Shown here: positions 1 through 64,000 of the stretch, piece by piece
Layout: every line of letters starts with the position of its first letter
How positions within the stretch are numbered: position 1 is the stretch's first letter
Origin: Haloglomus litoreum
GTDB lineage: Archaea; Halobacteriota; Halobacteria; Halobacteriales; Haloarculaceae
Reading direction: 5' to 3'
DNA length: 64,000 nucleotides
Assembly (NCBI RefSeq): GCF_029338515.1
Contig: NZ_CP119988.1
Coordinates: forward strand, 2,728,001-2,792,000
Translations under genes and position numbers: made by a program
Notes under the pieces: model-generated
What the model saw: only the letters and a program-made list of their open reading frames with translations
Told to the model about the DNA's origin: nothing
The model's database searches: none

Positions 1-315
1 GTCCTCCTCGATGCGGTCCGCGAGGTCACCGGACGGCTCGCCGCCGCCGTTCGGCGACATGTTCTCCCAGAAGTGGTGGTGGAGGTAGTGTCCACTCCCG
101 TTGTGGGTCACGCTCCGCATCGCGCTGCCCGAGGAGCCGAAGTCACCGCTGGAGCGGTTCTCGGCCAGCGTCTCCTCCGCGGAGTCGAGCCCGTTGACGT
201 AGCCGTTGTGGTGCGTGTCGTGGTGCCACGTCAGCACCTGTTCGTCGAGGAACGGCTCCAGTGCGTCGTAATCGTACGGCAGGTCGGGAAGTTCGGGGTT
301 GGAACGTTCGGGCAT
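1..315 (-). CDS. sod: Fe/Mn superoxide dismutase, N-terminal part
   Basis: The reading frame starts at ATG (complement 313-315) and runs off the left edge, so only the first 105 residues are present. It begins MPERSNPELPDLPYDYDALE, the usual N-terminal alpha-hairpin of Fe/Mn superoxide dismutase. The first metal-ligand helix is seen in TWHHDTHHNGYVNGL and the second helix in GHYLHHHFWENMSPNG. The enzyme converts superoxide to oxygen and hydrogen peroxide in the cytoplasm. The C-terminal metal ligands (DxWEHAYY region) lie outside the window, so metal choice cannot be judged; haloarchaeal members are mostly manganese enzymes. An AT-rich stretch gttaaac at 351-357 may be its TATA element. Confidence 0.96.
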   Translation of the reverse strand, partial: MPERSNPELPDLPYDYDALEPFLDEQVLTWHHDTHHNGYVNGLDSAEETLAENRSSGDFGSSGSAMRSVTHNGSGHYLHHHFWENMSPNGGGEPSGDLADRIEED

Positions 316-422
316 GCTATATCACCAGTCGGGTACACTCTCGGCTCCGGGTTAAACGTTGAGGCGCCGGAAGAAACGTGGCCGGTCGTGGGGAATCCGG
401 GGCCGAGAATCGGACGGATACC

Positions 423-1490
423 CTATCCAGGCCCGGGAATCGCGTCCGGCCGGAGGGCGCGGTCGGCCACGTCCGGGAACAGGCCGTCCAGGTCCGCCTC
501 CGTATCGACGAGCGCGTACTCGTGGCCGTCGTCGCCGGGGGCACGCTCGACGATGCCGGCCTCGGCGAGGTGGTGCAGGTGCGCGTAGGCCTCGCCCGGC
601 CCGTGCAGGATGTGGATGGACGAGAGCGCGCCGAACAGGTGGGCCGAGACCGTCCACGGGTCGGCGGGCCCGGAGTCCCGGAGGAAGTCGACGATCTTCC
701 CGGTGCGCTCGCGGTGGTGGACGACGATGTCCGCCGCCCGACCGACGGGGTCGACGATGACGCCCCGGTGGCCCGGCCAGGCCCGCGTGTAGCCCGTCCG
801 GACCACGTCGGCGAGCGTCTCCAGGTAGTCCGCGAGCGGCGTATCGACCCGGGTGTCGGCACCGCCGACGTTCGGCGTGTAGTACGGCAGGAGCGCGTCC
901 CCGCTGAACAGTTCGCGCCCGTCACGGCCGTCGAAGGCGTACCCCGTCAGGCCGGCCGCGTGCCCCGGTAGGTGGACAGCCTCGACCTCGATGGCGCCCG
1001 CATCGAACGTCGCGCCGCCGACGAACGGCTCCACGTCGGGCGTCTCGCCGGCCCCCCCCTCGCCCATCTCCATGAACGCGAGCAGTTCCTCGCGCTTGTC
1101 GTCGGGCATCCCCCACTCGTCGACGAGCCGTTCGAGCGTCTCGCGGGACTCGGCCTCGGCCTCCGGGGTGCCCTCGATGAGGTCGGCGTCGGCCTCGTGG
1201 GCCCGGACGACGCAGTCGCTCTCGGCCTGGATGGCCCCCGCCAGCCCGACGTGGTCCATATGCCAGTGCGTGAGGAGGACCTGGTCGATGTCCTCGAAGG
1301 CCAGGCCGTAGTCGGCCAGCCCCTCCCGGAGTTCGGCCTCCGTATCCGGCATCGCGATGCCGGTGTCGACCAGGGTCGTCGGCCCGGCATCCGTGTCCGC
1401 ACCGAGGACGTAGCAGTTGTTCTGCCCCTCGAAGGCGTTGTTGCCGAGCTGTACCTGGCCCAGTTCGAACCCGAGCGCGGGGTCGGTCAT
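423..1490 (-). CDS. MBL-fold metallo-hydrolase with C-terminal winged-helix domain
   Basis: A 355-residue metallo-beta-lactamase-fold protein. The zinc motif THWHMDHVGL lies near residue 80, and later metal-binding positions are seen in LPGHAAG, FSGDALLP and WPGHRG. The C-terminal 80 residues (from PWTVSAHLFG) resemble the winged-helix domain found at the end of the beta-lactamase-like/LACTB2 group. The substrate cannot be predicted; relatives include thioesterase- and nuclease-like hydrolases. The start ATG overlaps the TGA of the upstream SAMP-like gene (ATGA), so the two are probably co-translated. A much longer frame exists upstream, but it would cover the SAMP gene in another frame and is rejected. 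Confidence 0.9.
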   Translation of the reverse strand: MTDPALGFELGQVQLGNNAFEGQNNCYVLGADTDAGPTTLVDTGIAMPDTEAELREGLADYGLAFEDIDQVLLTHWHMDHVGLAGAIQAESDCVVRAHEADADLIEGTPEAEAESRETLERLVDEWGMPDDKREELLAFMEMGEGGAGETPDVEPFVGGATFDAGAIEVEAVHLPGHAAGLTGYAFDGRDGRELFSGDALLPYYTPNVGGADTRVDTPLADYLETLADVVRTGYTRAWPGHRGVIVDPVGRAADIVVHHRERTGKIVDFLRDSGPADPWTVSAHLFGALSSIHILHGPGEAYAHLHHLAEAGIVERAPGDDGHEYALVDTEADLDGLFPDVADRALRPDAIPGPG

Positions 1491-1789
1491 CGCGAGCCCC
1501 CGGAGACGGACGGCGCGACGGTCACGCGGTCGTCCGGTGCCAGTTCCGTGTCGGCGCCATCGAGGTCGCGGATGGGGACCTCGTTGCGCGAGACGTTGAT
1601 GTGGGGCCGGAGCCGGCCCTCGCTCGTGAACAGCAGCGAGTGCAGGTCCGGGTGGTCCGTCGCCACCGCCCGCAGCGCATCGTTCACCGTCGTCCCCGCC
1701 TCGACCGACCAGGGGAGCGTCTTCTCGCCGACCGCGTCGCGGACGGTGGCGTAGAACTCGAACGTCACCGTCGCGTCGTCGCCTGCCAT
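1487..1789 (-). CDS. MoaD/ThiS-like ubiquitin-fold modifier (SAMP-like) with post-diglycine tail
   Basis: A 100-residue beta-grasp protein of the MoaD/ThiS/SAMP family (FEFYATVRDAVGEKTL, later DDRVTVAPSV). Relatives are sulfur carriers for molybdopterin or tRNA thiolation, and in haloarchaea also protein modifiers joined to lysines by UbaA/E1. Function normally needs a free C-terminal Gly-Gly. Here the end is SVSGGSR, so two residues follow the diglycine at positions 97-98. The bases read GGG GGC TCG CGA TGA, and the TGA overlaps the ATG of the metallo-hydrolase gene. Either the tail is trimmed by a protease or this protein does not act through a C-terminal thiocarboxylate/adenylate. Confidence 0.85.
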   Translation of the reverse strand: MAGDDATVTFEFYATVRDAVGEKTLPWSVEAGTTVNDALRAVATDHPDLHSLLFTSEGRLRPHINVSRNEVPIRDLDGADTELAPDDRVTVAPSVSGGSR

Positions 1790-1867
1790 GCACTCGCCGA
1801 CGAACGGCGCCGTGAAAGGCTTGACCCCCAGGCCGGGGGCAGCATCGTGGGTGTCGGACCGGGTGGG

Positions 1868-3214
1868 TTAGTCCTGCGCGACCGCCGCGGGTTCCTCACC
1901 GTCCCCCGACACCGTCCCCGTCCCGAGGGTCTCCTCGACCTGCGTGACGACGATGACGAGCGCGAGCAGCGAGAGGGCAGCGCCGAACGCGAACGGGGCG
2001 ACCAGGCCGTAGGAGTAGAGGAAGCCGGAGACGAGCGGGCCGAACGCGACCCCCAGCCCGAACGCCATCGTCAGCACCGAGAGGGTCGTTCCGGACTGCC
2101 CCTCGCGGGCGAGGTCGCCGGCGACCGCCAGGCCGGGGGCGAAGACCATCGCGACCGCGACGCCCTGCAGCAGCCGGGCGACGAGCATCAGTCCAGGACC
2201 GGCGAGCGTCCCGGGCGTCGTGAACACCGGGACGAGTCCCTGGGCGAGGACCGACGGGACCAGCACCGCGAAGCCGGCGACGAGGAACGGCCGCCGGCCG
2301 TACTCGTCGGCCCAGTTCCCGATGGGCACCTGCAGGATGACGTTGGCGGCGATGACCGCGGAGAACTGGAGGCCGAACAGGGTCGACCCCTGCCCGAGCG
2401 CGGTGTTGATGGGCTCCTGCAGCGTCGCGAACAGCGCGATGGTCAGCGCCATGAACAGGGTGGCGACGCCGACCGCGAACACGGTGTCCAGGCCGCCGTC
2501 GGGGTCGAACACGTTGACCGACAGGTTGTCGGCGGCGTCGGCGTCCGCCCGTGGCGGCTCGTCGACGAGCCAGACGACCAGGCCGAACGAGACGACCGCC
2601 CCGATGACCGCGATGGCGAAGGCGGCGTTGAACCCCGAGAGGACGACGCTCCCGAGGACGTACTGGGTGACGGTGTCGCTGCCGAAGCCGCCCGCGATGA
2701 CGATGCCGGCCACGATGGGGCCGAAGCCGAACCCGATGAGGCGGAAGGTGTTGAACACGCCGAAGTTCCCCCCGCGCTCGCTGTCGCTCTGTGCGTAGTC
2801 GTTGACCAGCGCGACCGTCGCGGGCACCGTGAGTGCCGCCCCCAGCCCCTGGAAGGCCCGGACGAGCAGGATGGCGGCGTACGACTCGACGAACGGGTAG
2901 GCCGCGCTCGCCACGCCGAACACGACCAGGCCGCCGAGGATGAACGGCCGCCGTGCCCCGACGCGGTCGGAGATGCGGCCCGTGACGGGCTGGCCGAAGC
3001 TGTTGAGGAAGCCGAACAGCGACAGGACGAGCCCGATGAGGAACTCCTCGGTCAGGGTGAAGCCGAGCACCTGCCCGCCGACGATGCCGTCGATGGCGAT
3101 CTGCCCGCTCGCGATGTAGAGGGGGAGGACGATGATGAGGAAGGAGTTGCCGAGCGCGTCGGCCATGCGGGCCATGGCCAGGGCGAGCACGCGTCGGTCG
3201 GTCCCGAGAACCAT
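1868..3214 (-). CDS. MFS transporter
   Basis: A 448-residue membrane protein with about twelve hydrophobic segments in two bundles. The loop motif GRISDRVGARRPFILGG between segments 2 and 3 is the MFS signature, and a related motif GNWADEYGRRPFLVAGF follows segment 8. An acidic cytosolic loop near residues 225-240 (EPPRADADAADNL) separates the halves. The substrate is unknown; the general pattern resembles drug/H+ antiporters. The start ATG at 3212-3214 (MVLGTDRRVLAL) is preferred over an upstream in-frame ATG, because the extra 19 residues are basic and have no transporter character. Confidence 0.9.
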   Translation of the reverse strand: MVLGTDRRVLALAMARMADALGNSFLIIVLPLYIASGQIAIDGIVGGQVLGFTLTEEFLIGLVLSLFGFLNSFGQPVTGRISDRVGARRPFILGGLVVFGVASAAYPFVESYAAILLVRAFQGLGAALTVPATVALVNDYAQSDSERGGNFGVFNTFRLIGFGFGPIVAGIVIAGGFGSDTVTQYVLGSVVLSGFNAAFAIAVIGAVVSFGLVVWLVDEPPRADADAADNLSVNVFDPDGGLDTVFAVGVATLFMALTIALFATLQEPINTALGQGSTLFGLQFSAVIAANVILQVPIGNWADEYGRRPFLVAGFAVLVPSVLAQGLVPVFTTPGTLAGPGLMLVARLLQGVAVAMVFAPGLAVAGDLAREGQSGTTLSVLTMAFGLGVAFGPLVSGFLYSYGLVAPFAFGAALSLLALVIVVTQVEETLGTGTVSGDGEEPAAVAQD

Positions 3215-3316
3215 TTGCCACGAGTTCGGACGGCGGCCGTTTGACGCTTTGCATCCGCGGTCTCGAAGCAAGTGACACGGGTGTTACCGGGCGTAGCGGT
3301 GGGATGACCGCTCCGC

Positions 3317-4351
3317 TCAGAGTCCCGGGAGCCGGTCACGGAAGTCCGTCCACACCGCCTGGGGCGAGACGGTCGTCCGGACGACCACCGAGCGGCCGCC
3401 CGGGCCGAGCCGGACCCCGACGACGCCGCTGTCGGGGCTCCCGGACTCGCTGGTCAGCTTCCGGACGGCGGCCTGGAGGTTCTCGTCCTCGGCGATGGAA
3501 CGGGGGTCGTAGACGAAGACGAACGAGGTGAGCGTGGCGTTCTCGGCGAAGCGCAGGCCGACACCGACCGCCTGCAGGTCGTCGACGGTCGCCGCGAGCG
3601 TGGGCCACTCCTCGGGGATGGCGCCCGCCAGTCGCTCGGCCAGCCCCTCGTCGAACGCGACGCCACCCGACACCGGTGGGGGCTCCAGCGGCGACGCGTT
3701 GAGCGCCCGGCCGACCGCCCGCAGGTCGGGGTCCGCGCCGGTGACGGTGTCGGACTCACCGGCGGCGCCGGCACGCACCATCGCCGCCACGGCGTCGACG
3801 GCCTCCCCCTCTGGCGCGAGCAGGCCGCCCGCGACGGCCCGGTCCTCGCCCACGGCCAGCCCCAGCGTCCCTCGCGCGGTCACGTCCTCGCGCTGGATCC
3901 GTGCGAGGAACCCCGGCGCGTAGCCGAACAACCGGTGGTCGGCCACGGGGTCGTACTCGGTGACGCTCCCGCGGGTGAACTCCCGCACCACCGGTCGCGG
4001 TTCGATATCGCCGGTGAACGCGACCGTCGTCCCCATCGTCGTCAGCCCCTCCGTCCCGAACCCGAGCGCCGTCACCCGTCGGAGGTCGGCCAGGTCGACC
4101 GAGGAGACGCCCCGGTCGAACGAGGTGGCCGTCGCCACCCACTCCTCGGGTAACTGCTCGCGGCGCTCCCACGCCGCCGGCACGTCCACCGACAGGTAGG
4201 CCTGCCAGGGGAACGGCTGTCCGAGGGCCGTCCCGGGGTCGTACAGCCACCGCTCGGCGGGCGGCTCGCCGACCGACGCCGAACAGCCCGCCAGCCCGAC
4301 GGCTGCCGCTGTCGCGCCGACCGTCGCCAGGAACCGCCGCCGGGAGGGCAT
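3317..4351 (-). CDS. Tat/lipobox secreted protein of unknown function
   Basis: A 344-residue protein starting MPSRRRFLATVGATAAA with twin arginine, hydrophobic segment and lipobox GLAGC, so it is probably exported by Tat and anchored by lipid at the cell surface. The mature part has no motif I recognise. It is acidic, has no transmembrane segment, and ends in a basic-free stretch VWTDFRDRLPGL. It is divergent from another Tat lipoprotein gene (4467-4883), and an AT-rich TATA element lies about 30 bases before the start. Role unknown. Confidence 0.85.
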   Translation of the reverse strand: MPSRRRFLATVGATAAAVGLAGCSASVGEPPAERWLYDPGTALGQPFPWQAYLSVDVPAAWERREQLPEEWVATATSFDRGVSSVDLADLRRVTALGFGTEGLTTMGTTVAFTGDIEPRPVVREFTRGSVTEYDPVADHRLFGYAPGFLARIQREDVTARGTLGLAVGEDRAVAGGLLAPEGEAVDAVAAMVRAGAAGESDTVTGADPDLRAVGRALNASPLEPPPVSGGVAFDEGLAERLAGAIPEEWPTLAATVDDLQAVGVGLRFAENATLTSFVFVYDPRSIAEDENLQAAVRKLTSESGSPDSGVVGVRLGPGGRSVVVRTTVSPQAVWTDFRDRLPGL

Positions 4352-4376
4352 CGTGTGCGGGAGTTGGCAATCGACC

Positions 4377-4386
4377 GATAAATACT
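4377..4386 (-). promoter_or_regulatory. TATA element for the 3317-4351 lipoprotein gene
   Basis: The sequence gataaatact (AGTATTTATC on the coding strand) is centred about 31 bases before the ATG at 4351. This fits the normal haloarchaeal -27 TATA box with a leaderless or near-leaderless transcript. It lies in the 115-base divergent gap between two lipoprotein genes. Confidence 0.6.
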
Positions 4387-4466
4387 CCGTGGCATCGCCC
4401 GCCAGCGCCCGTCGAACAGCCTGCCGCACCGCAATCGATTTCTCCGACCGGACGGAACGCCTGTCG

Positions 4467-4883
4467 ATGCCCTCCAGACGAGCCCTGCTCCGCGCCGGCG
4501 GAATCGTCGTCACGGCCGGCCTGGCCGGCTGCAGCGCCCTGCAGGACGAGCCGAGACCGGTGAACGTACTGCTCCAGAACGACGACGACCGCGAGTGGCC
4601 CCTGACGGTCGCCGTCGAGCGGGACGGCGAGGAACTGTTCCGCACCGAGGAGACCGTCCCCGCCGACGACGGGACCGGCCTCGGTGAGGTCCGCATCGAG
4701 GACGCCTTCGAGGGGACCGACGGCGAGGGGTTCACCGTCCGTGCGTGGCTCGACGGCGATCCGGCCGGTACGTTCGAGTATACGGTCACCTGCCCCGAGG
4801 ACAACCGGTTCAGCCTGCTCGTCGAGCACGACGCGACGACGGGCGATGCCCTCGACTACGTCGCTCGCCGCTGCGGCGAGTGA
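4467..4883 (+). CDS. Small Tat lipoprotein of unknown function
   Basis: A 138-residue protein starting MPSRRALLRAGGIVVTAGLAGC: twin-arginine signal followed by a lipobox Cys at residue 22. The mature part (NVLLQNDDDREWPLTVAV... near the start, two cysteines in TVTCPEDNRF and ARRCGE) has an immunoglobulin-like beta character, seen in many small haloarchaeal surface lipoproteins, but I cannot name a family. The ATG at 4467 is chosen because the signal peptide begins there. The longer frame from 4353 covers the promoter region of the divergent gene. Confidence 0.8.
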   Translation: MPSRRALLRAGGIVVTAGLAGCSALQDEPRPVNVLLQNDDDREWPLTVAVERDGEELFRTEETVPADDGTGLGEVRIEDAFEGTDGEGFTVRAWLDGDPAGTFEYTVTCPEDNRFSLLVEHDATTGDALDYVARRCGE

Positions 4884-5029
4884 GTGCATCGAGACGGCGG
4901 TAGGCCGTCGATTACTCGATGAAATTCCAGACTAATCCATCTATACCGCAGATTTAAGATCTAATTGTGGCTCAGACACGACAACAGCATATTTGCGATT
5001 AATATATCGATTTGTCCGCATGGGCGCCG

Positions 5030-5140
5030 AGGAAAACCCACCGGGTAGCGGCCCCCGACGGGATACCTCACTGCATCGGCGCGCCGCAGGCGCGCCGTTC
5101 ACCGCTCGGAGGCCCGCAGGGCCGGAGAGCGGCCTTTTTG
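5030..5140 (+). ncRNA. Candidate small RNA between TATA box and hairpin/T-run
   Basis: The TATA-like taatata at 5000-5006 predicts a + strand start near 5030. The next 100 bases contain a perfect 9-bp hairpin (cggcgcgcc, loop gca, 5077-5097) and a second hairpin at 5102-5131 made of CCGCTC/GAGCGG and GGCCC/GGGCC stems, followed directly by CCTTTTT (5132-5138). That is promoter, structured body and terminator-like end with no open frame of coding quality. It is only a prediction: GC-rich hairpins are common in these genomes, and the structures could belong to termination of sdhA on the other strand. Confidence 0.25.
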
Positions 5141-5147
5141 GTGCAGA

Positions 5148-5207
5148 TTTTTTCGGTTCGCGCAGCGCTCGCCTTCGGCGAGCGCGAGCAAACCCGAACC
5201 GAAAAAA
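5148..5207. terminator. Inverted repeat with flanking A/T runs behind sdhA
   Basis: TTTTTTCGGTTCG at 5148-5160 pairs with CGAACCGAAAAAA at 5195-5207, and an inner hairpin GCGCTCGCC/GGCGAGCGC (loop ttc) lies at 5165-5185. On the minus strand it starts 7 bases after the sdhA stop codon and opens with a run of six T, so it probably ends the sdh transcript. The symmetry would let it work in both directions. Confidence 0.6.
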
Positions 5208-5213
5208 GGTGCC

Positions 5214-7067
5214 TTAGTAGGACCGGACCTTCGGCTCGTACGTCTTCTCGGCGCCCTCGAGGATGACGTCCGTGTAGTAGAGCTCCGGCGTACCCTCGTT
5301 CCACTGGACCATCGTGTGCTTGAGCCACTCGTCGTCCTTGCGCTCCTGGTGCTCGGCGCGCCAGTGGGCGCCGCGGAACTCGTCACGGGCGAGCGCGCCG
5401 AGGGCGATGGTCTCGGCCGTGTCGATGAGGTTCCGCGTCTCGATGGTGTGGATGAGGTCCGTGTTGTACGTCCCGGAGGGGTCCGAGACGGCCACGTCCT
5501 GGTACTCCTCGCGGCACTCCTTGATGACCTCGAGGGCCTTCTTCAGGCCCTCCTCCTCGCGGAAGACGTTGACCCAGCGGGTCATCGCCTTCTGGAGCTT
5601 CTGTCGGATCTCGGCGTGGTTGCGGCCGTCGCGCTCCTTGAGGCGCTCGACGCGCTGGCGCTGGCGCTCGACGGCGGCGTGGACCGTCTCGGTCGTGCCC
5701 GTCAGCTGCCCACCGTCGGCCGCTTTCTCGCCCCCGTCGGCGGCCACGTCGTCGTCGGTCGGGCCGAGCGCGCCCGGCTCGACGGGCGCGCCGAGGTCGT
5801 CCTCCTGCTCGATGGCGGCCGAGGGGCCCGTCTCGATGAGCGCCTCGCCGTAGTCGCGCCCGGCGGCGTGGTAGCCGGCGCGGGCGCCGAAGACGATGAG
5901 TTCGGGCAGCGCGTTGCCACCGAGGCGGTTGGAGCCGTGGACGGAGACGCAGGCGCACTCGCCGGCGGCGTACAGCCCGGAGACGCAGGTCTCGCCGTGC
6001 TCGTTCGTCTCGATGCCGCCCATGTGGTAGTGCTGGCCGGGCTTGACCGGCATCGGCTCGACGAGCCCGTCGACGCCCTCGAAGTCCTCCGCGAGGTGGA
6101 GGATGTTCTCCAGGCGGTCGAGGATGCGCTCGTCGCCGAGGTGGCGCATGTCGAGGTAGACGTACTCGTCGTCGACGCCACGACCCTCGTTGACCTCCGT
6201 GAGTTCGGCGCGGGAGACCACGTCACGCGAGGCCAGTTCGCCGGCGTTGTTCGCGTAGCCGTACTCGAACATGAAGCGCTCGCCCTCCGCGTTGTAGAGG
6301 ATACCTCCCTCGCCACGGACGCCCTCGGAGATGAGCACACCCGTCGAGGGGAGCGTGGTCGGGTGGAACTGGACGAACTCCATGTCCTCGACCGGGACGC
6401 CGGCGCGGTAGGCCATCGCCGGGCCGTCGCCGGTGTTGGCGACGGCGTTCGTCGTGTGGTCGAAGGCCTGGCCGTCCCCACCGGTCGCGAGGATGACGCC
6501 GTCGGAGGCCTCGAAACCGACGATCTCGCCGTTCTTGATGTCGTAGGCCACGCAGCCGTGGCAGGAGCGGTCCTCGGGGTCCGCCTCGTCGGTGACGGCG
6601 AGGTCCATGACGTAGAACTCGTCGTAGACCTTGATGCCCCGCTTGACGACCTGCTCGTACATGGTGTGGAGCAGGTGGTGGCCGGTCTCGGCGCCGGCGT
6701 AGGTGGTGCGGGGGAAGCTGAGGCCGCCGAACGGGCGCTGGGAGACGCGGCCGTCGTCCTCGCGGCTGAAGGGCATCCCCCAGTGCTCGAGCTGGATGAC
6801 CTCCTCGGGTGAGGTCTCGCAGAGGGTCTCGATGGCCGGGGCGTCGCCCAGGTAGTCCGAGCCCTTCATCGTGTCGTAGGCGTGGTCGGTCCAGTCGTCG
6901 CCGTCCCGGAGCGCGGCGTTGATGCCGCCCTCGGCCGCGCCGGTGTGGCTGCGGACGGGGTGGAGCTTCGAGACGAGCGCCACGTCGGCGCCCTCCTCGT
7001 GTGCGGCGATGGCCGCCCGGAGGCCGGCGCCGCCGGCGCCGACCACGATGACGTCGTGTTCGTACAT
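5214..7067 (-). CDS. sdhA: Succinate dehydrogenase flavoprotein subunit
   Basis: A 617-residue flavoprotein that oxidises succinate to fumarate on the cytosolic side of the membrane complex (TCA cycle and respiration). It starts MYEHDVIVVGAGGAGLRAAI (FAD Rossmann motif), then RSHTGAAEGGINA, the region of the covalent FAD histidine, and the substrate-domain motifs RPFGGLSFPRTTYA, EFVQFHPTTL, ISEGVRGEGG and HGSNRLGGNAL. An acidic, halophile-specific insert of about 50 residues (QEDDLGAPVEPGALG to GTTETVH) lies before the helical domain. It is last in the order sdhC-sdhD-sdhB-sdhA, 129 bases after sdhB, and a terminator-like repeat follows. Confidence 0.97.
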   Translation of the reverse strand: MYEHDVIVVGAGGAGLRAAIAAHEEGADVALVSKLHPVRSHTGAAEGGINAALRDGDDWTDHAYDTMKGSDYLGDAPAIETLCETSPEEVIQLEHWGMPFSREDDGRVSQRPFGGLSFPRTTYAGAETGHHLLHTMYEQVVKRGIKVYDEFYVMDLAVTDEADPEDRSCHGCVAYDIKNGEIVGFEASDGVILATGGDGQAFDHTTNAVANTGDGPAMAYRAGVPVEDMEFVQFHPTTLPSTGVLISEGVRGEGGILYNAEGERFMFEYGYANNAGELASRDVVSRAELTEVNEGRGVDDEYVYLDMRHLGDERILDRLENILHLAEDFEGVDGLVEPMPVKPGQHYHMGGIETNEHGETCVSGLYAAGECACVSVHGSNRLGGNALPELIVFGARAGYHAAGRDYGEALIETGPSAAIEQEDDLGAPVEPGALGPTDDDVAADGGEKAADGGQLTGTTETVHAAVERQRQRVERLKERDGRNHAEIRQKLQKAMTRWVNVFREEEGLKKALEVIKECREEYQDVAVSDPSGTYNTDLIHTIETRNLIDTAETIALGALARDEFRGAHWRAEHQERKDDEWLKHTMVQWNEGTPELYYTDVILEGAEKTYEPKVRSY

Positions 7068-7196
7068 TGTTGAAGTGAGGTGGTGTGGTGGGGTATCGCT
7101 CGGTCGCGGTCGTGTGTTCGTGTTAGGCTGTGGGTAACTTGAGGCTGTTGTGCGCGACCGCACGCGGGCGGGGGATTCCCGACCCGGGCGGCGCGC

Positions 7197-8087
7197 TCAC
7201 CAGAACTTGAGGTTGTTCTTGACGGCCTCGCGCTTGAGTTCCTGGATGTGCTCGGTGAGCGGGATGTCCTTCGGGCAGACCTCCGTGCAGGAGAACTGGG
7301 TCTGGCACCGCCAGACGCCGTGCTCCTGCTCGATGATCTCCAGCCGCTCCTGCTTGCGGTTCTCGCCCTCGCGGTCGTCCATCGCGAACTTGTAGGCCTT
7401 GTTGATGGCCGCGGGGCCGAGGTACTCGTTGTCCCCGGCGGCGATGTTGCACGAGGACATGCAGGCGCCACACCAGATGCAGCGCGCCGACATCTTGATC
7501 TTCTCCCGGTTCTCGCGGGTCTGACGCTGCTCCTCCAGCTCGCCCGAGGGCAGTTCGTCGGCGTCGAAGTACGGTTCGACCGCGTCCATCTGGTCGTAGA
7601 AGTGCTCCATGTCCACGACGAGGTCCTTGACGACCTCCTGGTGGGGGAGCGGCTCGACGCGGATCTGGCCGGGAACGCCCTCGGAGTCACCGAGGTCGAC
7701 GACCTGCGTCTTGCAGCCCAGGTGCTGGGTCCCGTTGACGAACAGGGCGTCGCTCCCGCAGACGGCCTGCCGGCAGGAGTGCCGGAAGGTGAGCGAGGAG
7801 TCGTAGTGGTCCCGGGCGTACATCAGCGCGTCGAGGACGGTCATCCCCTTCGTGAAGGGGACGGGGAAGGTGTCGAATCGGGGGTCCTCCTTCTCCGGGA
7901 TGTCCGGGTCGTAGCGGAAGACCTTCAGGTCGAACACCGTGTCGGCCCGCTCGAGGTCCGTCTCGGCGCGCTCGCGCATCCGGTCGCGGACCTCCTGGCG
8001 CTCGGCCTTCTCCGCCAGGCGGCGGCGCTGGTGGGTGGACTCCTCTTCGGCCTCGGCCTGCTCCTGTTCGGTGACTTGCGTGCTCAT
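7197..8087 (-). CDS. sdhB: Succinate dehydrogenase iron-sulfur subunit
   Basis: A 296-residue protein carrying the three Fe-S clusters that pass electrons from the flavin to the quinone. The 2Fe-2S ligands are C105, C110, D113 and C125 (CRQAVCGSD; an Asp ligand as in E. coli SdhB). The 4Fe-4S ligands are in CIWCGACMSSC (C203, C206, C209) with C271, and the 3Fe-4S ligands are C213, C261 and C267. A charged N-terminal extension of about 50 residues (EQEQAEAEEE..., then basic helices) precedes the ferredoxin domain and is typical of haloarchaeal SdhB. Its start codon shares one base with the sdhD stop (TAATG). Confidence 0.97.
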   Translation of the reverse strand: MSTQVTEQEQAEAEEESTHQRRRLAEKAERQEVRDRMRERAETDLERADTVFDLKVFRYDPDIPEKEDPRFDTFPVPFTKGMTVLDALMYARDHYDSSLTFRHSCRQAVCGSDALFVNGTQHLGCKTQVVDLGDSEGVPGQIRVEPLPHQEVVKDLVVDMEHFYDQMDAVEPYFDADELPSGELEEQRQTRENREKIKMSARCIWCGACMSSCNIAAGDNEYLGPAAINKAYKFAMDDREGENRKQERLEIIEQEHGVWRCQTQFSCTEVCPKDIPLTEHIQELKREAVKNNLKFW

Positions 8088-8467
8088 TATGCTGCGGGTC
8101 CGATGATGAAGCCGGCCATCGCCATCGCGACGCGGATGCCCTGTGCGATGAGGAGCACGCTCGCGAGGACGAGGCCGTACTTGACGACGGTCTTCGGGGT
8201 GCCGTCGAGCCCCTGGTTGACGAGTGCGTTGTAGACGCCGTTGACGCCGTGGAAGGTGGCGGTCACGAGGAACGCGACCATCGTGAGGAAGTACCCCGGC
8301 TGCTGCATCCGGAGGTGGGTCTGCATGAAGGTGACGTCGGCGGCGTGGTTGACGAAGTGCAGCAGCATGAAGTGGAACGCCAGCACGACGACGAGGAACG
8401 CCGCCGTGAGGCGCTGGAGCAGCCAGCGCGACCCCTTCGGGTCGAACGAGGAGTAGTAGTCTGCCAT
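8087..8467 (-). CDS. sdhD: Succinate dehydrogenase membrane anchor subunit D
   Basis: A 126-residue protein with three membrane segments. It begins MADYYSSFDPKGSRWLLQRLTAAFL, where the SxxRWLLQRLTA pattern is the usual start of these anchors. The His of LAFHFMLLHFVNH lies in the first helix and is a likely heme b ligand, and THLRMQQPGYF and NGVYNAL follow. With SdhC it anchors the complex and forms the quinone site. It lies one base after sdhC and overlaps sdhB by one base, so the three are translationally coupled. Confidence 0.92.
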   Translation of the reverse strand: MADYYSSFDPKGSRWLLQRLTAAFLVVVLAFHFMLLHFVNHAADVTFMQTHLRMQQPGYFLTMVAFLVTATFHGVNGVYNALVNQGLDGTPKTVVKYGLVLASVLLIAQGIRVAMAMAGFIIGPAA

Positions 8468-8468
8468 G

Positions 8469-8861
8469 TTATATCGCCCCCGCGAGGAAGGTCGGGACGC
8501 TCGCCACCACGATGGCCCCCGTGAGGACGAGCGACGCGTAGAAGCTCTTGTCCTGTGCCTCCAGTCCGACGCCGAGGTCGACGAACAGCAGCCGCAGCCC
8601 GTTGAGGATGTGGAAGACGGCGACCGCCAGCAGGCCGACCTCGAGGAACCGGACCACCAGCAGGCTCTCCAGCCCCGAGATGGTGTTCGTGTAGGCCGTC
8701 GTGCCCACCGTGGCGGTGCTCAGCACGGCGATGTGCGTGAACAGGTAGCCGATGAGCACCCACCCGGTGAACTTGTGGAAGATCCAGGCCCACATGCCGG
8801 CGGAGAACTCCCGCCAGCGCCCGAAGTCCTCCACGAGGCCCCGGTCGTACGATTGACTCAT
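8469..8861 (-). CDS. sdhC: Succinate dehydrogenase cytochrome b subunit C
   Basis: A 130-residue membrane protein with three hydrophobic helices, first gene of the sdh operon. Family features are [20 protein letters not shown] near residues 24-43 (HxxTG heme/quinone motif) and the His in [12 protein letters not shown]. It is longer in one open frame, but the protein similarity starts at [16 protein letters not shown], and the ATG at 8859-8861 sits 31 bases after a TATA-like element. It supplies the heme b and quinone part of complex II. Confidence 0.92.
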
Positions 8862-8887
8862 TACGGCACAGCGTGCGAACCGGTCGC

Positions 8888-8896
8888 GTATCAAAG
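8888..8896 (-). promoter_or_regulatory. TATA element of the sdh operon
   Basis: gtatcaaag (CTTTGATAC on the coding strand) is centred 31 bases before the sdhC ATG, in an otherwise GC-rich stretch. The spacing predicts a transcript with a leader of only a few bases. Confidence 0.45.
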
Positions 8897-9010
8897 TTCC
8901 CTTTGCGCGCGGCCGTACCCCCGGGATTCCGCCGGTCACGTGGCGGGGGCTCCGGGGCCCGTGACGAGGCGCCCGGGCAGCCACCAGTCGACATCCGGCC
9001 GTTCGGGGAG

Positions 9011-9685
9011 CTACTCGGCCAGCGGCGCGATGATGTCGCGTGCGGCCTCGAGCTCGTCCCCGTTGACCGTGTGGCCCATCCCCTGGTAGAGGCGCATCTC
9101 CACGTCCGCGCCCATCGACCGGAAGGCATCGCGCGTCGCCTCGACGCGCTCCGCGGGGATGTGGGGGTCGACGTCCGAGCAGCCGAGGAAGACGGGCGTT
9201 CCCTCGAGGTCGCCCGGGTACTCCGCGTCCAGTTCCTCGCCGATAAGGCCCCCGCTGAACGCGATGACCCCGCCGTACCGGCGCGGGTTGCGGGCGGCGT
9301 ACTCGGTGGCGAGACAGCCGCCCTGCGAGAAGCCACCGATGACGACGCGCTCGTGGGGAATGCCCGCGTCGACGGCCCGCTCGACGGCGTCGCCCATCGC
9401 CCGGAGGCCGGACGAGCGCCCGGGTTCGTTCGACTCGACCGGGGCGAGGAACGAGTTGGGGTACCACTCGTTGCGTGCGGCCTGGGGTGCGATGTACGCG
9501 ACGCCCTCGACGCCGATCTCGCCGGCGAGGCCGAGGATGCCCCGCGCGGAGGCCCCGCGACCGTGCGCGAGCACGACGGCAGCTTCGGCCCCCTCGAGGT
9601 CGGCACCCGCGGTCAGGGTCCCCTGGCCCTGGTGCGGACCGATGACACCCTCGCCGGTCAGCCTGTCGCCCGACTCCTCGCTCAT
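9011..9685 (-). CDS. Phospholipase/carboxylesterase family alpha/beta hydrolase
   Basis: A 224-residue alpha/beta hydrolase. The nucleophile Ser is in [10 protein letters not shown], the acid is probably the Asp of [10 protein letters not shown], and the His is in [27 protein letters not shown] near residue 35 forms the oxyanion region. The length and motifs match the PLPC/FSH carboxylesterase group (about 200-230 residues), which hydrolyses short esters or lysophospholipids. It is divergent from the HxlR regulator across 107 bases, so that regulator may control it; this is inference from position only. Confidence 0.85.
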
Positions 9686-9749
9686 CGACCGCCCTCCGCG
9701 GGTGGCTCGTACAGTAGTATCATTCCGTCACCTGAGTTCAGTCCCGAAC

Positions 9750-9758
9750 TTACTTATA
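9750..9758 (+). promoter_or_regulatory. TATA element for the HxlR regulator gene
   Basis: ttacttata is preceded by cgaac, a plausible BRE. Its centre predicts transcription starting about 9781, two bases before the in-frame GTG at 9784 and twelve before the ATG at 9793. A short palindrome ACCG-ttt-CGGT lies downstream at about 9771-9781 and might be an autoregulatory site, but four base pairs are weak evidence. Confidence 0.5.
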
Positions 9759-9792
9759 CGTTCCCTGACAACCGTTTCGGTAGGTGACATCC

Positions 9793-10182
9793 ATGTCCTC
9801 TGGTGCAGACACTCCGGGTTCGGAGACCGACGTGGGCGAGGACGGCCCCTGCGCCGTCGTCGACTCGCTGGAACAGATCGGCTCGCAGTGGCGCCTCATC
9901 GTCCTCCACGACCTGCAGGACGGCGAGAAGCGGTTCAACGAGCTGAAGCGGTCGACCGACGCCTCCTCGCGGACGCTCTCGCGGGTGCTCGACGATCTGC
10001 AGGAGATGGGCTTCGTCGACCGTCGGATGGAGGAGGACGCCCCCGTCGCGACCTACTACTCGCTGACGGCGAAGGGGACCTCGCTCTGCCCGGTGTTCGA
10101 CGAGATCGAGCGCTGGGCCGACGAGTGGCTCCACGCGCCATCGGGCGACGCCGAGGAGCTCCCGGCGGAGTCGGCCGACTGA
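9793..10182 (+). CDS. HxlR-family winged-helix transcription regulator
   Basis: A 129-residue HxlR/DUF24-type regulator. The core includes GPCAVVDSLEQIGSQWRLIV with the conserved N-terminal Cys, then KRFNELKRS, the recognition helix SSRTLSRVLDDLQEMG and the wing YYSLTAKG. Members sense thiol or electrophile stress or other cues and often control the divergent gene. ATG 9793 is chosen; the leaderless GTG at 9784 would add three residues (MTS). The next gene starts three bases after its stop, so the LOG protein is probably in the same operon. Confidence 0.9.
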   Translation: MSSGADTPGSETDVGEDGPCAVVDSLEQIGSQWRLIVLHDLQDGEKRFNELKRSTDASSRTLSRVLDDLQEMGFVDRRMEEDAPVATYYSLTAKGTSLCPVFDEIERWADEWLHAPSGDAEELPAESAD

Positions 10183-10185
10183 CCC

Positions 10186-10764
10186 GTGGAGCGCATCTGT
10201 GTCTACTGCGGCTCCAGCCCCGGCCACGACCCGGCCTACCGGCGAGCCGCACGCGAGATGGGCGAGGAACTCCTGGCACGCGACCTCGGCCTGGTCTTCG
10301 GTGGCGGCAGCGTCGGGCTGATGGGGACCGTCGCGGACGCCGTGATGGACGGCGGCGGGGAGGCCATCGGCGTCATCCCCGAGTCGCTGGAGTCGAAGGA
10401 GGTCGCCCACGGCGGCCTCACCGACCTCGAGGTCGTCGAGTCGATGCACGAGCGCAAACAGCGGATGGTCGAGCTCTCGGACGGGTTCGTCGCGCTCCCC
10501 GGCGGTCTGGGGACGCTCGAGGAGATCTTCGAGGTGCTGACGTGGGCCCAGCTCGGCATCCACGAGAAACCCTGTGGCGTGCTCAACGTCGCCGGGTTCT
10601 ACGACGGACTCGTCTCGCATCTCGACGGCGCCACCGAGGCGGGCTTCGTCTCGCCCACACACCGGGACCTGGCACGCGTCGAGACCCACCCCGGCGCGCT
10701 GCTGGACGCCTTCGCGGCGTACGAGCCACCCTCGGAACCGAAGGTCGGCCCGGAGGACACGTAG
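10186..10764 (+). CDS. LOG-family protein (TIGR00730-type nucleotide phosphoribohydrolase)
   Basis: A 192-residue Rossmann-like protein starting at GTG (MERICVYCGSSPGHDPAY). It has the two family motifs GGGSVGLMG and PGGLGTLEEIFE near residue 107. LOG enzymes release ribose 5-phosphate from nucleoside monophosphates; in plants this activates cytokinins, and in prokaryotes the substrate is often AMP or a modified nucleotide. 'Lysine decarboxylase' is an old misannotation of this family. It follows the HxlR gene by three bases. Confidence 0.9.
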   Translation: MERICVYCGSSPGHDPAYRRAAREMGEELLARDLGLVFGGGSVGLMGTVADAVMDGGGEAIGVIPESLESKEVAHGGLTDLEVVESMHERKQRMVELSDGFVALPGGLGTLEEIFEVLTWAQLGIHEKPCGVLNVAGFYDGLVSHLDGATEAGFVSPTHRDLARVETHPGALLDAFAAYEPPSEPKVGPEDT

Positions 10765-10846
10765 CGCGGGCCCGGCGAGTGTCGCGACGCTCCCCGTGGC
10801 CCGGGTCGGGGAAAGGCTATTGTGCGACCCAACGGAGGGCGACCGT

Positions 10847-11086
10847 ATGGACGACCCCTTCGAGTCGCGAGCGGAGCGCGAGGGCTACCTCCTGTGGGCC
10901 CTGCACGCGGTCTCGCAGACCGGGCCGGCGACGGTCATGCAGGTGAGCACCCACATCCAGGACTCGCCCGCGACCATCGATCCCGTCGAGGCCGAGAAGC
11001 TCCGGGAAGCCGTCAAGCAGCTCGAGTACGAGGGCCTGGTGTTCATCGACCAGGACGATCGGGCCCACGTCGCCGACGTCGACTGA
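10847..11086 (+). CDS. Small helical protein, possible winged-helix fold
   Basis: A 79-residue acidic protein. The pattern ALHAVSQTGPATVMQVSTHI, then VEAEKLREAVKQLEYEGLVF, then IDQDDRAHVADVD looks like the helix-helix-wing arrangement of a small winged-helix domain, with EYEGLVFIDQDD as the wing. There is no family I can name. It follows the LOG gene by 82 bases on the same strand. ATG 10847 (MDDPFESRAEREG) is preferred over longer frames, which are arginine-rich shadows. Confidence 0.75.
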   Translation: MDDPFESRAEREGYLLWALHAVSQTGPATVMQVSTHIQDSPATIDPVEAEKLREAVKQLEYEGLVFIDQDDRAHVADVD

Positions 11087-11128
11087 CGAACGCCGGGTGG
11101 TGGTAGTCGCCGACTCCTATCGACCGCT

Positions 11129-11971
11129 TCAGAGCCCGAGCAGCTCCCGCGCCTCGTCGGGGGTCGCAGGTTCGCGCCCGAGCGTCCGCGCCATGTCGGC
11201 CACCCGCCCGACCAGTTGTGCGTTGCTCGCGGCGCGCTCCCCGCGCTCGAAGTAGACGTTGTCCTCCAGGCCGACCCGGACGTGGCCGCCCAGTATCGTC
11301 CCGAGCGTCGCGAACGGGAGCTGATGCTGGCCGAACCCGAGCGTGTTGAACGTCGCGCCCGTGGGCAGGTTCCGGACGGCGTTCAGCAGGTTCCGCGGCC
11401 GCGCGGGGGTGAGGGTCCCGCCGCCGAAGATGAGCGTCGTGTGGTACGGCTCGGCGAGGTCCCGACGGTCGAGCAGCCCGTGGACCTCGTTGACGTGACC
11501 GTCGTTGAACGCCTCGAGTTCGGGCTTGATCCCCCGGTCTGCCATCTCGTCGTACAGGGTATCCACCATGGCGCGCGGGTTCTCGCTGGTGAGGTGTCGG
11601 TACCGGTTCAGCGGCCCCATGTCGAGGCTCGCCATCTCCGGCGCCGGGTCCGTTCGGAGCGGCTGTCGCCGGGCCTCCAGGGGCGCGCCCGTCCCGCCCG
11701 TCGAGTGCTGGACCACGAGGTCCGTCGTCTCGCGGACGGCGTCGGTGAGTTCCTGGAACCGCTCGGTCGCGAACGAGCGCTCACCGTTCGGCTTCCGGGC
11801 GTGGAGGTGGGCGATGCTCGCGCCCGCAGCCTCGGCGTCGGCCGCCGCGGCGGCGACCTCGGCGGGCGTCTCCGGCAGGTTCGGGGTCGCCTCCTTCCCG
11901 TGGACGCCGCCCGTCAGCGCGACGGTGATGATGACGGGTTCGCCCGCGAGGTAGTCGTCGTAGCCCGTCAC
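11129..11971 (-). CDS. Beta-keto acid cleavage enzyme (BKACE, DUF849)
   Basis: A 280-residue TIM-barrel protein of the BKACE family, which cleaves a 3-keto acid using acetyl-CoA and a zinc ion. Family motifs are VIITVALTGGVHGKEATPNL, the zinc pair AHLHARKPNG near residue 55, VQHSTGG and LEAFNDGHV; the C-terminal barrel has FGGGTLTPA and VRVGLEDNVYF. The substrate may be beta-keto-5-amino-hexanoate as in lysine breakdown, or another keto acid; the sequence does not say which. The GTG start overlaps the TGA of the upstream four-cysteine protein (GTGA). Confidence 0.92.
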   Translation of the reverse strand: MTGYDDYLAGEPVIITVALTGGVHGKEATPNLPETPAEVAAAAADAEAAGASIAHLHARKPNGERSFATERFQELTDAVRETTDLVVQHSTGGTGAPLEARRQPLRTDPAPEMASLDMGPLNRYRHLTSENPRAMVDTLYDEMADRGIKPELEAFNDGHVNEVHGLLDRRDLAEPYHTTLIFGGGTLTPARPRNLLNAVRNLPTGATFNTLGFGQHQLPFATLGTILGGHVRVGLEDNVYFERGERAASNAQLVGRVADMARTLGREPATPDEARELLGL

Positions 11972-12177
11972 GGCTCCGCCTCCGGCTCGTCGTCGGCCCC
12001 GGCGTCGAGCCCCTCGGCCTCCCGGTAGAACTCGCAGTGCTCGGCGTGCGAGAGGTCGAACCGGTCGTTGCAGATGTCCGCGCGCATCGGCTCGACGAAC
12101 TCGTCGACGACGGTGCAGTAGGCCCGGTCGGTGTCGGCGAACTCCGCCGCGCGGTACTCCAGGTGTGGGCAGGTCAT
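11968..12177 (-). CDS. Small four-cysteine protein coupled to BKACE
   Basis: A 69-residue protein with four cysteines at positions 3, 21, 36 and 48 (MTCPHLEYR, YCTVVDEF, DICNDRF, HCEFYRE) and an acidic tail. The spacing is not a zinc ribbon, but four evenly placed cysteines with nearby histidines suggest a bound metal or Fe-S cluster. The stop codon overlaps the GTG of the BKACE gene, so the two are translationally coupled. I do not recognise the family beyond this. Confidence 0.8.
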   Translation of the reverse strand: MTCPHLEYRAAEFADTDRAYCTVVDEFVEPMRADICNDRFDLSHAEHCEFYREAEGLDAGADDEPEAEP

Positions 12178-12360
12178 GGCCGGGCTTCTCGCGGCCCGAT
12201 GTTAACCGTTCGCGGGCGTGGATGTCGGGGGGGGACACGGATGTCGGTGCATCCGTCTGCGCCAATTATTCAGAATATGTCGCGCGTTCACCGCATGGGA
12301 CACAGTTCCGGTTCGAAACACGGGATCTCCCGACGAGAGGGAACCGTGGATGGATCACCG

Positions 12361-12879
12361 CTACGCGGTCTCGTCGGGAGGGGCTGCGCGGAACGTCCCC
12401 GTCTCGGCATCCAGTCGTGACAGGTTGTCCGCGATGGCGAGTCGTGCCGCCTCGCTCGCGCCGACGTGGAACCCGACGACGACCGCACCGTCGTACGGAT
12501 GCGATTCCAGCTGCGAGCGGGCCTCGAAGTGGCGGCCGTACCCGTCCGAGCCCCACTCCACGTCGCTGTCGAACACCTTCCGGCGGAAGCCGGCCCCGTA
12601 GTTGGCGCGGGCCTTCGTATCGAGCACGTCGAGGCGCTGGGCGGCCGCGGACCCGTCGCGCCGGAGCGCCAGCAGCAGGTCCGTCACCGGGTAGGAGGGG
12701 TCGGCATCGAGGTCGGGCGCGTACGCACCGGGGACGCGGGAGAGGTCGCCGTTCGCCTCCAGCTCGTAGGCCAGGAACCGCGGCACGCCGTCCTCGTGGC
12801 AGTGGACGACGTGGGAGGTGTCGAGGCCGCCACCGAGCGGCGGGCGGGCGCCGAGGTGGAGGACCGCCGTCAGGGCCAT
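12361..12879 (-). CDS. Hypothetical protein
   Basis: A 172-residue soluble protein with no motif I recognise. It starts MALTAVLHLGARPPLGGG, has two His-rich points (SHVVHCHEDG and YGRHFEARS), and ends VGASEAARLAIADNLSRLDA followed by an acidic tail. The composition is normal for this genome. It stands between two unrelated genes, is the only gene in its stretch on this strand and has no clear partner. Confidence 0.7.
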   Translation of the reverse strand: MALTAVLHLGARPPLGGGLDTSHVVHCHEDGVPRFLAYELEANGDLSRVPGAYAPDLDADPSYPVTDLLLALRRDGSAAAQRLDVLDTKARANYGAGFRRKVFDSDVEWGSDGYGRHFEARSQLESHPYDGAVVVGFHVGASEAARLAIADNLSRLDAETGTFRAAPPDETA

Positions 12880-12933
12880 GGTCGGTCTACGCGGGCCGCG
12901 TCCCTCAACGTTCGCCCGGGAGGGTCGCCTCTG

Positions 12934-14592
12934 TCAGAGCAACGCCCCGGGGTTCATGATGCCCTCGGGGTCCAGCGTCCGCTTCATCGACCGGAGGGCG
13001 TCGAGGTAGGCGTCGGGCGCCTCCTCGTGGTAGTGGTCGCGGTGGACCCGCCCGACGGCGTGGTGGTGGGTGATGGTCGCGCCGTACTCCATCAGCGTGT
13101 CCGAGGCGGCCGCCTTGATCTGGCGCCACTGCTCCAGTTCCCGCCCCACATCGGCGGGCGCCAGCAGCGTGTAGTACGGCGCCGGGCCGTCCTCGTAGGC
13201 GTGCGTGAACCGACAGGAGAGGAAGCCCTGGCCGCAGGCCCCCTCCATCGCGTCGGTCACGTTGTCCCGGATCGCCTCGTGGAGCGCGGGGAACTGGTCC
13301 CACGTCACCGCCGTCTCGAACGTGTCCACGAGGACGCCCATGCTCACCAGCGAATTGAACATGTACGGGGCCTCGACGAAGGCGTCGCGCCACTCCCCCG
13401 AGTCGCCCTCCTGGTCGTCGCCGTCGGCCGCGCTCTCACCCGTGCTGCCGTCGGCCGTCCGGTCCTCGGTCGTCGGTCCCTCGGAGACACGACCGCCGTG
13501 GTCCTCGGCGATCTCGACCGCGCGGTCGAGGTCGGCCTCGATGGGCGGGAGGCTGTCGGTCGACTCGAAGCCGAGCAGCAGGACCGAGGAGCCGTCGAAC
13601 GCCACCTCGTTCAGCATCGCCTCGTTCGAATCGAGCAGTCGGCAGTTCGCCGGCGTGAGGCGGGCCTGCACGACCTCGCGGCAGGCCGCGACGGCGTCCC
13701 AGTAGTCGTCGAAGCGCACGGTGGCCTTCGCGCGGTACGGCGGCCGCGGCTGGACGCGGGCCCAGCCCTCCGTGACGACGCCGAACGCACCCTCGCTGCC
13801 CAGCAGGAAGCGGTTCGGGTCCGGGCCGGCGCCCGAGGCGGGCAGGCGGCGCGTCTCCAGCGTCCCGGCGGGCGTCACCGCGCGCACGGATTCGATGAAG
13901 TCGTCGATGTGGGTGTAGCGCGTCGCGAAGTGGCCGCCCGCCCGGGTCGCGACCCAGCCGCCGAACGTGGAGAACTCGTAGCTCTGGGGGTAGTGCCGCA
14001 ACTGGAGGCCGTAGTCGGCGAGCTGTGCCTGTATCTCGGGGCCCGTCGCGCCGGCCTCGATGCGCGCGGCGCGGGAGTGCTCGTCCACCTCCGGAACGGC
14101 ATCCATCCGGCCCATGTCGAGCGAGCAGACGCCGCTGTAGCCCGCGCCGCCGCACTCGACGCCGCCGACGACGCTGGTGCCGCCGCCGTACGGCACGACG
14201 GCGACCTGCTCGCGCGCGGCCCACTCGAGGACGGCCGCCACGTCGGATTCGCGCTCCGGGTACGCGACCACGTCGGGCGCATCGTCGAACCGGCCGTGGA
14301 AGCCACGGACGAGGTCTCGGTACGCGCTGCCATACGTGTGCGTGACCCGGTCGCGCTTCTCGCTCGTGGTCTCACAGGGGCACTCGTCCGGCGGCTCGAC
14401 ACGCGGCGGCGCGAGCGTCACCTCCTCGAGCGTCGGCAGGTCCAGCAGCGGGCGCTCGGGGAAGCCGAGCATCCCCTCGATGCGGTTCTTGAGCTCCCGG
14501 CGCTCCTCGTCGGTCGGGAGACGGTCCTCCCAGCCCCACGCCCAGAACGACTCCCGCCGGTCCCCGCCCGTGCCTGACGCGTCCGTGCTCAT
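12934..14592 (-). CDS. FAD-binding oxidase, alkyl-DHAP-synthase-like
   Basis: A 552-residue flavoprotein of the PCMH-type family. The N-terminal ESFWAWGWEDRLPTDEE resembles the WGWGY start of alkyldihydroxyacetonephosphate synthases. The FAD domain has VAVVPYGGGTSVVGGVE near residue 155, FSTFGGWVATRAGGHFATRYTH and LLGSEGAFGVVTEGWARV; the C-terminal cap ends HHHAVGRVHR and LDPEGIMNPGALL. An acidic insert (TEDRTADGSTGESAADGDDQ) interrupts the C-terminal domain. It could be an ether-lipid synthase-like enzyme or a 2-hydroxyacid dehydrogenase; the latter cannot be excluded. The ATG 14590-14592 start is chosen from similarity. Confidence 0.82.
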   Translation of the reverse strand: MSTDASGTGGDRRESFWAWGWEDRLPTDEERRELKNRIEGMLGFPERPLLDLPTLEEVTLAPPRVEPPDECPCETTSEKRDRVTHTYGSAYRDLVRGFHGRFDDAPDVVAYPERESDVAAVLEWAAREQVAVVPYGGGTSVVGGVECGGAGYSGVCSLDMGRMDAVPEVDEHSRAARIEAGATGPEIQAQLADYGLQLRHYPQSYEFSTFGGWVATRAGGHFATRYTHIDDFIESVRAVTPAGTLETRRLPASGAGPDPNRFLLGSEGAFGVVTEGWARVQPRPPYRAKATVRFDDYWDAVAACREVVQARLTPANCRLLDSNEAMLNEVAFDGSSVLLLGFESTDSLPPIEADLDRAVEIAEDHGGRVSEGPTTEDRTADGSTGESAADGDDQEGDSGEWRDAFVEAPYMFNSLVSMGVLVDTFETAVTWDQFPALHEAIRDNVTDAMEGACGQGFLSCRFTHAYEDGPAPYYTLLAPADVGRELEQWRQIKAAASDTLMEYGATITHHHAVGRVHRDHYHEEAPDAYLDALRSMKRTLDPEGIMNPGALL

Positions 14593-14736
14593 ACGACCCC
14601 ATCGCAACGGGGGACAAAATAGTCGCGGGCGGCCGGCCCGCCCCGGCGAGCATCGCGGCGAAGGGGCGCGGCGTCGGCGATGACGACACCCGCGCCGACG
14701 GTTGCAGTAAACGAGGGCGTCCTGGGACGGAGGTAC

Positions 14737-14743
14737 ACTTATC
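14737..14743 (+). promoter_or_regulatory. TATA element of the APC permease gene
   Basis: acttatc is centred 35 bases before the ATG at 14775, giving a predicted start near 14767 and a leader of a few bases. This position argues against the in-frame GTG at 14760. Confidence 0.45.
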
Positions 14744-14774
14744 AAAGTCCCATGCTACCGTGCCGCACACACCC

Positions 14775-16241
14775 ATGTCCGCCGAGAACTACAAGCTCAT
14801 CGACCAGCGCGTCGGCCTGTGGGGGGCCGTCGCGCTGCTGGTCGGCACCGCGCTCGGGATGAGCATCTTCATCGTCCCGACACAGATGGCCGCCGCCGCC
14901 GGCCCGAGCATCACCCTCGCGATCCTCGTCTCCATCGTGCCGATGGTACTCGGCGTCCTGTTGCTGCTGCAACTCGGTGGCGCCATCCCGGTCGCGGGCG
15001 GCATCTACGTCTATGGCTCCCGCCTCGTGGGGCCGTTCTGGGGGGTCATCGGGGTGACGGTCCCGGTGCTCGCGGTGTGGTCGTATCTCCTGTTCGCGGC
15101 GGTCGGCTTCGCCGACTACCTCAACGGGTTGCTGGGCACCATCGCCGGGACCTCCGTGCCGACCGTCGCCGCGGTCTGGGTGCTCCTGGGGTCGTTCCTG
15201 GTCCTGAACTACGCCGGGGTCCAGGTGGTGACGAAGGTCCAGCTGGCGTTCGTCGGCGCGCTCGTCGTCGGGATGCTCGCGTTCGTCCTCGGCGGGCTCC
15301 CGCACGTCGAGGTGGCGAACTACACGCCGGTCTTCCCGGCCGGGGAGGGGGAGCCGTTCGCCGACGGCTTCGGTCCCTTCCTGCTCGCGGTCGTCACGCT
15401 GTACATCCCGTTCCAGGGGTTCGGGATGATCATCGAGATCGGGGAGGAGCTGGAGAACCCCGTCGAGAACATCCCGAAGGTGCTCGCCATCGGGATGGCC
15501 ATCGTCACGCTCCTCTCGCTCGCCATCGTCTTCGTCCTGGTCGGCGCCGTCCCGATGGAGAACATGACCGTCTCGGGCCAGCTCGGCGGCGAGCCCGTCG
15601 ACGGCGGGCTGGCCGCGGTCGCCGACGGCGTCCTCCCGCCAGCGCTATTGCTGGTCATCGGCGTCGCCGCGCTCGTGGCGGCCGCGACCACCGTCAACAC
15701 GCTCTACACCTCGTACTCGCGGACGGTGATGCGCGCGGCCCGGGACGATGTCCTCCCGGAGGTGTTCGCCGCGGTCCACGAGGACTACCGGACCCCCCAC
15801 CGCGCCATCCTCCTGTTCGGCATCCCGCCGATGCTCGCCGCCCCGTTCGTGGGGCAGCTCGACGCCATCACGGCCCCGGCGGTGCTGGACTGGCTCGTCA
15901 CCGTCGTCGTGACGGGCATCTTCATCGCCTTCCTCATCGGCGGCGTCGCGCTGTGGAACCTCCCGAAGACCTTCCCGCAGCGCTACGAGCACTCCATCTA
16001 CAAGCTCCCGATGCCCGTCCTGAAGGTCGTGGCCGTCGGCAACGTCGTCGTCTCGGCCGCGTTCACGGTCCTCGTCGTCGGAACCGCGCCCTCGGCGTTC
16101 GGGGTCGTCCTCGTGTGGATCGTGCTCTCGGCGTTGCTCTACTGGTACCGCGTCCGGGCGTACGACCGGAAGGGGATCGACCTCAAGGCCCGGATGGCCG
16201 CGCTCCACGCCCACGAACAGGGAGCCAGCGACGACGACTGA
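14775..16241 (+). CDS. APC-family amino acid/polyamine permease
   Basis: A 488-residue membrane protein with about twelve hydrophobic segments. The first is VGLWGAVALLVGTALGMSIF, the usual glycine-rich helix 1 of APC transporters, and FGMIIEIGEELENPVENIPK near residue 220 matches the cytosolic loop motif after helix 6. Substrate is probably an amino acid or related amine, but transporter specificity is not readable. ATG 14775 is chosen over the upstream GTG because of the TATA spacing. Confidence 0.88.
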   Translation: MSAENYKLIDQRVGLWGAVALLVGTALGMSIFIVPTQMAAAAGPSITLAILVSIVPMVLGVLLLLQLGGAIPVAGGIYVYGSRLVGPFWGVIGVTVPVLAVWSYLLFAAVGFADYLNGLLGTIAGTSVPTVAAVWVLLGSFLVLNYAGVQVVTKVQLAFVGALVVGMLAFVLGGLPHVEVANYTPVFPAGEGEPFADGFGPFLLAVVTLYIPFQGFGMIIEIGEELENPVENIPKVLAIGMAIVTLLSLAIVFVLVGAVPMENMTVSGQLGGEPVDGGLAAVADGVLPPALLLVIGVAALVAAATTVNTLYTSYSRTVMRAARDDVLPEVFAAVHEDYRTPHRAILLFGIPPMLAAPFVGQLDAITAPAVLDWLVTVVVTGIFIAFLIGGVALWNLPKTFPQRYEHSIYKLPMPVLKVVAVGNVVVSAAFTVLVVGTAPSAFGVVLVWIVLSALLYWYRVRAYDRKGIDLKARMAALHAHEQGASDDD

Positions 16242-16256
16242 CCACGGTCCGCGGCG

Positions 16257-16802
16257 TCACTTCTCCAGCCGGTCCAGTCCCCACCCGACGAACGACCCCT
16301 CGGGCCCGACCGCGAGCGCATCGAGGAACCGCGCGAGGCCCGTGTAGACGCCGGCGAGCATCGTCGCGCCGACGAGCGTGCGGTCGTCCACGCGCTCGGC
16401 CAGCGCCCGGTGGAGGGCGTCGTCGACGCTGGCGGTGGCGACGGCGGCGGCGTAGCTCGCCAGCGCCTCCCGCCGGTCGCTCAGTTCGGCGTACTGTCCC
16501 CGGCGGACCGCGCGCACCTCGGCCTCAGAGAGGCCCGCATCCAGCGCGAGGGGGACGTGCTGGTGCCACTCGTAGTCGGCGTGGGTCTGCCGGGCCACGG
16601 TCAGCACCACGAGTTCGCGCTCGGCCTCGTCGAGGCCGCACTCGTCCCAGAGCGTGTGCGCGAACGTCACGAACCCGTCCAGCACCGGCGGGTTGTTCGC
16701 CAGCGCGCCGAACAGGTGGGTGGCGCCACTGCGACTCCGCTCGAACACCGCGCCGTACTCGTCGGGGATATCGTCACCGTCGAGGTAGGGGACGCGCGCC
16801 AT
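16257..16802 (-). CDS. Carboxymuconolactone decarboxylase/AhpD-like protein
   Basis: A 181-residue helical protein of the CMD superfamily. The core is ELVVLTVARQTHADYEWHQH near residues 65-85, where the usual CxxC of AhpD peroxidase-reductases is absent and His residues remain, followed by LDAGLSEAEVRAV. Without CxxC it is probably not a redox AhpD; several such proteins are of unknown function. Starts MARVPYLDGDDIPDEY. Confidence 0.85.
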   Translation of the reverse strand: MARVPYLDGDDIPDEYGAVFERSRSGATHLFGALANNPPVLDGFVTFAHTLWDECGLDEAERELVVLTVARQTHADYEWHQHVPLALDAGLSEAEVRAVRRGQYAELSDRREALASYAAAVATASVDDALHRALAERVDDRTLVGATMLAGVYTGLARFLDALAVGPEGSFVGWGLDRLEK

Positions 16803-16851
16803 TGGAGGCCTGCTGACACGGCGGTCGCTTAGCCCTTCTCACTCCGGACCG

Positions 16852-17674
16852 CTAGCGGGCACGGGCCTCCGGGTCCGCGCCGGCGGCCGCTCCCGGCGAC
16901 TGCTCTCTGGTCGTGGGCGCGTCGGCGAACCGCTTCGAGCCCCGACGGACGAGCGAGGGGAGCCGGTGGGCGAGGAACAGCCCGATGCGGGTCCCCAGGT
17001 CCGCGTAGATGACGGCGTCCGTCGAGTCGATACGCCGCGCGAGCTTGCGCCCCACGTCCGCCGGGTCCTGCATCACCGACCCGGGATACCCGAGTGCGGC
17101 GCCCGCCCGCGTGTTCGTCAGCGGCGGGTGCATCAGCGTGACGTGGACCCCCTCGTCGTGCAACTCGAAGCGGAGCGAGCGAACCAGCGCCTCGATGGCG
17201 CCCTTCGTCGAGGCGTACCCCGACAGTGCCGGCGTCCCGGTGATACCGGCCCCGGAACTCACGTTGTGGATGATGCCCTGGCCCTGCTCGCGCATGTGCG
17301 GCAGGACGGCCTGGATGAGCCGGAGGTAGCCGAAGTAGTTGACCTCGAACTCCCGGCGGGTGTCGGCGAGGGTCCGGTCCTCGATACGCGCGAGGTGGAA
17401 CACGCCGGCGTTGTTGACGAGGCGGTCGATGCGACCCCACCCCCCCCACGACGGCCTCGACGGCCCTCTCGACGGCGTCGTCGGAGGTCACGTCACACTC
17501 GACGTAGCGGAACCGGTCGCCGAAGGCCCCACCGAGCGCCTCGATGCGGTCGCCTGCGACGTCGAACGCGGCGACGCGGAAGCCGTCGTCGAGCAGCGTG
17601 GCCGCCAGGTGGTAGCCGATGCCCTCGTTGGCACCCGTGACGACGACGACGCGACCCTCGGAACGATCTCTCAT
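16852..17674 (-). pseudogene. Short-chain dehydrogenase interrupted by a frameshift
   Basis: The two halves of one SDR lie in different frames. The 5' part starts at 17674 (MRDRSEGRVVVVTGANEGIG, NAD(P)-binding Gly motif). Its frame is lost after AVEAVVGG at a run of eight G on the coding strand (8 C at about 17440-17448). The 3' part then continues with RIDRLVNNAGVFHLARIEDR, including NNAG, the catalytic Ser region VSSGAGITG and YASTKGA (YxxxK), ending at 16852. Removing one G restores AVEAVVGGWGRIDRLVNNAG without gaps. The event is either a sequencing error in the homopolymer or a real, possibly phase-variable, break. Confidence 0.85.
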
Positions 17675-17964
17675 GACGCCCCTATGCCGTCGGAGATATT
17701 GAGGGTTGAGACGGCCCCCGGAATCGGACGCCTCCACCGCTGAACGTTCGTTCTACCGCGGCTTCGGCCGTGCACGGAGGGGCCGCACGGATAAACGGCA
17801 GGGCGACCCCGGCCCCCGGCAGCGTGTCGTCGGCCGCGGTCCCAGTACCCCTGGGCCCGAGGCGAGCGCTGACGGGCCGAGACACCGGTCTACGTCGCCA
17901 CGGCGGAATCGGTCTAGCATAGTGGAGGTTCTCCTTACAACTATCCGGGCCCTCGTCCCAGTCG

Positions 17965-18210
17965 ATGAATCCCACCCGCCCCTCGGGCCTGTACGGTGCC
18001 GCCGGAACCTTCATCCTGCTGCTGACCGCGGTCGGCTTCTGGTTCGCCGCCGCCGGCTTCGCGACCTACACCCCCAGCACCGGTTCGACCCTCTCGACCA
18101 TCGCCGCCGCCAGCACGCTCGCCGCCGTCGTGCTGTTCGGGCTGACCGTCCGGTCCGCCATCCTCGGCGGGACCTCGCCGCAGCAGCATCGCCGGCGCTC
18201 CACCCGGTGA
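17965..18210 (+). CDS. Small membrane protein with two hydrophobic helices
   Basis: An 81-residue protein with two membrane segments, LYGAAGTFILLLTAVGFWFA and a second around residues 45-66 (STIAAASTLAAVVLFGLTV), and a basic C-terminal tail (QQHRRRSTR). It is unnamed, but such proteins are frequent in haloarchaea. The start ATG 17965 sits about 27 bases after ccttacaacta (17932-17942), which is TATA-like. The 290 bases before it (17675-17964) carry no other gene. Confidence 0.7.
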   Translation: MNPTRPSGLYGAAGTFILLLTAVGFWFAAAGFATYTPSTGSTLSTIAAASTLAAVVLFGLTVRSAILGGTSPQQHRRRSTR

Positions 18211-18229
18211 CCGCGGCGACGGCGTCACC

Positions 18230-18646
18230 TCACTCCCCGCCCCACGCCCCTCTGGTATCGCTGCCACCGGTCTTGAACGTCCCTCGACCGAGCGCGACCG
18301 TCTCGTCGTCACCTTCTCGCTCGACCAGTACGTCCACGGAGCCGACGCTGTCCCCGTTCCGGACCACCTCGGCCTCCGCCCGGAGGTCGTCGGTGCCCGG
18401 CGCGAGGTAGTCCAGCCTGAGGTCGACGGTCGGCGTGAGCGCCATATCGTTCGCGCTGCTGACGGCCCAGTAGCCGACCGAGTCCGCAAGCGACGCGACC
18501 GCGCCGCCGTGCGCGACCCGCGTTCCGGGGGCGGCGCTGTGCTCGTCGGTCAGTTCCATCCGCGCGGCGGCGTAGCCATCCTCGATCGCAGTGATGTCGA
18601 TCCCGAGCAGGTCGTAGTAGGGAACCCACGCGTCGTCGGCGTCCAT
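18230..18646 (-). CDS. PaaI-type hotdog thioesterase
   Basis: A 138-residue hotdog-fold thioesterase. The signature is RVAHGGAVASLADSVGYWAV near residue 42, with the Gly-rich helix and acidic residue of the PaaI/HGG group, then LRLDYLAPGTDDLRAEAEVV. It hydrolyses acyl- or aromatic acyl-CoA. It is divergent from the enoyl-CoA hydratase gene across an AT-rich region, so the two may share regulation in acyl-CoA metabolism. Confidence 0.88.
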   Translation of the reverse strand: MDADDAWVPYYDLLGIDITAIEDGYAAARMELTDEHSAAPGTRVAHGGAVASLADSVGYWAVSSANDMALTPTVDLRLDYLAPGTDDLRAEAEVVRNGDSVGSVDVLVEREGDDETVALGRGTFKTGGSDTRGAWGGE

Positions 18647-18846
18647 GACGGTCGGTGCAGGGGATGGGACATAGCCCTCGGGGTGGGCAGATAACTCGTA
18701 TATTATCGAAATTAGTCGGGAAATTTAGATTTAATCCGCAAAGCAGAGAGATAATAGAACTGAACGGAGAGTATCCGACAGGCGTGTACCGTACCGGTGT
18801 TGCCGACAGGAGGATACTGGTCCCACCCGACCCGTCCGGCGCGGAC

Positions 18847-18853
18847 ACTTATG
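18847..18853 (+). promoter_or_regulatory. TATA element for the enoyl-CoA hydratase gene
   Basis: acttatg is centred 28 bases before ATG 18878, predicting a leaderless transcript. The ATG within the element itself (18851) opens the same frame but would be upstream of the predicted transcription start, so it is rejected as the start codon. Confidence 0.5.
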
Positions 18854-18877
18854 CTCTCGCCGAACGACCCTCGCCGC

Positions 18878-19669
18878 ATGACCGCTCCCGACTTCGATGC
18901 GGAGACCGTCTCCCTTGACTGGAACGACGCCGGCACCGTCGCGACGCTGACGGTGGACCGGCCGGACAAGCTGAACGCGCTCGACGAGACGACGCTCCGG
19001 GCCATCCCCGACGCGCTCGACGCCGCACGCGACGACGCCCGAGCGCTGGTGGTGACCGGTGCCGGCGAGAAGGCGTTCGTCGCGGGCGCCGACATCGCCC
19101 ACATGTCCCAGCTCGGCGTGGCCGAGGCGTACGACTACTGCCAGCTCGGGCACGCCGTGATGGACGCCGTCGAGGCGTTCCCCGTCCCGGTGGTGGCGGC
19201 CGTGAACGGGTACGCGTTCGGCGGCGGCTGCGAACTGGCGCTCGCCGCGGACATCCGTGTCGCGAGCGAGAACGCGCTCGTCGGCCAGACGGAGATCGAC
19301 CTCGGCATCGTCCCCGGCTGGGGCGGGACCCAGCGCCTCGCGCGCCTCGTCCCCGACGAGACGGCCCGCCGGATGGTGTTCCTCGGCGAGCGACTCGACG
19401 CCGAGGCCTGCCTCGACGCGGGGCTCGTGGGCGAGGTGGTCCCGCACGAGGAGTGCGTCGAGCACGCGCAGGGGCTGGCCGGGCGCATCGCCGCGAAACC
19501 GCGGTTCGCGCTGCAGGGCGCGAAGGAGGCGCTCAACCAGGTCCACGAGAGCCCGCAGTCCGCCGGGCTGGAGTACGAGAAGCGCGTCTGGAGCGGTCTC
19601 TTCGGCACGCACGACCAGCAGGAGGGGATGGAGGCGTTCCTCGAGGACCGCGACCCAGAGTTCGAGTGA
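18878..19669 (+). CDS. Enoyl-CoA hydratase/isomerase
   Basis: A 263-residue crotonase-fold enzyme that hydrates trans-2-enoyl-CoA in beta-oxidation or related acyl-CoA pathways. Motifs are TVDRPDKLNALDE, KAFVAGADIAHM (oxyanion hole), NGYAFGGGCELALAADIRVA and EIDLGIVPGWGGTQRLAR. Both usual acidic residues are in place: E123 of GGGCEL and E143 of QTEIDLGIVPG. The C-terminal helix is LEYEKRVWSGLFGTHDQQEG, with the HDQQEGMxAF end typical of this group. Confidence 0.94.
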   Translation: MTAPDFDAETVSLDWNDAGTVATLTVDRPDKLNALDETTLRAIPDALDAARDDARALVVTGAGEKAFVAGADIAHMSQLGVAEAYDYCQLGHAVMDAVEAFPVPVVAAVNGYAFGGGCELALAADIRVASENALVGQTEIDLGIVPGWGGTQRLARLVPDETARRMVFLGERLDAEACLDAGLVGEVVPHEECVEHAQGLAGRIAAKPRFALQGAKEALNQVHESPQSAGLEYEKRVWSGLFGTHDQQEGMEAFLEDRDPEFE

Positions 19670-19688
19670 GAGGTCGCTGTCTCGCCGC

Positions 19689-20072
19689 TCAGTACCGGTA
19701 CAGCGACAGCACGAACGGCAGCCGGTTCAGCAGCCAGATGGCGACCGGCAGGCCGACGATGGTGACGGCGAACAGCGCGGCGACGCCGACCCATGTCAGC
19801 GAGAGCCACGACCCGACGAAGACGAACCACACCGCCCGCACCAGCAGCGGGTACTGACTGGACGGGTCCGCAGCGTCCGGGTCCCGCAGCCCGCTCACCT
19901 CGCTGGGCGGTTTGAGCGTCAGCACGCGCGGGGTCTGGTTGACGAGCTTGATACCCAGCGGGATGGTCACGATGGGGACGTGCAGCAGCCACGCGATGAA
20001 CAGGACGACGGGCGTGAGCCACCAGCCCACGAGCAGGAACCACGCCGCCCGGAGGACGATGTTGGGGGCCAT
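19689..20072 (-). CDS. yccF: YccF-family membrane protein
   Basis: A 127-residue protein with two copies of the short membrane module of the YccF family: RAAWFLLVGWWLTPVVLFIA ... TIPLGIKLVN and RAVWFVFVGSWLSLTWVGVA ... VGLPVAIWLLNRLP. Each module has two hydrophobic stretches. The function is unknown. Confidence 0.85.
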   Translation of the reverse strand: MAPNIVLRAAWFLLVGWWLTPVVLFIAWLLHVPIVTIPLGIKLVNQTPRVLTLKPPSEVSGLRDPDAADPSSQYPLLVRAVWFVFVGSWLSLTWVGVAALFAVTIVGLPVAIWLLNRLPFVLSLYRY

Positions 20073-20197
20073 ACCCGACCCAGGCCGTCGCCGGGGATAG
20101 CTCCGCCGGCCGAAGCCGACGCCGTCGGTGGTCGCGGTGCGAGGCGCTCACAGGGAACCGTAACCGGGTAATGGCGCGGGGGCCTCGTCCGGGGTAG

Positions 20198-21397
20198 ATG
20201 GGAATCGGGACAGCGACGGCCCGGCTGCGCGGCGGCGGCCGGGGGTGGGTGCTCCTCACCATCGCTGTCGGGTGGGTGTTCGTCCTCGGCGGGCGCTTCC
20301 TGGTCCCCGCGGTCCTCCCCCAGGTGACGGGCACCTTCGCGGTCGGGAACACGGGCGGCGGCATCGCCGTCACGGTCATCTGGGGGACGTACGCCCTGAT
20401 GCAGTCACCGGCGGGTATCCTGGTCGACCGCCTGGGCGAGCGCCGGCTCCTGACGGGGAGCCTCCTGCTGTCGGCGGGGAGCGTCGTCGTCCTGGGCGTG
20501 GCGCCCGCGTACCTCGCGTTCCTCGGTGGGTGTGCGGCGTTCGGGTTCGCGACGGGCCTGTACGGCCCCGGGCGCGGCACCGCGCTCGCGCGGACCTTCC
20601 CCGACGACGACGGCACGGCCATCGGCGTCACGCTCGCGGCCGGCTCCGTCGGGTCGGCCGTCCTGCCGTTCCTGGCGGGCGCGCTCGTCGGGAGCGTGAG
20701 CTGGCGCTACGTCGTCGCGGGGCTCGCGCCACCGCTGCTCGTGGCGGCCGCCTTCGCCTGGCGGACCGTCCCGGAACACGACCGGCAGCACACGAGCAGC
20801 CCGCCGCCGGCCGACGAGCTGGTCGGCGACGTCCTCCGGGCCGTCCGGCGCCGGGGGGTCGCCGTCGCCGTCGCCGCGGTCACGCTGATGCTGTTCGCCT
20901 TCCAGGGCCTCTCTGCGTTCTACGTCACCTACCTGGCACGGTCGATGCCCCAGCGGACGGCGGCGGGCCTGTTCGCGCTCCTGTTCCTCGGGGGAGCGGT
21001 CGCACAGCTCGCAGGGGGTGCCGCGGCGGACCGCTACGGCGAGCGCGTCGTCCTGACCGTCACGGCCGCCGTCGGCGCCGTCTCGGTCGGGGCGGTCCCG
21101 TTCGTCGACGGGGTGTGGCCGCTCGCGGCGCTCTCGATCGCCCTCGGGACGCGGCTGGCCATCGCCCCCGTCTCGAACGCCTACGTCATCGCCGTCCTCC
21201 CGGACGCCGTCACGGGAACCGCCTGGGGGACGCTCCGGACGGCGTTCTTCCTGCTGGGCGCGACCGGCTCGACGGTGGTCGGCGCGATGGCCGACCGGGG
21301 GCTGTTCGACGAGGCGTTCCTCCTGCTGGCCGCCGTGACGGCCGCCGCGGCGGTGCTGTACGCCTTCCTGCCGTCGCGGGAAGCGGTCGGGGCGTGA
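20198..21397 (+). CDS. MFS transporter, possible partner of the FGGY kinase
   Basis: A 399-residue membrane protein with about twelve segments and the MFS loop motif GILVDRLGERRLLTG between segments 2 and 3. The first half is very Gly/Ala-rich. Substrate is not readable. It is convergent with the sugar kinase gene (stop codons 37 bases apart) and lies near the RuBisCO-like gene, so uptake of a sugar or sugar acid is possible; this is position-based inference. Confidence 0.88.
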   Translation: MGIGTATARLRGGGRGWVLLTIAVGWVFVLGGRFLVPAVLPQVTGTFAVGNTGGGIAVTVIWGTYALMQSPAGILVDRLGERRLLTGSLLLSAGSVVVLGVAPAYLAFLGGCAAFGFATGLYGPGRGTALARTFPDDDGTAIGVTLAAGSVGSAVLPFLAGALVGSVSWRYVVAGLAPPLLVAAAFAWRTVPEHDRQHTSSPPPADELVGDVLRAVRRRGVAVAVAAVTLMLFAFQGLSAFYVTYLARSMPQRTAAGLFALLFLGGAVAQLAGGAAADRYGERVVLTVTAAVGAVSVGAVPFVDGVWPLAALSIALGTRLAIAPVSNAYVIAVLPDAVTGTAWGTLRTAFFLLGATGSTVVGAMADRGLFDEAFLLLAAVTAAAAVLYAFLPSREAVGA

Positions 21398-21434
21398 GTG
21401 TGGCCCGAGGCGCCCGAGTGGAACCGGGGGCGGC

Positions 21435-22940
21435 TCACCCCCTGTAGAGGCCCCGGGCCGCCCGCCATCGTTCCCCGAACCGCTGGCGCGCCGCCGCGTA
21501 CGTCTCGGGGTCGCACGAGGGCTCGACCGTCCCGACGACCCGGCAGAGTGCGTCGCGTGCGTCGTCGACGGTCCCGTAGACGCCCGCGTCCAGCGCGGCC
21601 GGGAGGACGGCCCCGGCGGTGGTCCGGGGCGCCATGCGCGTGACCGGGCGGTCCCACGCGGCGGCCCGGAGGCCGTTCCACCAGTCGTAGTCCCCCACTC
21701 CAGGGTCGTCGGTCCCGGAGTGGTCCGGCTCCACACCGTCGGGCGCGCCGCCCCCGAGCAGCCGGACGGCACCGGCACCGCCCGCGTCGAGGAACCAGCC
21801 CTCCGCGAGCGCGACGCCGAGCGCGACACCGCGGAACAGGCGGCCGCGCGCAACCCCCGGGTCGGCATCCGTCCAGAGCCCCGCCAGCGTGTTCGCCATC
21901 CGCCCGTCGTCGAACGGGGAGCGGTCCCCCTGCGGGAGGAAGCCGTACTCCGTGCCGGGGTCGGCGGCGGCCGCGGCGTCGAGCGCGGCCGCCGGGGAGC
22001 GGTCGAACAGGCGCGCCAGCCACCGGAACGTCGCGCCCGAGTCGAAAGCGGCCCCGGCGAGCCAGCCGTCCAGCGGGTGTCGGTGGTAGTAGAACGGGCC
22101 GTCGCCCGCGCGGGTCTCGGTGACGCCCTTGACGACGCTCGTCGAGCCACAGGTGACACCCCAGTCCCCGGGTTCCAGACAGCCCATCCCGAGCGCGGCG
22201 GCGTTGCCGTCCGTCACGCCGAGGTGGAGGCTCGCCCCCTCGAGACCCATCCGGCTGGCCAAGGGTCCGGCCGCGGTGCCGACGTGGTCGCCCGGAGCCG
22301 CGATATCAGGGAGACGGTCGGTCGACACGTCGGCCGCGGCGAACAGGTCGTCGAGCCACGAGGGCGCCCCGGCCACGTCGGCACCGAACTTCAGCGCGTT
22401 CGTCCAGTCGGTCGTCGGGGCCCACGCCTCGCCCGCGGGGGCGAGCAGCCGCCAGGTGAGCCACGTCGCCGCCGGGAGGTACCACCGCGCCTCGCCGTAC
22501 GCCGGCCGGTCCTCGCGGGCGCTCGCCAGTGTCGGGAGCGGGGCCGTCGCACCGACGGGCACGCCGAGGTCGCTCGCCCGGTCGGCGGCGTCGGCCGCGG
22601 CGAACGCCGCCGCCGTGTCGGGGTCGGCACGCTCGTCGTACCGGAGTGGCGGCGCCACCGGCTCCCCGGCGTCGTCGGTCGCGACCACGGTCCCCGAGGT
22701 GGAGGTGACGGCGACGACGTGGTCCCCGTCGGGGATGTCGGGGGCCGCAGCCGCGAGGGCGTGCTCCCAGTCGGTGGTCGTCTCCCCTTCCAGCGGCGCC
22801 TCGCCCGAGGCGACGAGGTCGCCCGCGCGGTCGTAGGCAGCGACGCGGGCGCCGGAGCTGCCGAGGTCGATGCCGACGAGCACCGGGTCGTCCGTGGGAC
22901 CGTCGGGCGGATCCCCGGACGTGTCGTGTAGCGAGGTCAT
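21435..22940 (-). CDS. FGGY-family carbohydrate kinase
   Basis: A 501-residue ATP-dependent sugar kinase. The phosphate-binding N-terminus is VGIDLGSSGARVAAYD (residues 22-37). The catalytic base is D244 in GVTDGNAAALG, and the second ATPase motif is GDWGVTCGSTSVVKG (258-272). A C-terminal ATP motif is AVRLLGGGAPDG. The group includes xylulokinase, gluconokinase and related pentitol kinases; the phosphorylated sugar is not determined. It is transcribed divergently from the operon that encodes the RuBisCO-like protein, sharing a 142-base gap, which suggests a common pathway. Confidence 0.9.
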   Translation of the reverse strand: MTSLHDTSGDPPDGPTDDPVLVGIDLGSSGARVAAYDRAGDLVASGEAPLEGETTTDWEHALAAAAPDIPDGDHVVAVTSTSGTVVATDDAGEPVAPPLRYDERADPDTAAAFAAADAADRASDLGVPVGATAPLPTLASAREDRPAYGEARWYLPAATWLTWRLLAPAGEAWAPTTDWTNALKFGADVAGAPSWLDDLFAAADVSTDRLPDIAAPGDHVGTAAGPLASRMGLEGASLHLGVTDGNAAALGMGCLEPGDWGVTCGSTSVVKGVTETRAGDGPFYYHRHPLDGWLAGAAFDSGATFRWLARLFDRSPAAALDAAAAADPGTEYGFLPQGDRSPFDDGRMANTLAGLWTDADPGVARGRLFRGVALGVALAEGWFLDAGGAGAVRLLGGGAPDGVEPDHSGTDDPGVGDYDWWNGLRAAAWDRPVTRMAPRTTAGAVLPAALDAGVYGTVDDARDALCRVVGTVEPSCDPETYAAARQRFGERWRAARGLYRG

Positions 22941-23082
22941 GCGGACCCGGGCGGGCGCCAGCCACCTCGGCGTTTCGCCTCGCCGGGACGGTGGCGGCGT
23001 CCCGGACGACCGCCGGACCCCGGGGTGGTCGGCCGCTGCCGGGTCCTGAGGGTTTTAGCCGCCGGGCGCACAGCCACGCTGT

Positions 23083-23598
23083 ATGCTGGGTTCGGACATA
23101 CTGACGGCGTCCCTGCCGGCGCTCATCGGGACGCTCGGCGGGGTGGTGGTCGGGCAACTGCTGACGGCCAGCCGGGAGCGACGAAGGCAGGCACAGGCGC
23201 GGGAGCGCCGCCGCCAGGACGCCCGGACCGCCATCGCGGCGGAACTGGCGTCCGTCCGCGAGTACCTGCGGGACGCCGACTACGACGACCCGGACGACCA
23301 CCCGACCTACCCGACGGCGGCGTTCGACAGCAGCGTCGCGAGCGGCGACTTCGCGCTGCTGGACGGCGGGACACGCCGGGAGATCTCGACGGCGTACGGT
23401 CTCGTCGAGCGGGTCCGCGAGGCCGAGGACAGCCTCGTCCGGGCGCGGGCGGAGGGCAACGCCGACGAGTTCCTCCGACGGCGCTACGGGGACCACAAGC
23501 GCTCGCTCGTCGAGCACCTCGACGGGTTCGTCGAGGAGCTCGAGACGGCCGAGACCGCGGCCGACGGCACCGCCGAGCCGACGGGGGTGGTCGGATGA
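23083..23598 (+). CDS. N-terminal membrane anchor with Arg-rich coiled coil
   Basis: A 171-residue protein with one membrane segment (ILTASLPALIGTLGGVVVGQ, about residues 6-26) followed by a long basic helix (SRERRRQAQARERRRQDART) and more helices with a charged pattern. The end is acidic. The family is unknown. Its stop codon overlaps the start of the RuBisCO-like gene (ATGA), so the two are co-translated and may work together, for example as a membrane anchor or assembly factor. That role is speculation from the coupling. Confidence 0.75.
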   Translation: MLGSDILTASLPALIGTLGGVVVGQLLTASRERRRQAQARERRRQDARTAIAAELASVREYLRDADYDDPDDHPTYPTAAFDSSVASGDFALLDGGTRREISTAYGLVERVREAEDSLVRARAEGNADEFLRRRYGDHKRSLVEHLDGFVEELETAETAADGTAEPTGVVG

Positions 23599-24893
23599 CC
23601 GACTACATCGACGTGACCTACAGCGTCGAACTCACGGCGGACCCCGACATCCGCGCGCAGGACAGCATGCCCGACGACCTGCTGGAGATGGGTGAGATCA
23701 TCGCCCAGGAGCAGTCCGTCGGCGGCTACGACAAGCCCTTCCATCGGGACTTCGACGTCGAGCCCTACCGGGCGCGAGCCACACCGAACCCCTCGACCGG
23801 GTCGGTCACGGTCCGGTTCCCCACCGACAACATCGCCCCGGAGCCGGCGCACCTGCTGAACTACGTCGCCGGCGACGTGTTCGGCTCGAAGTACGTCGAG
23901 CACATCCGCGTCACGGACATCAGCTTCCCGAAGCCGTTCGTCGACCGGTTCCCCGGTCCGCGGTTCGGGCAGGCCGGCATCCGTGAGCGGGTCGACCGGG
24001 AGGGGCCGCTGCTGGGGATGATCCTGAAGCCGTCGCTGGGGCTCACGCCCGAACGCATCGGGGACCTCGTGCGGGCGGCGGCGCAACCGGGCGCCCACCT
24101 CGACGACGAACCGGACGACCTCGGCGGCGTCGACATCGTGAAGGAGGACGAGAAGCTGACGGACCCCGACTACTGCGCGTTCGAGGACCGGCTGGACGAG
24201 GTGGTCGCGGCCCTGCGCGACGTCCCGGAGCCGCCGCTGTACGTGCTCAACGTCACCGCCCGCGAGGACGCCTTCCGCGAGTACGTCGCGGGCCACGACC
24301 TCGAGGACGTGCTTGACCGCTTCGTCCTGCTGGTGACGGTCATCTCCCACGGGTTCGGCCGGATGCAGACCCTCGCCGAGGACGACACCCTCGGCCTCCC
24401 GACGTACGCCCACCGCGCGGGGCACGCGGCGCTCACCCGGACGGCCCACGGCATCGAGATGCGCGTCCTCGAGCAGCTCTCGCGGCTCGCTGGCGCCGAC
24501 TTCGCCCACTGCGGCGCCATCGCCGGCAACCACCGCCGCGACCGCGCCGAGGTGGTGACGAACCGGCGCGTCCTCGACACCACCACGCCGCCCTGGGACG
24601 GTCTCGAACCCTGCCTCCCGGTGGTCTCGGGCGGCGTCGACCCGACGAACATCAAGGAGAACATGGAGGCGGTCGGCGAGCGCGACCACCAGGAGCAGCT
24701 CGTGTTCATGATCGGCTCGGGCATCTACGGCCACAGCGGCGGCACGCTCCCCGGTATCGCCGCCGGCGTCCGCGCCAACCGCGAGGCCATCGACGCCGCC
24801 CGGGAGGGCCTCGGCCACGGCGACATCGAGACGCGGGTCCACCACGACTACCCCCACATGGAGGCGTGGCTGGAGGCCGACCGCGAGGACTGA
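23595..24893 (+). CDS. RuBisCO-like protein (form IV type)
   Basis: A 432-residue protein with the RuBisCO large-subunit fold. Aligned by eye to form III RuBisCO, several catalytic residues remain: E39 (E60 in the spinach enzyme), K145 (K175), the carbamylation site K183 with D185 and E186 (K201, D203, E204), H273 and H277 (H294, H298), H305 (H327), S345 (S379) and the phosphate-binding glycines in GSGIYGHSGG. Others are lost: the loop-6 lysine K334 is N312 (AIAGNHRRD instead of GKLEG), K177 is S147 (KPSLG) and N123 is D94. This makes CO2 fixation unlikely and suggests an enolase, isomerase or decarboxylase on a sugar phosphate. Its neighbours are a divergent sugar kinase and a transporter. 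Confidence 0.9.
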   Translation: MTDYIDVTYSVELTADPDIRAQDSMPDDLLEMGEIIAQEQSVGGYDKPFHRDFDVEPYRARATPNPSTGSVTVRFPTDNIAPEPAHLLNYVAGDVFGSKYVEHIRVTDISFPKPFVDRFPGPRFGQAGIRERVDREGPLLGMILKPSLGLTPERIGDLVRAAAQPGAHLDDEPDDLGGVDIVKEDEKLTDPDYCAFEDRLDEVVAALRDVPEPPLYVLNVTAREDAFREYVAGHDLEDVLDRFVLLVTVISHGFGRMQTLAEDDTLGLPTYAHRAGHAALTRTAHGIEMRVLEQLSRLAGADFAHCGAIAGNHRRDRAEVVTNRRVLDTTTPPWDGLEPCLPVVSGGVDPTNIKENMEAVGERDHQEQLVFMIGSGIYGHSGGTLPGIAAGVRANREAIDAAREGLGHGDIETRVHHDYPHMEAWLEADRED

Positions 24894-25040
24894 CGGACCC
24901 GGCCGTAGAAAGGCCGTCCCCCGACGATACGGCGAATGACGGGTCGTTCATGTATCTCCGGAATCGGTCATAAGTCTCCCCAGTAATCCGGGCGTCAGGT
25001 CCGTACTCGTCAACCCGGTAGGGGGAGGTGGTGTCACACG

Positions 25041-25268
25041 ATGCGATCAAACGAGAACGCGGTCACGCACCGAGACCTGCCGCCGAAGGTGTCCGAGCGC
25101 GCGGCGGCGGAGCAGCAGTCGCCCGTCAGGCACGAGGACTGGCTCCAGCGGCTCCTCGGCCGGGCACGACCCCGCCACGACCTCCGGACGCTCGCGGACC
25201 GGCTGGGCAACGAGGCCCGACGCCTGCGCGAGGGGGCCGCTCGACTCGGCCGCCGCCTGACGACGTAA
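25041..25268 (+). CDS. Small basic helical protein
   Basis: A 75-residue protein with an Arg-rich helical pattern (DWLQRLLGRARPRHDLRTLA, then RLGNEARRLREGAARLGRRL). It contains no Cys and no membrane segment. Its basic composition is unlike most proteins here and hints at nucleic acid or membrane-surface binding. It is a small hypothetical with modest coding quality. A TATA-like element is not obvious in the 147 bases before it. Confidence 0.5.
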   Translation: MRSNENAVTHRDLPPKVSERAAAEQQSPVRHEDWLQRLLGRARPRHDLRTLADRLGNEARRLREGAARLGRRLTT

Positions 25269-25339
25269 CGCCCCCGACGACCAGCTGATTTCTTGCGCCG
25301 CGCTCAGTCACCGACAGCCGCACCACTCGATGGCGCGCC

Positions 25340-26287
25340 CTACGCGTCCCCGCGTAGCGCGTCGGCGACCTCGTCGGCCACCACGTCGACGGCCGCCCGG
25401 GCAGTGTCCAGCAGCTCCGTCATGCTGGCGAACCCGTGGATCATGTCGTCGTAGTGCTGGTGCTCGACATCGACGCCGGCCTCGGCGAGCCGGTCGGCGT
25501 ACGCGACCCCCTCGTCGCGCAGCGGGTCGAAGCCCGCCGTCACGACCGTCGCCGACGGGAGCCCGGCGAGGTCGCGCGCGAGCAGGGGCGCCGCGTACTC
25601 GTTGCGCGCGTGGAGCTCGCTCGGCAGCCACTTCTCGTAGAACCACTCGATGCTCCGGCGCTCGAGGAAGTAGCCCTCGGCGTTCTCCTCGTAGGAGTCG
25701 AAGTCGTGGATGACCGGCGAGGCCACGGCCGGGTAGATGAGCGACTGGTGGGCGATGTCGGGCCCGCCGCGGTCCCGCGACAGGAGCGACACGGCGGCCG
25801 CGAGGTTCCCGCCGGCGCTGTCGCCGCCGACGGCCACGCGCTCGGGGTCGCCGGAGACGTCGGCGGCGAACTCGCTGGCCCACTCCAGCGCCGCGTAGGC
25901 GTCCTCGAGTTGCGCCGGGAACGGGTGTTCGGGCGCGAGCCGGTAGTCCACCGAGAGGACGACGGCCTCCGCGCGGGCACACAGCGCCGACGTGACGTTC
26001 TCGTACTCGTCGAGGCCGCCGATCACCCAGCCGCCACCGTGGTAGTAGACGAGGACGGGGAACGGCCCCTCGCCCTCGGGTACGTACGCCCGGATGGGGA
26101 TGGGGCCCTCGGGGCCCTCGATGGCGAAGTCCGCGATGTCACCGACCTCGGTCGGCGCCATCTCTGCCGTCAGCCGCCGGAACTGCTCGCGCGCCACATC
26201 AGGCGTGACGCCGTACGTCGGCGGCGCGTTCTGTGCGTCGAGCTGTTCGAGGAGTGCCTTCGCCTGCGGGTGTGGCTCGTCGGGCAT
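25340..26287 (-). CDS. Alpha/beta hydrolase, HSL-family esterase
   Basis: A 315-residue esterase of the hormone-sensitive lipase group. The oxyanion motif is VYYHGGGWVIGG (HGGG), the nucleophile Ser is in VGGDSAGGNLAAAV, the acid is in TAGFDPLRDEGVAYA and the His is in YDDMIHGFASM. It hydrolyses short to medium chain esters in the cytosol. There is an unusually acidic surface. It starts MPDEPHPQAKALLEQLD, the usual cap helix beginning. Confidence 0.92.
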   Translation of the reverse strand: MPDEPHPQAKALLEQLDAQNAPPTYGVTPDVAREQFRRLTAEMAPTEVGDIADFAIEGPEGPIPIRAYVPEGEGPFPVLVYYHGGGWVIGGLDEYENVTSALCARAEAVVLSVDYRLAPEHPFPAQLEDAYAALEWASEFAADVSGDPERVAVGGDSAGGNLAAAVSLLSRDRGGPDIAHQSLIYPAVASPVIHDFDSYEENAEGYFLERRSIEWFYEKWLPSELHARNEYAAPLLARDLAGLPSATVVTAGFDPLRDEGVAYADRLAEAGVDVEHQHYDDMIHGFASMTELLDTARAAVDVVADEVADALRGDA

Positions 26288-26394
26288 GTGCAGGATGTCG
26301 GTTGACTAGGTATTCAAGATGGGGTCCGGGAACGGGTCATCGCCCGGGATGGGGACGCGACCGGCGGCGGTATCACCCCCCGGTTCGACGCCGG

Positions 26395-27654
26395 TCAGTC
26401 GTCCGCCTCGGCCACCGTCGCCGTGAACCCCACGTCGCGGAGCCGGTCGACCAGCGGCATCCCGATGCCCGACGCCGGCGTGAGGACGCCACCCTCGAGC
26501 GGCGAGTCGACCTCGTCGTGCAGGAGACACATCGCCGACTCCCCGAGCATCCGCGCGGTCCCGCCGTAGCCCGGGTCCAGGTCGACGCCGAACTCGGCCT
26601 CGACGGTGAACTCGCCGTCCGCGCCCGTCCCGCGCCCGATGACGCGGATGCTGAAGTGGCCCTTCTCCATCTGTCGCTCCGAGGGACCCTCGCCGGGGTC
26701 GGGGAACACGTACCGGCTGAGCCCCCGTCGGAGCGGCCCGACGGACATGGCGGCCCCGAACAGCCCGATACCGCCGGCGATGGCGCCCGAACTGGCCGCC
26801 CCGACCAGCGACCGGCCGGTGGGGATGACCTCGTTGCAGGTGAACTCGCGACTGTACGGGTAGTCCAGCAGCGCGTTGCTCCGCCGGACCACGCGCTCGT
26901 TGACGGCCGCCATCGGGGAGGGCGCGGTCCACTCCGAACTCAGGTCGTCCTTCCGGGCGAGGCGCTGCTCGCCACGGTCGGGGCCGTCGCGCTCGCCCGG
27001 CGGCGCCAGCGAGTACGGGTTCCGGAGCGTCTCCCGGGCGACCGGGTCCGACGAGGCCGCCTCGAACAGTTCCGTGAAACTCGCGAGCGTGCCGCCGCTC
27101 ACGCCGCCGCTCGCGCTCTCGACGAGGATGCGCACCCGCTCGCACGGCGCGCCGAACTCCTCGCGCGCGAACGTCTGGACCATCAGGGTCCCGATGTCCG
27201 CGGGCACGGAGTCGAACCCGCAACTGTTGACGATGCGCGTCTCGGCCGCGACCGCGTCGTCGTGGTACTCGTCGACAACCTCCCGGATCCAGTTCACCTC
27301 GCCCGTCAGGTCGCAGTAGTCCGTCCCCTCCTCGATACACGCCCCGACCAGCGGCGTCCCGTACTTCGTGTACGGCCCGACCGTGGTGGCGACGACCTGG
27401 GTGCGGCCCGCCATTTCGCGGAGGCTCTCGGGCTCGGTCGCATCGCCGAGCACGATGGGAATCTCGTCCCACGCGTCGGCCTCCGCGAGGATGTCGGCCT
27501 CGATGCCCTCGAGTTTCGCCTCGTTCCGGCCCCCGAGCGCCAGGTCGAGGTCCTCGGGCGGATACTGCCCGGCGAGGTACTCCGCGAGGAGGCGCCCCGC
27601 GACGCCGGTCGCTCCCCACACGACGATGTCGAACTCTCGGTCGCTGTCGGACAC
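26395..27654 (-). CDS. Saccharopine dehydrogenase family oxidoreductase
   Basis: A 419-residue protein. The N-terminal Rossmann domain starts FDIVVWGATGVAGRLLAEYL, with GGRNEAKLEGIE after the second strand. Middle motifs VVATTVGPYTKYGTPLV, DLTGEVNW and CGFDSVPADIG are shared with the saccharopine-dehydrogenase-like group, which includes the trans-acting enoyl reductases of mycobacterial lipid synthesis. True lysine metabolism is less likely because such proteins in haloarchaea usually have lipid or unknown roles. It is a single-gene unit. Confidence 0.85.
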   Translation of the reverse strand: MSDSDREFDIVVWGATGVAGRLLAEYLAGQYPPEDLDLALGGRNEAKLEGIEADILAEADAWDEIPIVLGDATEPESLREMAGRTQVVATTVGPYTKYGTPLVGACIEEGTDYCDLTGEVNWIREVVDEYHDDAVAAETRIVNSCGFDSVPADIGTLMVQTFAREEFGAPCERVRILVESASGGVSGGTLASFTELFEAASSDPVARETLRNPYSLAPPGERDGPDRGEQRLARKDDLSSEWTAPSPMAAVNERVVRRSNALLDYPYSREFTCNEVIPTGRSLVGAASSGAIAGGIGLFGAAMSVGPLRRGLSRYVFPDPGEGPSERQMEKGHFSIRVIGRGTGADGEFTVEAEFGVDLDPGYGGTARMLGESAMCLLHDEVDSPLEGGVLTPASGIGMPLVDRLRDVGFTATVAEADD

Positions 27655-27911
27655 GGTTATCGAGTGTCAGTTGAGCGCCCAGGGTCTAAACGGTCGGGTT
27701 CGGACGGGAAGGAACGGTGGCTCCCAGTGTCAGTTCGGGACGGTCGTCAGTCCGGACGAGGAACGACCGGCTCGCTCCAGCACCTCGATGAAGAATCACA
27801 ACTGCCACCTTTTTCAGATGCAATTTGTTTGCAGCCGGTATAGAATAAGAAATCAGACTTCAATATGGGAAGCTTAGATGTATCTAATCAATTTTAATTT
27901 TTGTAGAGATG

Positions 27912-28090
27912 TGGGGCCGGAGGGATTTGAACCCCCGATCGACTGATATCTCCGGTTGCGCCTCGGTTCTCCAGAGGGTCGTCACAGCGACGCGGTGATC
28001 AGCCGGCCGCTCGGTATATCAGTCTGGAGTCTCGTCACCGGGCGCGTGGCCTCTGGAGTCAGTCGCCATGCCTGGCTTGGCCACAGCCCC
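27912..28090 (-). tRNA. trnW: tRNA-Trp (anticodon CCA) with 105-nt intron
   Basis: The 5' exon is 28090-28053 (38 nt, GGGGCTG acceptor strand, ending in the anticodon loop CTCCAG). The intron is 28052-27948 and the 3' exon is 27947-27912 (36 nt). The acceptor 3' strand CGGCCCC pairs with GGGGCTG with one G-U, the discriminator is A, and no CCA tail is encoded. The T arm is GGGGG-TTCAAAT-CCCTC. A classic bulge-helix-bulge is visible: stem ACTGA/TCAGT, central helix CTCC/GGAG, bulges AGA and ATA. Cleavage after the second bulge base gives the exon ends stated. A split tRNA-Trp with a long intron is normal for haloarchaea. Confidence 0.95.
27948..28052 (-). ncRNA. Intron of tRNA-Trp with box C/D guide motifs
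   Basis: The intron holds two box C-like GTGACGA motifs (complement of 28032-28038 and 27979-27985) and CTGA motifs (complement of 28019-28022 and 27999-28002). Flanking CGGTGA/TCACCG can close a stem. Directly after the second GTGACGA is CCCTCTGGAG, which is complementary to the anticodon-loop and intron junction of the same precursor (CTCCAGAGG, 9 bases). In haloarchaea the intron guides 2'-O-methylation of C34 and U39 on its own pre-tRNA; the sequence here fits that. Confidence 0.8.
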
Positions 28091-28114
28091 TCGCCATCAC
28101 GTACCCCGGTTCCG

Positions 28115-28120
28115 TCTAAA
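28115..28120 (-). promoter_or_regulatory. TATA element of tRNA-Trp
   Basis: tctaaa (TTTAGA on the coding strand) is centred 28 bases before the tRNA 5' end, with CCGAAATC just upstream as a possible BRE. Confidence 0.5.
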
Positions 28121-28342
28121 GGGATTTCGGTTCCGTGGGAGCCGGCAGCGGGGTGGCGTGCGCCGCCTGGGGGAGTGGTCGAGCCGTTCCAGCCCGGCGA
28201 CTGCAGGCGCTGTGGGTGTTCGGTGCCGAACCGGTGGACCGGAGCGCTGTCCCCACCGACCGTGTCCCTGACGGGTGTCTCGACTCCGTTCGACCCCGGC
28301 TTCGGATAATGTTATCTCCTCACAAATCATAATAAATCCGAT

Positions 28343-28999
28343 ATGAGACAGCTATTGACGCTCACAGTGGTCCTGCTGATGGTCCTCGCGGGGTGTACGA
28401 CGGGGGGTGCGCCGGCCGACGGTGGCGCTGCGGCGGAGACGCCAGCCGGATCGGACCCCGGAGCGCCCGACGGGGAGCCAGCGGACGGTGGCTCGACGGC
28501 CGCGCCGGCCCCGTTGCTCGACGCTGAGGACGCGGCCTTCCGTTCGGCGGCCGATGCCGCACTGGCCGGCGCCGCGGCAGAGCCGGGAACCGGCGCGATC
28601 TACCTCGAGGTGGTCAACAGCGCCGGGACGGCCTACTACGGGACGTACAACCACACGGAACTGACCCTGGCCGAGGTCAACGCGAACGGGATGCTCGTCT
28701 TCAACAACGACGTGACGGCGCCGCACACCTTCGGCATCCACGACCCCTTCACGACGGGACCCCGGGCCTGTGTCGATGGCGTTGAGGACGAGAGCACCAG
28801 CGGGTACGACGTCTTCGGGTTCAGTCAGCGGGGCGCGCCCAACACCCTGAAGCCGTTCGACGACGCGCTGTGCAGCTTCGAGGTCACGGAGGAGAACGGG
28901 GTCTACACCGGTGTCGGGACCGCGCGGGCCCACTTCTACACCTACACCGACGGCTACCACGAGCGCGATATGCGGTTCGTCTTCGTCTACCGGGCGTGA
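28343..28999 (+). CDS. Secreted lipoprotein with Cys pair, unknown function
   Basis: A 218-residue protein starting MRQLLTLTVVLLMVLAGC: a Sec-type signal peptide with lipobox Cys at 18. A low-complexity Ala/Gly/Pro/acid linker of about 40 residues follows, and then a folded part with YLEVVNSAGTAYYGTYNHTE, two cysteines (PRACVDG and ALCSFEV) that could form a disulfide, and a C-terminal HERDMRFVFVYRA. It is probably a surface lipoprotein. The AT-rich promoter gataatgttat (28305-28315) suits a start near 28338. The upstream 28091-28342 holds no gene apart from the tRNA promoter and this promoter. Confidence 0.75.
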   Translation: MRQLLTLTVVLLMVLAGCTTGGAPADGGAAAETPAGSDPGAPDGEPADGGSTAAPAPLLDAEDAAFRSAADAALAGAAAEPGTGAIYLEVVNSAGTAYYGTYNHTELTLAEVNANGMLVFNNDVTAPHTFGIHDPFTTGPRACVDGVEDESTSGYDVFGFSQRGAPNTLKPFDDALCSFEVTEENGVYTGVGTARAHFYTYTDGYHERDMRFVFVYRA

Positions 29000-29171
29000 C
29001 GGACAGCGAGCGAGTGGCCCGCCGGTTCGACCCGCCGTCCGGACCGGGGCACCTGCCGAACTCGCCGGGACCCGGTTCGCCGTCGGCTCCCGGAGGTCGC
29101 CCATCCCCAGGGTCGCGCCGGGCGGGCGAGCGGGGTAGCGATTTTTCCACGCGGGGGGCCAACGTGCGATC

Positions 29172-29537
29172 GTGAGCCATCCGAGTGACGGGCCGAACCG
29201 AATCCCCGTGACCGTCCGGACGGGCGACTACGAGACGACGCTCCGCGTCGAGCGCGGGACCATCCTCCGAGATGCCCTGCTTGAGGCCGGTTTCGAGGTG
29301 TACGGGAGCGTCTCACGCGCCGCCAACTGCGGCGGGCGCGGGCTCTGTGGGACCTGCGGCGTCCGCTTCGAGGGGGACGCCGTACCCGAACCCACACACT
29401 GGCACGACCGCGCCGCCGCGCGCTTCGGCTACCCGCGGCTCTCCTGTCGGATTCCTGTCGACGAGCCGCTGACGGTCCGGGTCCCGGAGAAGGTGATGTG
29501 GGGCCAGTTGCTGCCGGGCGAGCGCGACGGGGAGTGA
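29172..29537 (+). CDS. Plant-type 2Fe-2S ferredoxin
   Basis: A 121-residue ferredoxin starting at GTG. The cluster ligands are in NCGGRGLCGTCGV (C58, C63, C66) and the fourth is the Cys of LSCRIPV near residue 95. The N-terminal half is a beta-grasp (IPVTVRTGDYETTLRVERGT). It acts as a cytosolic electron carrier. It lies 373 bases before the formate dehydrogenase genes on the same strand, with a short minus-strand gene in between, so it might be their electron partner. It differs from the dominant halobacterial ferredoxin, which carries an N-terminal acidic insert. Confidence 0.88.
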   Translation: MSHPSDGPNRIPVTVRTGDYETTLRVERGTILRDALLEAGFEVYGSVSRAANCGGRGLCGTCGVRFEGDAVPEPTHWHDRAAARFGYPRLSCRIPVDEPLTVRVPEKVMWGQLLPGERDGE

Positions 29538-29545
29538 GGGGCGCG

Positions 29546-29773
29546 TCAGTCCCGGTCCGTCTCGCTCCACGCGCAGTCCTGGCACTTGTAGCCCGTCACG
29601 AACTCCGTGACGCTGGGCATGTACCCCACGCTGATGACGTTCCCACCGCAGTCCGGACACTCCCGGTCGGCGTCCTCGATGGCCTCGGTGTCCATCGGCG
29701 ACTCCCCCTCGATGAGTTCGGCGAGCTTCGCCGGCGTCACCATCCGACCCTCCACGACGCGGTTCTCTGACAT
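29546..29773 (-). CDS. Small zinc-ribbon protein
   Basis: A 75-residue protein with one treble-clef/zinc-ribbon pair, ECPDCGGNVISVGY and GYKCQDCAWSETD. The first half is helical (PAKLAELIEGESPMD). The family is a haloarchaeal small zinc-binding group of unknown role. It is on the opposite strand between the ferredoxin and the FDH genes, with its stop eight bases from that of ferredoxin (convergent). Confidence 0.8.
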   Translation of the reverse strand: MSENRVVEGRMVTPAKLAELIEGESPMDTEAIEDADRECPDCGGNVISVGYMPSVTEFVTGYKCQDCAWSETDRD

Positions 29774-29909
29774 ACCCGGGGCGAGGACAGCCGTACCCGT
29801 AACCGTGTCCCTTCCGGCGACCGCCCGGAGCGCCCAGTGGGACGGACGGAACCCGAGGCGGGCGCCGGGGTGCCAACCCTTATCACGGTGACGGACGTGC
29901 TCTTGCGGA

Positions 29910-31490
29910 ATGACCGACGCCACCGAACGACTCGCCGTGACCGCGGGCCGGGACGGCGAACGGCGACTGCGCGCGGCACGCGAGGCGGCCCCCGAGGGCG
30001 TGGTGGTCGTCCCCGTCGGGTCGACGGGCGTGCCGGCCCTGGAGCCGCTGGCGCTGGCGACCCGCGACGGCGAGACGGCCATCCACGCGACCGCCGACGC
30101 CGAGCGGTGCGCGGAGATCGCGACCGAGTTCGACGGCGGTCGGCCGCACCTCCACGCGCACGCCGTCGTCGAGCACGAACCCGGGACGGACCGGCTGCCG
30201 ACCCCCGAGGAGGGGCCCCTCTCCGTCGGGCGGCGGCGCGTCCTCGGTCCCTGTGGCTGGACGCGGATCGACGATTTCGGGCCCGAGCGCCAGCCCTCGC
30301 TGCCGGCGGACCCCGGGGCGGTTCTCGGCCACGCCGAGCGCGTGGGGCTGCTCGGCCGCGGGCGTGGCGACGCCGCGCGCGACCGGCCCGTCGCCGAGGA
30401 CTGGCGGACCGCCCGCGACACCGAGGGCGATACCGTCGTCGTGGTGAACGGCAACGAGGCCGACGCGGCCGTCGCCGGGGACGAGTTGCTCCTCGCCTCG
30501 GCGCCGGCACACGTCCTCGCCGGCGCGTTCGCGGCCGCCAGGGTCGTCGACGCCCGGGACGTGGTGGTGTACGTCGGCGAGCACGACGACGACGCGGCCG
30601 AGCGGACCGCAGCGGCGGCCGACGCGCTCGCGCCCGAGGACGTGAGCGTGCAGGTGGTCACCGGGCCGGACACCTTCACGGCCGGCGAGCCGACCATGGC
30701 GCTGGAGGCACTGGAGGGGTCGGACCGCATCGAGGCCCGTCGCCGCCCTCCGGGGCCGGCCGAGTGGGGCCTGTACGGCCGGCCCACGGTGGTCCACACG
30801 CCGCGGACGCTGGCGCAACTGGTCGCTCTGCTCCGGGCGCCCGACGCCTTCGACACCGACGCGGGCGACCCCGGGACGCGGGTCGTGACGGCCACACCGC
30901 GCGGCCCCGGCGGTGACGCCGTCGCGCCCCCGGCGACGGTCGAACTCCCGACGGGCACATCGGTCGGGCGGGCGCTGGACGCGCTGGGCGCGCCCGACAG
31001 CGAGGACTCCCGCGACTTCCGACCGGACTGGGCCGTCGTCGGCGGGCGGTTCGGCGGCCTGCGGCGCGACCTCGACGTGCCCGCTGGCGCCCCGGCGCTC
31101 CTGGCGGCCGACTGCGGGACGGCGGGTGCCGTCGAGTCGTTCGCGGATGCGTGCGCCCTCGCGGCGGTCGGGCGCCGCGCGGCGTTCGCGCGCGAGGCGA
31201 ACTGCGGGCGCTGTGTGCCGTGTCGCGAGGGCTCGAAACAGCTACACGAGGGCCTTCGGGCGGTCTACGACGGCGACCACGACGAGGCCGGGCTGCGCGA
31301 ACTCCTCCGAGCCATGGGCGAGACGAGCCTCTGTGCGTTCGGTCGGGAGGCCGCACGGCCGGTCCGGACGGCACTGGACCGGTTCGCCGGTACGGTCCGG
31401 GCGCACGCCGACGGCGACTGCTCGGCCGGCGAATGCGATGACGGACCGCGTGACGAGGCCACCGAGGGGCCCGGAGGTGTCTGGGCGTGA
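29910..31490 (+). CDS. NuoF-like iron-sulfur subunit of formate dehydrogenase
   Basis: A 526-residue protein matching NuoF/FdhB in its C-terminus: the cluster ligands C432, C435 and C438 (NCGRCVPCREG) plus C475 (SLCAFGREA) form the N3 4Fe-4S site. The middle aligns with NuoF (TAGEPTMALEALEG, then GLYGRPTVVHTPRTL). The flavin/NADH parts are altered: GRGGAGFPTG is GRGRGDAARD at 150-159 and NADEGEPGT is NGNEADAA at 180-187. The first 110 residues may be a worn NuoE-like thioredoxin part. Its stop overlaps the GTG of the catalytic subunit (GTGA). Confidence 0.82.
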   Translation: MTDATERLAVTAGRDGERRLRAAREAAPEGVVVVPVGSTGVPALEPLALATRDGETAIHATADAERCAEIATEFDGGRPHLHAHAVVEHEPGTDRLPTPEEGPLSVGRRRVLGPCGWTRIDDFGPERQPSLPADPGAVLGHAERVGLLGRGRGDAARDRPVAEDWRTARDTEGDTVVVVNGNEADAAVAGDELLLASAPAHVLAGAFAAARVVDARDVVVYVGEHDDDAAERTAAAADALAPEDVSVQVVTGPDTFTAGEPTMALEALEGSDRIEARRRPPGPAEWGLYGRPTVVHTPRTLAQLVALLRAPDAFDTDAGDPGTRVVTATPRGPGGDAVAPPATVELPTGTSVGRALDALGAPDSEDSRDFRPDWAVVGGRFGGLRRDLDVPAGAPALLAADCGTAGAVESFADACALAAVGRRAAFAREANCGRCVPCREGSKQLHEGLRAVYDGDHDEAGLRELLRAMGETSLCAFGREAARPVRTALDRFAGTVRAHADGDCSAGECDDGPRDEATEGPGGVWA

Positions 31491-34400
31491 GCGCCGACGG
31501 CCAGCCGGACGACGGGGAAGCGGCCGACGGCGAGCGGGCACCCGACGGGCCCGACGAGGGCTTCCCGCGCGTCCCCGACCTGACGGACCCACGGCCCTCG
31601 ACGCCGCTGACGGAGGACTTCCGCACCGGAACGGCCAACGACCCGCCGCGGTACTCGGCGCGCGGCGCCGACCCGGACGACGGGATGGTGACCGTCACGG
31701 TCGACGGCGAGGCCGTGGCGGTCCCGGAGGGTGCGACCCTCCTCGATGCGGTCGAGGCCGCCGACGCGGGCGACGAGGTCCCGGCACTATGCCACTACGA
31801 CCGCGACACCGAGGCCGCCGAGGAGATCGGCCCGCGGACGACCTGCCGGACCTGCGTGGTGGAGACCGACGAGGGACTCGTACCCTCGTGTAGCCACCCC
31901 GCCGAGGACGGCGCGACCATCGGGACCGACACCCCGGACGCGGCCGAGGCGCGCTCGGTCAATCTCGACCTCGTCCTCTCGAACCACAACCTCCGCTGTA
32001 CGACCTGCGGGAAGAACGGGCGCTGCGAACTGCAGGACGCGGCCATCGAGGCCGACGTCGAGCACCCACGCTACGGCGTCATGGACGACCGCGGCGAGTA
32101 CGAACCCATCGACGACACCTCCGGCGTCATCCAGATCGACCGCAACAAGTGCATCCTCTGCAACCGTTGCGTCGAGGCCTGCAACGACGTGCAGGTCGAG
32201 GGCGTCCTGCGCGTCGAGGGCGGGGGCGCGGAGCGCCCCCAGGCGAGCGGCGAAGCCGCGAGCAAGGACGAGGACGGCGAGCCACGCATCGGCTTCATGA
32301 GCCAGGCCGAGACGATGGCTGACTCGACCTGCGTCTCCTGTGGCCACTGCGCGACGGTCTGCCCGACCGGCTCGCTCGTCGAGAGCGACTACACCGACGC
32401 GACCACCCTGCCGATTCCGGGCTTCACGCAGAAGAACTCGGTCGGCGAGGTGCTGGAGGCCGAGCCCGTGGCGACCGCCGACCGGCCGGACGCGGGCGGC
32501 GGGATGGGCGGTGACGGAGCGGCCGCGGCCATCGACGAGGACCTGTCCGGCGTCGCCCGGTTCATGGCGAAGGCGAAACGGAAGGCCCGGCAGGCCGCCC
32601 GGAGCGCGGGCGAGCGAGCCTTCCTCGAGGGCGAACACGCCGCCGAGGCCGTCGCCGCGAGGACCCTTTCCGAGGGGCGACTGTTCGACATCGCCAGCGG
32701 CGTGGCCCGGTGGCGCTCGCGCGACATCGAGACGACCGAGACGACCTGCGGTTACTGCGCGGTGGGCTGTCGCTTCGAGGTCCACAGCAAGGACGACGAC
32801 ATCAAGGCCGTCCGGCCGACCGACCCGGACCACGCGCCGGCCAACGACTTCTCGACCTGCGTCAAGGGGAAGTTCGGCTACGAGTTCGTCGGCAGCGACG
32901 ACCGCCTCACGTCGCCACTGGTACGCGACGAGGAGGCCGGCCCCGACACGCCCGGTCCGGACGGGTTCCGGGCGGTCTCGTGGGAGACGGCCATCGAGCG
33001 CGTGGCCGACGGCCTCCGCGACATCAAGCGCGAGCACGGGCCCGAGGCCCTGTCGGCGTTCGCCTCCTCGAAGTGCACCAACGAGGAGGATTACCTGCTC
33101 CAGAAGTTCGCCCGGGCGGTACTGAAGACGCCGAACGTCGACAACTGCGCGCGGCTCTGTCACTCCTCGACGGTCGCGGCGCTCCTCCAGACGGTCGGCT
33201 ACGGCGCGATGAGCAACTCCATCGACGACGTGGCGAACACGGACTGCTACCTCATCACCGGGTCGAACACGACCGAGTCGCACCCGGTGCTGGCCACTCG
33301 CATCAAGCGGAACGTCCGCGACGGCGCGACGCTCCACGTCTACGACCCGCGGAGGACCGGCATCGCCGAGCACGCAGACCAGTACACCCGCACCCGGCCT
33401 GGCTACGACATCGCGTGGCTCAACGGCCTCACCCGCTACGTCATCGAGAACGACCTCTACGACGACGTGTTCGTCGACGAGCACGTCCGGAACTTCGAGG
33501 CGCTGCGCGAGAAGGTCGACCCGTTCACGCCCGCGGAGGTCGAACGGCTGGCGGGCGTCCCGCCAGAGGAGCTGGCCGAGACGGCCACGGCCATCGCCGC
33601 GGCCGACACCTGCGTCTTCGGCTGGGCGATGGGCCTGACCCAGCACGGCCACGGCACCCGGAACGTCCTCGCGGTCGCGAACCTCGCGCTCGTCACGGGC
33701 CACGTCGGGAAGCGCAACGCCGGCCTGAGCCCGTTCCGCGGCCACAACAACGTCCAGGGCGGGGGCGGCGACATGGGAACGCTCCCGAACAAGCTGCCGG
33801 GCTACCGGGACCCCACGGACCCCGAGGTGGCCGACGAGTTCGAGCGGGTGTGGGGCACCCGCCCGCCCGAGGCGGTCGGCCTGAAGGTGACCGAGACGTT
33901 CAGCGCCATCCACGAGGGCGACGTGAAGGGGCTGTACGTGATGGGCGAGAACCCCGCCCTCTCCGAGCCCGACATCCAGCACGCCGAGGAGGGGCTCTCG
34001 GAACTCGACTTCCTCGTCGTGCAGGACGTGTTCCTCACGGAGACGGCCGAGCACGCCGACGTGGTGCTGCCAGCGGCGTCGTTCGCCGAGAAGGACGGCA
34101 CCTTCACGAACACGGAACGGCGGGTCCAGCTGGTCGGTGAGGCCGTCTCCCCGCCGGGCGACGCGAAGCCCGACTGGCAGATTCTCCAGGTACTCGCGAG
34201 AGAGCTCGGACACGGCTGGGAGTACGAATCAACAGCCGAGATCATGGACGAGATAGCCGAGGTCGCGCCCATCTACGGCGGCATCTCGCACGACCGGCTC
34301 GACGCCGAGGGCGGCCTCCAGTGGCCCTGCACCGGCGAGACCGACCCCGGCACGCGCTTCCTCTACGAGGACGGCTTCAACTTCGAGGATGGGAAGGCCC

Positions 34401-34873
34401 GCTTCGTTCCCGCCGACATGGGCCGGCCCGGCGAGTTGCCGGACGAGGAGTACCCGCTCACGCTCACCACGGGCCGCGTGATGTACCACTTCCACACCGG
34501 CACGCTCACCCGGCGCGTGGAGGGCATCATGCGCCACGTGGGCGAGTCGTTCGTCGAGATCAACCCCACCACCGCGGAGACGCTCGGTATCGAGGACGGC
34601 GACGCCGTCCGCGTCGCCTCCCGCCGCGGCGACATCACCGTCCGCGCGCAGGTGACCGACCGCGTCGGCGAGGGTGTCGTCTTCGTCCCGATGCACTTCG
34701 CCGAAGGGGCGGCCAACGTCCTCACCGACGAGACGTACGACCCCACGAGTGGGATTCCGGAGTACAAGGTCGCGAGCGTCCGCGTCGAGCCGACCGAGGG
34801 CGCCACGAGCGTCGACGACCTCGCCCCCGACCGGCCGGAGGGTGCGACCGACGAGGCGACCGGCGACGACTGA
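31487..34873 (+). CDS. fdhF: Formate dehydrogenase catalytic subunit with NuoG-like Fe-S domain
   Basis: A 1128-residue molybdopterin oxidoreductase starting at GTG. Cofactor sites in order: 2Fe-2S C102, C120, C123, C135; H167 with C171, C174 and C180 (4Fe-4S); two ferredoxin-type clusters C222/C225/C228/C232 and C282/C285/C288/C292; then the catalytic-domain 4Fe-4S C421, C424, C428, C458. The metal ligand is C558 in DNCARLCHSSTV, so this is the Cys, not Sec, version. Two inserts are unusual: 244-267 between ferredoxin motifs and a basic Ala-rich linker at about 330-410. It oxidises formate to CO2 in the cytosol, since no Tat signal is present. Confidence 0.94.
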   Translation: MSADGQPDDGEAADGERAPDGPDEGFPRVPDLTDPRPSTPLTEDFRTGTANDPPRYSARGADPDDGMVTVTVDGEAVAVPEGATLLDAVEAADAGDEVPALCHYDRDTEAAEEIGPRTTCRTCVVETDEGLVPSCSHPAEDGATIGTDTPDAAEARSVNLDLVLSNHNLRCTTCGKNGRCELQDAAIEADVEHPRYGVMDDRGEYEPIDDTSGVIQIDRNKCILCNRCVEACNDVQVEGVLRVEGGGAERPQASGEAASKDEDGEPRIGFMSQAETMADSTCVSCGHCATVCPTGSLVESDYTDATTLPIPGFTQKNSVGEVLEAEPVATADRPDAGGGMGGDGAAAAIDEDLSGVARFMAKAKRKARQAARSAGERAFLEGEHAAEAVAARTLSEGRLFDIASGVARWRSRDIETTETTCGYCAVGCRFEVHSKDDDIKAVRPTDPDHAPANDFSTCVKGKFGYEFVGSDDRLTSPLVRDEEAGPDTPGPDGFRAVSWETAIERVADGLRDIKREHGPEALSAFASSKCTNEEDYLLQKFARAVLKTPNVDNCARLCHSSTVAALLQTVGYGAMSNSIDDVANTDCYLITGSNTTESHPVLATRIKRNVRDGATLHVYDPRRTGIAEHADQYTRTRPGYDIAWLNGLTRYVIENDLYDDVFVDEHVRNFEALREKVDPFTPAEVERLAGVPPEELAETATAIAAADTCVFGWAMGLTQHGHGTRNVLAVANLALVTGHVGKRNAGLSPFRGHNNVQGGGGDMGTLPNKLPGYRDPTDPEVADEFERVWGTRPPEAVGLKVTETFSAIHEGDVKGLYVMGENPALSEPDIQHAEEGLSELDFLVVQDVFLTETAEHADVVLPAASFAEKDGTFTNTERRVQLVGEAVSPPGDAKPDWQILQVLARELGHGWEYESTAEIMDEIAEVAPIYGGISHDRLDAEGGLQWPCTGETDPGTRFLYEDGFNFEDGKARFVPADMGRPGELPDEEYPLTLTTGRVMYHFHTGTLTRRVEGIMRHVGESFVEINPTTAETLGIEDGDAVRVASRRGDITVRAQVTDRVGEGVVFVPMHFAEGAANVLTDETYDPTSGIPEYKVASVRVEPTEGATSVDDLAPDRPEGATDEATGDD

Positions 34874-34940
34874 CGCCGGGTCGTGGGGGAGACTCCCACG
34901 CCCGAGGAAGGTTCTTGCCGCGCGGCCGACCGTCCCCGAC

Positions 34941-35693
34941 ATGGACGATACGGACACATTCGAGGCGGCGGTCTACGATGCCTGGGTCGATGCCAGCGAC
35001 CTGCCCTGGGCCGAGGACGTGGCGTTCTACCGGCGGCTCGCCCGGGAGGCCGACGGCCCTGCGCTGGAGGTCGGTGTCGGCACCGGCCGCGTCTACCTCG
35101 ACCTCCGGCGCGATGGCATCGACGTTGACGGTATCGACCTCTCGGCGGGGCGGCTCGCGCGACTCCGCGAGACGGCAGACGACGAGGGGCTCGACGTCTC
35201 GGTCCGGCAGGCCGACGTGACCACGTTCGACCCGGACCGCGAGTACGGGCTGGTCTACTGCCCGGCGCGGGTGTTCAACCTCGTCACCTCGCTGGCCGAC
35301 CAGCGTGCCGCGCTCCGGACCATCCACGGCGCGCTCGCCCCCGGCGGCCGGTTCGCGCTCAACACGTTCGCCCCCGACCCCGACTACGTCGCCGAGAACT
35401 ACGGCGAGGCCAGGCAGGTACCCGTCGAGGTCGACGGCACCACCTACACCGTCCGCGACGTGATGGAGCTGACCGACGCCATCGACCGCGTGGGGACGCA
35501 GTCCCGCGAGGTGTCCGACGACGGCGGGGAGGTGGTCCTGGAGACCGAGACCGAGATCGCGCTCGTCACGAAGCGCGAGTTCGAGCTCCTGTTCGCGGAT
35601 GCCGGCTTCTCGGACTGGACGTTCTACGGTGGCTTCGATGGCGACCCGCTGGCGTCGACCGCACAGGAACTCGTCGCGGTCGCCGAGCGGTAG
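34941..35693 (+). CDS. Class I SAM-dependent methyltransferase
   Basis: A 250-residue methyltransferase. The SAM-binding motif I is ALEVGVGTGRVYLDL and the acidic motif II is VDGIDLSAGRLARLRE; the post-I motif is YGLVYCPARVFNLV and the substrate part ends FYGGFDGDPL. The substrate is unknown. It follows the FDH gene by 67 bases on the same strand and could be in the same transcript, though no link with formate is known. Confidence 0.88.
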   Translation: MDDTDTFEAAVYDAWVDASDLPWAEDVAFYRRLAREADGPALEVGVGTGRVYLDLRRDGIDVDGIDLSAGRLARLRETADDEGLDVSVRQADVTTFDPDREYGLVYCPARVFNLVTSLADQRAALRTIHGALAPGGRFALNTFAPDPDYVAENYGEARQVPVEVDGTTYTVRDVMELTDAIDRVGTQSREVSDDGGEVVLETETEIALVTKREFELLFADAGFSDWTFYGGFDGDPLASTAQELVAVAER

Positions 35694-35702
35694 CGCACCG
35701 GG

Positions 35703-37220
35703 TCAGGCCATCTCCGGGGAGGAGAACCGTGCGGCGACCCGGTGGGCGATGAACCCGACGAGCGTGGCGCCGGTCCCCCAGACGACGACCAGCACGAGCG
35801 TCTCGACGCTGTCGGGCACCTCCCGCCCGGCGACGTGACCCACCGCGAACAGCCACGGTGTGACGAGCACGGACAGGACCAGCCACCGCCGGCGTGGGTC
35901 CGGCCCGTCGAGATGTTCCAGCCGCCCCAGGCCGATGGTCCCGGCGAGCGGGAGGGCGCCCCCGACGAGGAACAGCAGCGGGGGAAGGGGGCTGTCACCG
36001 GCGAGTACGCTCGCAGCCACCGTGAGGACCGCCGCACCGGCCGCGACGGTCACGCCCGGGACCAGCCACGGCTCGACCCCCGCCCGGAGGTCCGGGAGCC
36101 AGCCGCCCGCGGCGTCGCTCCCGGCATCCGCCCCATCGCCCTGGTCGTCCTCGGCGCCGCCATCATCCCGTCCGGCTCGCCAGAGCAGGTAGCTCGCGAC
36201 GACGACCACCAGCCCGACGGCGACGAGGCCGAGCGGCCCGAGGACGATGGCGAGCGGGCCCAGCGTCAGTAACAGCGCGAGCAACAGGCCGCCCACGGCG
36301 TACCGGGTTCCGCCCCGCTTCCCGGCACGGAGTCCACCCAGCAGCAGGCCGAACTGTATCGTCGGGAGCAGCGCGACCCAGAACGAGTCCGGGACGACCC
36401 AGCCCAGCGTGTCGGCCGTGAGCGTGGCGTGCGCGGCGAGGGTTCCGCTCGCCCCGTCCGGCGCGAACACGAGTGTCGAGTCGGCCGGGAGCGAGCGCAG
36501 CACGACCGCGTCGCCGCGGACGGTGGCGCCCTCGGGCGCGACGACCGGGCGCGTGCCCGGCGGTGCGTGGACGACGAGCCGGTCGATCCCGAGCTGGTAG
36601 GGATGGCCGGCGTTCTCCGGGTGCGGGTTGCGCCCGTCCCGGACGTCGAACCGGTCGACCTGCACCGCACCGCCGATCCCCTCACGGACCAGCGGCGGTG
36701 TCTCCGCCGGCTCCAGTCCGGGGATGCCGGCGACGCGGAACGACACGACGAGCGCGTCGGCCTCCGTTCCCACCGAGAGGTCACGTGCCTCGAAGGCCGG
36801 CACGGGGTAGACCGGGCGACCGTCCGTTCCCTCGTAGCGCGGCGTCGGCGTCGTCGCACGGCCGCCGGGACCCGACCTGTCGCCGGCCCGGACGGCCAGG
36901 ACCGTCTCTTGGACGGCCTCGCGGCGCGAGGCGTTCCGCTGGAGCTCCTCGGCCGTCTCCAGCCCGACCCGCGTCCGCGCGACGACCCGCGGGGCCCCGC
37001 CGGTCTCGGGCGCCAGGTGGAGGTGTGCGACGCTCTCGCCGGTCGATGCGTTCGGTGGCAGCGCCCGGGCCGCGCCGTCGTCGCTGCAGCCGTAGCAGAC
37101 CGACGGGGCGGGCTCGGCGCCGCCACAGCCCGCCAGCACCGCGAGGAGGGCGAGGGCACCGAGGCCGAGGAGCCGCCGCCGGGGTACCCTGCCCCCACCG
37201 TCGTCGCCGTTCGGGGACAT
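35703..37220 (-). CDS. Lipoprotein fused to a multi-span membrane domain
   Basis: A 505-residue protein. The N-terminus PRRRLLGLGALALLAVLAGC is a lipobox signal with basic residues. The extracellular part (about residues 40-270) has beta-rich segments and a FDVRDGRNPHPENAGHPYQL loop. The C-terminal 230 residues contain about eight hydrophobic helices (first FWVALLPTIQFGLLLGGLRA), interrupted by an acidic loop DDGGAEDDQGDGADAGSD. The family is not one I recognise. It is divergent from mobA by 84 bases. Confidence 0.75.
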   Translation of the reverse strand: MSPNGDDGGGRVPRRRLLGLGALALLAVLAGCGGAEPAPSVCYGCSDDGAARALPPNASTGESVAHLHLAPETGGAPRVVARTRVGLETAEELQRNASRREAVQETVLAVRAGDRSGPGGRATTPTPRYEGTDGRPVYPVPAFEARDLSVGTEADALVVSFRVAGIPGLEPAETPPLVREGIGGAVQVDRFDVRDGRNPHPENAGHPYQLGIDRLVVHAPPGTRPVVAPEGATVRGDAVVLRSLPADSTLVFAPDGASGTLAAHATLTADTLGWVVPDSFWVALLPTIQFGLLLGGLRAGKRGGTRYAVGGLLLALLLTLGPLAIVLGPLGLVAVGLVVVVASYLLWRAGRDDGGAEDDQGDGADAGSDAAGGWLPDLRAGVEPWLVPGVTVAAGAAVLTVAASVLAGDSPLPPLLFLVGGALPLAGTIGLGRLEHLDGPDPRRRWLVLSVLVTPWLFAVGHVAGREVPDSVETLVLVVVWGTGATLVGFIAHRVAARFSSPEMA

Positions 37221-37304
37221 ACCGGGGAGCTACGGAGCCTCCGGCAAGTGTCTTGTCCGTCTCTGGCCGCCGTGGTTTTGCCGACGACGGCCGTAGCGAC
37301 CGGC

Positions 37305-37931
37305 GTGACATCCGACGACCGGACGGCGGTGGTCCTGGCCGGCGGCCGCTCGACGCGGTTCGATGGGGGCGACAAGCTCCTGGCGGACCTCGCGGGCGAG
37401 CCGCTGCTCCGCCGGACGGTGGAGCGGCTCGCACCCACCGCCGGGGCGGTGATCGTGAACTGTCGGGTCGACCAGCGCGACGGGTTCGCGGACGCGCTCG
37501 CGGGAGTGGACCCGGAGGTGACGTTCGCAGTCGACCCCGACCCGGACGCGGGGCCGATGGCCGGCATCCGGACCGGGCTCCGGGCGACCGACGACGCGTT
37601 CGCCCTCGTGGTCGCGGGCGATATGCCGTTCGTCGCGCCGGGACTGGTCGAGCACCTGTTCGATGCGGCGACGGGCCACGACGCCGCCGTCCCCCGCATC
37701 GACGAGTGGTTCCAGACGACCCAGGCCGTCTACCGCGCCGAGGCAATGGCCGACGCCTGCGACCGGGCGCTCGAACGCGGCGACGCGAAGATCCTCGCAC
37801 CGCTGGAGGAACTGGACTGGACCGTCGTCGAGGAGGCGACGCTCCGCGCGAACGGCTGGCTCGACTCCTTCGAGAACGTCAACACGCGCGAGGAGCTGGC
37901 CGCGGCCGCGGCACGGTTCCGGGGGGCGTGA
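37305..37931 (+). CDS. mobA: Molybdenum cofactor guanylyltransferase (MobA-like)
   Basis: A 208-residue nucleotidyltransferase of the MobA/MocA group starting at GTG. It has AVVLAGGRSTRFDGGDKLL (GTP loop; canonical LAGGxSxRMGxDK), the middle AFVLVVAGDMPFVAPGL-type motif (ALVVAGDMPFVAPG, residues about 99-112) with the metal-binding Asp, and FENVNTREEL at the end. It joins GMP to molybdopterin, giving the guanine dinucleotide cofactor used by the DMSO-reductase family, including the formate dehydrogenase 2.4 kb upstream. MocA-type cytidylyl transfer is an alternative. Confidence 0.85.
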   Translation: MTSDDRTAVVLAGGRSTRFDGGDKLLADLAGEPLLRRTVERLAPTAGAVIVNCRVDQRDGFADALAGVDPEVTFAVDPDPDAGPMAGIRTGLRATDDAFALVVAGDMPFVAPGLVEHLFDAATGHDAAVPRIDEWFQTTQAVYRAEAMADACDRALERGDAKILAPLEELDWTVVEEATLRANGWLDSFENVNTREELAAAAARFRGA

Positions 37932-37944
37932 GCGGGCCCCGGGG

Positions 37945-38124
37945 TCAGCCCTCCGACTCGACGCGGACGACCGTCTCGGCGCCGCACTCGGGACACGCGT
38001 CGTGGTCGGTGTGGAACCGCTCCTCGCAGGTCCGACACCGGTAGTCGGCCTGCCCCTCGGCGACGTCCTTCGCCGTCCGCGAGAACTCCTCGACCTGCCG
38101 ACCGAGCTTGTTGAAGAAGCCCAT
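37945..38124 (-). CDS. Small zinc-ribbon protein (59 aa)
   Basis: A 59-residue protein starting MGFFNKLGRQVEEFSRTAKD. An amphipathic helix is followed by a zinc ribbon YRCRTCEERF ... ACPECGAE and a short acidic end (VRVESEG). The ATG is at 38122-38124 and the stop is at 37945-37947. It resembles rubrerythrin-like mini zinc ribbons, which are common in haloarchaea; function is unknown. It is convergent with mobA, separated by 13 bases. Confidence 0.85.
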   Translation of the reverse strand: MGFFNKLGRQVEEFSRTAKDVAEGQADYRCRTCEERFHTDHDACPECGAETVVRVESEG

Positions 38125-38193
38125 CTGTTGTCACCACGGATGGGGAGGAGCCCGATAAGCGTTCTCGCCGAGCCTCCGGCCCATGCCCCCAGA

Positions 38194-38943
38194 CTACTCG
38201 AACGTCGCGACGAGCCGACCCTCCGCCATCCGCGCTGTGACGACCCGGGCCACGCGGTCGGTGCGTGCGAGGACGCCGCCGGCGATCTCCTCAGCGGTCG
38301 CCCGCAGCGCGTCGTCGTCGACCATGTTCACGAGCGCGACGACCGTCGCCTCGCCCGGGACGTTCCGCAGGCCGCCGTCGGCGCTCGCGAGGACCGTGGC
38401 CACGTCGTCGGCCGTCAGCTCGGCGCCGACCTCCCGCCCCGTCACGGCCGCCACCCGTTCCGGTCGGTGGACGTGCGCCTCGTCCAGCGGCTCGCCGACC
38501 ACGCGGGCGCTCGCGACGGGAATCACGGTGTCCGCCGTGGCCGGGACCACGGGCTCGTGGTCGGCCGGGGCCTTCAGCCAGCGGCCGCGCGCGCCGTCGG
38601 CCTTGACGAGCGTCGCGTCGACATCACGCTCGGCCGCGGCGCGCGCGAGTTCGGCGACCGTCCCGGCGTCGTACCCCTCGTAGCGAACGTCGTCGGCCCA
38701 CCCGGGGACGAGACCGAGCGGCCAGTCCACGGGGTCGTACGGAGCGGTCGCGCGGAGCGCCGCGATGGGGTCGTCGCTCTCGATCAGCCGGCTCACGTGC
38801 TCCGGGAACGCGGGGATGCGCGTCGTCGCGGTGAGGACCGCCCGGTCCAGCCGGTCGGCCAGCGTGTAGAGGCTGGTCTTCTTGCCGCCCGCGCCGACGA
38901 CGCAGACGAGTCCGTCGACGGCCAGCGCCTCGACGAGGTCCAT
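38194..38943 (-). CDS. yqeC: YqeC-family molybdenum hydroxylase accessory protein
   Basis: A 249-residue P-loop-like protein of the YqeC group. It starts with a short VCVVGAGGKKTSLYTLADRL, resembling Gly-rich loop and Lys for phosphate binding, then VLTATTRIPAFPEH, and VKADGARGRWLKAPADHEPV, the family signature. In bacteria YqeC is linked to selenium-dependent molybdenum hydroxylases or to molybdenum cofactor assembly; here no hydroxylase or selenium gene is visible. It is 70 bases from the zinc ribbon and near mobA. Confidence 0.82.
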   Translation of the reverse strand: MDLVEALAVDGLVCVVGAGGKKTSLYTLADRLDRAVLTATTRIPAFPEHVSRLIESDDPIAALRATAPYDPVDWPLGLVPGWADDVRYEGYDAGTVAELARAAAERDVDATLVKADGARGRWLKAPADHEPVVPATADTVIPVASARVVGEPLDEAHVHRPERVAAVTGREVGAELTADDVATVLASADGGLRNVPGEATVVALVNMVDDDALRATAEEIAGGVLARTDRVARVVTARMAEGRLVATFE

Positions 38944-39013
38944 GCGTCGACTCGGACGGGTGGCGACAAAGGCGTGCCGTCCGTCGGCCCACGAGGACCG
39001 TGCCGGCCCCCAG

Positions 39014-39310
39014 TCAGGCGCGCTCGACCACGAGCGTCGTCGTGGTATCGAGGCGGTTCCCGCCCTCGACCGCCGCGACGCGGAACGTCACGTCCCGCGG
39101 GGAGCCACAGCCACAGGAGACGAACTCCTCGACGGTCTCGCCCTCGGTCACGGTGTCGTGGCGCCGCCGGAACGACGCGAGGAACGTCTCGTCGGTCACG
39201 CCCTCGTACACCCAGTCACGCACGTCCTCGGGGAACGCCTCGGGGTCGTAGGTGAGGCGGACACGCGTTGCGGGGCCCGTCGCCTCGGTCGTGTCGGTCG
39301 ACTCGCTCAT
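39014..39310 (-). CDS. Hypothetical small protein with a CxC motif
   Basis: A 98-residue protein with a helical N-terminal half (DPEAFPEDVRDWVYEGVTDE) and a beta-rich second half with VSCGCGSPRDVTFRV. The two cysteines could bind a metal. No family known to me. It is divergent from the haloalkane dehalogenase gene by 121 bases, with a possible shared promoter region (AT-rich tcgttaacct at 39370-39379). Confidence 0.65.
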   Translation of the reverse strand: MSESTDTTEATGPATRVRLTYDPEAFPEDVRDWVYEGVTDETFLASFRRRHDTVTEGETVEEFVSCGCGSPRDVTFRVAAVEGGNRLDTTTTLVVERA

Positions 39311-39431
39311 ACTCGTGTGTACGACCGGACGCGTAGTGTGCGTGACGCGGTCGTGCGCGCGAGTCGAACATCGTTAACCTGTGGTCGCCCCGAACCGAAC
39401 ACCTTTGTCGGTGGCGGGCACGGGCCGGCAC

Positions 39432-40352
39432 ATGGCATCCGAACCGGTCAGCACACCCGAGGAAGCGTTCGCCGACGTCCCGGACTTCGACTACGAGCCG
39501 CGCTACGTCACCATCGAGGGCGCGCCCGGCCAGCCCGAGATGGCGTACGTCGACACCGACCCCGAGGGCGAGGCGGAGGAGACGTTCCTCTGCCTGCACG
39601 GCGAGCCGACGTGGGGCTTCCTCTACCGGAAGATGATCCCCACGCTCGCCGAACGCGGGCGCGTCGTCGTCCCGGACGCGCTGGGCTTCGGTCGCTCGGA
39701 CAAGTACACCGAGCGCGAGGACTACGACTACCGGCTCCACTACGACGCGACCGAGGAATTCATCGAGACACTCGACCTGACCGACGTGACGCTGGTGTGC
39801 CAGGACTGGGGCGGCCTCATCGGGCTCCCGGTGGCCATGAACAACCCCGAGCGCTTCGCCCGCATCGTCCCGATGAACACGGACTGCCCGACCGGGACCG
39901 CGGAGATGGCCGACGAGTGGTACGACTTCCGGGACTTCGTCGAGCGCGTCGAGGAACTCCCCATCGGGATGCTCATCCAGAACGCGACGGCGACCGAACT
40001 CAGTGACGAGGAACTCGCGGCCTACGAGGCCCCCTACCCCGAGGAGGAGCTGAAGGCCGGCGCGCGCGAGTGGCCCGACATGGTGCCCCGCGCCGACGGT
40101 GGCGACGGCGGCGACATCACCAGCGACGCTCGCGAGAAACTCGGCGAGTGGGAGAAACCCGCGTTCGTCCTCTTCGCCGATTCGGACCCCATCACGCGCG
40201 GCGCCCGTGACCCGCTCCGGGAGCTGATCCCGACCGCCGACGAGCAGCCCGATACGTGGATCGAGGGCGCGATGCACTTCCTCCAGGAGGACGCCGGCGA
40301 GGAGATCGCCGACGAGATCGTCGCCTTCGTCGACCGGACGTCGGGGGCCTGA
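39432..40352 (+). CDS. Haloalkane dehalogenase-like alpha/beta hydrolase
   Basis: A 306-residue hydrolase. The nucleophile is D125 in LVCQDWGGLIG with W126 beside it, as in haloalkane dehalogenases (Asp-Trp), and the oxyanion region is LCLHGEPTWGFLYRKM. The acid is likely D252 (FADSDPIT) and the base is H282 (AMHFLQED). In the family, hydrolysis of a carbon-halogen bond goes through an Asp ester; related epoxide hydrolases and fluoroacetate dehalogenases share part of this. Whether halogenated substrates are used is unknown. The length fits the family. Confidence 0.85.
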   Translation: MASEPVSTPEEAFADVPDFDYEPRYVTIEGAPGQPEMAYVDTDPEGEAEETFLCLHGEPTWGFLYRKMIPTLAERGRVVVPDALGFGRSDKYTEREDYDYRLHYDATEEFIETLDLTDVTLVCQDWGGLIGLPVAMNNPERFARIVPMNTDCPTGTAEMADEWYDFRDFVERVEELPIGMLIQNATATELSDEELAAYEAPYPEEELKAGAREWPDMVPRADGGDGGDITSDAREKLGEWEKPAFVLFADSDPITRGARDPLRELIPTADEQPDTWIEGAMHFLQEDAGEEIADEIVAFVDRTSGA

Positions 40353-40373
40353 CGGGGCCCGCCGGGCGGGGCG

Positions 40374-41318
40374 TTACGGGTCCCGTTCGGCCGCCAGCAC
40401 CTCCAGTCGCTCGTCCAGCCGCAGCGAGAGGCGGTCGTCGCCGATCTCGGCGACGAGGCGGACCCGGAGCGGGTCCTCGGACTCGACCGTGGCCGGCTGG
40501 TCGAGCAGCCACGGCACCTCCCAGAACGGGTCGGTCCGGAGGTCGATGCCGTGGTCCGCGTGGAACGCGACCACCGCCGGATGGTCGAGGACGACGGCGC
40601 CGAGCGCGCCGGTGACCGTTCCGCCACAGACCTCGCAGTCGAACCGGGCGCCGTACAGGCCGACCGTCTCCTGGAGTTCGCGGGTGAGCCCCGCTCTGAC
40701 ACGACCGGAGCACTGCGGGCAGAAGCCCCGCCGGGTCCGCTCGACCATGCTCTGCACCCAGTGGCTGAACGCCAGCGGGAGTTCCTCCTCGTCGAACCCC
40801 GCCAGCAGGGTCGGCGGCGCGCCGAACTGGGTGACCGTGACCCCGCACCCACCGCACGTGACCGACACCGTCTCGTCGGCGTGCTCCGCCCGGAGCGTTC
40901 CCCCGCAATCGGGACAGGTTCCGGCGTCGAACGGGTCGATCTCCGCCCGGGCGGAGTAGAGCCCGGAGTGGACGGCGCCGACGACCTGCTCCCCGGCGTA
41001 CGTGAGGACGTAGCCCTCCCCGGGGTCGTCACGGTCCTCACCGTCGTCGGCGCTCGCCTTGCGCACGAACCGCCCGGTCAGCTCCCCCAGGTGGTAGTTG
41101 AACCGGCCGCTGTCCCGGACGCCGACGGCCTCGCGGAGCGTCGAGAACGACTGCGGGCCGTCGGCCGCCCAGAGCGACCGGAGGATCGACAGCCGGGTCT
41201 CGTTGGCGACGGCGCCGAACGCGGCCGCCGAGCGGGTCGCATCGATCGTTCCGTCTCCCACGCCCCCTGCTGTGGGACGGCCGGCGGTGCCGTCCGTCGG
41301 GCTGTCGTCGGAGGTCAT
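40374..41318 (-). CDS. ArsR-like HTH regulator with zinc-ribbon domain
   Basis: A 314-residue regulator. A winged HTH at residues 30-110 (FGAVANETRLSILRSLW, recognition region GRFNYHLGELTGRFV) is followed by two Cys4 knuckle sets: CPDCGG...CGGCG (about 145-165) and CPQCSGR...CEVCGG (about 210-245). It looks like the haloarchaeal group of metal-dependent or ligand-sensing regulators. Targets are unknown. It is divergent to nothing obvious: the 285 bases in front (41319-41603) hold no gene and only one TATA-like site for the small gene at 41604. Confidence 0.85.
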   Translation of the reverse strand: MTSDDSPTDGTAGRPTAGGVGDGTIDATRSAAAFGAVANETRLSILRSLWAADGPQSFSTLREAVGVRDSGRFNYHLGELTGRFVRKASADDGEDRDDPGEGYVLTYAGEQVVGAVHSGLYSARAEIDPFDAGTCPDCGGTLRAEHADETVSVTCGGCGVTVTQFGAPPTLLAGFDEEELPLAFSHWVQSMVERTRRGFCPQCSGRVRAGLTRELQETVGLYGARFDCEVCGGTVTGALGAVVLDHPAVVAFHADHGIDLRTDPFWEVPWLLDQPATVESEDPLRVRLVAEIGDDRLSLRLDERLEVLAAERDP

Positions 41319-41603
41319 GCGGGCCTCCCGATTCCGACCCCGGCCCCCGTCGGGGGCAGCCGGGGCGGTCAGCGGCCGGCGGACCGACGGTCGAACTCGG
41401 GACGGTCGAAGGGGTGGCACACGCCCCGACGTTGTCGGTCCGGGGTGATAAGCATCGAGAGAAGACGATTTCTGTCGAATTTCGTAGACTATCCGCCCGG
41501 CCACCGGAGGTGGCTCTTCCACTGGCCGGACGGATACCACTCGCTGGCCCATCGGCGCCGCTGGGCACCGAACGCTTTTGCGTGACCTGTGTGAGGACGG
41601 TAC

Positions 41604-41900
41604 ATGGCAGACGACGGGCGCGACTTCGACACCCGGGTCGAGACGAACCGCTGGGAGTCGTTCACCCGGCTGACCTTCTCGTACTTCGCGGACCAGGACT
41701 ACCGCGTCGAGCGGACGTTCGACCAGAAGCTCGGCGAGCTGAAACTCGTCTTCACCGACGAGGACCGCGGCGAGCGGGCGGCCTTCGTCTACGAGGGGAG
41801 CCCGCCGGACATGGCCCGGGAGAGCCTCCAGACGATGCAGAAGCTGTTCGAGGGGTCGATGGACGCGGCGACGTTCTGGCGGCAGATGCTGGGGAACTGA
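41604..41900 (+). CDS. Hypothetical conserved-type small protein
   Basis: A 98-residue acidic protein. It has an aromatic-rich core (TRLTFSYFADQDYRVERTF, then KLGELKLVFTDEDRGERAAF) and a helical end (ESLQTMQKLFEGSMDAATFW). No motif is recognised. cttttgcgt about 29 bases before the ATG could be its TATA element. It is convergent with the ComB-like gene. Confidence 0.7.
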   Translation: MADDGRDFDTRVETNRWESFTRLTFSYFADQDYRVERTFDQKLGELKLVFTDEDRGERAAFVYEGSPPDMARESLQTMQKLFEGSMDAATFWRQMLGN

Positions 41901-41911
41901 GCCACCGCCGC

Positions 41912-42589
41912 TCACTCGGCGACGAACACACCGTCGCGCAGCCGCGGTACCAGGTCGATGGAGTCGAACTCGCAGAGCGCCTCGATCTCGTGCTCGTAGC
42001 CCATCTCGCGGAGCCACTGTGCCGTGGGCGTCCCGCGGATGGTCTCGGCGAGCGCGGCGGCGGCGGGCGGCGAGCCCTCGAGGTGACCAGCGATGCGGTC
42101 GACCCCGGCGACGTCCTCGCCGACCACCTCGCCCTGGCGCCCGGCCGCGACGAGCCACGTCTCCTCGTGGTCGGTGACGGCCTCGGCCACGGCCGCCGCG
42201 TTCACCGTCGTCCCGACGTAGATGTCGCGGTCGTGGCCGATGCGGTCCATCGCGCGGGTCCCGTTCGAGGAGAGCAGGCCGACCGGTCTGTCCGCGACAG
42301 GGTAGTCCGCCACCAGCGACGGCAGCGGGGAGCCGTCGAACCCCTCGACGGACTCGCCACCCTGCTCGCCGACGAGGAAGGCATCCGTCTCGGCCCTGAA
42401 CGCGCGAGCGGCGTCGGCGTCGGCGAACGGACGGACGTAGTCGGCCCCCGCCTCGAGGAGGCGGACGACCGTGGTCGAGGAGATGATGACGTCGACCACG
42501 ACGAACGCCGCGTCCGGGACGGGTTCGGGGAGGTCCTCCTGGCGGTCGACGCGATGGACCGTTCCATCGGCCGCGCTCGGACCCGTCAC
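41912..42589 (-). CDS. comB: 2-phosphosulfolactate phosphatase (ComB) family protein
   Basis: A 225-residue protein of the ComB family. Family patterns include FVVVDVIISSTTVVRLLEAG near residues 28-47, LLSSNGTRAMDRI around 110 and VAAGRQGEVVGEDVAGV. In methanogens ComB removes phosphate from 2-phosphosulfolactate in coenzyme M biosynthesis; in other organisms it is thought to serve sulfolactate or to have changed its substrate. The chosen GTG start at 42589 overlaps the stop of the next upstream small gene (GTGA). Confidence 0.85.
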   Translation of the reverse strand: MTGPSAADGTVHRVDRQEDLPEPVPDAAFVVVDVIISSTTVVRLLEAGADYVRPFADADAARAFRAETDAFLVGEQGGESVEGFDGSPLPSLVADYPVADRPVGLLSSNGTRAMDRIGHDRDIYVGTTVNAAAVAEAVTDHEETWLVAAGRQGEVVGEDVAGVDRIAGHLEGSPPAAAALAETIRGTPTAQWLREMGYEHEIEALCEFDSIDLVPRLRDGVFVAE

Positions 42590-42738
42590 AGCGGCTGCTC
42601 CCCCTCGATGATGGCGACGCCCTGCTCGCCCAGCGCGGCCATCTTGTAGGCCGCCAGTGCACGGTTGAACCGCAGGTCCGTCACCTCGATGCCGGTCTGG
42701 CCCTCGGAGCGGTCGACGAGGGCGCCTGTCGCTACCAT
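42586..42738 (-). CDS. 50-residue protein coupled to comB-like gene
   Basis: A 50-residue protein (MVATGALVDRSEGQTGIEVT...) with a mainly helical second half (LRFNRALAAYKMAALGEQGV). The stop overlaps the GTG start of the ComB-like gene. A longer frame exists to 42870, but its first 44 residues are arginine-rich shadow. No family known; the tight coupling to comB is the main reason to call it a gene. Confidence 0.6.
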   Translation of the reverse strand: MVATGALVDRSEGQTGIEVTDLRFNRALAAYKMAALGEQGVAIIEGEQPL

Positions 42739-42797
42739 ACACACCCACCGAGCTTTCCGACGGTAAAAGCCCCGCTGTTCAGCGACACCATCGTTAA

Positions 42798-42926
42798 CGG
42801 GGAGAGGGTGTTCCGGAGCGGCTGGACGTCGCATCCGACGACTCCGGGCGGGACCGCGAGGTCGCCGCACGCACCCGCGAGTTCGTCGCCGAGGACGTCG
42901 AGCACATCACGCGCTACGACGGCTGA
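42798..42926 (+). pseudogene. Possible C-terminal gene remnant
   Basis: An open stretch of 42 codons plus a stop, without any ATG, GTG or TTG start, encoding VPERLDVASDDSGRDREVAA and FVAEDVEHITRYDG at the end. The codon composition and acidic amino acids are those of a genuine haloarchaeal protein. It may be the tail of a deleted gene. It lies in the gap between the comB group and the DUF2071 gene. Confidence 0.3.
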
Positions 42927-42981
42927 CGGCGCAGCGCGGCGCGGGGCCCCACTCGGACGCGGGGCAGAGCGTCCAGCGCTG

Positions 42982-43671
42982 CTACGCCAGCTTGCTCCGT
43001 GACCCGACGATGTCGACCCCCGGGCTGTAGTGGTACACCGGGTCGGCGTCCGGCCGGGCGAACCCGTCGGCCGCGAGCAGCGTGTTCGTCTCGATGTCCG
43101 CGGTCGCGTGGAACAGCGTCCACGGCTCGTGCTCGACGTCGGCGTACCGCAGGCGCCCGCGCTGGTCCTCAGTGTAGAACCGGTAGCGCTCGACGAGGAA
43201 CTCGGTGAACGGGTCCTCGGTCGCCACGAACGGCTCCCCGGTCGGCCGATAGGTCCCCTCGTAGCGGGCCGGACGCGCCCCGGGGTGGCGACGACGACTG
43301 GCGAACCGGACCCGGTCTCCCGACCGCTCCAGCGAGATGCGGGCGTAGAAGTACGGCAGGTGGTGGAAGACGCGTGCGCCCACGACGCTCGCGACGCCCT
43401 GCGCGTCGAGGCTGAAGAAGTAGACGCTGGGCTCGCCGTCGTGGGTCACGTACGTCCGGACGTTCAGTTCGGGGAGCCGGAACCCCACCGACGGGGGCAG
43501 TCCCGCCGGGCGGACGGCGACGTTGGTGAACGGGACCACCGTGAGCCACGCCGACCCGTCGTAGGTGTCCGGCGCCAGCCGCTCGGGCAGGTGCGCGTCC
43601 ATCACGGCCGGGTCGACCGGCCAGTTCTCGAACAGCAGGTACCGCCACCCCATCGCGAGCGGGAGGACCAT
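42982..43671 (-). CDS. DUF2071 (YqjF-like) protein
   Basis: A 229-residue protein of the DUF2071/YqjF family. It starts MVLPLAMGWRYLLFENWPVD, with WRYLLFENWPVD(P) diagnostic, then VMDAHLPERLAPDTYDG and VVGARVFHHLPYFYARISLE. The fold is related to acetoacetate decarboxylase, but the activity is unknown. It is single, with a poorly organised AT-rich region (43735-43760) beyond the start. Confidence 0.88.
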   Translation of the reverse strand: MVLPLAMGWRYLLFENWPVDPAVMDAHLPERLAPDTYDGSAWLTVVPFTNVAVRPAGLPPSVGFRLPELNVRTYVTHDGEPSVYFFSLDAQGVASVVGARVFHHLPYFYARISLERSGDRVRFASRRRHPGARPARYEGTYRPTGEPFVATEDPFTEFLVERYRFYTEDQRGRLRYADVEHEPWTLFHATADIETNTLLAADGFARPDADPVYHYSPGVDIVGSRSKLA

Positions 43672-43804
43672 ACCGACCCCTCCGTCGGGTGAGGGGAACT
43701 GGTTTTGGGTGAGGCGGGGACCGCAGCATTATCCGAAAGCTACACCGATATCTGATTAACAGGCACCACAGACGGGTAGTGGCACGGATTCGAGAGTCGA
43801 GAGG

Positions 43805-44287
43805 CTATCTCCCCATCAACTTCGAGAGGCGCTCGGTCAGGCCACCGTCGCCGAGGCGGAGGTAGTAGGCGTCGCCGCGGTCCTCGTAGTAGTTGTCGAC
43901 GCGGCGCTCGATCTCGAAACCGACGTGCTGGTAGAAGTCGATGGCGTCCTGGTTGGTGGTGCGGGCGTGGCAGGTCACGGAGGAGTGGTCGTCGGCGACG
44001 GCGGCGATGAGCTGCTCGCCGAACCCCTCGTCCTGCCAGTCCGGGTCGACGGCGAGGAAGAGGACGTAGCCGTCCCGCCGGGTCGCTGCGAACCCCACGA
44101 GCTCCTCGTCGGGGCCGGAAGCGACGAGCGCGTACACCGTCGAACGACGGTAGGCATCGGTGAAGAACCCACGGCGCTGCTTGAGCACACCGTGGCGAGC
44201 GCGGATGCGCTCTTTCAGGTCCCACGCGTCGCCCGAGAGCTCGTCGCTACCGGGACCGACGACACGCAGCTCGATATTGACGCTCAC
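43805..44287 (-). CDS. GNAT-family N-acetyltransferase
   Basis: A 160-residue GNAT enzyme starting at GTG (MSVNIELRVVGPG). The acetyl-CoA pyrophosphate loop is DPDWQDEGFGEQLIAAV near residue 80 (Q/R-x-x-G-x-G/A type), with TNQDAIDFYQHVGFEIERR as the last conserved block. It transfers an acetyl group to an amine; the target may be a protein N-terminus (RimI-like) or a small molecule. TATA 44314-44320 places the transcript start next to the GTG. Confidence 0.85.
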   Translation of the reverse strand: MSVNIELRVVGPGSDELSGDAWDLKERIRARHGVLKQRRGFFTDAYRRSTVYALVASGPDEELVGFAATRRDGYVLFLAVDPDWQDEGFGEQLIAAVADDHSSVTCHARTTNQDAIDFYQHVGFEIERRVDNYYEDRGDAYYLRLGDGGLTERLSKLMGR

Positions 44288-44313
44288 TACCACCCAGGTA
44301 GGCGCCTGACAGG

Positions 44314-44320
44314 ATATAAT
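44314..44320 (-). promoter_or_regulatory. TATA element for the GNAT gene
   Basis: atataat (ATTATAT on the coding strand) is centred 30 bases before the GTG at 44287, supporting a leaderless GTG start. Confidence 0.6.
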
Positions 44321-44496
44321 TCCACCGCCAGGCGGGTCGGTATCCGGCCCGCCGATACCGGGCGCAGACGGGCGGGCGGGGCGAGCTGGCGCTGGGGCGA
44401 CGGCCCGACCCACAGGCCGGACCGCACTCCCGGCGATGGAGGCCCCGTCCCGGAGAGCCGGACCAGCCGTGGGGACGGGAGCTCGACAGCGCGGGA

Positions 44497-44587
44497 GCAC
44501 AGTTCGGGAGGGGGCACAGTTCGGGAGCCGGGGGCCACAACACGGCAGCCCGGAGGCACAGTTCGGGAGCCCCGGGCCACAACCCCT
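44497..44587 (+). repeat. Spaced direct repeats upstream of the DUF502 gene
   Basis: Three identical copies of gcacagttcgggag occur at 44497-44510, 44514-44527 and 44556-44569. Related units are gccacaacacggcag at 44534-44548 and gccacaacccc from 44577. The start-to-start distances are 17, 20, 22 and 21 bases, so most of the units lie about two helical turns apart on one face of the DNA. They end immediately before the likely TATA element of the DUF502 gene. Confidence 0.7.
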
Positions 44588-44616
44588 TAGGTGCGTGCCA
44601 CCGCACTACGGCAGTA

Positions 44617-45870
44617 ATGAGCGCGCTCGACCCCGACGACGCAGAGATCGTCGGGAGACGACAGTCGCCGAGGGAAGTCCTGCGCGAGTCGCTGGTCACC
44701 GGCGCGGCCATCATCCTCCCGCTGGCCGTGACGCTGCTGGTCCTCAGTTTCGTCGTCAACTTCCTCTCGAACGCCCTGAGCCCCATCTCCTCGACCGCCG
44801 TCACGAACCTCCCGTTCAACAACGCCGTCATCGTCCAGGCCATCACGGTCATCCTGCTGCTCGTCGTGATGCTGGTGGTCGGGTTCGTCGCGGAGTACAC
44901 CGAGAGCGGCAGCTCGGTCGGCCAGCGGTTCGACGGTTTCATGGAGTCGATCCCGGGTGTCGGCTCCGTCTACACCAGCTTCAACGAGATGTCCGAACTG
45001 CTGCTGGACTCGGACACGGAGTCGTTCCAGGACGTGAAGCTGGTCCAGTACCCCGTCGAGGGGTCCTACACGGTCGCGTTCAAGACTGCCGACACGCCCG
45101 CCACCCTCGAATCCGACACCGGCGAGGACGAGATGATCACCCTGTTCATGCCGATGGCACCCAACCCCGTGATGGGTGGGTTCGTCATCCACGTCTCCAC
45201 GGACCGCGTCGTGGACACCGACATGACCGTCGAGGAGGGCATCCGGAGCATCGTCACGAGCGGGGTCGCCATCGGCGACACCAGCCCGGCGATGCGCGGG
45301 CTGAGCGAGGAACAGCTGGAGGAACTGGCGCGGCTCCGCCGCGTCGAGGACGGCAGCCAGCCCGAGTCGACCGGCTCGGTGGAGACGGACCCCGGCAAGC
45401 GGGCCCACTACGAGCGCGATGTGGCGCCGGAGTTCTCCGAGACGCCGGATGCAATCGAGCGCCGCACGGAGGGCAGCGCCAGCGACGCCAGCACGCCCGC
45501 CGACATCGAGCGTGGCGGTGGCTCCATCGGGGACACCGGCGGGACCCCGGCGGAGGCGAGCCGCGCCGACGACCGGACCCGGGGGACGACCCCGGAGCCA
45601 CCGGCCGAACGCGCCGGGCGGAAGCGCGACGACGGGGCCGACCCGACGGACGGGAGCGGCGCCACCGCGGACGTCGGCGACGGTACCGCTGATGAAGCCG
45701 GCGTCGACGCCGACGCTGACGGCGATGGCACCGCCGCTGTGGATGGCGCCGCCGCTGATGGGGACGCCAGTGAGGACGCCGGCGGCGACGGGGAGAACGG
45801 CGACCTGTTCCCCACGGACAGCGAGGAGTGGACCGTCGACGGCGAGGGGCCGGACGGGGACGACTCATGA
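44617..45870 (+). CDS. DUF502 membrane protein with long acidic tail
   Basis: A 417-residue protein. Residues 1-220 are the DUF502 domain: two membrane helices (LVTGAAIILPLAVTLLVLSF and VQAITVILLLVVMLVVGF), the segment ESIPGVGSVYTSFNEMSELL, and a soluble beta part with PMAPNPVMGGFVIHVSTDRV. The last 180 residues are low complexity, rich in Asp, Gly, Ala and Glu, without fold. Its end overlaps the archease gene (ATGA), so both are probably expressed together. The role of DUF502 is unknown. Confidence 0.85.
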   Translation: MSALDPDDAEIVGRRQSPREVLRESLVTGAAIILPLAVTLLVLSFVVNFLSNALSPISSTAVTNLPFNNAVIVQAITVILLLVVMLVVGFVAEYTESGSSVGQRFDGFMESIPGVGSVYTSFNEMSELLLDSDTESFQDVKLVQYPVEGSYTVAFKTADTPATLESDTGEDEMITLFMPMAPNPVMGGFVIHVSTDRVVDTDMTVEEGIRSIVTSGVAIGDTSPAMRGLSEEQLEELARLRRVEDGSQPESTGSVETDPGKRAHYERDVAPEFSETPDAIERRTEGSASDASTPADIERGGGSIGDTGGTPAEASRADDRTRGTTPEPPAERAGRKRDDGADPTDGSGATADVGDGTADEAGVDADADGDGTAAVDGAAADGDASEDAGGDGENGDLFPTDSEEWTVDGEGPDGDDS

Positions 45871-46277
45871 GCTTCGAACTCCGGGACCACACCGCCGACG
45901 TGGCGGTCGCGGCCGAGGGGGAGACGCTGGGCGGGACGTTCGCCGCCGTCGCCGATGGGCTCGCCGCCGCGATGTGCGACGAGTGGCCGGACGACGGCGA
46001 CCGGTTCCCGGTGGGCATCCAGAGCGAGAGCGAGGAGTCGCTCCTCTTCGACTACCTCGACGACCTCATCTACCAGCGCGACGTCGAGAACGTCCTCCCC
46101 GTCGACAACTCGTGTGAGGTGTTCTTCCGCAACGGCACCTGGGTCCTCAGGGGGGAGTTCCGCGGCGTGCCGCTGGACCGCGTCAGCGCCCGCGAGGTGA
46201 AGGCCGTCACCTACTCCGACATGCGGATCGAGCGGACCGCCGACGGCTACGAGGCGTACGTCGTCCTCGACGTCTGA
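45867..46277 (+). CDS. Archease
   Basis: A 136-residue protein starting MSFELRDHTADVAVAAEG, the archease N-terminal motif with the metal-binding Asp of DHTADV. Other signatures are SLLFDYLDDLIYQRDVENVL and REVKAVTYSDMRIE, ending YEAYVVLDV with the C-terminal metal-site Asp. It helps the RNA ligase RtcB to carry out multiple rounds of tRNA or rRNA ligation. RtcB itself is not in this window. It is coupled to the DUF502 gene by an ATGA overlap. Confidence 0.95.
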   Translation: MSFELRDHTADVAVAAEGETLGGTFAAVADGLAAAMCDEWPDDGDRFPVGIQSESEESLLFDYLDDLIYQRDVENVLPVDNSCEVFFRNGTWVLRGEFRGVPLDRVSAREVKAVTYSDMRIERTADGYEAYVVLDV

Positions 46278-46363
46278 GGCGGCCAGTTCGGGCCCGATGT
46301 CGGGCGCCCGACGAGGGGCCGCGGGCCGCGGCGCTTATCCTGTCGGGTGCCGTAGCGAGGCCG

Positions 46364-47332
46364 ATGTTCGTGGGCCACGGACTGCTGGCGTTCGCGCTGG
46401 CCGCCGCCGCGGCGCGCGTGCGCGGGTGGTCGCCCGAGCGGGCGCTGGCGCTCGGCCTGCTCGCGGGCGCGTTCGGGCTCGCACCGGACGTCGACATCCT
46501 CTACGCCCCCGTCGGCGTGCTGGGTGCGAGCGGGCCCCTCGACGCCGCGAGCGGCTTCTGGCGGGCCGGGAACGAGGTCCACCGCGCCGTGACCCACTCG
46601 CTGGTCGTCGCCACGGTCGCGAGTCTCGCGGCCGGCGCGTGGACGACCGGTCGCCGGCCGGGGCGCCTCGGCGCGGTGGCCGCGCTCTCGGCCACGGTGG
46701 CGGTCGCCTTCGCCGTCTCCGGGGCGCTGGGCGCGGTCGTGCTGGCCGCGTTCGGCGTGGCCGTACTCGGCCTCGCACGTGTCGGGCGCGCCCACCTCGG
46801 CCTCGGCCCGGCTGCCGTCGCCACAGCGGGCGCGGTCGGGACGCTGACGCACCCGTTCGGCGATCTGTTCACCGGCGAGCCGCCGGCGATACTCTACCCG
46901 CTCGACGTGACCGTGTTCGTCGAGCGCGTCGTCCTCGCGCCGGACCCGACGCTGCACCTGCTGGGGGCGCTGTTCGTCGAACTCGGGACCGCGTGGCTGG
47001 CGGCGCTGGTCCTCGTGTGGCTCCGTGACGACGGGCTCCCGGCCTGGCCCGGCATCGGTTCGCTCGCCGCCCGCATCGACCGCCGGGCCGGCATCGGCCT
47101 CGGATACGCGGGCGCGGCGGTCCTCATCCCGGCGCCGACACTGGAGGTCTCGTACCACTTCGTCTTCCCGCTGCTCGCGGTCGGTGCCGGCGTGACGGCG
47201 GCCGCAGCCATCGGGGAGGCGCGTGCCGCCGGGGACCGCTGGCGGGGCATCGAGCGCGCGGCGCTCTCCGGGCTCGCCGCGGTCACGCTCGCGGCGCTCG
47301 CGTACACCGCTGGGTACCTCCTGCTGGGCTGA
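46364..47332 (+). CDS. YdjM-type membrane metal-dependent hydrolase
   Basis: A 322-residue membrane protein with about eight segments. The DVDILY site in LAPDVDILYAPVG near residue 45 and the His-rich HRAVTHSLVVATV around residue 78 are the signature of the YdjM/LexA-regulated membrane hydrolase group; further conserved polar residues are HPFGDLFTGEPPAIL. Its substrate is unknown. It opens a group of three membrane-protein genes on the same strand. Confidence 0.85.
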   Translation: MFVGHGLLAFALAAAAARVRGWSPERALALGLLAGAFGLAPDVDILYAPVGVLGASGPLDAASGFWRAGNEVHRAVTHSLVVATVASLAAGAWTTGRRPGRLGAVAALSATVAVAFAVSGALGAVVLAAFGVAVLGLARVGRAHLGLGPAAVATAGAVGTLTHPFGDLFTGEPPAILYPLDVTVFVERVVLAPDPTLHLLGALFVELGTAWLAALVLVWLRDDGLPAWPGIGSLAARIDRRAGIGLGYAGAAVLIPAPTLEVSYHFVFPLLAVGAGVTAAAAIGEARAAGDRWRGIERAALSGLAAVTLAALAYTAGYLLLG

Positions 47333-47410
47333 CTCCGGATGCGCGGCCACCGCCGGGGCCCGTCTGCCACGGCCCGGAATCATATGTAGCCCCGGCGCGG
47401 AGTACCGCCG

Positions 47411-48130
47411 ATGGCTACCGACCTGGATCGGCTGGTCGAGGACGAGCGACTGAACGCGGCCCTCGCCTGGGTGCTCGTCGCGCTCGTGCTGCTGGTCGCG
47501 GTCGGGAACGCGGCGATCGGCGAGCTGGCGTGGGCCGCGTTCGCGACGGCAGTGGCGCTGCTGGCCCTGCAGCCACCGGTCCGGTTCCGGACGCCGCGCG
47601 CGATGCTCCCGTGGGAGGTGCTGGCGCTGGCGGCGCTCCCCCTGCTCGCGCGACCGTTCACCATCCTCGCGGGCATCGGAACGGGCGCGCTGGCGACCTA
47701 CTTCGCGGTGGCAGCGGTCGCGCTCATCGTGGCGGTGAACCTCCACGTCTTCACCCCGGTCGAGATGAACGCGACGTTCGCCGTCGTCTTCGTCGCCATC
47801 GCGACCATGGCCGCCGCGGGCGTCTGGGCGGTCCTCCGGTTCGCCGCCGACGTGTTGCTGGGGACGGGGTTCCTGCTGAAGCCCGGACTCGACGAGCACG
47901 TCATCGAGCGGAACGTGATGCTGGAGTTCGTCTACTCGACGGTCGCGGGCGTGGCCGCCGGCCTGGTCTTCGACCGGTACTTCCGGCGGCGTCAGGCCCG
48001 CCACGAACGCCTCCCGAGCGACGTCGAGACGGAGCTCCGGGCCGAACAGGAGTCGTTCGAGGAGTACGTCGGCGAGCGGTCGGAGGGGTCGCCACTCACG
48101 GCGGCCCGCCGCCGCGAGGGGGGGCGATGA
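47411..48130 (+). CDS. Multi-span membrane protein of unknown function
   Basis: A 239-residue protein with about six membrane segments (ALAWVLVALVLLVAVGNAAI first), a conserved-looking NLHVFTPVEMNATFAVVF in the middle and a cytosolic charged C-terminus rich in Arg and Glu. No family is recognised. Its stop overlaps the start of the next membrane protein gene (ATGA), so they form an operon. Confidence 0.75.
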   Translation: MATDLDRLVEDERLNAALAWVLVALVLLVAVGNAAIGELAWAAFATAVALLALQPPVRFRTPRAMLPWEVLALAALPLLARPFTILAGIGTGALATYFAVAAVALIVAVNLHVFTPVEMNATFAVVFVAIATMAAAGVWAVLRFAADVLLGTGFLLKPGLDEHVIERNVMLEFVYSTVAGVAAGLVFDRYFRRRQARHERLPSDVETELRAEQESFEEYVGERSEGSPLTAARRREGGR

Positions 48131-48804
48131 GGCTCCGCGACCGGATCGGCATCGACACCCGGACACAGGCCCGCCTCGCGTGGGCGATGGAGCTCGTCCT
48201 CGTCGGCATCCTGTTCGTCGGCCTCTGGGACCGCGACACGGGCGTCATCGTCAACACGGCGGTTGCGCTTGGCGTCACGCAGCTGGTGCCGATACTGGAG
48301 CGGGACTACGGCATCCCGATGGACCCCGCGCTGACGCTGTGGATCACCGCCGCCGTCTTCCTCCACGCCGTCGGCGTCGTCGGGTTCCCCGGGTCGCCAC
48401 AGAACCTCTACCAGGACCTCTGGTGGTACGACCACGTCACGCACGCCCTCTCGGCGTCGGTGGTGGCCGCGGCCGGCTACGCGACCGCACGCGCGGTCGA
48501 CCTGCACTCGGTCGAGGTGCGGCTCCCGCCGCGGTTCATGTTCGCGTTCATCCTGCTCCTGACGCTCGCGTTCGGCGTCTTCTGGGAGGTCATCGAGTTC
48601 ACCATCGGCGAGGCCGCCGCGGTCCTGGGGGGCGAGCCCGTCCTCACCCAGTACGGGCTGGACGATTCGATGCTCGACCTCGTGTTCGACACCGTCGGCG
48701 CGGTCGTCGTGGCGGTCTGGGGGACGGCCTACCTCACGGACCTAGCCGGCGCCATCGCCCGGCGGCTCGGTGACGAAGCCCCCGACCGCCGCTCGAGCGA
48801 CTGA
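48127..48804 (+). CDS. YjdF/DUF2238-like membrane protein
   Basis: A 225-residue membrane protein with about six segments. The feature is a set of acidic/His sites in membrane helices: LWWYDHVTHALSASVVAAAG with Asp and two His, FGVFWEVIEFTIGEAAA, and DLVFDTVGAVVVAVWG. This spacing matches the DUF2238/YjdF group, whose biochemical role is not known. It is the second gene of a coupled pair. Confidence 0.75.
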   Translation: MRLRDRIGIDTRTQARLAWAMELVLVGILFVGLWDRDTGVIVNTAVALGVTQLVPILERDYGIPMDPALTLWITAAVFLHAVGVVGFPGSPQNLYQDLWWYDHVTHALSASVVAAAGYATARAVDLHSVEVRLPPRFMFAFILLLTLAFGVFWEVIEFTIGEAAAVLGGEPVLTQYGLDDSMLDLVFDTVGAVVVAVWGTAYLTDLAGAIARRLGDEAPDRRSSD

Positions 48805-48859
48805 CATCGTACGGGCCCCCGATCCCGACGGAACGCGTCGTCCCGGACCGGCACACATC

Positions 48860-48866
48860 TTTAATT
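48860..48866 (+). promoter_or_regulatory. TATA element of the dodecin gene
   Basis: tttaatt is centred 32 bases before the ATG at 48895, with cacac upstream. The predicted start lies about five bases before the ATG. Confidence 0.55.
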
Positions 48867-48894
48867 GGGAGCCGACGGAACCAGTCGCTCGGAC

Positions 48895-49095
48895 ATGAGC
48901 GTCTACAAGAAGATCGTCCTGATCGGGACCAGCGAGAAGAGCTTCGAAGCCGCCGTCGACAACGCGCTGGACCGCGCGGACTACACCATCGACAACATCC
49001 ACTGGGCCGAGGTGCAGGACATGGGCGTCGAGATGGCCAGTGTCAGCGGCCGCGAGTACCAGGTCGAGGTCGAGGTCGCGTTCGAGCTGGAGTAA
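48895..49095 (+). CDS. Dodecin (flavin-binding dodecamer)
   Basis: A 66-residue dodecin: [20 protein letters not shown], then the flavin-stacking Trp at position 37 in [14 protein letters not shown], and the C-terminal beta strand [13 protein letters not shown]. Twelve subunits form a hollow sphere that stores flavin; the Halobacterium homologue favours riboflavin breakdown products such as lumichrome and riboflavin, and the aromatic and Gln positions here (HWAEVQ) are the same. It works in the cytosol as a flavin buffer. Confidence 0.95.
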
Positions 49096-49140
49096 TCGAA
49101 TCGCCGCGTTCTCCTCGTCACGCTCGGGCCGGAGCGGGCC

Positions 49141-49530
49141 TCAGGTCCGGAACGACTCGCCGCAGCCGCATTCGGAGACGACGTTCGGGTTCTCGACGGT
49201 GAAGCCCGCGCCCTGCAGGCCGCCCTCGAAGTCCAGCACGGAGCCCTCGATGTAGTTCATGCTGGCCGGGTCGACGAACACGCGCAGGTCGTGGTGTTCG
49301 TAGACGGTGTCGTCGTCCTCGGGCTCGGTGTCGAATCGCATCCCGTAGGAGAGGCCGGCACAGCCGCCCTGCTGGACGAACAGGCGGAGCCCCGCGATGT
49401 CCGTGTCCATCCCCTCGCCGGTCAGGAGGTCGAGCGCCTGCTCGGCGGCCTCCTCCGTGACCTGTATCTCGGGGCGCTCCGCGGCCGTCTCCCCGGGGTC
49501 GGCGCCTCCCTCGTCGGCGGTGCTGCTCAT
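49141..49530 (-). CDS. HesB/IscA-type iron-sulfur carrier
   Basis: A 129-residue A-type carrier. The three conserved cysteines are in QGGCAGLSYGMRF and VSECGCGESFRT (CGC near the end), with the usual GSVLDFEGGLQGAGFTVENPN between. The N-terminal 35 residues form an acidic, probably flexible, extension. It carries Fe-S clusters or iron to target enzymes; this genome part has several Fe-S consumers (succinate dehydrogenase, formate dehydrogenase). Confidence 0.94.
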   Translation of the reverse strand: MSSTADEGGADPGETAAERPEIQVTEEAAEQALDLLTGEGMDTDIAGLRLFVQQGGCAGLSYGMRFDTEPEDDDTVYEHHDLRVFVDPASMNYIEGSVLDFEGGLQGAGFTVENPNVVSECGCGESFRT

Positions 49531-49623
49531 GTGAGCCCCTTTCGCGCCCGTGGGGGTAACAGTTACGCCGCCTGGTGGGCGGCGGGGTCCACACGTGGTC
49601 GAGGAACCGCCACCGGGTCGCCG

Positions 49624-50145
49624 TCAGCCCCGGTCCGCGGGGGTGGGCCCAGCCCCGGGACCGACGGTGCGGTGGAACCGCCAACCCCAGGCGCCGCTCT
49701 CGTCGATGGCGAGGGTCGGTCCCCAGCAGTCGCCCGCCGCTTCGCCAGGGAACCCGAACGCTCGCCACTCACCGCCGTCGACGCGCCCCCGGAGCGCCAT
49801 GTTCGCCGGCTCCGTGGACCAGGTCCGGTCCACGACGCGCTCGGGCGGGCTGTACGGCGAGGCATCGGGGTCGTGGGGCGGCAGTTCGAGCGTCGTCCGC
49901 TGGACCTCCGTGCCGTTCCGCTCGACGACCACCGCTGCGACGTGTGGCTCGTCGTGGTCGTTCGTCGCGGTTACCACGCAGAGCCGCTCCCGGTCGGTGG
50001 CCTCGTCGACGCGGTCGACGGCGCGTCCAGCGAGGCTGAGACAACCGGTCGAGAGCGCACCGACGCCCGCTGCCCCGGTGGCCAGAACCTGCCGTCGGTT
50101 CACGGGTGACCCCAACCGGACGGCTCCGCCAGTATCTTGTGGCAT
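49624..50145 (-). CDS. Tat/lipobox small protein of unknown function
   Basis: A 173-residue protein. An N-terminal extension (MPQDTGGAVRLGSPV) precedes NRRQVLATGAAGVGALSTGC, a twin-arginine-type signal with lipobox Cys. The mature part has an Ig-like pattern (EPHVAAVVVERNGTEVQRTT) and an isolated Cys (GDCWGPTLAID). No function is evident. It is divergent from sucC across 121 bases. Confidence 0.7.
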   Translation of the reverse strand: MPQDTGGAVRLGSPVNRRQVLATGAAGVGALSTGCLSLAGRAVDRVDEATDRERLCVVTATNDHDEPHVAAVVVERNGTEVQRTTLELPPHDPDASPYSPPERVVDRTWSTEPANMALRGRVDGGEWRAFGFPGEAAGDCWGPTLAIDESGAWGWRFHRTVGPGAGPTPADRG

Positions 50146-50266
50146 CGGCCGGTGCAGTCGCGTCCGGCACCGGTCCGCGCCGAAGTGGACGGTCGGTGAC
50201 CGTACCCCCGGTCATGCCCGGTTCCGATACTACTAACTCGGCGTCACGGGAAGGCCCGTGCGTCAG

Positions 50267-51408
<1,142 letters not shown>

Positions 51409-51412
<4 letters not shown>

Positions 51413-52278
51413 GTATCCTAGTCGACGACGAGACGCGTGTGGTCGTACAGGGCATCACCGGCGGCGAGGGCAAGTTCCACGCCGAACAGATGATGGAGTA
51501 CGGCACCAACGTCGTCGCGGGTGCGGTGCCGGGCAAGGGTGGCCAGGAGGCCGCCGGCGTCCCGGTGTACGACACCGTCCGTGGCGCGGCGCGCGAGGAG
51601 GACGCCGACGCCGCCGTCGTCTTCGTCCCGCCGGCGTTCGCGGCGGACGCGCTGTTCGAGGCGCTTGACTCGCCAGTCGACCTCGTGGTCGCCATCACGG
51701 AGGGGATCCCGCAGCAGGACATGGCCTCCGTCTACAAGCGCCTCAAGGAGACCGACACGGAGCTCATCGGGCCGAACTGTCCGGGTATCATCACGCCGGG
51801 CGAGGCGAAGCTCGGCATCCTCCCGGGCAACATCTTCTCCGAGGGGAACGTCGGCCTCGTCTCCCGCTCGGGGACGCTGACCTACCAGGTCGTCGACAAC
51901 CTCACCCAGCGCGGCATCGGCCAGACCACCGCCGTCGGCATCGGCGGCGACCCCATCATCGGCACCGACTTCGTCGACGCCCTCGAGCACTTCGAGGCCG
52001 ACCCCGAGACGAAGGCGGTCGTGATGTGCGGCGAGATCGGCGGCGAGGACGAGGAGGACGCCGCGCGCTACATCTCGCAGTACATGGACACGCCGGTCGC
52101 CGGCTTCATCGCCGGCCGCACGGCCCCGCCGGGCAAGCGGATGGGCCACGCCGGCGCCATCGTCAGCGGGAGCGGCACCGGTACCGCCCAGTCGAAGATC
52201 GACGCGCTCAACGACGCCGGCGTCCCCGTCGGCGACACCCCGAACGAGGTCGCGGACCACATCGAGGAGTTCCTGTAG
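51409..52278 (+). CDS. sucD: Succinyl-CoA synthetase alpha subunit
   Basis: A 289-residue subunit with the CoA-binding N-terminal domain [20 protein letters not shown] and the ligase domain with [20 protein letters not shown], the catalytic His being in [19 protein letters not shown] (His near residue 246). It forms the alpha-beta enzyme with SucC. The short overlap and the order sucC-sucD are typical. After it, 52279-52464 contains no gene; it is GC-poor around ttctaacaggacgcattagg. Confidence 0.97.
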
Positions 52279-52464
52279 CCGACCGGCGGCGCACCTTCGA
52301 TCCAGGAACCCGGAATTTCTCGGATATACCCCACATTCTCTTCTAACAGGACGCATTAGGAGCCTATCTGTGCGCACAGACTCATCCCCGGCACTACCGA
52401 CCACCGCTGCGGACCGGTCCAGTCGGCGTGAGCGTTAACTCCCCTGGCCCCCTCCGCCGGGTAG

Positions 52465-54156
52465 ATGAGTCGACGCACCTGGGCCCGGAACGCGCTCGTC
52501 GCGCCGGTCGCGGCGTTCGCGCGGGCGGCCCCGTCGCCGGTGGCACTAGCGCGGTCGCTGCGGGTCTCGTTCTCGACGCTGGACGTGGTGGCGCCCTCGG
52601 AGGCGGTCGTCGGTGACCCCGTGACGCTCCGCGTGCAGGCCTGGGACGACTACGAGCGACTGGTCCGGGGGTTCGAGGGGGCCGTGGCGCTGGAGACGAC
52701 CGACCCCAGGGCGACGCTCCCGCGCGAGACGCGGTTCCGGGCGAGCGAGGGCGGCGTCCACCGGGTCGAGGTGACGTTCGAGACGCCCGGCCTGCAGTAC
52801 GTCCGGGCCGAGGTCGACGGGGTCACGGCGGCCGCGCCCGTCGCGGTGAGCCGCGAGGAGCCCACGCTCCGGACCTACTGGGGTGACATCCACCTCCACT
52901 CGCAGTTCTCCGACGGGGTCGGGTCGATGGAGCGGGGGTTCGCGTTCGGGCGCGAGGTGATGGGCCTGGACGTGGTCGCGTACACCGACCACGACACGAT
53001 GGGCTTCTTCATCCCGCCGGACCTGCAGCGGTGGCTGATGCGCCGGCGGAACCTGCCGAAGATCCGCGAGCGCGTCGAGGCGGCCCATCGCCCCGACGAG
53101 TTCGTCACGCTGTTCGGCTACGAGTGGACCAAACAGCCCCACGCCGGCGGCCACGTGAACTGCTACTTCGACGGGACCGACGCCCCGTTCGTCGACTCGC
53201 GGTCACCCGACAGCAACACCTACGAGGCCCTCTGGGCACGGCTGCGCGAGTGGCGGGCGGCGAAGGCCCCCCGCCGCGCTGCGAAGGCTGCGGACGACGC
53301 CGAGGTACCCCCGGAGGAGGCGACCGACGTGGTGACCATCCCTCACCACCCGGCAGAGGCGATGTACCCGTTCGACTTCGCCGCGACCGAGGTGGACGAC
53401 GACCTCGCGCCGCTCGTGGAGACGTACTCGCAGTGGGGCTCCAGCGAGCGCCCCGGTGAGGCGGGCAACCGCAAGCCCATCGGCGGCATCGGCCAGGGCG
53501 AGGTTGGCGAGCGGGGCCACTACGTGGCCGACGCCCTCGCGATGGGGAACCGGATGGGGCTCGTCGCCGGCTCGGACTACCACGGCCCCCGGCCCGGCCG
53601 CTCGCCCATCCACGCGCCGCCACACGTTCCGCCGCTGTCGGAGGTCCGCCGCGACGGCCTCGGCTGGGGGACGGTCTGGCGGCTGATGGCCGAGGACTCG
53701 TACGCGGGCGGCCTCACCGCCTTCCGGGCGCCGGCCCTCACGCGGGCGGCAGTCTTCGACGCGCTCCGGACCCGTCGCGTCTACGGGACGACCCAGCCCA
53801 ACCGCATCCGGACGGCGTTCACCCTCGAGGGGCGACGGCTGTCCGACCCGGACCACGAGGTGTCCGTCGACCCCCGGGGCGAACGGGAGGTCCGGCTCCG
53901 GGTCGCCGGCGACGCCCCGCTGGAGTGCGTCGAGGTCGTGAAGAACACCGAGACCTGGCGCACGGTCGATCCCGGTGACGGCCCGGCCGGGTACGAGGAC
54001 TGGGTCGCGGAGGCGACGCTCGTCGACGGGGCGCCCCTCGCGGGGATGCAGTACGACGGGGAGCGCGGCACCGACGCGGACGCGTACCACCTTCGCGTGG
54101 TACAGCGGGACGGCGGGATGGCGTGGGCAGGGCCCCTGTGGGCGGTGCCCGAGTGA
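52465..54156 (+). CDS. DUF3604/PHP-type metal-dependent protein
   Basis: A 563-residue protein. The N-terminal 130 residues are an Ig-like domain (VRVQAWDDYERLVRGFEGAV-type strands); then the PHP part starts RTYWGDIHLHSQFSDGVGSM (HLHS), VVAYTDHDTMGFF, TIPHHPAEAMYPFDF and AGSDYHGPRPG, all metal ligands of the PHP fold. The C-terminus is a further beta domain (ESRRLSDPDHEVSVDP-like). DUF3604 proteins are little studied; a phosphodiesterase or hydrolase activity is possible. It is a stand-alone gene. Confidence 0.82.
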   Translation: MSRRTWARNALVAPVAAFARAAPSPVALARSLRVSFSTLDVVAPSEAVVGDPVTLRVQAWDDYERLVRGFEGAVALETTDPRATLPRETRFRASEGGVHRVEVTFETPGLQYVRAEVDGVTAAAPVAVSREEPTLRTYWGDIHLHSQFSDGVGSMERGFAFGREVMGLDVVAYTDHDTMGFFIPPDLQRWLMRRRNLPKIRERVEAAHRPDEFVTLFGYEWTKQPHAGGHVNCYFDGTDAPFVDSRSPDSNTYEALWARLREWRAAKAPRRAAKAADDAEVPPEEATDVVTIPHHPAEAMYPFDFAATEVDDDLAPLVETYSQWGSSERPGEAGNRKPIGGIGQGEVGERGHYVADALAMGNRMGLVAGSDYHGPRPGRSPIHAPPHVPPLSEVRRDGLGWGTVWRLMAEDSYAGGLTAFRAPALTRAAVFDALRTRRVYGTTQPNRIRTAFTLEGRRLSDPDHEVSVDPRGEREVRLRVAGDAPLECVEVVKNTETWRTVDPGDGPAGYEDWVAEATLVDGAPLAGMQYDGERGTDADAYHLRVVQRDGGMAWAGPLWAVPE

Positions 54157-54210
54157 GGTGGAGGCCCGGAGCGAGGCAGAAGGGTGAGGAACGGTGCGGT
54201 ACGTCCGCTC

Positions 54211-54873
54211 TCAGTGCGACTTGGCGATCTCGGAGAGCATCCGGGCCTCGATCTTCCGGAGGTGCTCGCCCACGGTGGTCGTCGAGAGGTCGAGCGCCGC
54301 CGCGATGTCCTCGTGGGTCGCCCGGCGGGGGACCTCGTAGTAGCCGACCTCGACGGCGGTGTCGAGGATCTCCTTCTGGCGCTCGGTGAGCATGGCCGAC
54401 AGCTCCTGTGACTCGGGGTTGTACTCCGAGAGCTGCTCCAGCTCCAGTCGGATGTTCTCCGGGACGCTCTCGATGGCCCGCTGGACGGTGTCGTCGTCGC
54501 CGATGAGTCCCACGCGGATGGCGCCGCTGTCGTCGGCGTCCCATCGGATCGGCGTGTCGATGACGAACTCGTACTCGCGGGTGAGGCTGAGCAGGGCCTC
54601 GGTCGTCTCGTTGGGGGTGAAGTGGATGTACGTCTGGATGCCGTCGTCCGTGTCCAGCACCTCGAAATCGAGGACGTCCTCGCTCCCGGAGAGGATCTCG
54701 CGCAGGCGCTCTGAGTCCCCGCGGTGGGTCGCCAGCGACACCGCCGTCCCGTCGTCCAGCAGGTTCAGGTGGAGGATGGCCTCCTCCTGGATGTCGGGGT
54801 CGTCTCTGAGGCGCTCTTCGGCCGGGTGGAGCCCGCCGGACTCCGGGATGAGGACGATCTTGACGTACCGCAT
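54211..54873 (-). CDS. Bat-type HTH_10 regulator
   Basis: A 220-residue regulator of the haloarchaeal bat/DmsR group. The N-terminal 150 residues are a sensor-like alpha/beta part (MRYVKIVLIPESGGLHPAEE; TYIHFTPNETTEALLSLTRE). The HTH_10 domain is at the end: LTERQKEILDTAVEVGYYEV, RRATHEDIAAALDLSTTTVG and EHLRKIEARMLSEI. It binds DNA to activate or repress targets. A TATA element 28 bases before the ATG suggests a leaderless mRNA. It is divergent from the first PGF-CTERM gene and may control it. Confidence 0.9.
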   Translation of the reverse strand: MRYVKIVLIPESGGLHPAEERLRDDPDIQEEAILHLNLLDDGTAVSLATHRGDSERLREILSGSEDVLDFEVLDTDDGIQTYIHFTPNETTEALLSLTREYEFVIDTPIRWDADDSGAIRVGLIGDDDTVQRAIESVPENIRLELEQLSEYNPESQELSAMLTERQKEILDTAVEVGYYEVPRRATHEDIAAALDLSTTTVGEHLRKIEARMLSEIAKSH

Positions 54874-54898
54874 GGGCGAGGGGTACGGTGCGCGTCAC

Positions 54899-54904
54899 AA
54901 ATAA
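54899..54904 (-). promoter_or_regulatory. TATA element of the bat-type regulator gene
   Basis: aaataa (TTATTT on the coding strand) is centred 28 bases before the ATG at 54873. On the other strand, tttatta at 54929-54935 may be the promoter of the divergent surface-protein gene. Together they make an AT-rich 60-base divergent promoter patch. Confidence 0.5.
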
Positions 54905-55130
54905 CTACCGTGTGAGATGGTGGTATCGTTTATTACCTTTCAAGACAGGGACGATGTCCTCCGCGGCTCGCACCGCACGACGGCGACGGGACGGGTGGAC
55001 CGGACCCGGACACGTCGCCGCCTCGAAGGGACCCGGCGTAGACGGCGACCGCTCGGCGGGCGATACGGCACTTGAACCCGGGGACACACCCGGGACAACC
55101 GACTTGAGGTTTCGGGGGAACCTCGAGGAC

Positions 55131-56168
55131 GTGACCACCACCCACGCCGGTCGGCTCGTGGCCCTCGCCGTCGTCGGCCTCACCGTCTCGCTGGTCGCGA
55201 GTGGGGCCCTTCCGACGGCGGAGGCGAGCGGCCAACCGCCGGCCACGACGGGCCACGGGCTCGAGGGAAACCTGACGTGGGTGATGCTGACGCCCCAGCC
55301 CGGGCTGGAGGGCGGTGACATGGAGAACTTCGGCGTCCCGCCACGGGGGTTCACGAAGGTCGACTTCGTCCGTGTGACCTGGGTCGACGGTGGCTTCGCC
55401 GGCTGTGGCGCCGGCAACGCGGAGGTGTTCGGTATCGACCGGCGGAACGACGACCCCGGGACGACGGTCGACCAGAGCCTCTTCGCCAGCATCAAGTCGA
55501 CGACGGTGACCGAGGACGTGTTCAAGGCGGAGTTCTACGACGAGGGCGACTTCGGCGGCTCCCCGCCGACGTTCAACGAGGGCGACCAGCTGGTCGGCAA
55601 GACGACCGGCTGCATCGACACCGCCGACGAGCCGGGCTGGTACCAGGTCTCCTCGACCATCGCCTCGAAGGACGGGCGCTTCGAGGCGAACTCCCACTAC
55701 TTCTACGTCTGCGACTGCGCGAGCGAGCAGGCGGCCCGCCGGCAACTCGGGCCACCGCCGTCGGAGGCGACACCGACACCCACACCGACCGCCACGCCGA
55801 CGCCGACAGCGACACCCACGCCGACGGCCGAGCCGACACCCACCCGGACCCCGCCCGACGAGGGCACCCCGTTCCCCTCCTCGACGCCGACCGCGACTGC
55901 CACGCCCACCCCGGAACCGATAGCCACCGCCACGCCGACCACGACGGCACAGCCCGCCGCGACGGCGACCGGGACCGTCGTGGCGGACGACACGGCGCCC
56001 GCGGGGGAGCCGGGCACGGCGGCCGAGTCACCGACCCCGACCGAGCCCGGCAACTGGTCCGCCATCGTCCGGCAGTCGCCGACCGCCTCCAGCGGGCCGG
56101 GATTCGGCGTGGTGGCGGCGCTCGCTGGCGTACTCGCGATGGGGCTGCTCGTCCAGCGACGGGACTGA
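55131..56168 (+). CDS. PGF-CTERM secreted protein, paralog 1
   Basis: A 345-residue surface protein starting at GTG 55131 (signal peptide RLVALAVVGLTVSLVASGAL). The mature core has four cysteines and blocks shared with the paralog at 57504: GDFGGSPPT, CIDTADEPGWYQ and SHYFYVCDCASEQ. A Thr-Pro spacer (EATPTPTPTATPTPTATPTP) follows, probably O-glycosylated. The C-terminus SGPGFGVVAALAGVLAMGLL plus QRRD is a PGF-CTERM anchor processed by archaeosortase A. A longer ATG frame (54954) exists, but it would place a non-secreted extension before the signal. The promoter tttatta at 54929 then implies a leader of about 170 bases. Confidence 0.82.
   Translation: MTTTHAGRLVALAVVGLTVSLVASGALPTAEASGQPPATTGHGLEGNLTWVMLTPQPGLEGGDMENFGVPPRGFTKVDFVRVTWVDGGFAGCGAGNAEVFGIDRRNDDPGTTVDQSLFASIKSTTVTEDVFKAEFYDEGDFGGSPPTFNEGDQLVGKTTGCIDTADEPGWYQVSSTIASKDGRFEANSHYFYVCDCASEQAARRQLGPPPSEATPTPTPTATPTPTATPTPTAEPTPTRTPPDEGTPFPSSTPTATATPTPEPIATATPTTTAQPAATATGTVVADDTAPAGEPGTAAESPTPTEPGNWSAIVRQSPTASSGPGFGVVAALAGVLAMGLLVQRRD
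55509..55567 (+). repeat. 59-bp block identical to 57882-57940 (copy 1)
   Basis: This stretch, within paralog 1, is identical over 59 bases to the block in paralog 2 (57882-57940). The surrounding codons also match at the protein level. The two copies are direct repeats about 2.3 kb apart. Confidence 0.8.
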
Positions 56169-56183
56169 GCGCTGGCACCGGAG

Positions 56184-57326
56184 TCACTCCGGGCCGCCGG
56201 GGTCGGAGCCGAGGCTGGAGGGGCCGCTGACCTCGGGGGTCAGCTCCCTGCCGCGGACCAGCTCCGGGAGGACGATACGCGAGGTCTGGACGACCAGCAC
56301 CAGCACCAGCGGTCCGAGGAAGATGCCGTACCAGCCGAAGACGGTCGCACCGAGGATGTACGAGAGCATCGTCGCGCCGGTGTGGAGTTCCCGCCCGGCG
56401 AGGTACGGCCGGACGACCGTCTGCGGGAGGATGTCGAGGAGGAGGAGCGCCACGAGGAACAGCGCGACCGGGTAGACGAGCAGCGAGGCGTCCCCCTGCC
56501 CCTGGAGCGCCGAGACCCCCAGCAGTCCCGTCAGCGGGACGTAGACCAGCTTCCCGACGACGATGGGGACGAAGCTGGCGAGGCCGGTCGCGAGCGCGAG
56601 CGCCGTCGGGATGGGCATCTGGACCGCTGCGGGCGCGACGAGGTTGTAGCCGTTGTAGACGACGGCGGCCCCGACGGCGACCAGCGCGACCGTGAAGACG
56701 TTGCCCAGGTAGACCGTCTCGAGGTCGCGGTCGACCGCCCGAAGGAAGGCGTCCAGGGTCGATTCCTCGGCGAACAGGTACTCCCGGGACCAGCGGTAGA
56801 GCCGGTCGCCGTCCTGGAGGAGGAAGTAGGCGACGGCGGCGGCGACCAGCAGGACGAACAGGATGCCGCTGGCAGCGCCGGCCAGCGCCAGGACCGCCTC
56901 CGCCACCCGGCGGGCGGCGTCGGCGTTGCTCGTCACGAGCGCGACGGGTTCGTTCAGCGCCGTCTGCACGACCGACCGGCGCGAGCCCGCGAGCGAGCTG
57001 TCGAGGTACGGCGCGAGCAGCGAACTCACGGTGAGCGAGCGTCCCGCGAACACCGCGAGTAGCTCCCGAGCCGCCACGAGCACGACGTAGCCGACCGCCG
57101 CCACCAGCGGGAGGATGACCACCAGGAAGGTCACCGTGGCCGCGGTGTCCGAGGCGAGGTGCCGGTCGACGCGGTCGTTCAACGGCCGCACGACGTAGTA
57201 GATGAACAGCCCCAGGACGAGCGTCCCCAGGACATCGAGCACGACGAACGCGAGCAGGGCGGCCAGCGCACCGACGGCGAGCCACCAGGCCAGCCGGTCG
57301 GGCGCACGCGCGGGTTCGAGGTCCAT
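56184..57326 (-). CDS. AI-2E family (DUF20) transporter
   Basis: A 380-residue membrane protein of the AI-2E exporter family with about eight segments. It has the N-terminal helices LGTLVLGLFIYYVVRPLNDR and the long extracellular central region, then PIPTALALATGLASFVPIVVG (the usual P-x-x-x-A-x-x-x-G-x-x-x-x-P motif) and ILGATVFGWYGIFLGPLVLV. Members export autoinducer-2 or act as Na+/H+ antiporters; the substrate in haloarchaea is unknown. It is located between the two PGF-CTERM paralogs in opposite orientation. Confidence 0.88.
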   Translation of the reverse strand: MDLEPARAPDRLAWWLAVGALAALLAFVVLDVLGTLVLGLFIYYVVRPLNDRVDRHLASDTAATVTFLVVILPLVAAVGYVVLVAARELLAVFAGRSLTVSSLLAPYLDSSLAGSRRSVVQTALNEPVALVTSNADAARRVAEAVLALAGAASGILFVLLVAAAVAYFLLQDGDRLYRWSREYLFAEESTLDAFLRAVDRDLETVYLGNVFTVALVAVGAAVVYNGYNLVAPAAVQMPIPTALALATGLASFVPIVVGKLVYVPLTGLLGVSALQGQGDASLLVYPVALFLVALLLLDILPQTVVRPYLAGRELHTGATMLSYILGATVFGWYGIFLGPLVLVLVVQTSRIVLPELVRGRELTPEVSGPSSLGSDPGGPE

Positions 57327-57503
57327 GCGCGGCCCGAGGACGCGCTCCCTGAAACGAGATGGGGCTACAGCGTGACCCGTCCGACCGCCCCGAGCCGACC
57401 GCACGACTCGCCCGCGGTATCACCCCCGATATCAACGTCCCCGTGATGGGCGGGATAACCCCTACCCGGCGGTGGCCACACGTACGAACCAAGCGAGACG
57501 AAC

Positions 57504-58553
57504 ATGGACAGGACACAACCGATGGCGGTACTGGTGCTCGTCGCGGTCGTCGCGGCGGGACTCGTCGGGCCGACGCTCGTCGGGTCCGCGGCCGACGGCA
57601 CCGGCGGCGTCGCCGCGGCCGACCACGGGATCGAGGAGCAGGGGAACTTCACCGTCGTTCCGAGCCGACAGCCGGGGCTCGATGACGCCGATATGCGGAG
57701 CTTCGCCGTTCCGAATCGCGGGTTCAAGCAGATCGACTTCATCCGCGCGACGTGGCAGGAGGGCGGCTTCAGCGGGTGCGGGGCGGCCAACGGCGAGGCG
57801 TTCGGCGTCGACCGGGGGAACGACGACCCCGGGACCCAGACGGACGAGAGCTTCAGGAGCAACGTCAAGTCGACGACCGTCACCGAGGACGTGTTCAAGG
57901 CGGAGTTCTACGACGAGGGCGACTTCGGCGGCTCCCCGCCCACGCTGAACAAGGGCGACCAGTTCGTCAACTTCGTCACGGACTGCATCGACACGCCCGA
58001 CGAGCCCGGCTGGTACCAGCTCGAGTCCACGACCGCCGGTACGGACGGGGAGGTGAGCGTCACCTCGCACTACTTCTACATCTGTGACTGCGCGAGCGAG
58101 CAGGAGGCCCGCCAGCAGCTCGGCCCGCCGCCGTCGGAATCGACGCCCACCCCCACGCCGACGGCGACGCCCACGCCGACCGCCACCCCCACACCGACCC
58201 CGGAGCCGACGCCAACCCGGACCCCGCCGGACGAGGGGACGCCCTTCCCCTCGCCGACGCCGACGGCCACCCCCACACCCACTCCCGAACCGACGCCGAC
58301 CGCCACGCCAACCGCGACGGCGACGGCCGCCTCGACGACGGCGGCGGGTGGGGACGACGACGGCAGTGAGAGCGCGGACGCCGAGAGCGGCCCGGCAGCC
58401 ACCGAGACGCCGACACCGACGAAACCGGGCAACTGGTCGGACGTGGTCCGTCAGTCACCGACCGCGGCCGAGGGGCCCGGATTCGGGGCGCCGGGCGCGC
58501 TGGCGGGCGCGTTGCTCGCCGGCGGCCTGCTCGCGGCTCGACGGCGCGACTGA
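57504..58553 (+). CDS. PGF-CTERM secreted protein, paralog 2
   Basis: A 349-residue surface protein, paralog of the gene at 55131. The signal peptide is MDRTQPMAVLVLVAVVAAGL. The core has SGCGAANGEAFGVDRGNDDP, an identical KSTTVTEDVFKAEFYDEGDF run, and YICDCASEQ with the final cysteines. The spacer is TPTPTPTATPTPTATPTP-rich, and the end EGPGFGAPGALAGALLAGGL plus RRRD is the PGF-CTERM anchor. Cys positions match paralog 1 (four cysteines in the core), which suggests conserved disulfides. The function is unknown. Confidence 0.85.
   Translation: MDRTQPMAVLVLVAVVAAGLVGPTLVGSAADGTGGVAAADHGIEEQGNFTVVPSRQPGLDDADMRSFAVPNRGFKQIDFIRATWQEGGFSGCGAANGEAFGVDRGNDDPGTQTDESFRSNVKSTTVTEDVFKAEFYDEGDFGGSPPTLNKGDQFVNFVTDCIDTPDEPGWYQLESTTAGTDGEVSVTSHYFYICDCASEQEARQQLGPPPSESTPTPTPTATPTPTATPTPTPEPTPTRTPPDEGTPFPSPTPTATPTPTPEPTPTATPTATATAASTTAAGGDDDGSESADAESGPAATETPTPTKPGNWSDVVRQSPTAAEGPGFGAPGALAGALLAGGLLAARRRD
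57882..57940 (+). repeat. 59-bp block identical to 55509-55567 (copy 2)
   Basis: Second copy of the perfect 59-bp direct repeat inside the second PGF-CTERM gene. Recombination between the copies would delete the AI-2E transporter gene and fuse the two surface-protein genes in frame. Confidence 0.8.
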
Positions 58554-58649
58554 GCGGTCCACCCGCTCTGCAGGACGTTGCGGCGACGTGGACGTCGGAC
58601 ATCCGATAGCCGCCGATACGAGAGTCGCCGGTGACACCTCGTCCGGCCC

Positions 58650-59624
58650 TCACTCGTGGCCCGAGACGGGCACCGGCTCGTACGGCTCCTCCAGGTGCTC
58701 GATGTCCGAGTCCGACAGCGAGATGTCCAGCGCGGCGACGGCGTCCTCCAGGTGCTCGATGCTCGACGTGCCGATGATGGGCGCGTCCACCCACTCCTTG
58801 TGGAGCAGCCACGCCAGCGCGATCTGGGCCATCGAGGCGTCCTTCTCGGCGGCGAGCTCCTCGACACGCTCGTTCACCTCGCGGCCACCGTTGTCGGCGT
58901 ACGGGTGGGCCTGCGCGTAGTCGTCGGTCTCGGCGCGGGTCGTGGTGAGGTACTCCTCGTGGGGACGGGCGAGGAACCCACGCGCCAGCGGCGACCACGG
59001 CATGACGCCGATGTTCTCCCGCTCGCAGAGCGGGAGCATCTCGCGCTCCTCCTCGCGATACGCGAGGTTGTAGTGGTTCTGCATGGTGGCGAACCGCTCC
59101 AGCCCGAGCCGGTCGCTCGTGTGGAGCATATCTGCGAACTGGTGGGCCCACATCGACGAGCCGCCGATGTAGCGGACCTTCTCGCGCCGGACGGCATCGT
59201 CGAGCGCCCGGAGCGTCTCCTCGACGGGCGTCTTGTAGTCGTAGCGGTGGGTCTGGTAGAGGTCGATGGTGTCGACGCCGAGGCGCTCGCGGGAGGCGTC
59301 CAGTTGCTGCTCGATGGTCTTCCGGGAGAGGCCGCCGGAGTTCGGGTCGTCGTCGTCCATCTGGAAGAAGACCTTCGTCGCGATGACCTGTTCCTCGGCG
59401 TCCTCGCCGAGGGCGTCGCCGAGGATGCGCTCGGACTCGCCGCGCGAGTACATGTTGGCGGTGTCGAAGAAGTTGATGCCGAGGTCGCGGGCACGCTCGA
59501 CGAGTTCGTGGCCGAACTCCGAGCCACGGACCCACTCGCGCCAGTCCGAGTCGCCGAAGCTCATACAGCCCAGGCAGAGTCGGGAGACCGTCATGCCGGT
59601 GTCACCGAGTGTGGTGTACTCCAT
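58650..59624 (-). CDS. Aldo/keto reductase
   Basis: A 324-residue NADPH-dependent oxidoreductase of the AKR superfamily. It starts MEYTTLGDTGMTVSRLCLGC, with FDTANMYSRGESERILGDAL (the catalytic Tyr and Asp), VIATKVF with the catalytic Lys, TIDLYQTHRYDYKTPVEETL with the His, and MPWSPLARGFL and TSSIEHLEDAVAALD for NADPH binding. It reduces aldehydes or ketones; the native substrate is unknown. The ATG at 59622-59624 is chosen. Confidence 0.93.
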   Translation of the reverse strand: MEYTTLGDTGMTVSRLCLGCMSFGDSDWREWVRGSEFGHELVERARDLGINFFDTANMYSRGESERILGDALGEDAEEQVIATKVFFQMDDDDPNSGGLSRKTIEQQLDASRERLGVDTIDLYQTHRYDYKTPVEETLRALDDAVRREKVRYIGGSSMWAHQFADMLHTSDRLGLERFATMQNHYNLAYREEEREMLPLCERENIGVMPWSPLARGFLARPHEEYLTTTRAETDDYAQAHPYADNGGREVNERVEELAAEKDASMAQIALAWLLHKEWVDAPIIGTSSIEHLEDAVAALDISLSDSDIEHLEEPYEPVPVSGHE

Positions 59625-59683
59625 GCGCGAGCGACTCGCCGGCACAGCAAAAAGGTGGCTGGGGATGGCTCCCGGCCGGTCGC

Positions 59684-60358
59684 CTACCCCGGCGTGTTCC
59701 CGGTTCCCGCTCGCGGGTCCGGTGTCAGGTCGACGCCGGCCAGCGTCTCGAACGCCGCGACGCCGCCAAAGGCGTAGCCGAACACGATGAGCGCCGGGAG
59801 CGCCCCGGCGGCCGCGGCCCGCGCGATGCTGGTCTCGTGAACCACTGCCAGCCCCACGACCAGGAGGACGGCACCGTAGAGCGCGGCCACCAGCCGGAGG
59901 CCGGGAACGGGAAGCGCCGCGAACACCCCCGGCGCGGACGCGTACGCGACCACCTGCACCGTCTCGGAGACGCCGGCGCGGTCGCGGACGAACGGCCGGA
60001 GCAGGACCGTCTGGACGGCCGCGGTCAGGTGGAGCAGGACGGGCGCCACGAACAGCCCGGCGACCAGGAAGGTGAACGCCGCCGACAGGACCGGCCGTCC
60101 GAGGTAGACCGGGAAGGTGTCGGGGACGAGCGCCCCCCGGAGGGCGACGTGGACGAGCGTGACCGCGATGGCGAAGACGAGCCCCGGCGCCTGGTCGCCG
60201 GGGGCGACCCCGTTCTCGAAGAACCGCCGGGGCCGGATCAGGACCTCGACCCATGCCCGCGCGAGCCCGACGGGGCCGCGTGCGCGTCCGCCCTCCGGGT
60301 TCTCGACCCAGGTTGTCACGTCCACGGATAGGACCGAGCGCCGTTTGAGGGTTCCCAT
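59684..60358 (-). CDS. Yip1-like membrane protein
   Basis: A 224-residue membrane protein with about five helices. The pattern ARAWVEVLIRPRRFFENGVA near residues 28-47 is the N-terminal signature of the Yip1-domain proteins common in haloarchaea, followed by VSETVQVVAYASAPGVFAAL. The function is unknown; eukaryotic Yip1 acts in membrane traffic, but the link is remote. ATG 60358 (MGTLKRRSVLSV) is the chosen start. Confidence 0.78.
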   Translation of the reverse strand: MGTLKRRSVLSVDVTTWVENPEGGRARGPVGLARAWVEVLIRPRRFFENGVAPGDQAPGLVFAIAVTLVHVALRGALVPDTFPVYLGRPVLSAAFTFLVAGLFVAPVLLHLTAAVQTVLLRPFVRDRAGVSETVQVVAYASAPGVFAALPVPGLRLVAALYGAVLLVVGLAVVHETSIARAAAAGALPALIVFGYAFGGVAAFETLAGVDLTPDPRAGTGNTPG

Positions 60359-60786
60359 CCCGGCGACACGACGGGGATACGTGTGCGTGTGAAGCCGTCC
60401 CGACACCCACCGACGCGAGCGCCGTGCGTTCCACCAGGACCGAGACGACCGGCGGACTCATCGAGCGCGAACTGCTCGACGAACCGCACGTCGCCGGGCG
60501 ACGGGATCCGAGTCCGGGCGTCGTCCACCGTCGCCGGGCGACGGGATCCGAGTCCGGGCGTCGTCCACCGCCGCCGAGGAGGGGGCGCGGCCGTCGGCCG
60601 TCGCGGCGGCGTTCGACCCCGACCCCGCGAGTTCGACCTCGACCCCACTGTCGGTCCATCGCGCACTCGCGTCCGATGAGGACCACCCGGGGTGATGGCG
60701 TCGGTCCGGGCCGAGCCGAGCGGGAGTCGGCCTTCGAGACGTGCCGCGAGGAGCGGACCGATGCCGACGGCACCGACCGACCCGGT
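60359..60786. other. Gene-free spacer with a tandem 40-bp repeat
   Basis: These 428 bases between the Yip1-like gene and the FMN reductase gene hold no protein gene that I can support. The reading frames here are Arg/Pro-rich shadows. The + strand around 60425-60490 has a short protein-like stretch (GGLIERELLDEPHVAG) without a start codon. A 40-bp unit is repeated at 60491-60570, and the sequence is strongly GC-rich. The promoter of the FMN reductase gene is not in this stretch, because that gene runs away from it. Confidence 0.55.
60491..60570 (+). repeat. Perfect 40-bp tandem duplication
   Basis: The unit tcgccgggcgacgggatccg + agtccgggcgtcgtccaccg occurs twice without a mismatch, at 60491-60530 and 60531-60570. 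It contains a BamHI-like ggatcc core with partly symmetrical flanks. No ORF explains it. Confidence 0.85.
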
Positions 60787-61374
60787 TCAGTCGTCCGCGC
60801 CCGCGCCCTTGTTCTCCAGCGCCTCCGCACACCGCGGGTCCGGTTCGATGTTCGCGTACTCGACGACGCGCCGGCCGAGGACATCGACCCGCTCGGCCAG
60901 CCCCTCGTCGACGAGTTCCTCCCCCTGGAACTTGCCGGAGACGCTCGGGAGGCCGACCTGATGGGGGACGACCCAGGCGTTGAGCGCGCGGCAGACCGAG
61001 CGCAGGTGCTCCAGCGGCGTCGTCGGGAACGCACCGCCCGCGACACAGAGCAGGCCGACGGTCGTGTCCTCGAACTCGTCGAAGCCGCAGTAGTCGAGCG
61101 CGTTCTTCAGCACCGAGGAGTAGGACCCGTGGTAGGAGGGCGTCCCGAGGATGACCGAGTCGGCGCGCTGGACCGCCGCGGTCAGGCGGTCGGCGTCGCC
61201 CGGCTCGTCCGCGTCGGCGTCGTAGACGGGCAGGTCGTACTCGCGGAGGTCGAGCAGTTCCGTGGTGGCGCCGCGCCGGTCGGCCTCGCGCAGCGCGCGC
61301 TCGACGGCCAGACGGGTGTAACTCCGGTCGCGGAGGCTGCCGGCGATGCCGACGATGTGTGGCTGCTGACTCAT
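60787..61374 (-). CDS. NADPH-dependent FMN reductase
   Basis: A 195-residue flavodoxin-fold reductase. The phosphate-binding GIAGSLRDRSYTRLAVERAL is near the N-terminus, and GTPSYHGSYSSVLKNALDYC is the FMN/flavin-ring loop of the NADPH-dependent FMN reductase family. It transfers hydride to FMN or quinones. There is a short acidic C-terminus after a Cys (PDPRCAEALENKG). ATG at 61374 is the start closest to the conserved core. Confidence 0.9.
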   Translation of the reverse strand: MSQQPHIVGIAGSLRDRSYTRLAVERALREADRRGATTELLDLREYDLPVYDADADEPGDADRLTAAVQRADSVILGTPSYHGSYSSVLKNALDYCGFDEFEDTTVGLLCVAGGAFPTTPLEHLRSVCRALNAWVVPHQVGLPSVSGKFQGEELVDEGLAERVDVLGRRVVEYANIEPDPRCAEALENKGAGADD

Positions 61375-61444
61375 GCGCACCCGTTGAGGTCTCAGCGGCT
61401 TAGCTTCCCGTGAAGTACGCGCCGCGAGGCCCGTTCCCGTGACC

Positions 61445-61744
61445 CTACAGCACGCCGTTCGGAAGCAACTCGTGATGGCAGTCCAGGCAGGCGCTGAGTC
61501 CGTGCCGGTCGAAGCAGCGCCGCTGGCGCTCGCAGAGTTCACACGCCGTCCGGGCGCCGATTCGGGGCCCGGACCGGCTCTCCCTCCGGTACGGGTTGAT
61601 ATCGGTTCCGCCTCCGTCCTCGGAGGTATCGAACATTCGGTGGTCGGGTTTGGGGACGCCGACGTAAACGTCTGTTCGCGGTGTGCTCCAGGGGTACAAG
61701 TCGGGCACCGTCACCCGTCCGAACAGCGGCTCGTGGATCGACAC
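61445..61744 (-). CDS. Cys-rich small protein (possible zinc finger)
   Basis: A 99-residue protein with an unfolded-looking N-terminal half (MSIHEPLFGRVTVPDLYPWS) and a cluster of cysteines and histidines at the end: CELCERQRRCFDRHGLSACL, followed by DCHHELLPNGVL. This could bind zinc with CxxC...C...CxxC. No family known. An AT-rich TATA-like element (catagatatt, 61770-61779) lies 31 bases before the start. Confidence 0.65.
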   Translation of the reverse strand: MSIHEPLFGRVTVPDLYPWSTPRTDVYVGVPKPDHRMFDTSEDGGGTDINPYRRESRSGPRIGARTACELCERQRRCFDRHGLSACLDCHHELLPNGVL

Positions 61745-61769
61745 GATATCCCCACCAAAACCACCACTT

Positions 61770-61779
61770 CATAGATATT
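61770..61779 (-). promoter_or_regulatory. TATA element for the Cys-rich protein gene
   Basis: catagatatt (AATATCTATG on the coding strand), centred 31 bases before the ATG at 61744, in an AT-rich stretch of about 70 bases that also separates this gene from the end of the acetyl-CoA synthetase gene. Confidence 0.5.
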
Positions 61780-61876
61780 CGGCAATCTACCAGACAATAA
61801 CTGTCTTTGTCCAACAGATGCCCGAGTTCGGAGATAATGTGATTCGCCCAGAGCGGACCGGGCGCCAGCGGCGCGC

Positions 61877-63904
61877 CTACCGTGCGTCCTCGATCTCCTC
61901 GATGGCCTCGGGGTTCTCGATGGAGGAGAGGTCGCCCAGGTCCTCGCCCGTGTGGGTCGCCTGGATGACCCGGCGAACGATCTTCCCGGACTGGGTCATC
62001 GGGAAGGCGTCGACGAAGAGGAGTTCGCGCGGGCGGAACGGCTTGCCCAGCTCCTCGCCGACGTGGTCGCGCAGCTCCTCGCGCAGCGCGTCGGACTCCT
62101 CGACATCGGGTTCGAGCTGGACGAAGGTCACGACCGCGGTGCCGGTGGTGTCGTCGGGGACGCCGATGGCGGCCGCCGCGTTGACGGCGTCGTGGTCGAT
62201 GAGCGCGCCCTCGACCTCCGCGGGGCCGACCTTCCGACCGGCGACGTTGAGCGCGTCGTCGGCCCGGCCGTGGAGGAACCAGAAGCCGTCCTCGTCCTCC
62301 TGGGCCCAGTCGCCGTGGTCCCACATGTCCTCGAAGCGGCCCCAGTACTCGTCGAGGTAGCGCTCGTCGCCCGACCAGAGGGACTTCGTCATCGACGGGC
62401 ACGAATCGCGCGCGACGAGGTAGCCGCGCTCGTGGCTGTCCCGGATGGACTCGCCCTTCGCGTTCACGATGTCGATGTCCATACCGAGGCCCGGCGAGCC
62501 CAGGGTACAGGGCTTGAGCGGCTGGCCGGGCAGGGGCATCAGGAAGCAGCCGAAGATCTCCGTACCACCGGAGATGTTGATGATGGGACAGCGCTCGCCG
62601 CCGACCTGCTCGTAGAACCACATCCAGGATTCGGGGTCCCAGGGCTCGCCCGTCGAGCCGAGCAGGCGGAGGCTGGAGAGGTCGTGGTCCTCGACCCACT
62701 CGTCACCCTTCTTGCGGAGCGCGCGGATGGCGGTCGGCGAGATGCCGAAGACGGTGAGGTCGTGCCGGTCGATCATCGCCCAGAAGCGGTCGGGCTCGGG
62801 GTGGTCCGGCGCCCCCTCGTACATGAAGATGTTCCCGGCGAAGGTGTGGTTCCCGATGAGCGTCCACGGCCCCATCATCCAGCCGATGTCCGAGACCCAG
62901 AAGAACCGATCCGAGGGCTCGTGATCGAAGCCGAAGTAGATCTCCTTCGCCGCCTGCATCTGGGCGCCGGCGTGCGTGTGGACGATGCCCTTCGGCTTGC
63001 CGGTCGTGCCCGAGGAGTAGAGCAGCATACACGGGTCGGAGGCGTCCGTCTCGACGGTGTCGAACGCGTCGTCCTGTGCCCCCACGGCCTCGCTCCAGAA
63101 CTCGTCGCGGCCGTCGGTCATCGGCGGGTCGCTATCGCCGGACTGCGTCCGGCTCTCCGAGGCGTCCGAGGACGCCTCGCTGTCCTCGAAGCGACGGTAG
63201 ACGACGACGCTCCCCACGTCGGTGTCGGCTTCCTCGATGGCCTCGTCGGCGGGCTCCTTCAGGCCGACCTCGCTTCCCCGGCGGTAGAACCCATCCGCCG
63301 TGAAGAGGAGGTCCACCTCGGGGTCCTCGATGCGCGTGGCCGTGGCGTCCACACCGAACCCGGAGAAGATGGGCACCGCGATGGCGCCGGCCTTGAAGAT
63401 GCCGTACATGATGGCCGTGACCTCCGGCACCATCGGCATGTACAGCCCCACGGTGTCGCCCTTCTCGATGCCGCGCTCGCGGAGGCAGTTGGCGACCTGG
63501 TTGGCCTGGCGTGCGAGCTCGTGGAAGGTCGTCTCCCGGACCTCGCCGTCCTCGCCCTCCCACGTGATGGCGACGCGGTTGCGCTCGGGCGCGCCGAGCT
63601 GGGCCCAGCGGTCGACCGTGTTGTGCGCGACGTTGATGGAGCCGCCGGGGTACCACTCCGTGAACTGCGGCCCGTCGCTGTCGTCACGGACGGAGTCGTA
63701 CTCCTCGTACCACTCGACGCCGAGGTACTCCGGGAGTGCGTCCCAGAACCACTCCACGTCGTCGGCCGAGGCCGCGATGAGTTCCTCCAGCGAGTCGTAA
63801 CCGTGTTCCTGTGCGAACTCGTAGGCGTTCGTCCCCTCGACGTAGCCCTCGGGTGGTTCGAAGACCACCCGATCGGTCTCCTCGAGTGTGGTGTCGGACG
63901 GCAT
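61877..63904 (-). CDS. Acetyl-CoA synthetase-type AMP-dependent ligase
   Basis: A 675-residue AMP-forming acyl-CoA ligase. The ATP-binding motif is LLYSSGTTGKPKGIVHTHAG and the acyl-adenylate site is NISGGTEIFGCFLMPL. The C-terminal domain has HGRADDALNVAGRKVGPAEV and PMTQSGKIVRRVIQ with the catalytic Lys. It starts MPSDTTLEETDRVVFEPPEG, which resembles the acetyl-CoA synthetase N-terminal block. It has an acidic, Ser-rich insert (SEASSDASESRTQSGDSDPP). The acid is probably acetate or another short chain; haloarchaea have several such paralogs. The start at 63904 is by similarity. Confidence 0.92.
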   Translation of the reverse strand: MPSDTTLEETDRVVFEPPEGYVEGTNAYEFAQEHGYDSLEELIAASADDVEWFWDALPEYLGVEWYEEYDSVRDDSDGPQFTEWYPGGSINVAHNTVDRWAQLGAPERNRVAITWEGEDGEVRETTFHELARQANQVANCLRERGIEKGDTVGLYMPMVPEVTAIMYGIFKAGAIAVPIFSGFGVDATATRIEDPEVDLLFTADGFYRRGSEVGLKEPADEAIEEADTDVGSVVVYRRFEDSEASSDASESRTQSGDSDPPMTDGRDEFWSEAVGAQDDAFDTVETDASDPCMLLYSSGTTGKPKGIVHTHAGAQMQAAKEIYFGFDHEPSDRFFWVSDIGWMMGPWTLIGNHTFAGNIFMYEGAPDHPEPDRFWAMIDRHDLTVFGISPTAIRALRKKGDEWVEDHDLSSLRLLGSTGEPWDPESWMWFYEQVGGERCPIINISGGTEIFGCFLMPLPGQPLKPCTLGSPGLGMDIDIVNAKGESIRDSHERGYLVARDSCPSMTKSLWSGDERYLDEYWGRFEDMWDHGDWAQEDEDGFWFLHGRADDALNVAGRKVGPAEVEGALIDHDAVNAAAAIGVPDDTTGTAVVTFVQLEPDVEESDALREELRDHVGEELGKPFRPRELLFVDAFPMTQSGKIVRRVIQATHTGEDLGDLSSIENPEAIEEIEDAR

Positions 63905-64000
63905 CGTACCCCGTGGTGCGACCGGACCCGACAAGAAACCTTCCGAACGGGGCAACGAGCAACCAGTTTGGTGTGTATCCACCGTGGCCGGCCCGGGAAC

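Follow-up and report, generated by a model that had tools for sequence, protein, structure and literature searches.

The 64,000-nucleotide stretch of the Haloglomus litoreum genome analysed here (the window) encodes a RuBisCO-like protein, RLPx, which belongs to a new, rare and patchily distributed lineage of the RuBisCO superfamily. The preferred reading, with a probability of about 0.5, is that RLPx and a small membrane-anchored protein form a working pair, that the pair moves between haloarchaea as an accessory module, and that RLPx does not fix CO2. RLPx is probably a repurposed RuBisCO with a selected function, because key catalytic residues have been lost and it is inherited together with this membrane-anchored protein rather than with the adjacent kinase and transporter. 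The features of the window that bear on this reading are as follows.

20198–21397, forward strand: MFS transporter gene (MFS_1, E 1.2e-38, Pfam), a conserved gene of the genus and independent of RLPx
21404–24898, unstranded: accessory block of FGGY kinase, partner and RLPx genes; three congeners lack it in its entirety but have conserved flanks
21435–22940, reverse strand: divergent FGGY-type kinase gene (FGGY_N, E 2.6e-7, Pfam), head to head with the partner/RLPx operon and outside the conserved unit
23053–23057, forward strand: TTTTA, a possible TATA box read from the sequence, about 28 nt 5′ of the partner ATG
23083–23598, forward strand: partner gene (171 aa), the first gene of the two-gene unit; each of the four RLPx genes is immediately preceded by a homologue
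23595–24893, forward strand: RLPx gene (432 aa; ATG at 23595, stop codon at 24891–24893), characterised by Pfam, structure model, tree and residue table

RLPx is a full-length RuBisCO-family protein

The RLPx reading frame encodes a real, full-length member of the RuBisCO family. Both Pfam domains score above their cut-offs (RuBisCO_large, E 1e-35; RuBisCO_large_N, E 2e-4), and the AlphaFold2 model has the complete two-domain fold of the large subunit (pLDDT 89, pTM 0.90). The best PDB matches of this model in Foldseek are archaeal type III RuBisCOs (3wqp, TM 0.77). Membership of the superfamily is therefore supported by Pfam, AlphaFold2 and Foldseek alike. No second RuBisCO homologue was found beside RLPx in the H. 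litoreum genome. The lack of a RuBisCO would not make H. litoreum unusual, because haloarchaea without the enzyme can use a non-carboxylating pentose bisphosphate route (PMC9700705).

Distribution and phylogenetic position

The searches yielded four RLPx proteins from three haloarchaeal genera. Two of the proteins are nearly identical, and the reading frame is intact in all four genomes. Close homologues occur in 3 of 391 haloarchaeal genomes, namely H. litoreum (G000), G173 (58% identical) and Natronomonas sp. CBA1123 (G252; 44%), the last of which was the only close relative in an RLPx scan of genome contigs. The fourth RLPx is found in G637, which is also a Natronomonas. The other RuBisCO matches in the 391 genomes look like ordinary form III, and a separate form III gene is present in G252 as well. 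RLPx is carried by 1 of 12 genomes in the genus of G173, 2 of 20 in the genus of G252 and 3 of 146 in the family of H. litoreum. A 295-genome sample of the phylum contained no additional RLPx, and nothing was found in searches of viral contigs and phages.

The preliminary description of this DNA had proposed placing the protein in a RuBisCO-superfamily tree. In a tree of 45 sequences, without form II, MtnW or several of the form IV groups, RLPx forms a clade with support of 100/100 and a long stem (1.38). Neither the form I/III clade (94/71) nor the OiaX-type sugar-acid group includes it. A forced position beside haloarchaeal form III and form I is not rejected in this tree (AU p 0.34), and a forced position within the OiaX-type group gives an AU p of 0.073. 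In a 32-row tree, RLPx joins the OiaX-type group weakly (90/86), and its placement beside haloarchaeal form III has a p of 0.042. RLPx is a deep, separate clade with a provisional deeper position, and it may belong beside haloarchaeal form III.

Active-site residues

Residues were compared in an alignment of RLPx with 35 relatives, and spinach numbering is given in brackets. The residues listed in the preliminary description (K145, S147, K183-x-D-E, H273/H277, H305, S345, N312 and D94) were all confirmed by this alignment and the resulting residue table. The window RLPx retains K145 (K175), K183 (K201), D185 (D203), E186 (E204), H273 (H294), H277 (H298), H305 (H327) and S345 (S379). It has S147 in place of K177, N312 in place of the loop-6 lysine (K334) and D94 in place of N123, while G44 and Y45 replace T65 and W66, and S375 replaces G403. 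The loop-6 Lys334 of catalytic RuBisCO (forms I, II and III) is thus Asn in the window and Ser or Asp in the other RLPx proteins, and N123, K177, T65 and W66, which also mark the catalytic forms, are all substituted in the window. RLPx therefore fits the definition of a RuBisCO-like protein (form IV in the broad sense), that is, a RuBisCO homologue in which catalytic residues are missing.

Common to all four RLPx proteins are K175, K201, D203, H294, H298, H327 and S379. Lost from all four are K334 (N/S/D), N123 (D), T65 (G/N), W66 (Y) and G403 (S), and these substitutions were seen in none of the form I/III sequences compared. A further five residues, E60, E204, R295, G380 and G381, are kept in the window RLPx and in G173 and lost in both Natronomonas proteins. 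The carbamylated lysine and the Asp and Glu metal ligands are accordingly complete in the window RLPx and G173, and E204 is Ile in both Natronomonas copies. Between these two copies dN is 0.012 and dS is 0.116 (dN/dS about 0.10), and because dN is far below dS, the gene is kept by purifying selection despite its broken metal site.

In established RuBisCO chemistry, the residues that RLPx lacks serve to place CO2 and loop 6 correctly and to hold one of the two phosphates. Judged from the sequences, CO2 fixation by RLPx is therefore very unlikely, and much of one phosphate-binding half-site is gone. To this extent there is support for the preliminary view, in which a RuBisCO-like protein with a largely intact metal site but no loop-6 lysine would not fix CO2.

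The partner gene upstream of RLPx

The gene at 23083–23598 was missed in the preliminary description. Its product carries the motif YPTAAFDSSVASGDFALLD and consists of an N-terminal membrane helix (about residues 6–24; hydropathy peak 1.84) followed by a long helix and a helical hairpin, and its AlphaFold2 model is all helical (pLDDT 79). An N-terminal hydrophobic or membrane helix is present in all three partner sequences tested, and 24 positions are invariant among three aligned partners. No Pfam family was found for the partner, its fold has no match in the PDB below E 0.14, and nothing was found when viral contigs and plasmids were searched for it. The stop codon of the partner overlaps the start codon of RLPx (ATGA) in the window, and the gene pairs in the other loci are located as follows.

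Locus L032: partner 7427–7981, RLPx 7990–9276
Locus L033, reverse strand: partner 10643–11119, RLPx 9381–10646
Locus L133, reverse strand: partner about 9945–10421, RLPx 8683–9948

At the junction, the stop and start codons overlap by 4 bases in the window, L033 and L133, whereas in L032 the genes stand 8 bases apart. The two genes keep the same order and share a strand in all four loci of three genera, and their other neighbours are unrelated. Among the 391 haloarchaeal genomes, strong matches to the partner profile occur only in the three that carry RLPx, so that the co-occurrence of the two genes is perfect in this set. The two Natronomonas partners are identical as proteins (dN 0, dS 0.12). 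A TTTTA element also lies 5′ of the partner gene in L033, and its placement in the window would fit a leaderless haloarchaeal transcript of the partner–RLPx unit.

With a wider partner profile, the matches extended to a broad family of membrane-anchored haloarchaeal proteins and to coiled coils. Such loosely partner-like proteins are common in haloarchaea and are not confined to defence islands. Because the partner belongs to this broad, loosely similar family, its identity tells little of its function. A broad family of short, membrane-anchored haloarchaeal proteins (L106–L129) has a motif like YESxAxxLGLLxxxEIxxxVxFYS, with no convincing Pfam match in those scanned. One distant partner-like membrane-anchored protein is encoded between the BREX gene brxC and the Kiwa genes kwaB/kwaA (L085, 6288–6920), and other distant homologues are found near transposase or DUF499-like ATPase genes.

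The adjacent kinase and transporter genes

The identities and positions given for the FGGY kinase and MFS transporter genes in the preliminary description were confirmed by Pfam. The pathway built on them, in which uptake and phosphorylation precede a step by the RuBisCO-like protein, is not supported. The window kinase has no match in the whole genomes of the RLPx-bearing G173 and G252 (E < 0.001), and it does not adjoin RLPx at the G637 locus, so that the conserved kinase–RLPx linkage, on which the preliminary description made its pathway depend, is largely absent. The MFS gene is found at 81–85% DNA identity in three congeners (G389, G658 and G659), all of which lack RLPx and the kinase block.

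The genes to the right of RLPx, a small ORF and a lipase gene, are likewise conserved in the three congeners (loci L146, L147 and L148). In G389 the two flanks are joined with about 35 bases between them, and in G658 and G659 a different membrane-protein gene of about 206 codons takes the place of the ~3.5-kb block. Since the whole stretch is absent from congeners in which its flanks are conserved, the kinase gene and the RLPx pair form an accessory block at a variable site. The kinase gene is oriented head to head with the partner/RLPx operon at a distance of 142 bp, and the block that holds both is missing as a whole from the congeners. For this reason they may have been acquired together locally. 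Farther along the window (29910–34873) are adjacent genes resembling a NuoF-like subunit and a large subunit of the formate-dehydrogenase type.

The closest relative of the window kinase (45% identical, G240) is encoded directly after a class II (FucA-like) aldolase gene (L081, 6983–9152), which suggests a ketose kinase–aldolase route for this family. The kinase family is present in 7 other haloarchaea of 242 searched, none of which has RLPx. Aldolases (class II or DeoC/LacD) and IclR regulators are among its neighbours in the four loci examined. The kinase and transporter beside RLPx are probably bystanders. The informative neighbour of RLPx is probably the small, unannotated partner gene, and this corrects the reading that would follow automatically from the kinase and transporter next door.

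Possible functions of the partner–RLPx pair

The best-fitting role for RLPx is that of a membrane-tethered protein that binds a phosphorylated ligand, whether or not it also carries out altered chemistry. The partner, a putative tether, would hold the RuBisCO-fold RLPx on the cytoplasmic side of the membrane. A phosphorylated small molecule would be bound by the half-site that all four proteins retain (K175, K201, D203, H294, H298, H327 and S379). In H. litoreum and G173, with K201/D203/E204 intact, metal-dependent enolisation or decarboxylation-type chemistry would be possible. The Natronomonas proteins have lost E204, R295 and E60 yet are under selection, and for them ligand binding or altered chemistry would more likely be the conserved job. 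Neither an adjacent kinase nor an MFS transporter would be needed, and the pair is probably mobile between haloarchaea. A more speculative form of this proposal, held only tentatively and on balance rather doubtful, is that a mobile two-gene module has recruited the RuBisCO fold as a sensor or effector tethered to the membrane, which binds a phosphorylated metabolite without the classical catalysis of the superfamily, perhaps in defence or stress signalling.

RLPx could instead be a membrane-associated metabolic enzyme whose retained metal site acts on some phosphorylated substrate; the Natronomonas copies would then have taken on a related function by drift. This is possible, if somewhat unlikely: K201, D203, E204, H294, R295, H298, H327 and S379 are all present in the window RLPx and G173, but the Natronomonas gene is under purifying selection without E204, R295, E60 and G380/G381, and no metabolic gene neighbour is conserved. 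The small size, patchy distribution and apparent mobility of the two-gene unit, with its unrelated neighbours, would also suit a defence or abortive-response module in which a membrane-anchored sensor or tether works with a protein of the RuBisCO fold, the latter sensing or altering a phosphorylated metabolite. The distant partner homologues beside BREX and Kiwa genes and near transposase or DUF499-like ATPase genes point the same way. Because the wider profile draws in so broad a family, however, the defence-island setting of three of these homologues was not counted for RLPx, and the distant partner family is widespread beyond such islands. Neither RLPx nor the window partner has a PADLOC match up to E 1, none of the four RLPx loci has recognised defence genes alongside, and no paper in the literature searched ties RuBisCO-like proteins to anti-phage defence or to an archaeal membrane coiled-coil partner. 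A defence role is thus unlikely.

In the pathway of the preliminary description, a sugar or sugar acid would enter through the MFS protein and be phosphorylated by the FGGY kinase, and RLPx would isomerise, decarboxylate or transcarboxylate what the kinase makes. This pathway draws on the head-to-head arrangement within one block absent from congeners, on FGGY kinase–RLP clusters on Natronococcus and Vibrio plasmids, and on the Ser at K177, which is shared with most of the OiaX-type sugar-acid group. It is nevertheless improbable, given the absence of the kinase from G173 and G252, the MFS gene in three congeners without RLPx, the aldolases beside the kinase family elsewhere, the identity of only about 23% between the window kinase and the RLP-linked FGGY kinases, and the retention by the OiaX-type group of the loop-6 lysine that RLPx has lost. 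That RLPx is a functionless, decaying form III RuBisCO can hardly be credited. The solved structures and profiles that match it best belong to form III or to RuBisCO in general, and many catalytic residues are lost, but the frames are intact in four genomes, dN/dS is about 0.1, dN of the partner is 0, the clade is deep and separate, and Natronomonas G252 has a form III gene besides.

Comparison with known RuBisCO-superfamily proteins

Archaeal form III RuBisCO (haloarchaeal/Thermococcus type) resembles RLPx in the whole fold, with about 30–33% identity over the full alignment, and the window RLPx shares with it the carbamylated lysine and metal ligands, H294/H298/H327 and S379. RLPx differs in that the loop-6 lysine, K177, N123, T65, W66 and G403 are replaced, in its pairing with a membrane protein, and in its tentative position, taken from the best tree, outside the clade of forms I and III. 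Its score against the form III equivalog TIGR03326 is 187 bits (cut-off 497), and profile scores also speak against form II.

The known roles of RuBisCO-like proteins include methionine salvage and the decarboxylation or transcarboxylation of 3-oxo-isoapionate-4-phosphate (PMC6302742). OiaX-type proteins, the 3-oxo-isoapionate-4-phosphate decarboxylase/transcarboxylase group, resemble RLPx in having KPS in place of KPK and in retaining the metal site, and some are also haloarchaeal (Natronococcus and Halalkalicoccus plasmids). Unlike RLPx, they keep the loop-6 lysine and mostly N123, and have W or F at H298. They mostly adjoin genes for four-carbon acid sugar kinases, a domain found in none of the scanned genes flanking the window RLPx and recognised in none of the ORF lists of the other RLPx loci. 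RLPx scores 135 bits against the OiaX model NF042437 (cut-off 700).

On a plasmid of Natronococcus sp. CG52 (L093, 5349–9242), genes for a class II aldolase, an FGGY kinase, an NAD(P)-dependent oxidoreductase and an OiaX-clade RLP are clustered, with a four-carbon acid sugar kinase gene nearby. This cluster is likely to represent a real haloarchaeal sugar-acid pathway. The preliminary description knew of no haloarchaeal pathway linking exactly the kinase, RLP and MFS gene types; this cluster shows that an FGGY kinase and an RLP are linked in at least one haloarchaeal system, with an RLP of a different clade. On a Vibrio nigripulchritudo plasmid (L153, 1–3900), a split transketolase, an RLP and an FGGY kinase are encoded in a row, and transketolase–RLP pairs are also found in L154 and L156. 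The RLPs of the Natronococcus and Vibrio clusters belong to clades other than RLPx, and the window kinase shares only about 23% identity with the FGGY kinases encoded there.

The transketolase-linked RLPs (Vibrio, Pararhizobium and strain NT-25) are like RLPx in lacking the loop-6 lysine, and one adjoins an FGGY kinase gene, but they form a distant clade, have lost H298, H327 and S379, and have transketolase genes as neighbours. MtnW (2,3-diketo-5-methylthiopentyl-1-phosphate enolase) shares with RLPx the RuBisCO fold and is likewise a non-carboxylating RuBisCO-like protein, but RLPx has no methionine-salvage neighbours. Against the two MtnW models, TIGR03332 and NF007095, RLPx scores 109 and 131 bits (cut-offs 514 and 409). 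To our knowledge, RuBisCO-like proteins with an established function are metabolic enzymes. The RuBisCO fold would be put to a new use in a lineage that always occurs with a membrane-anchored partner and is under selection after partial loss of its metal site.
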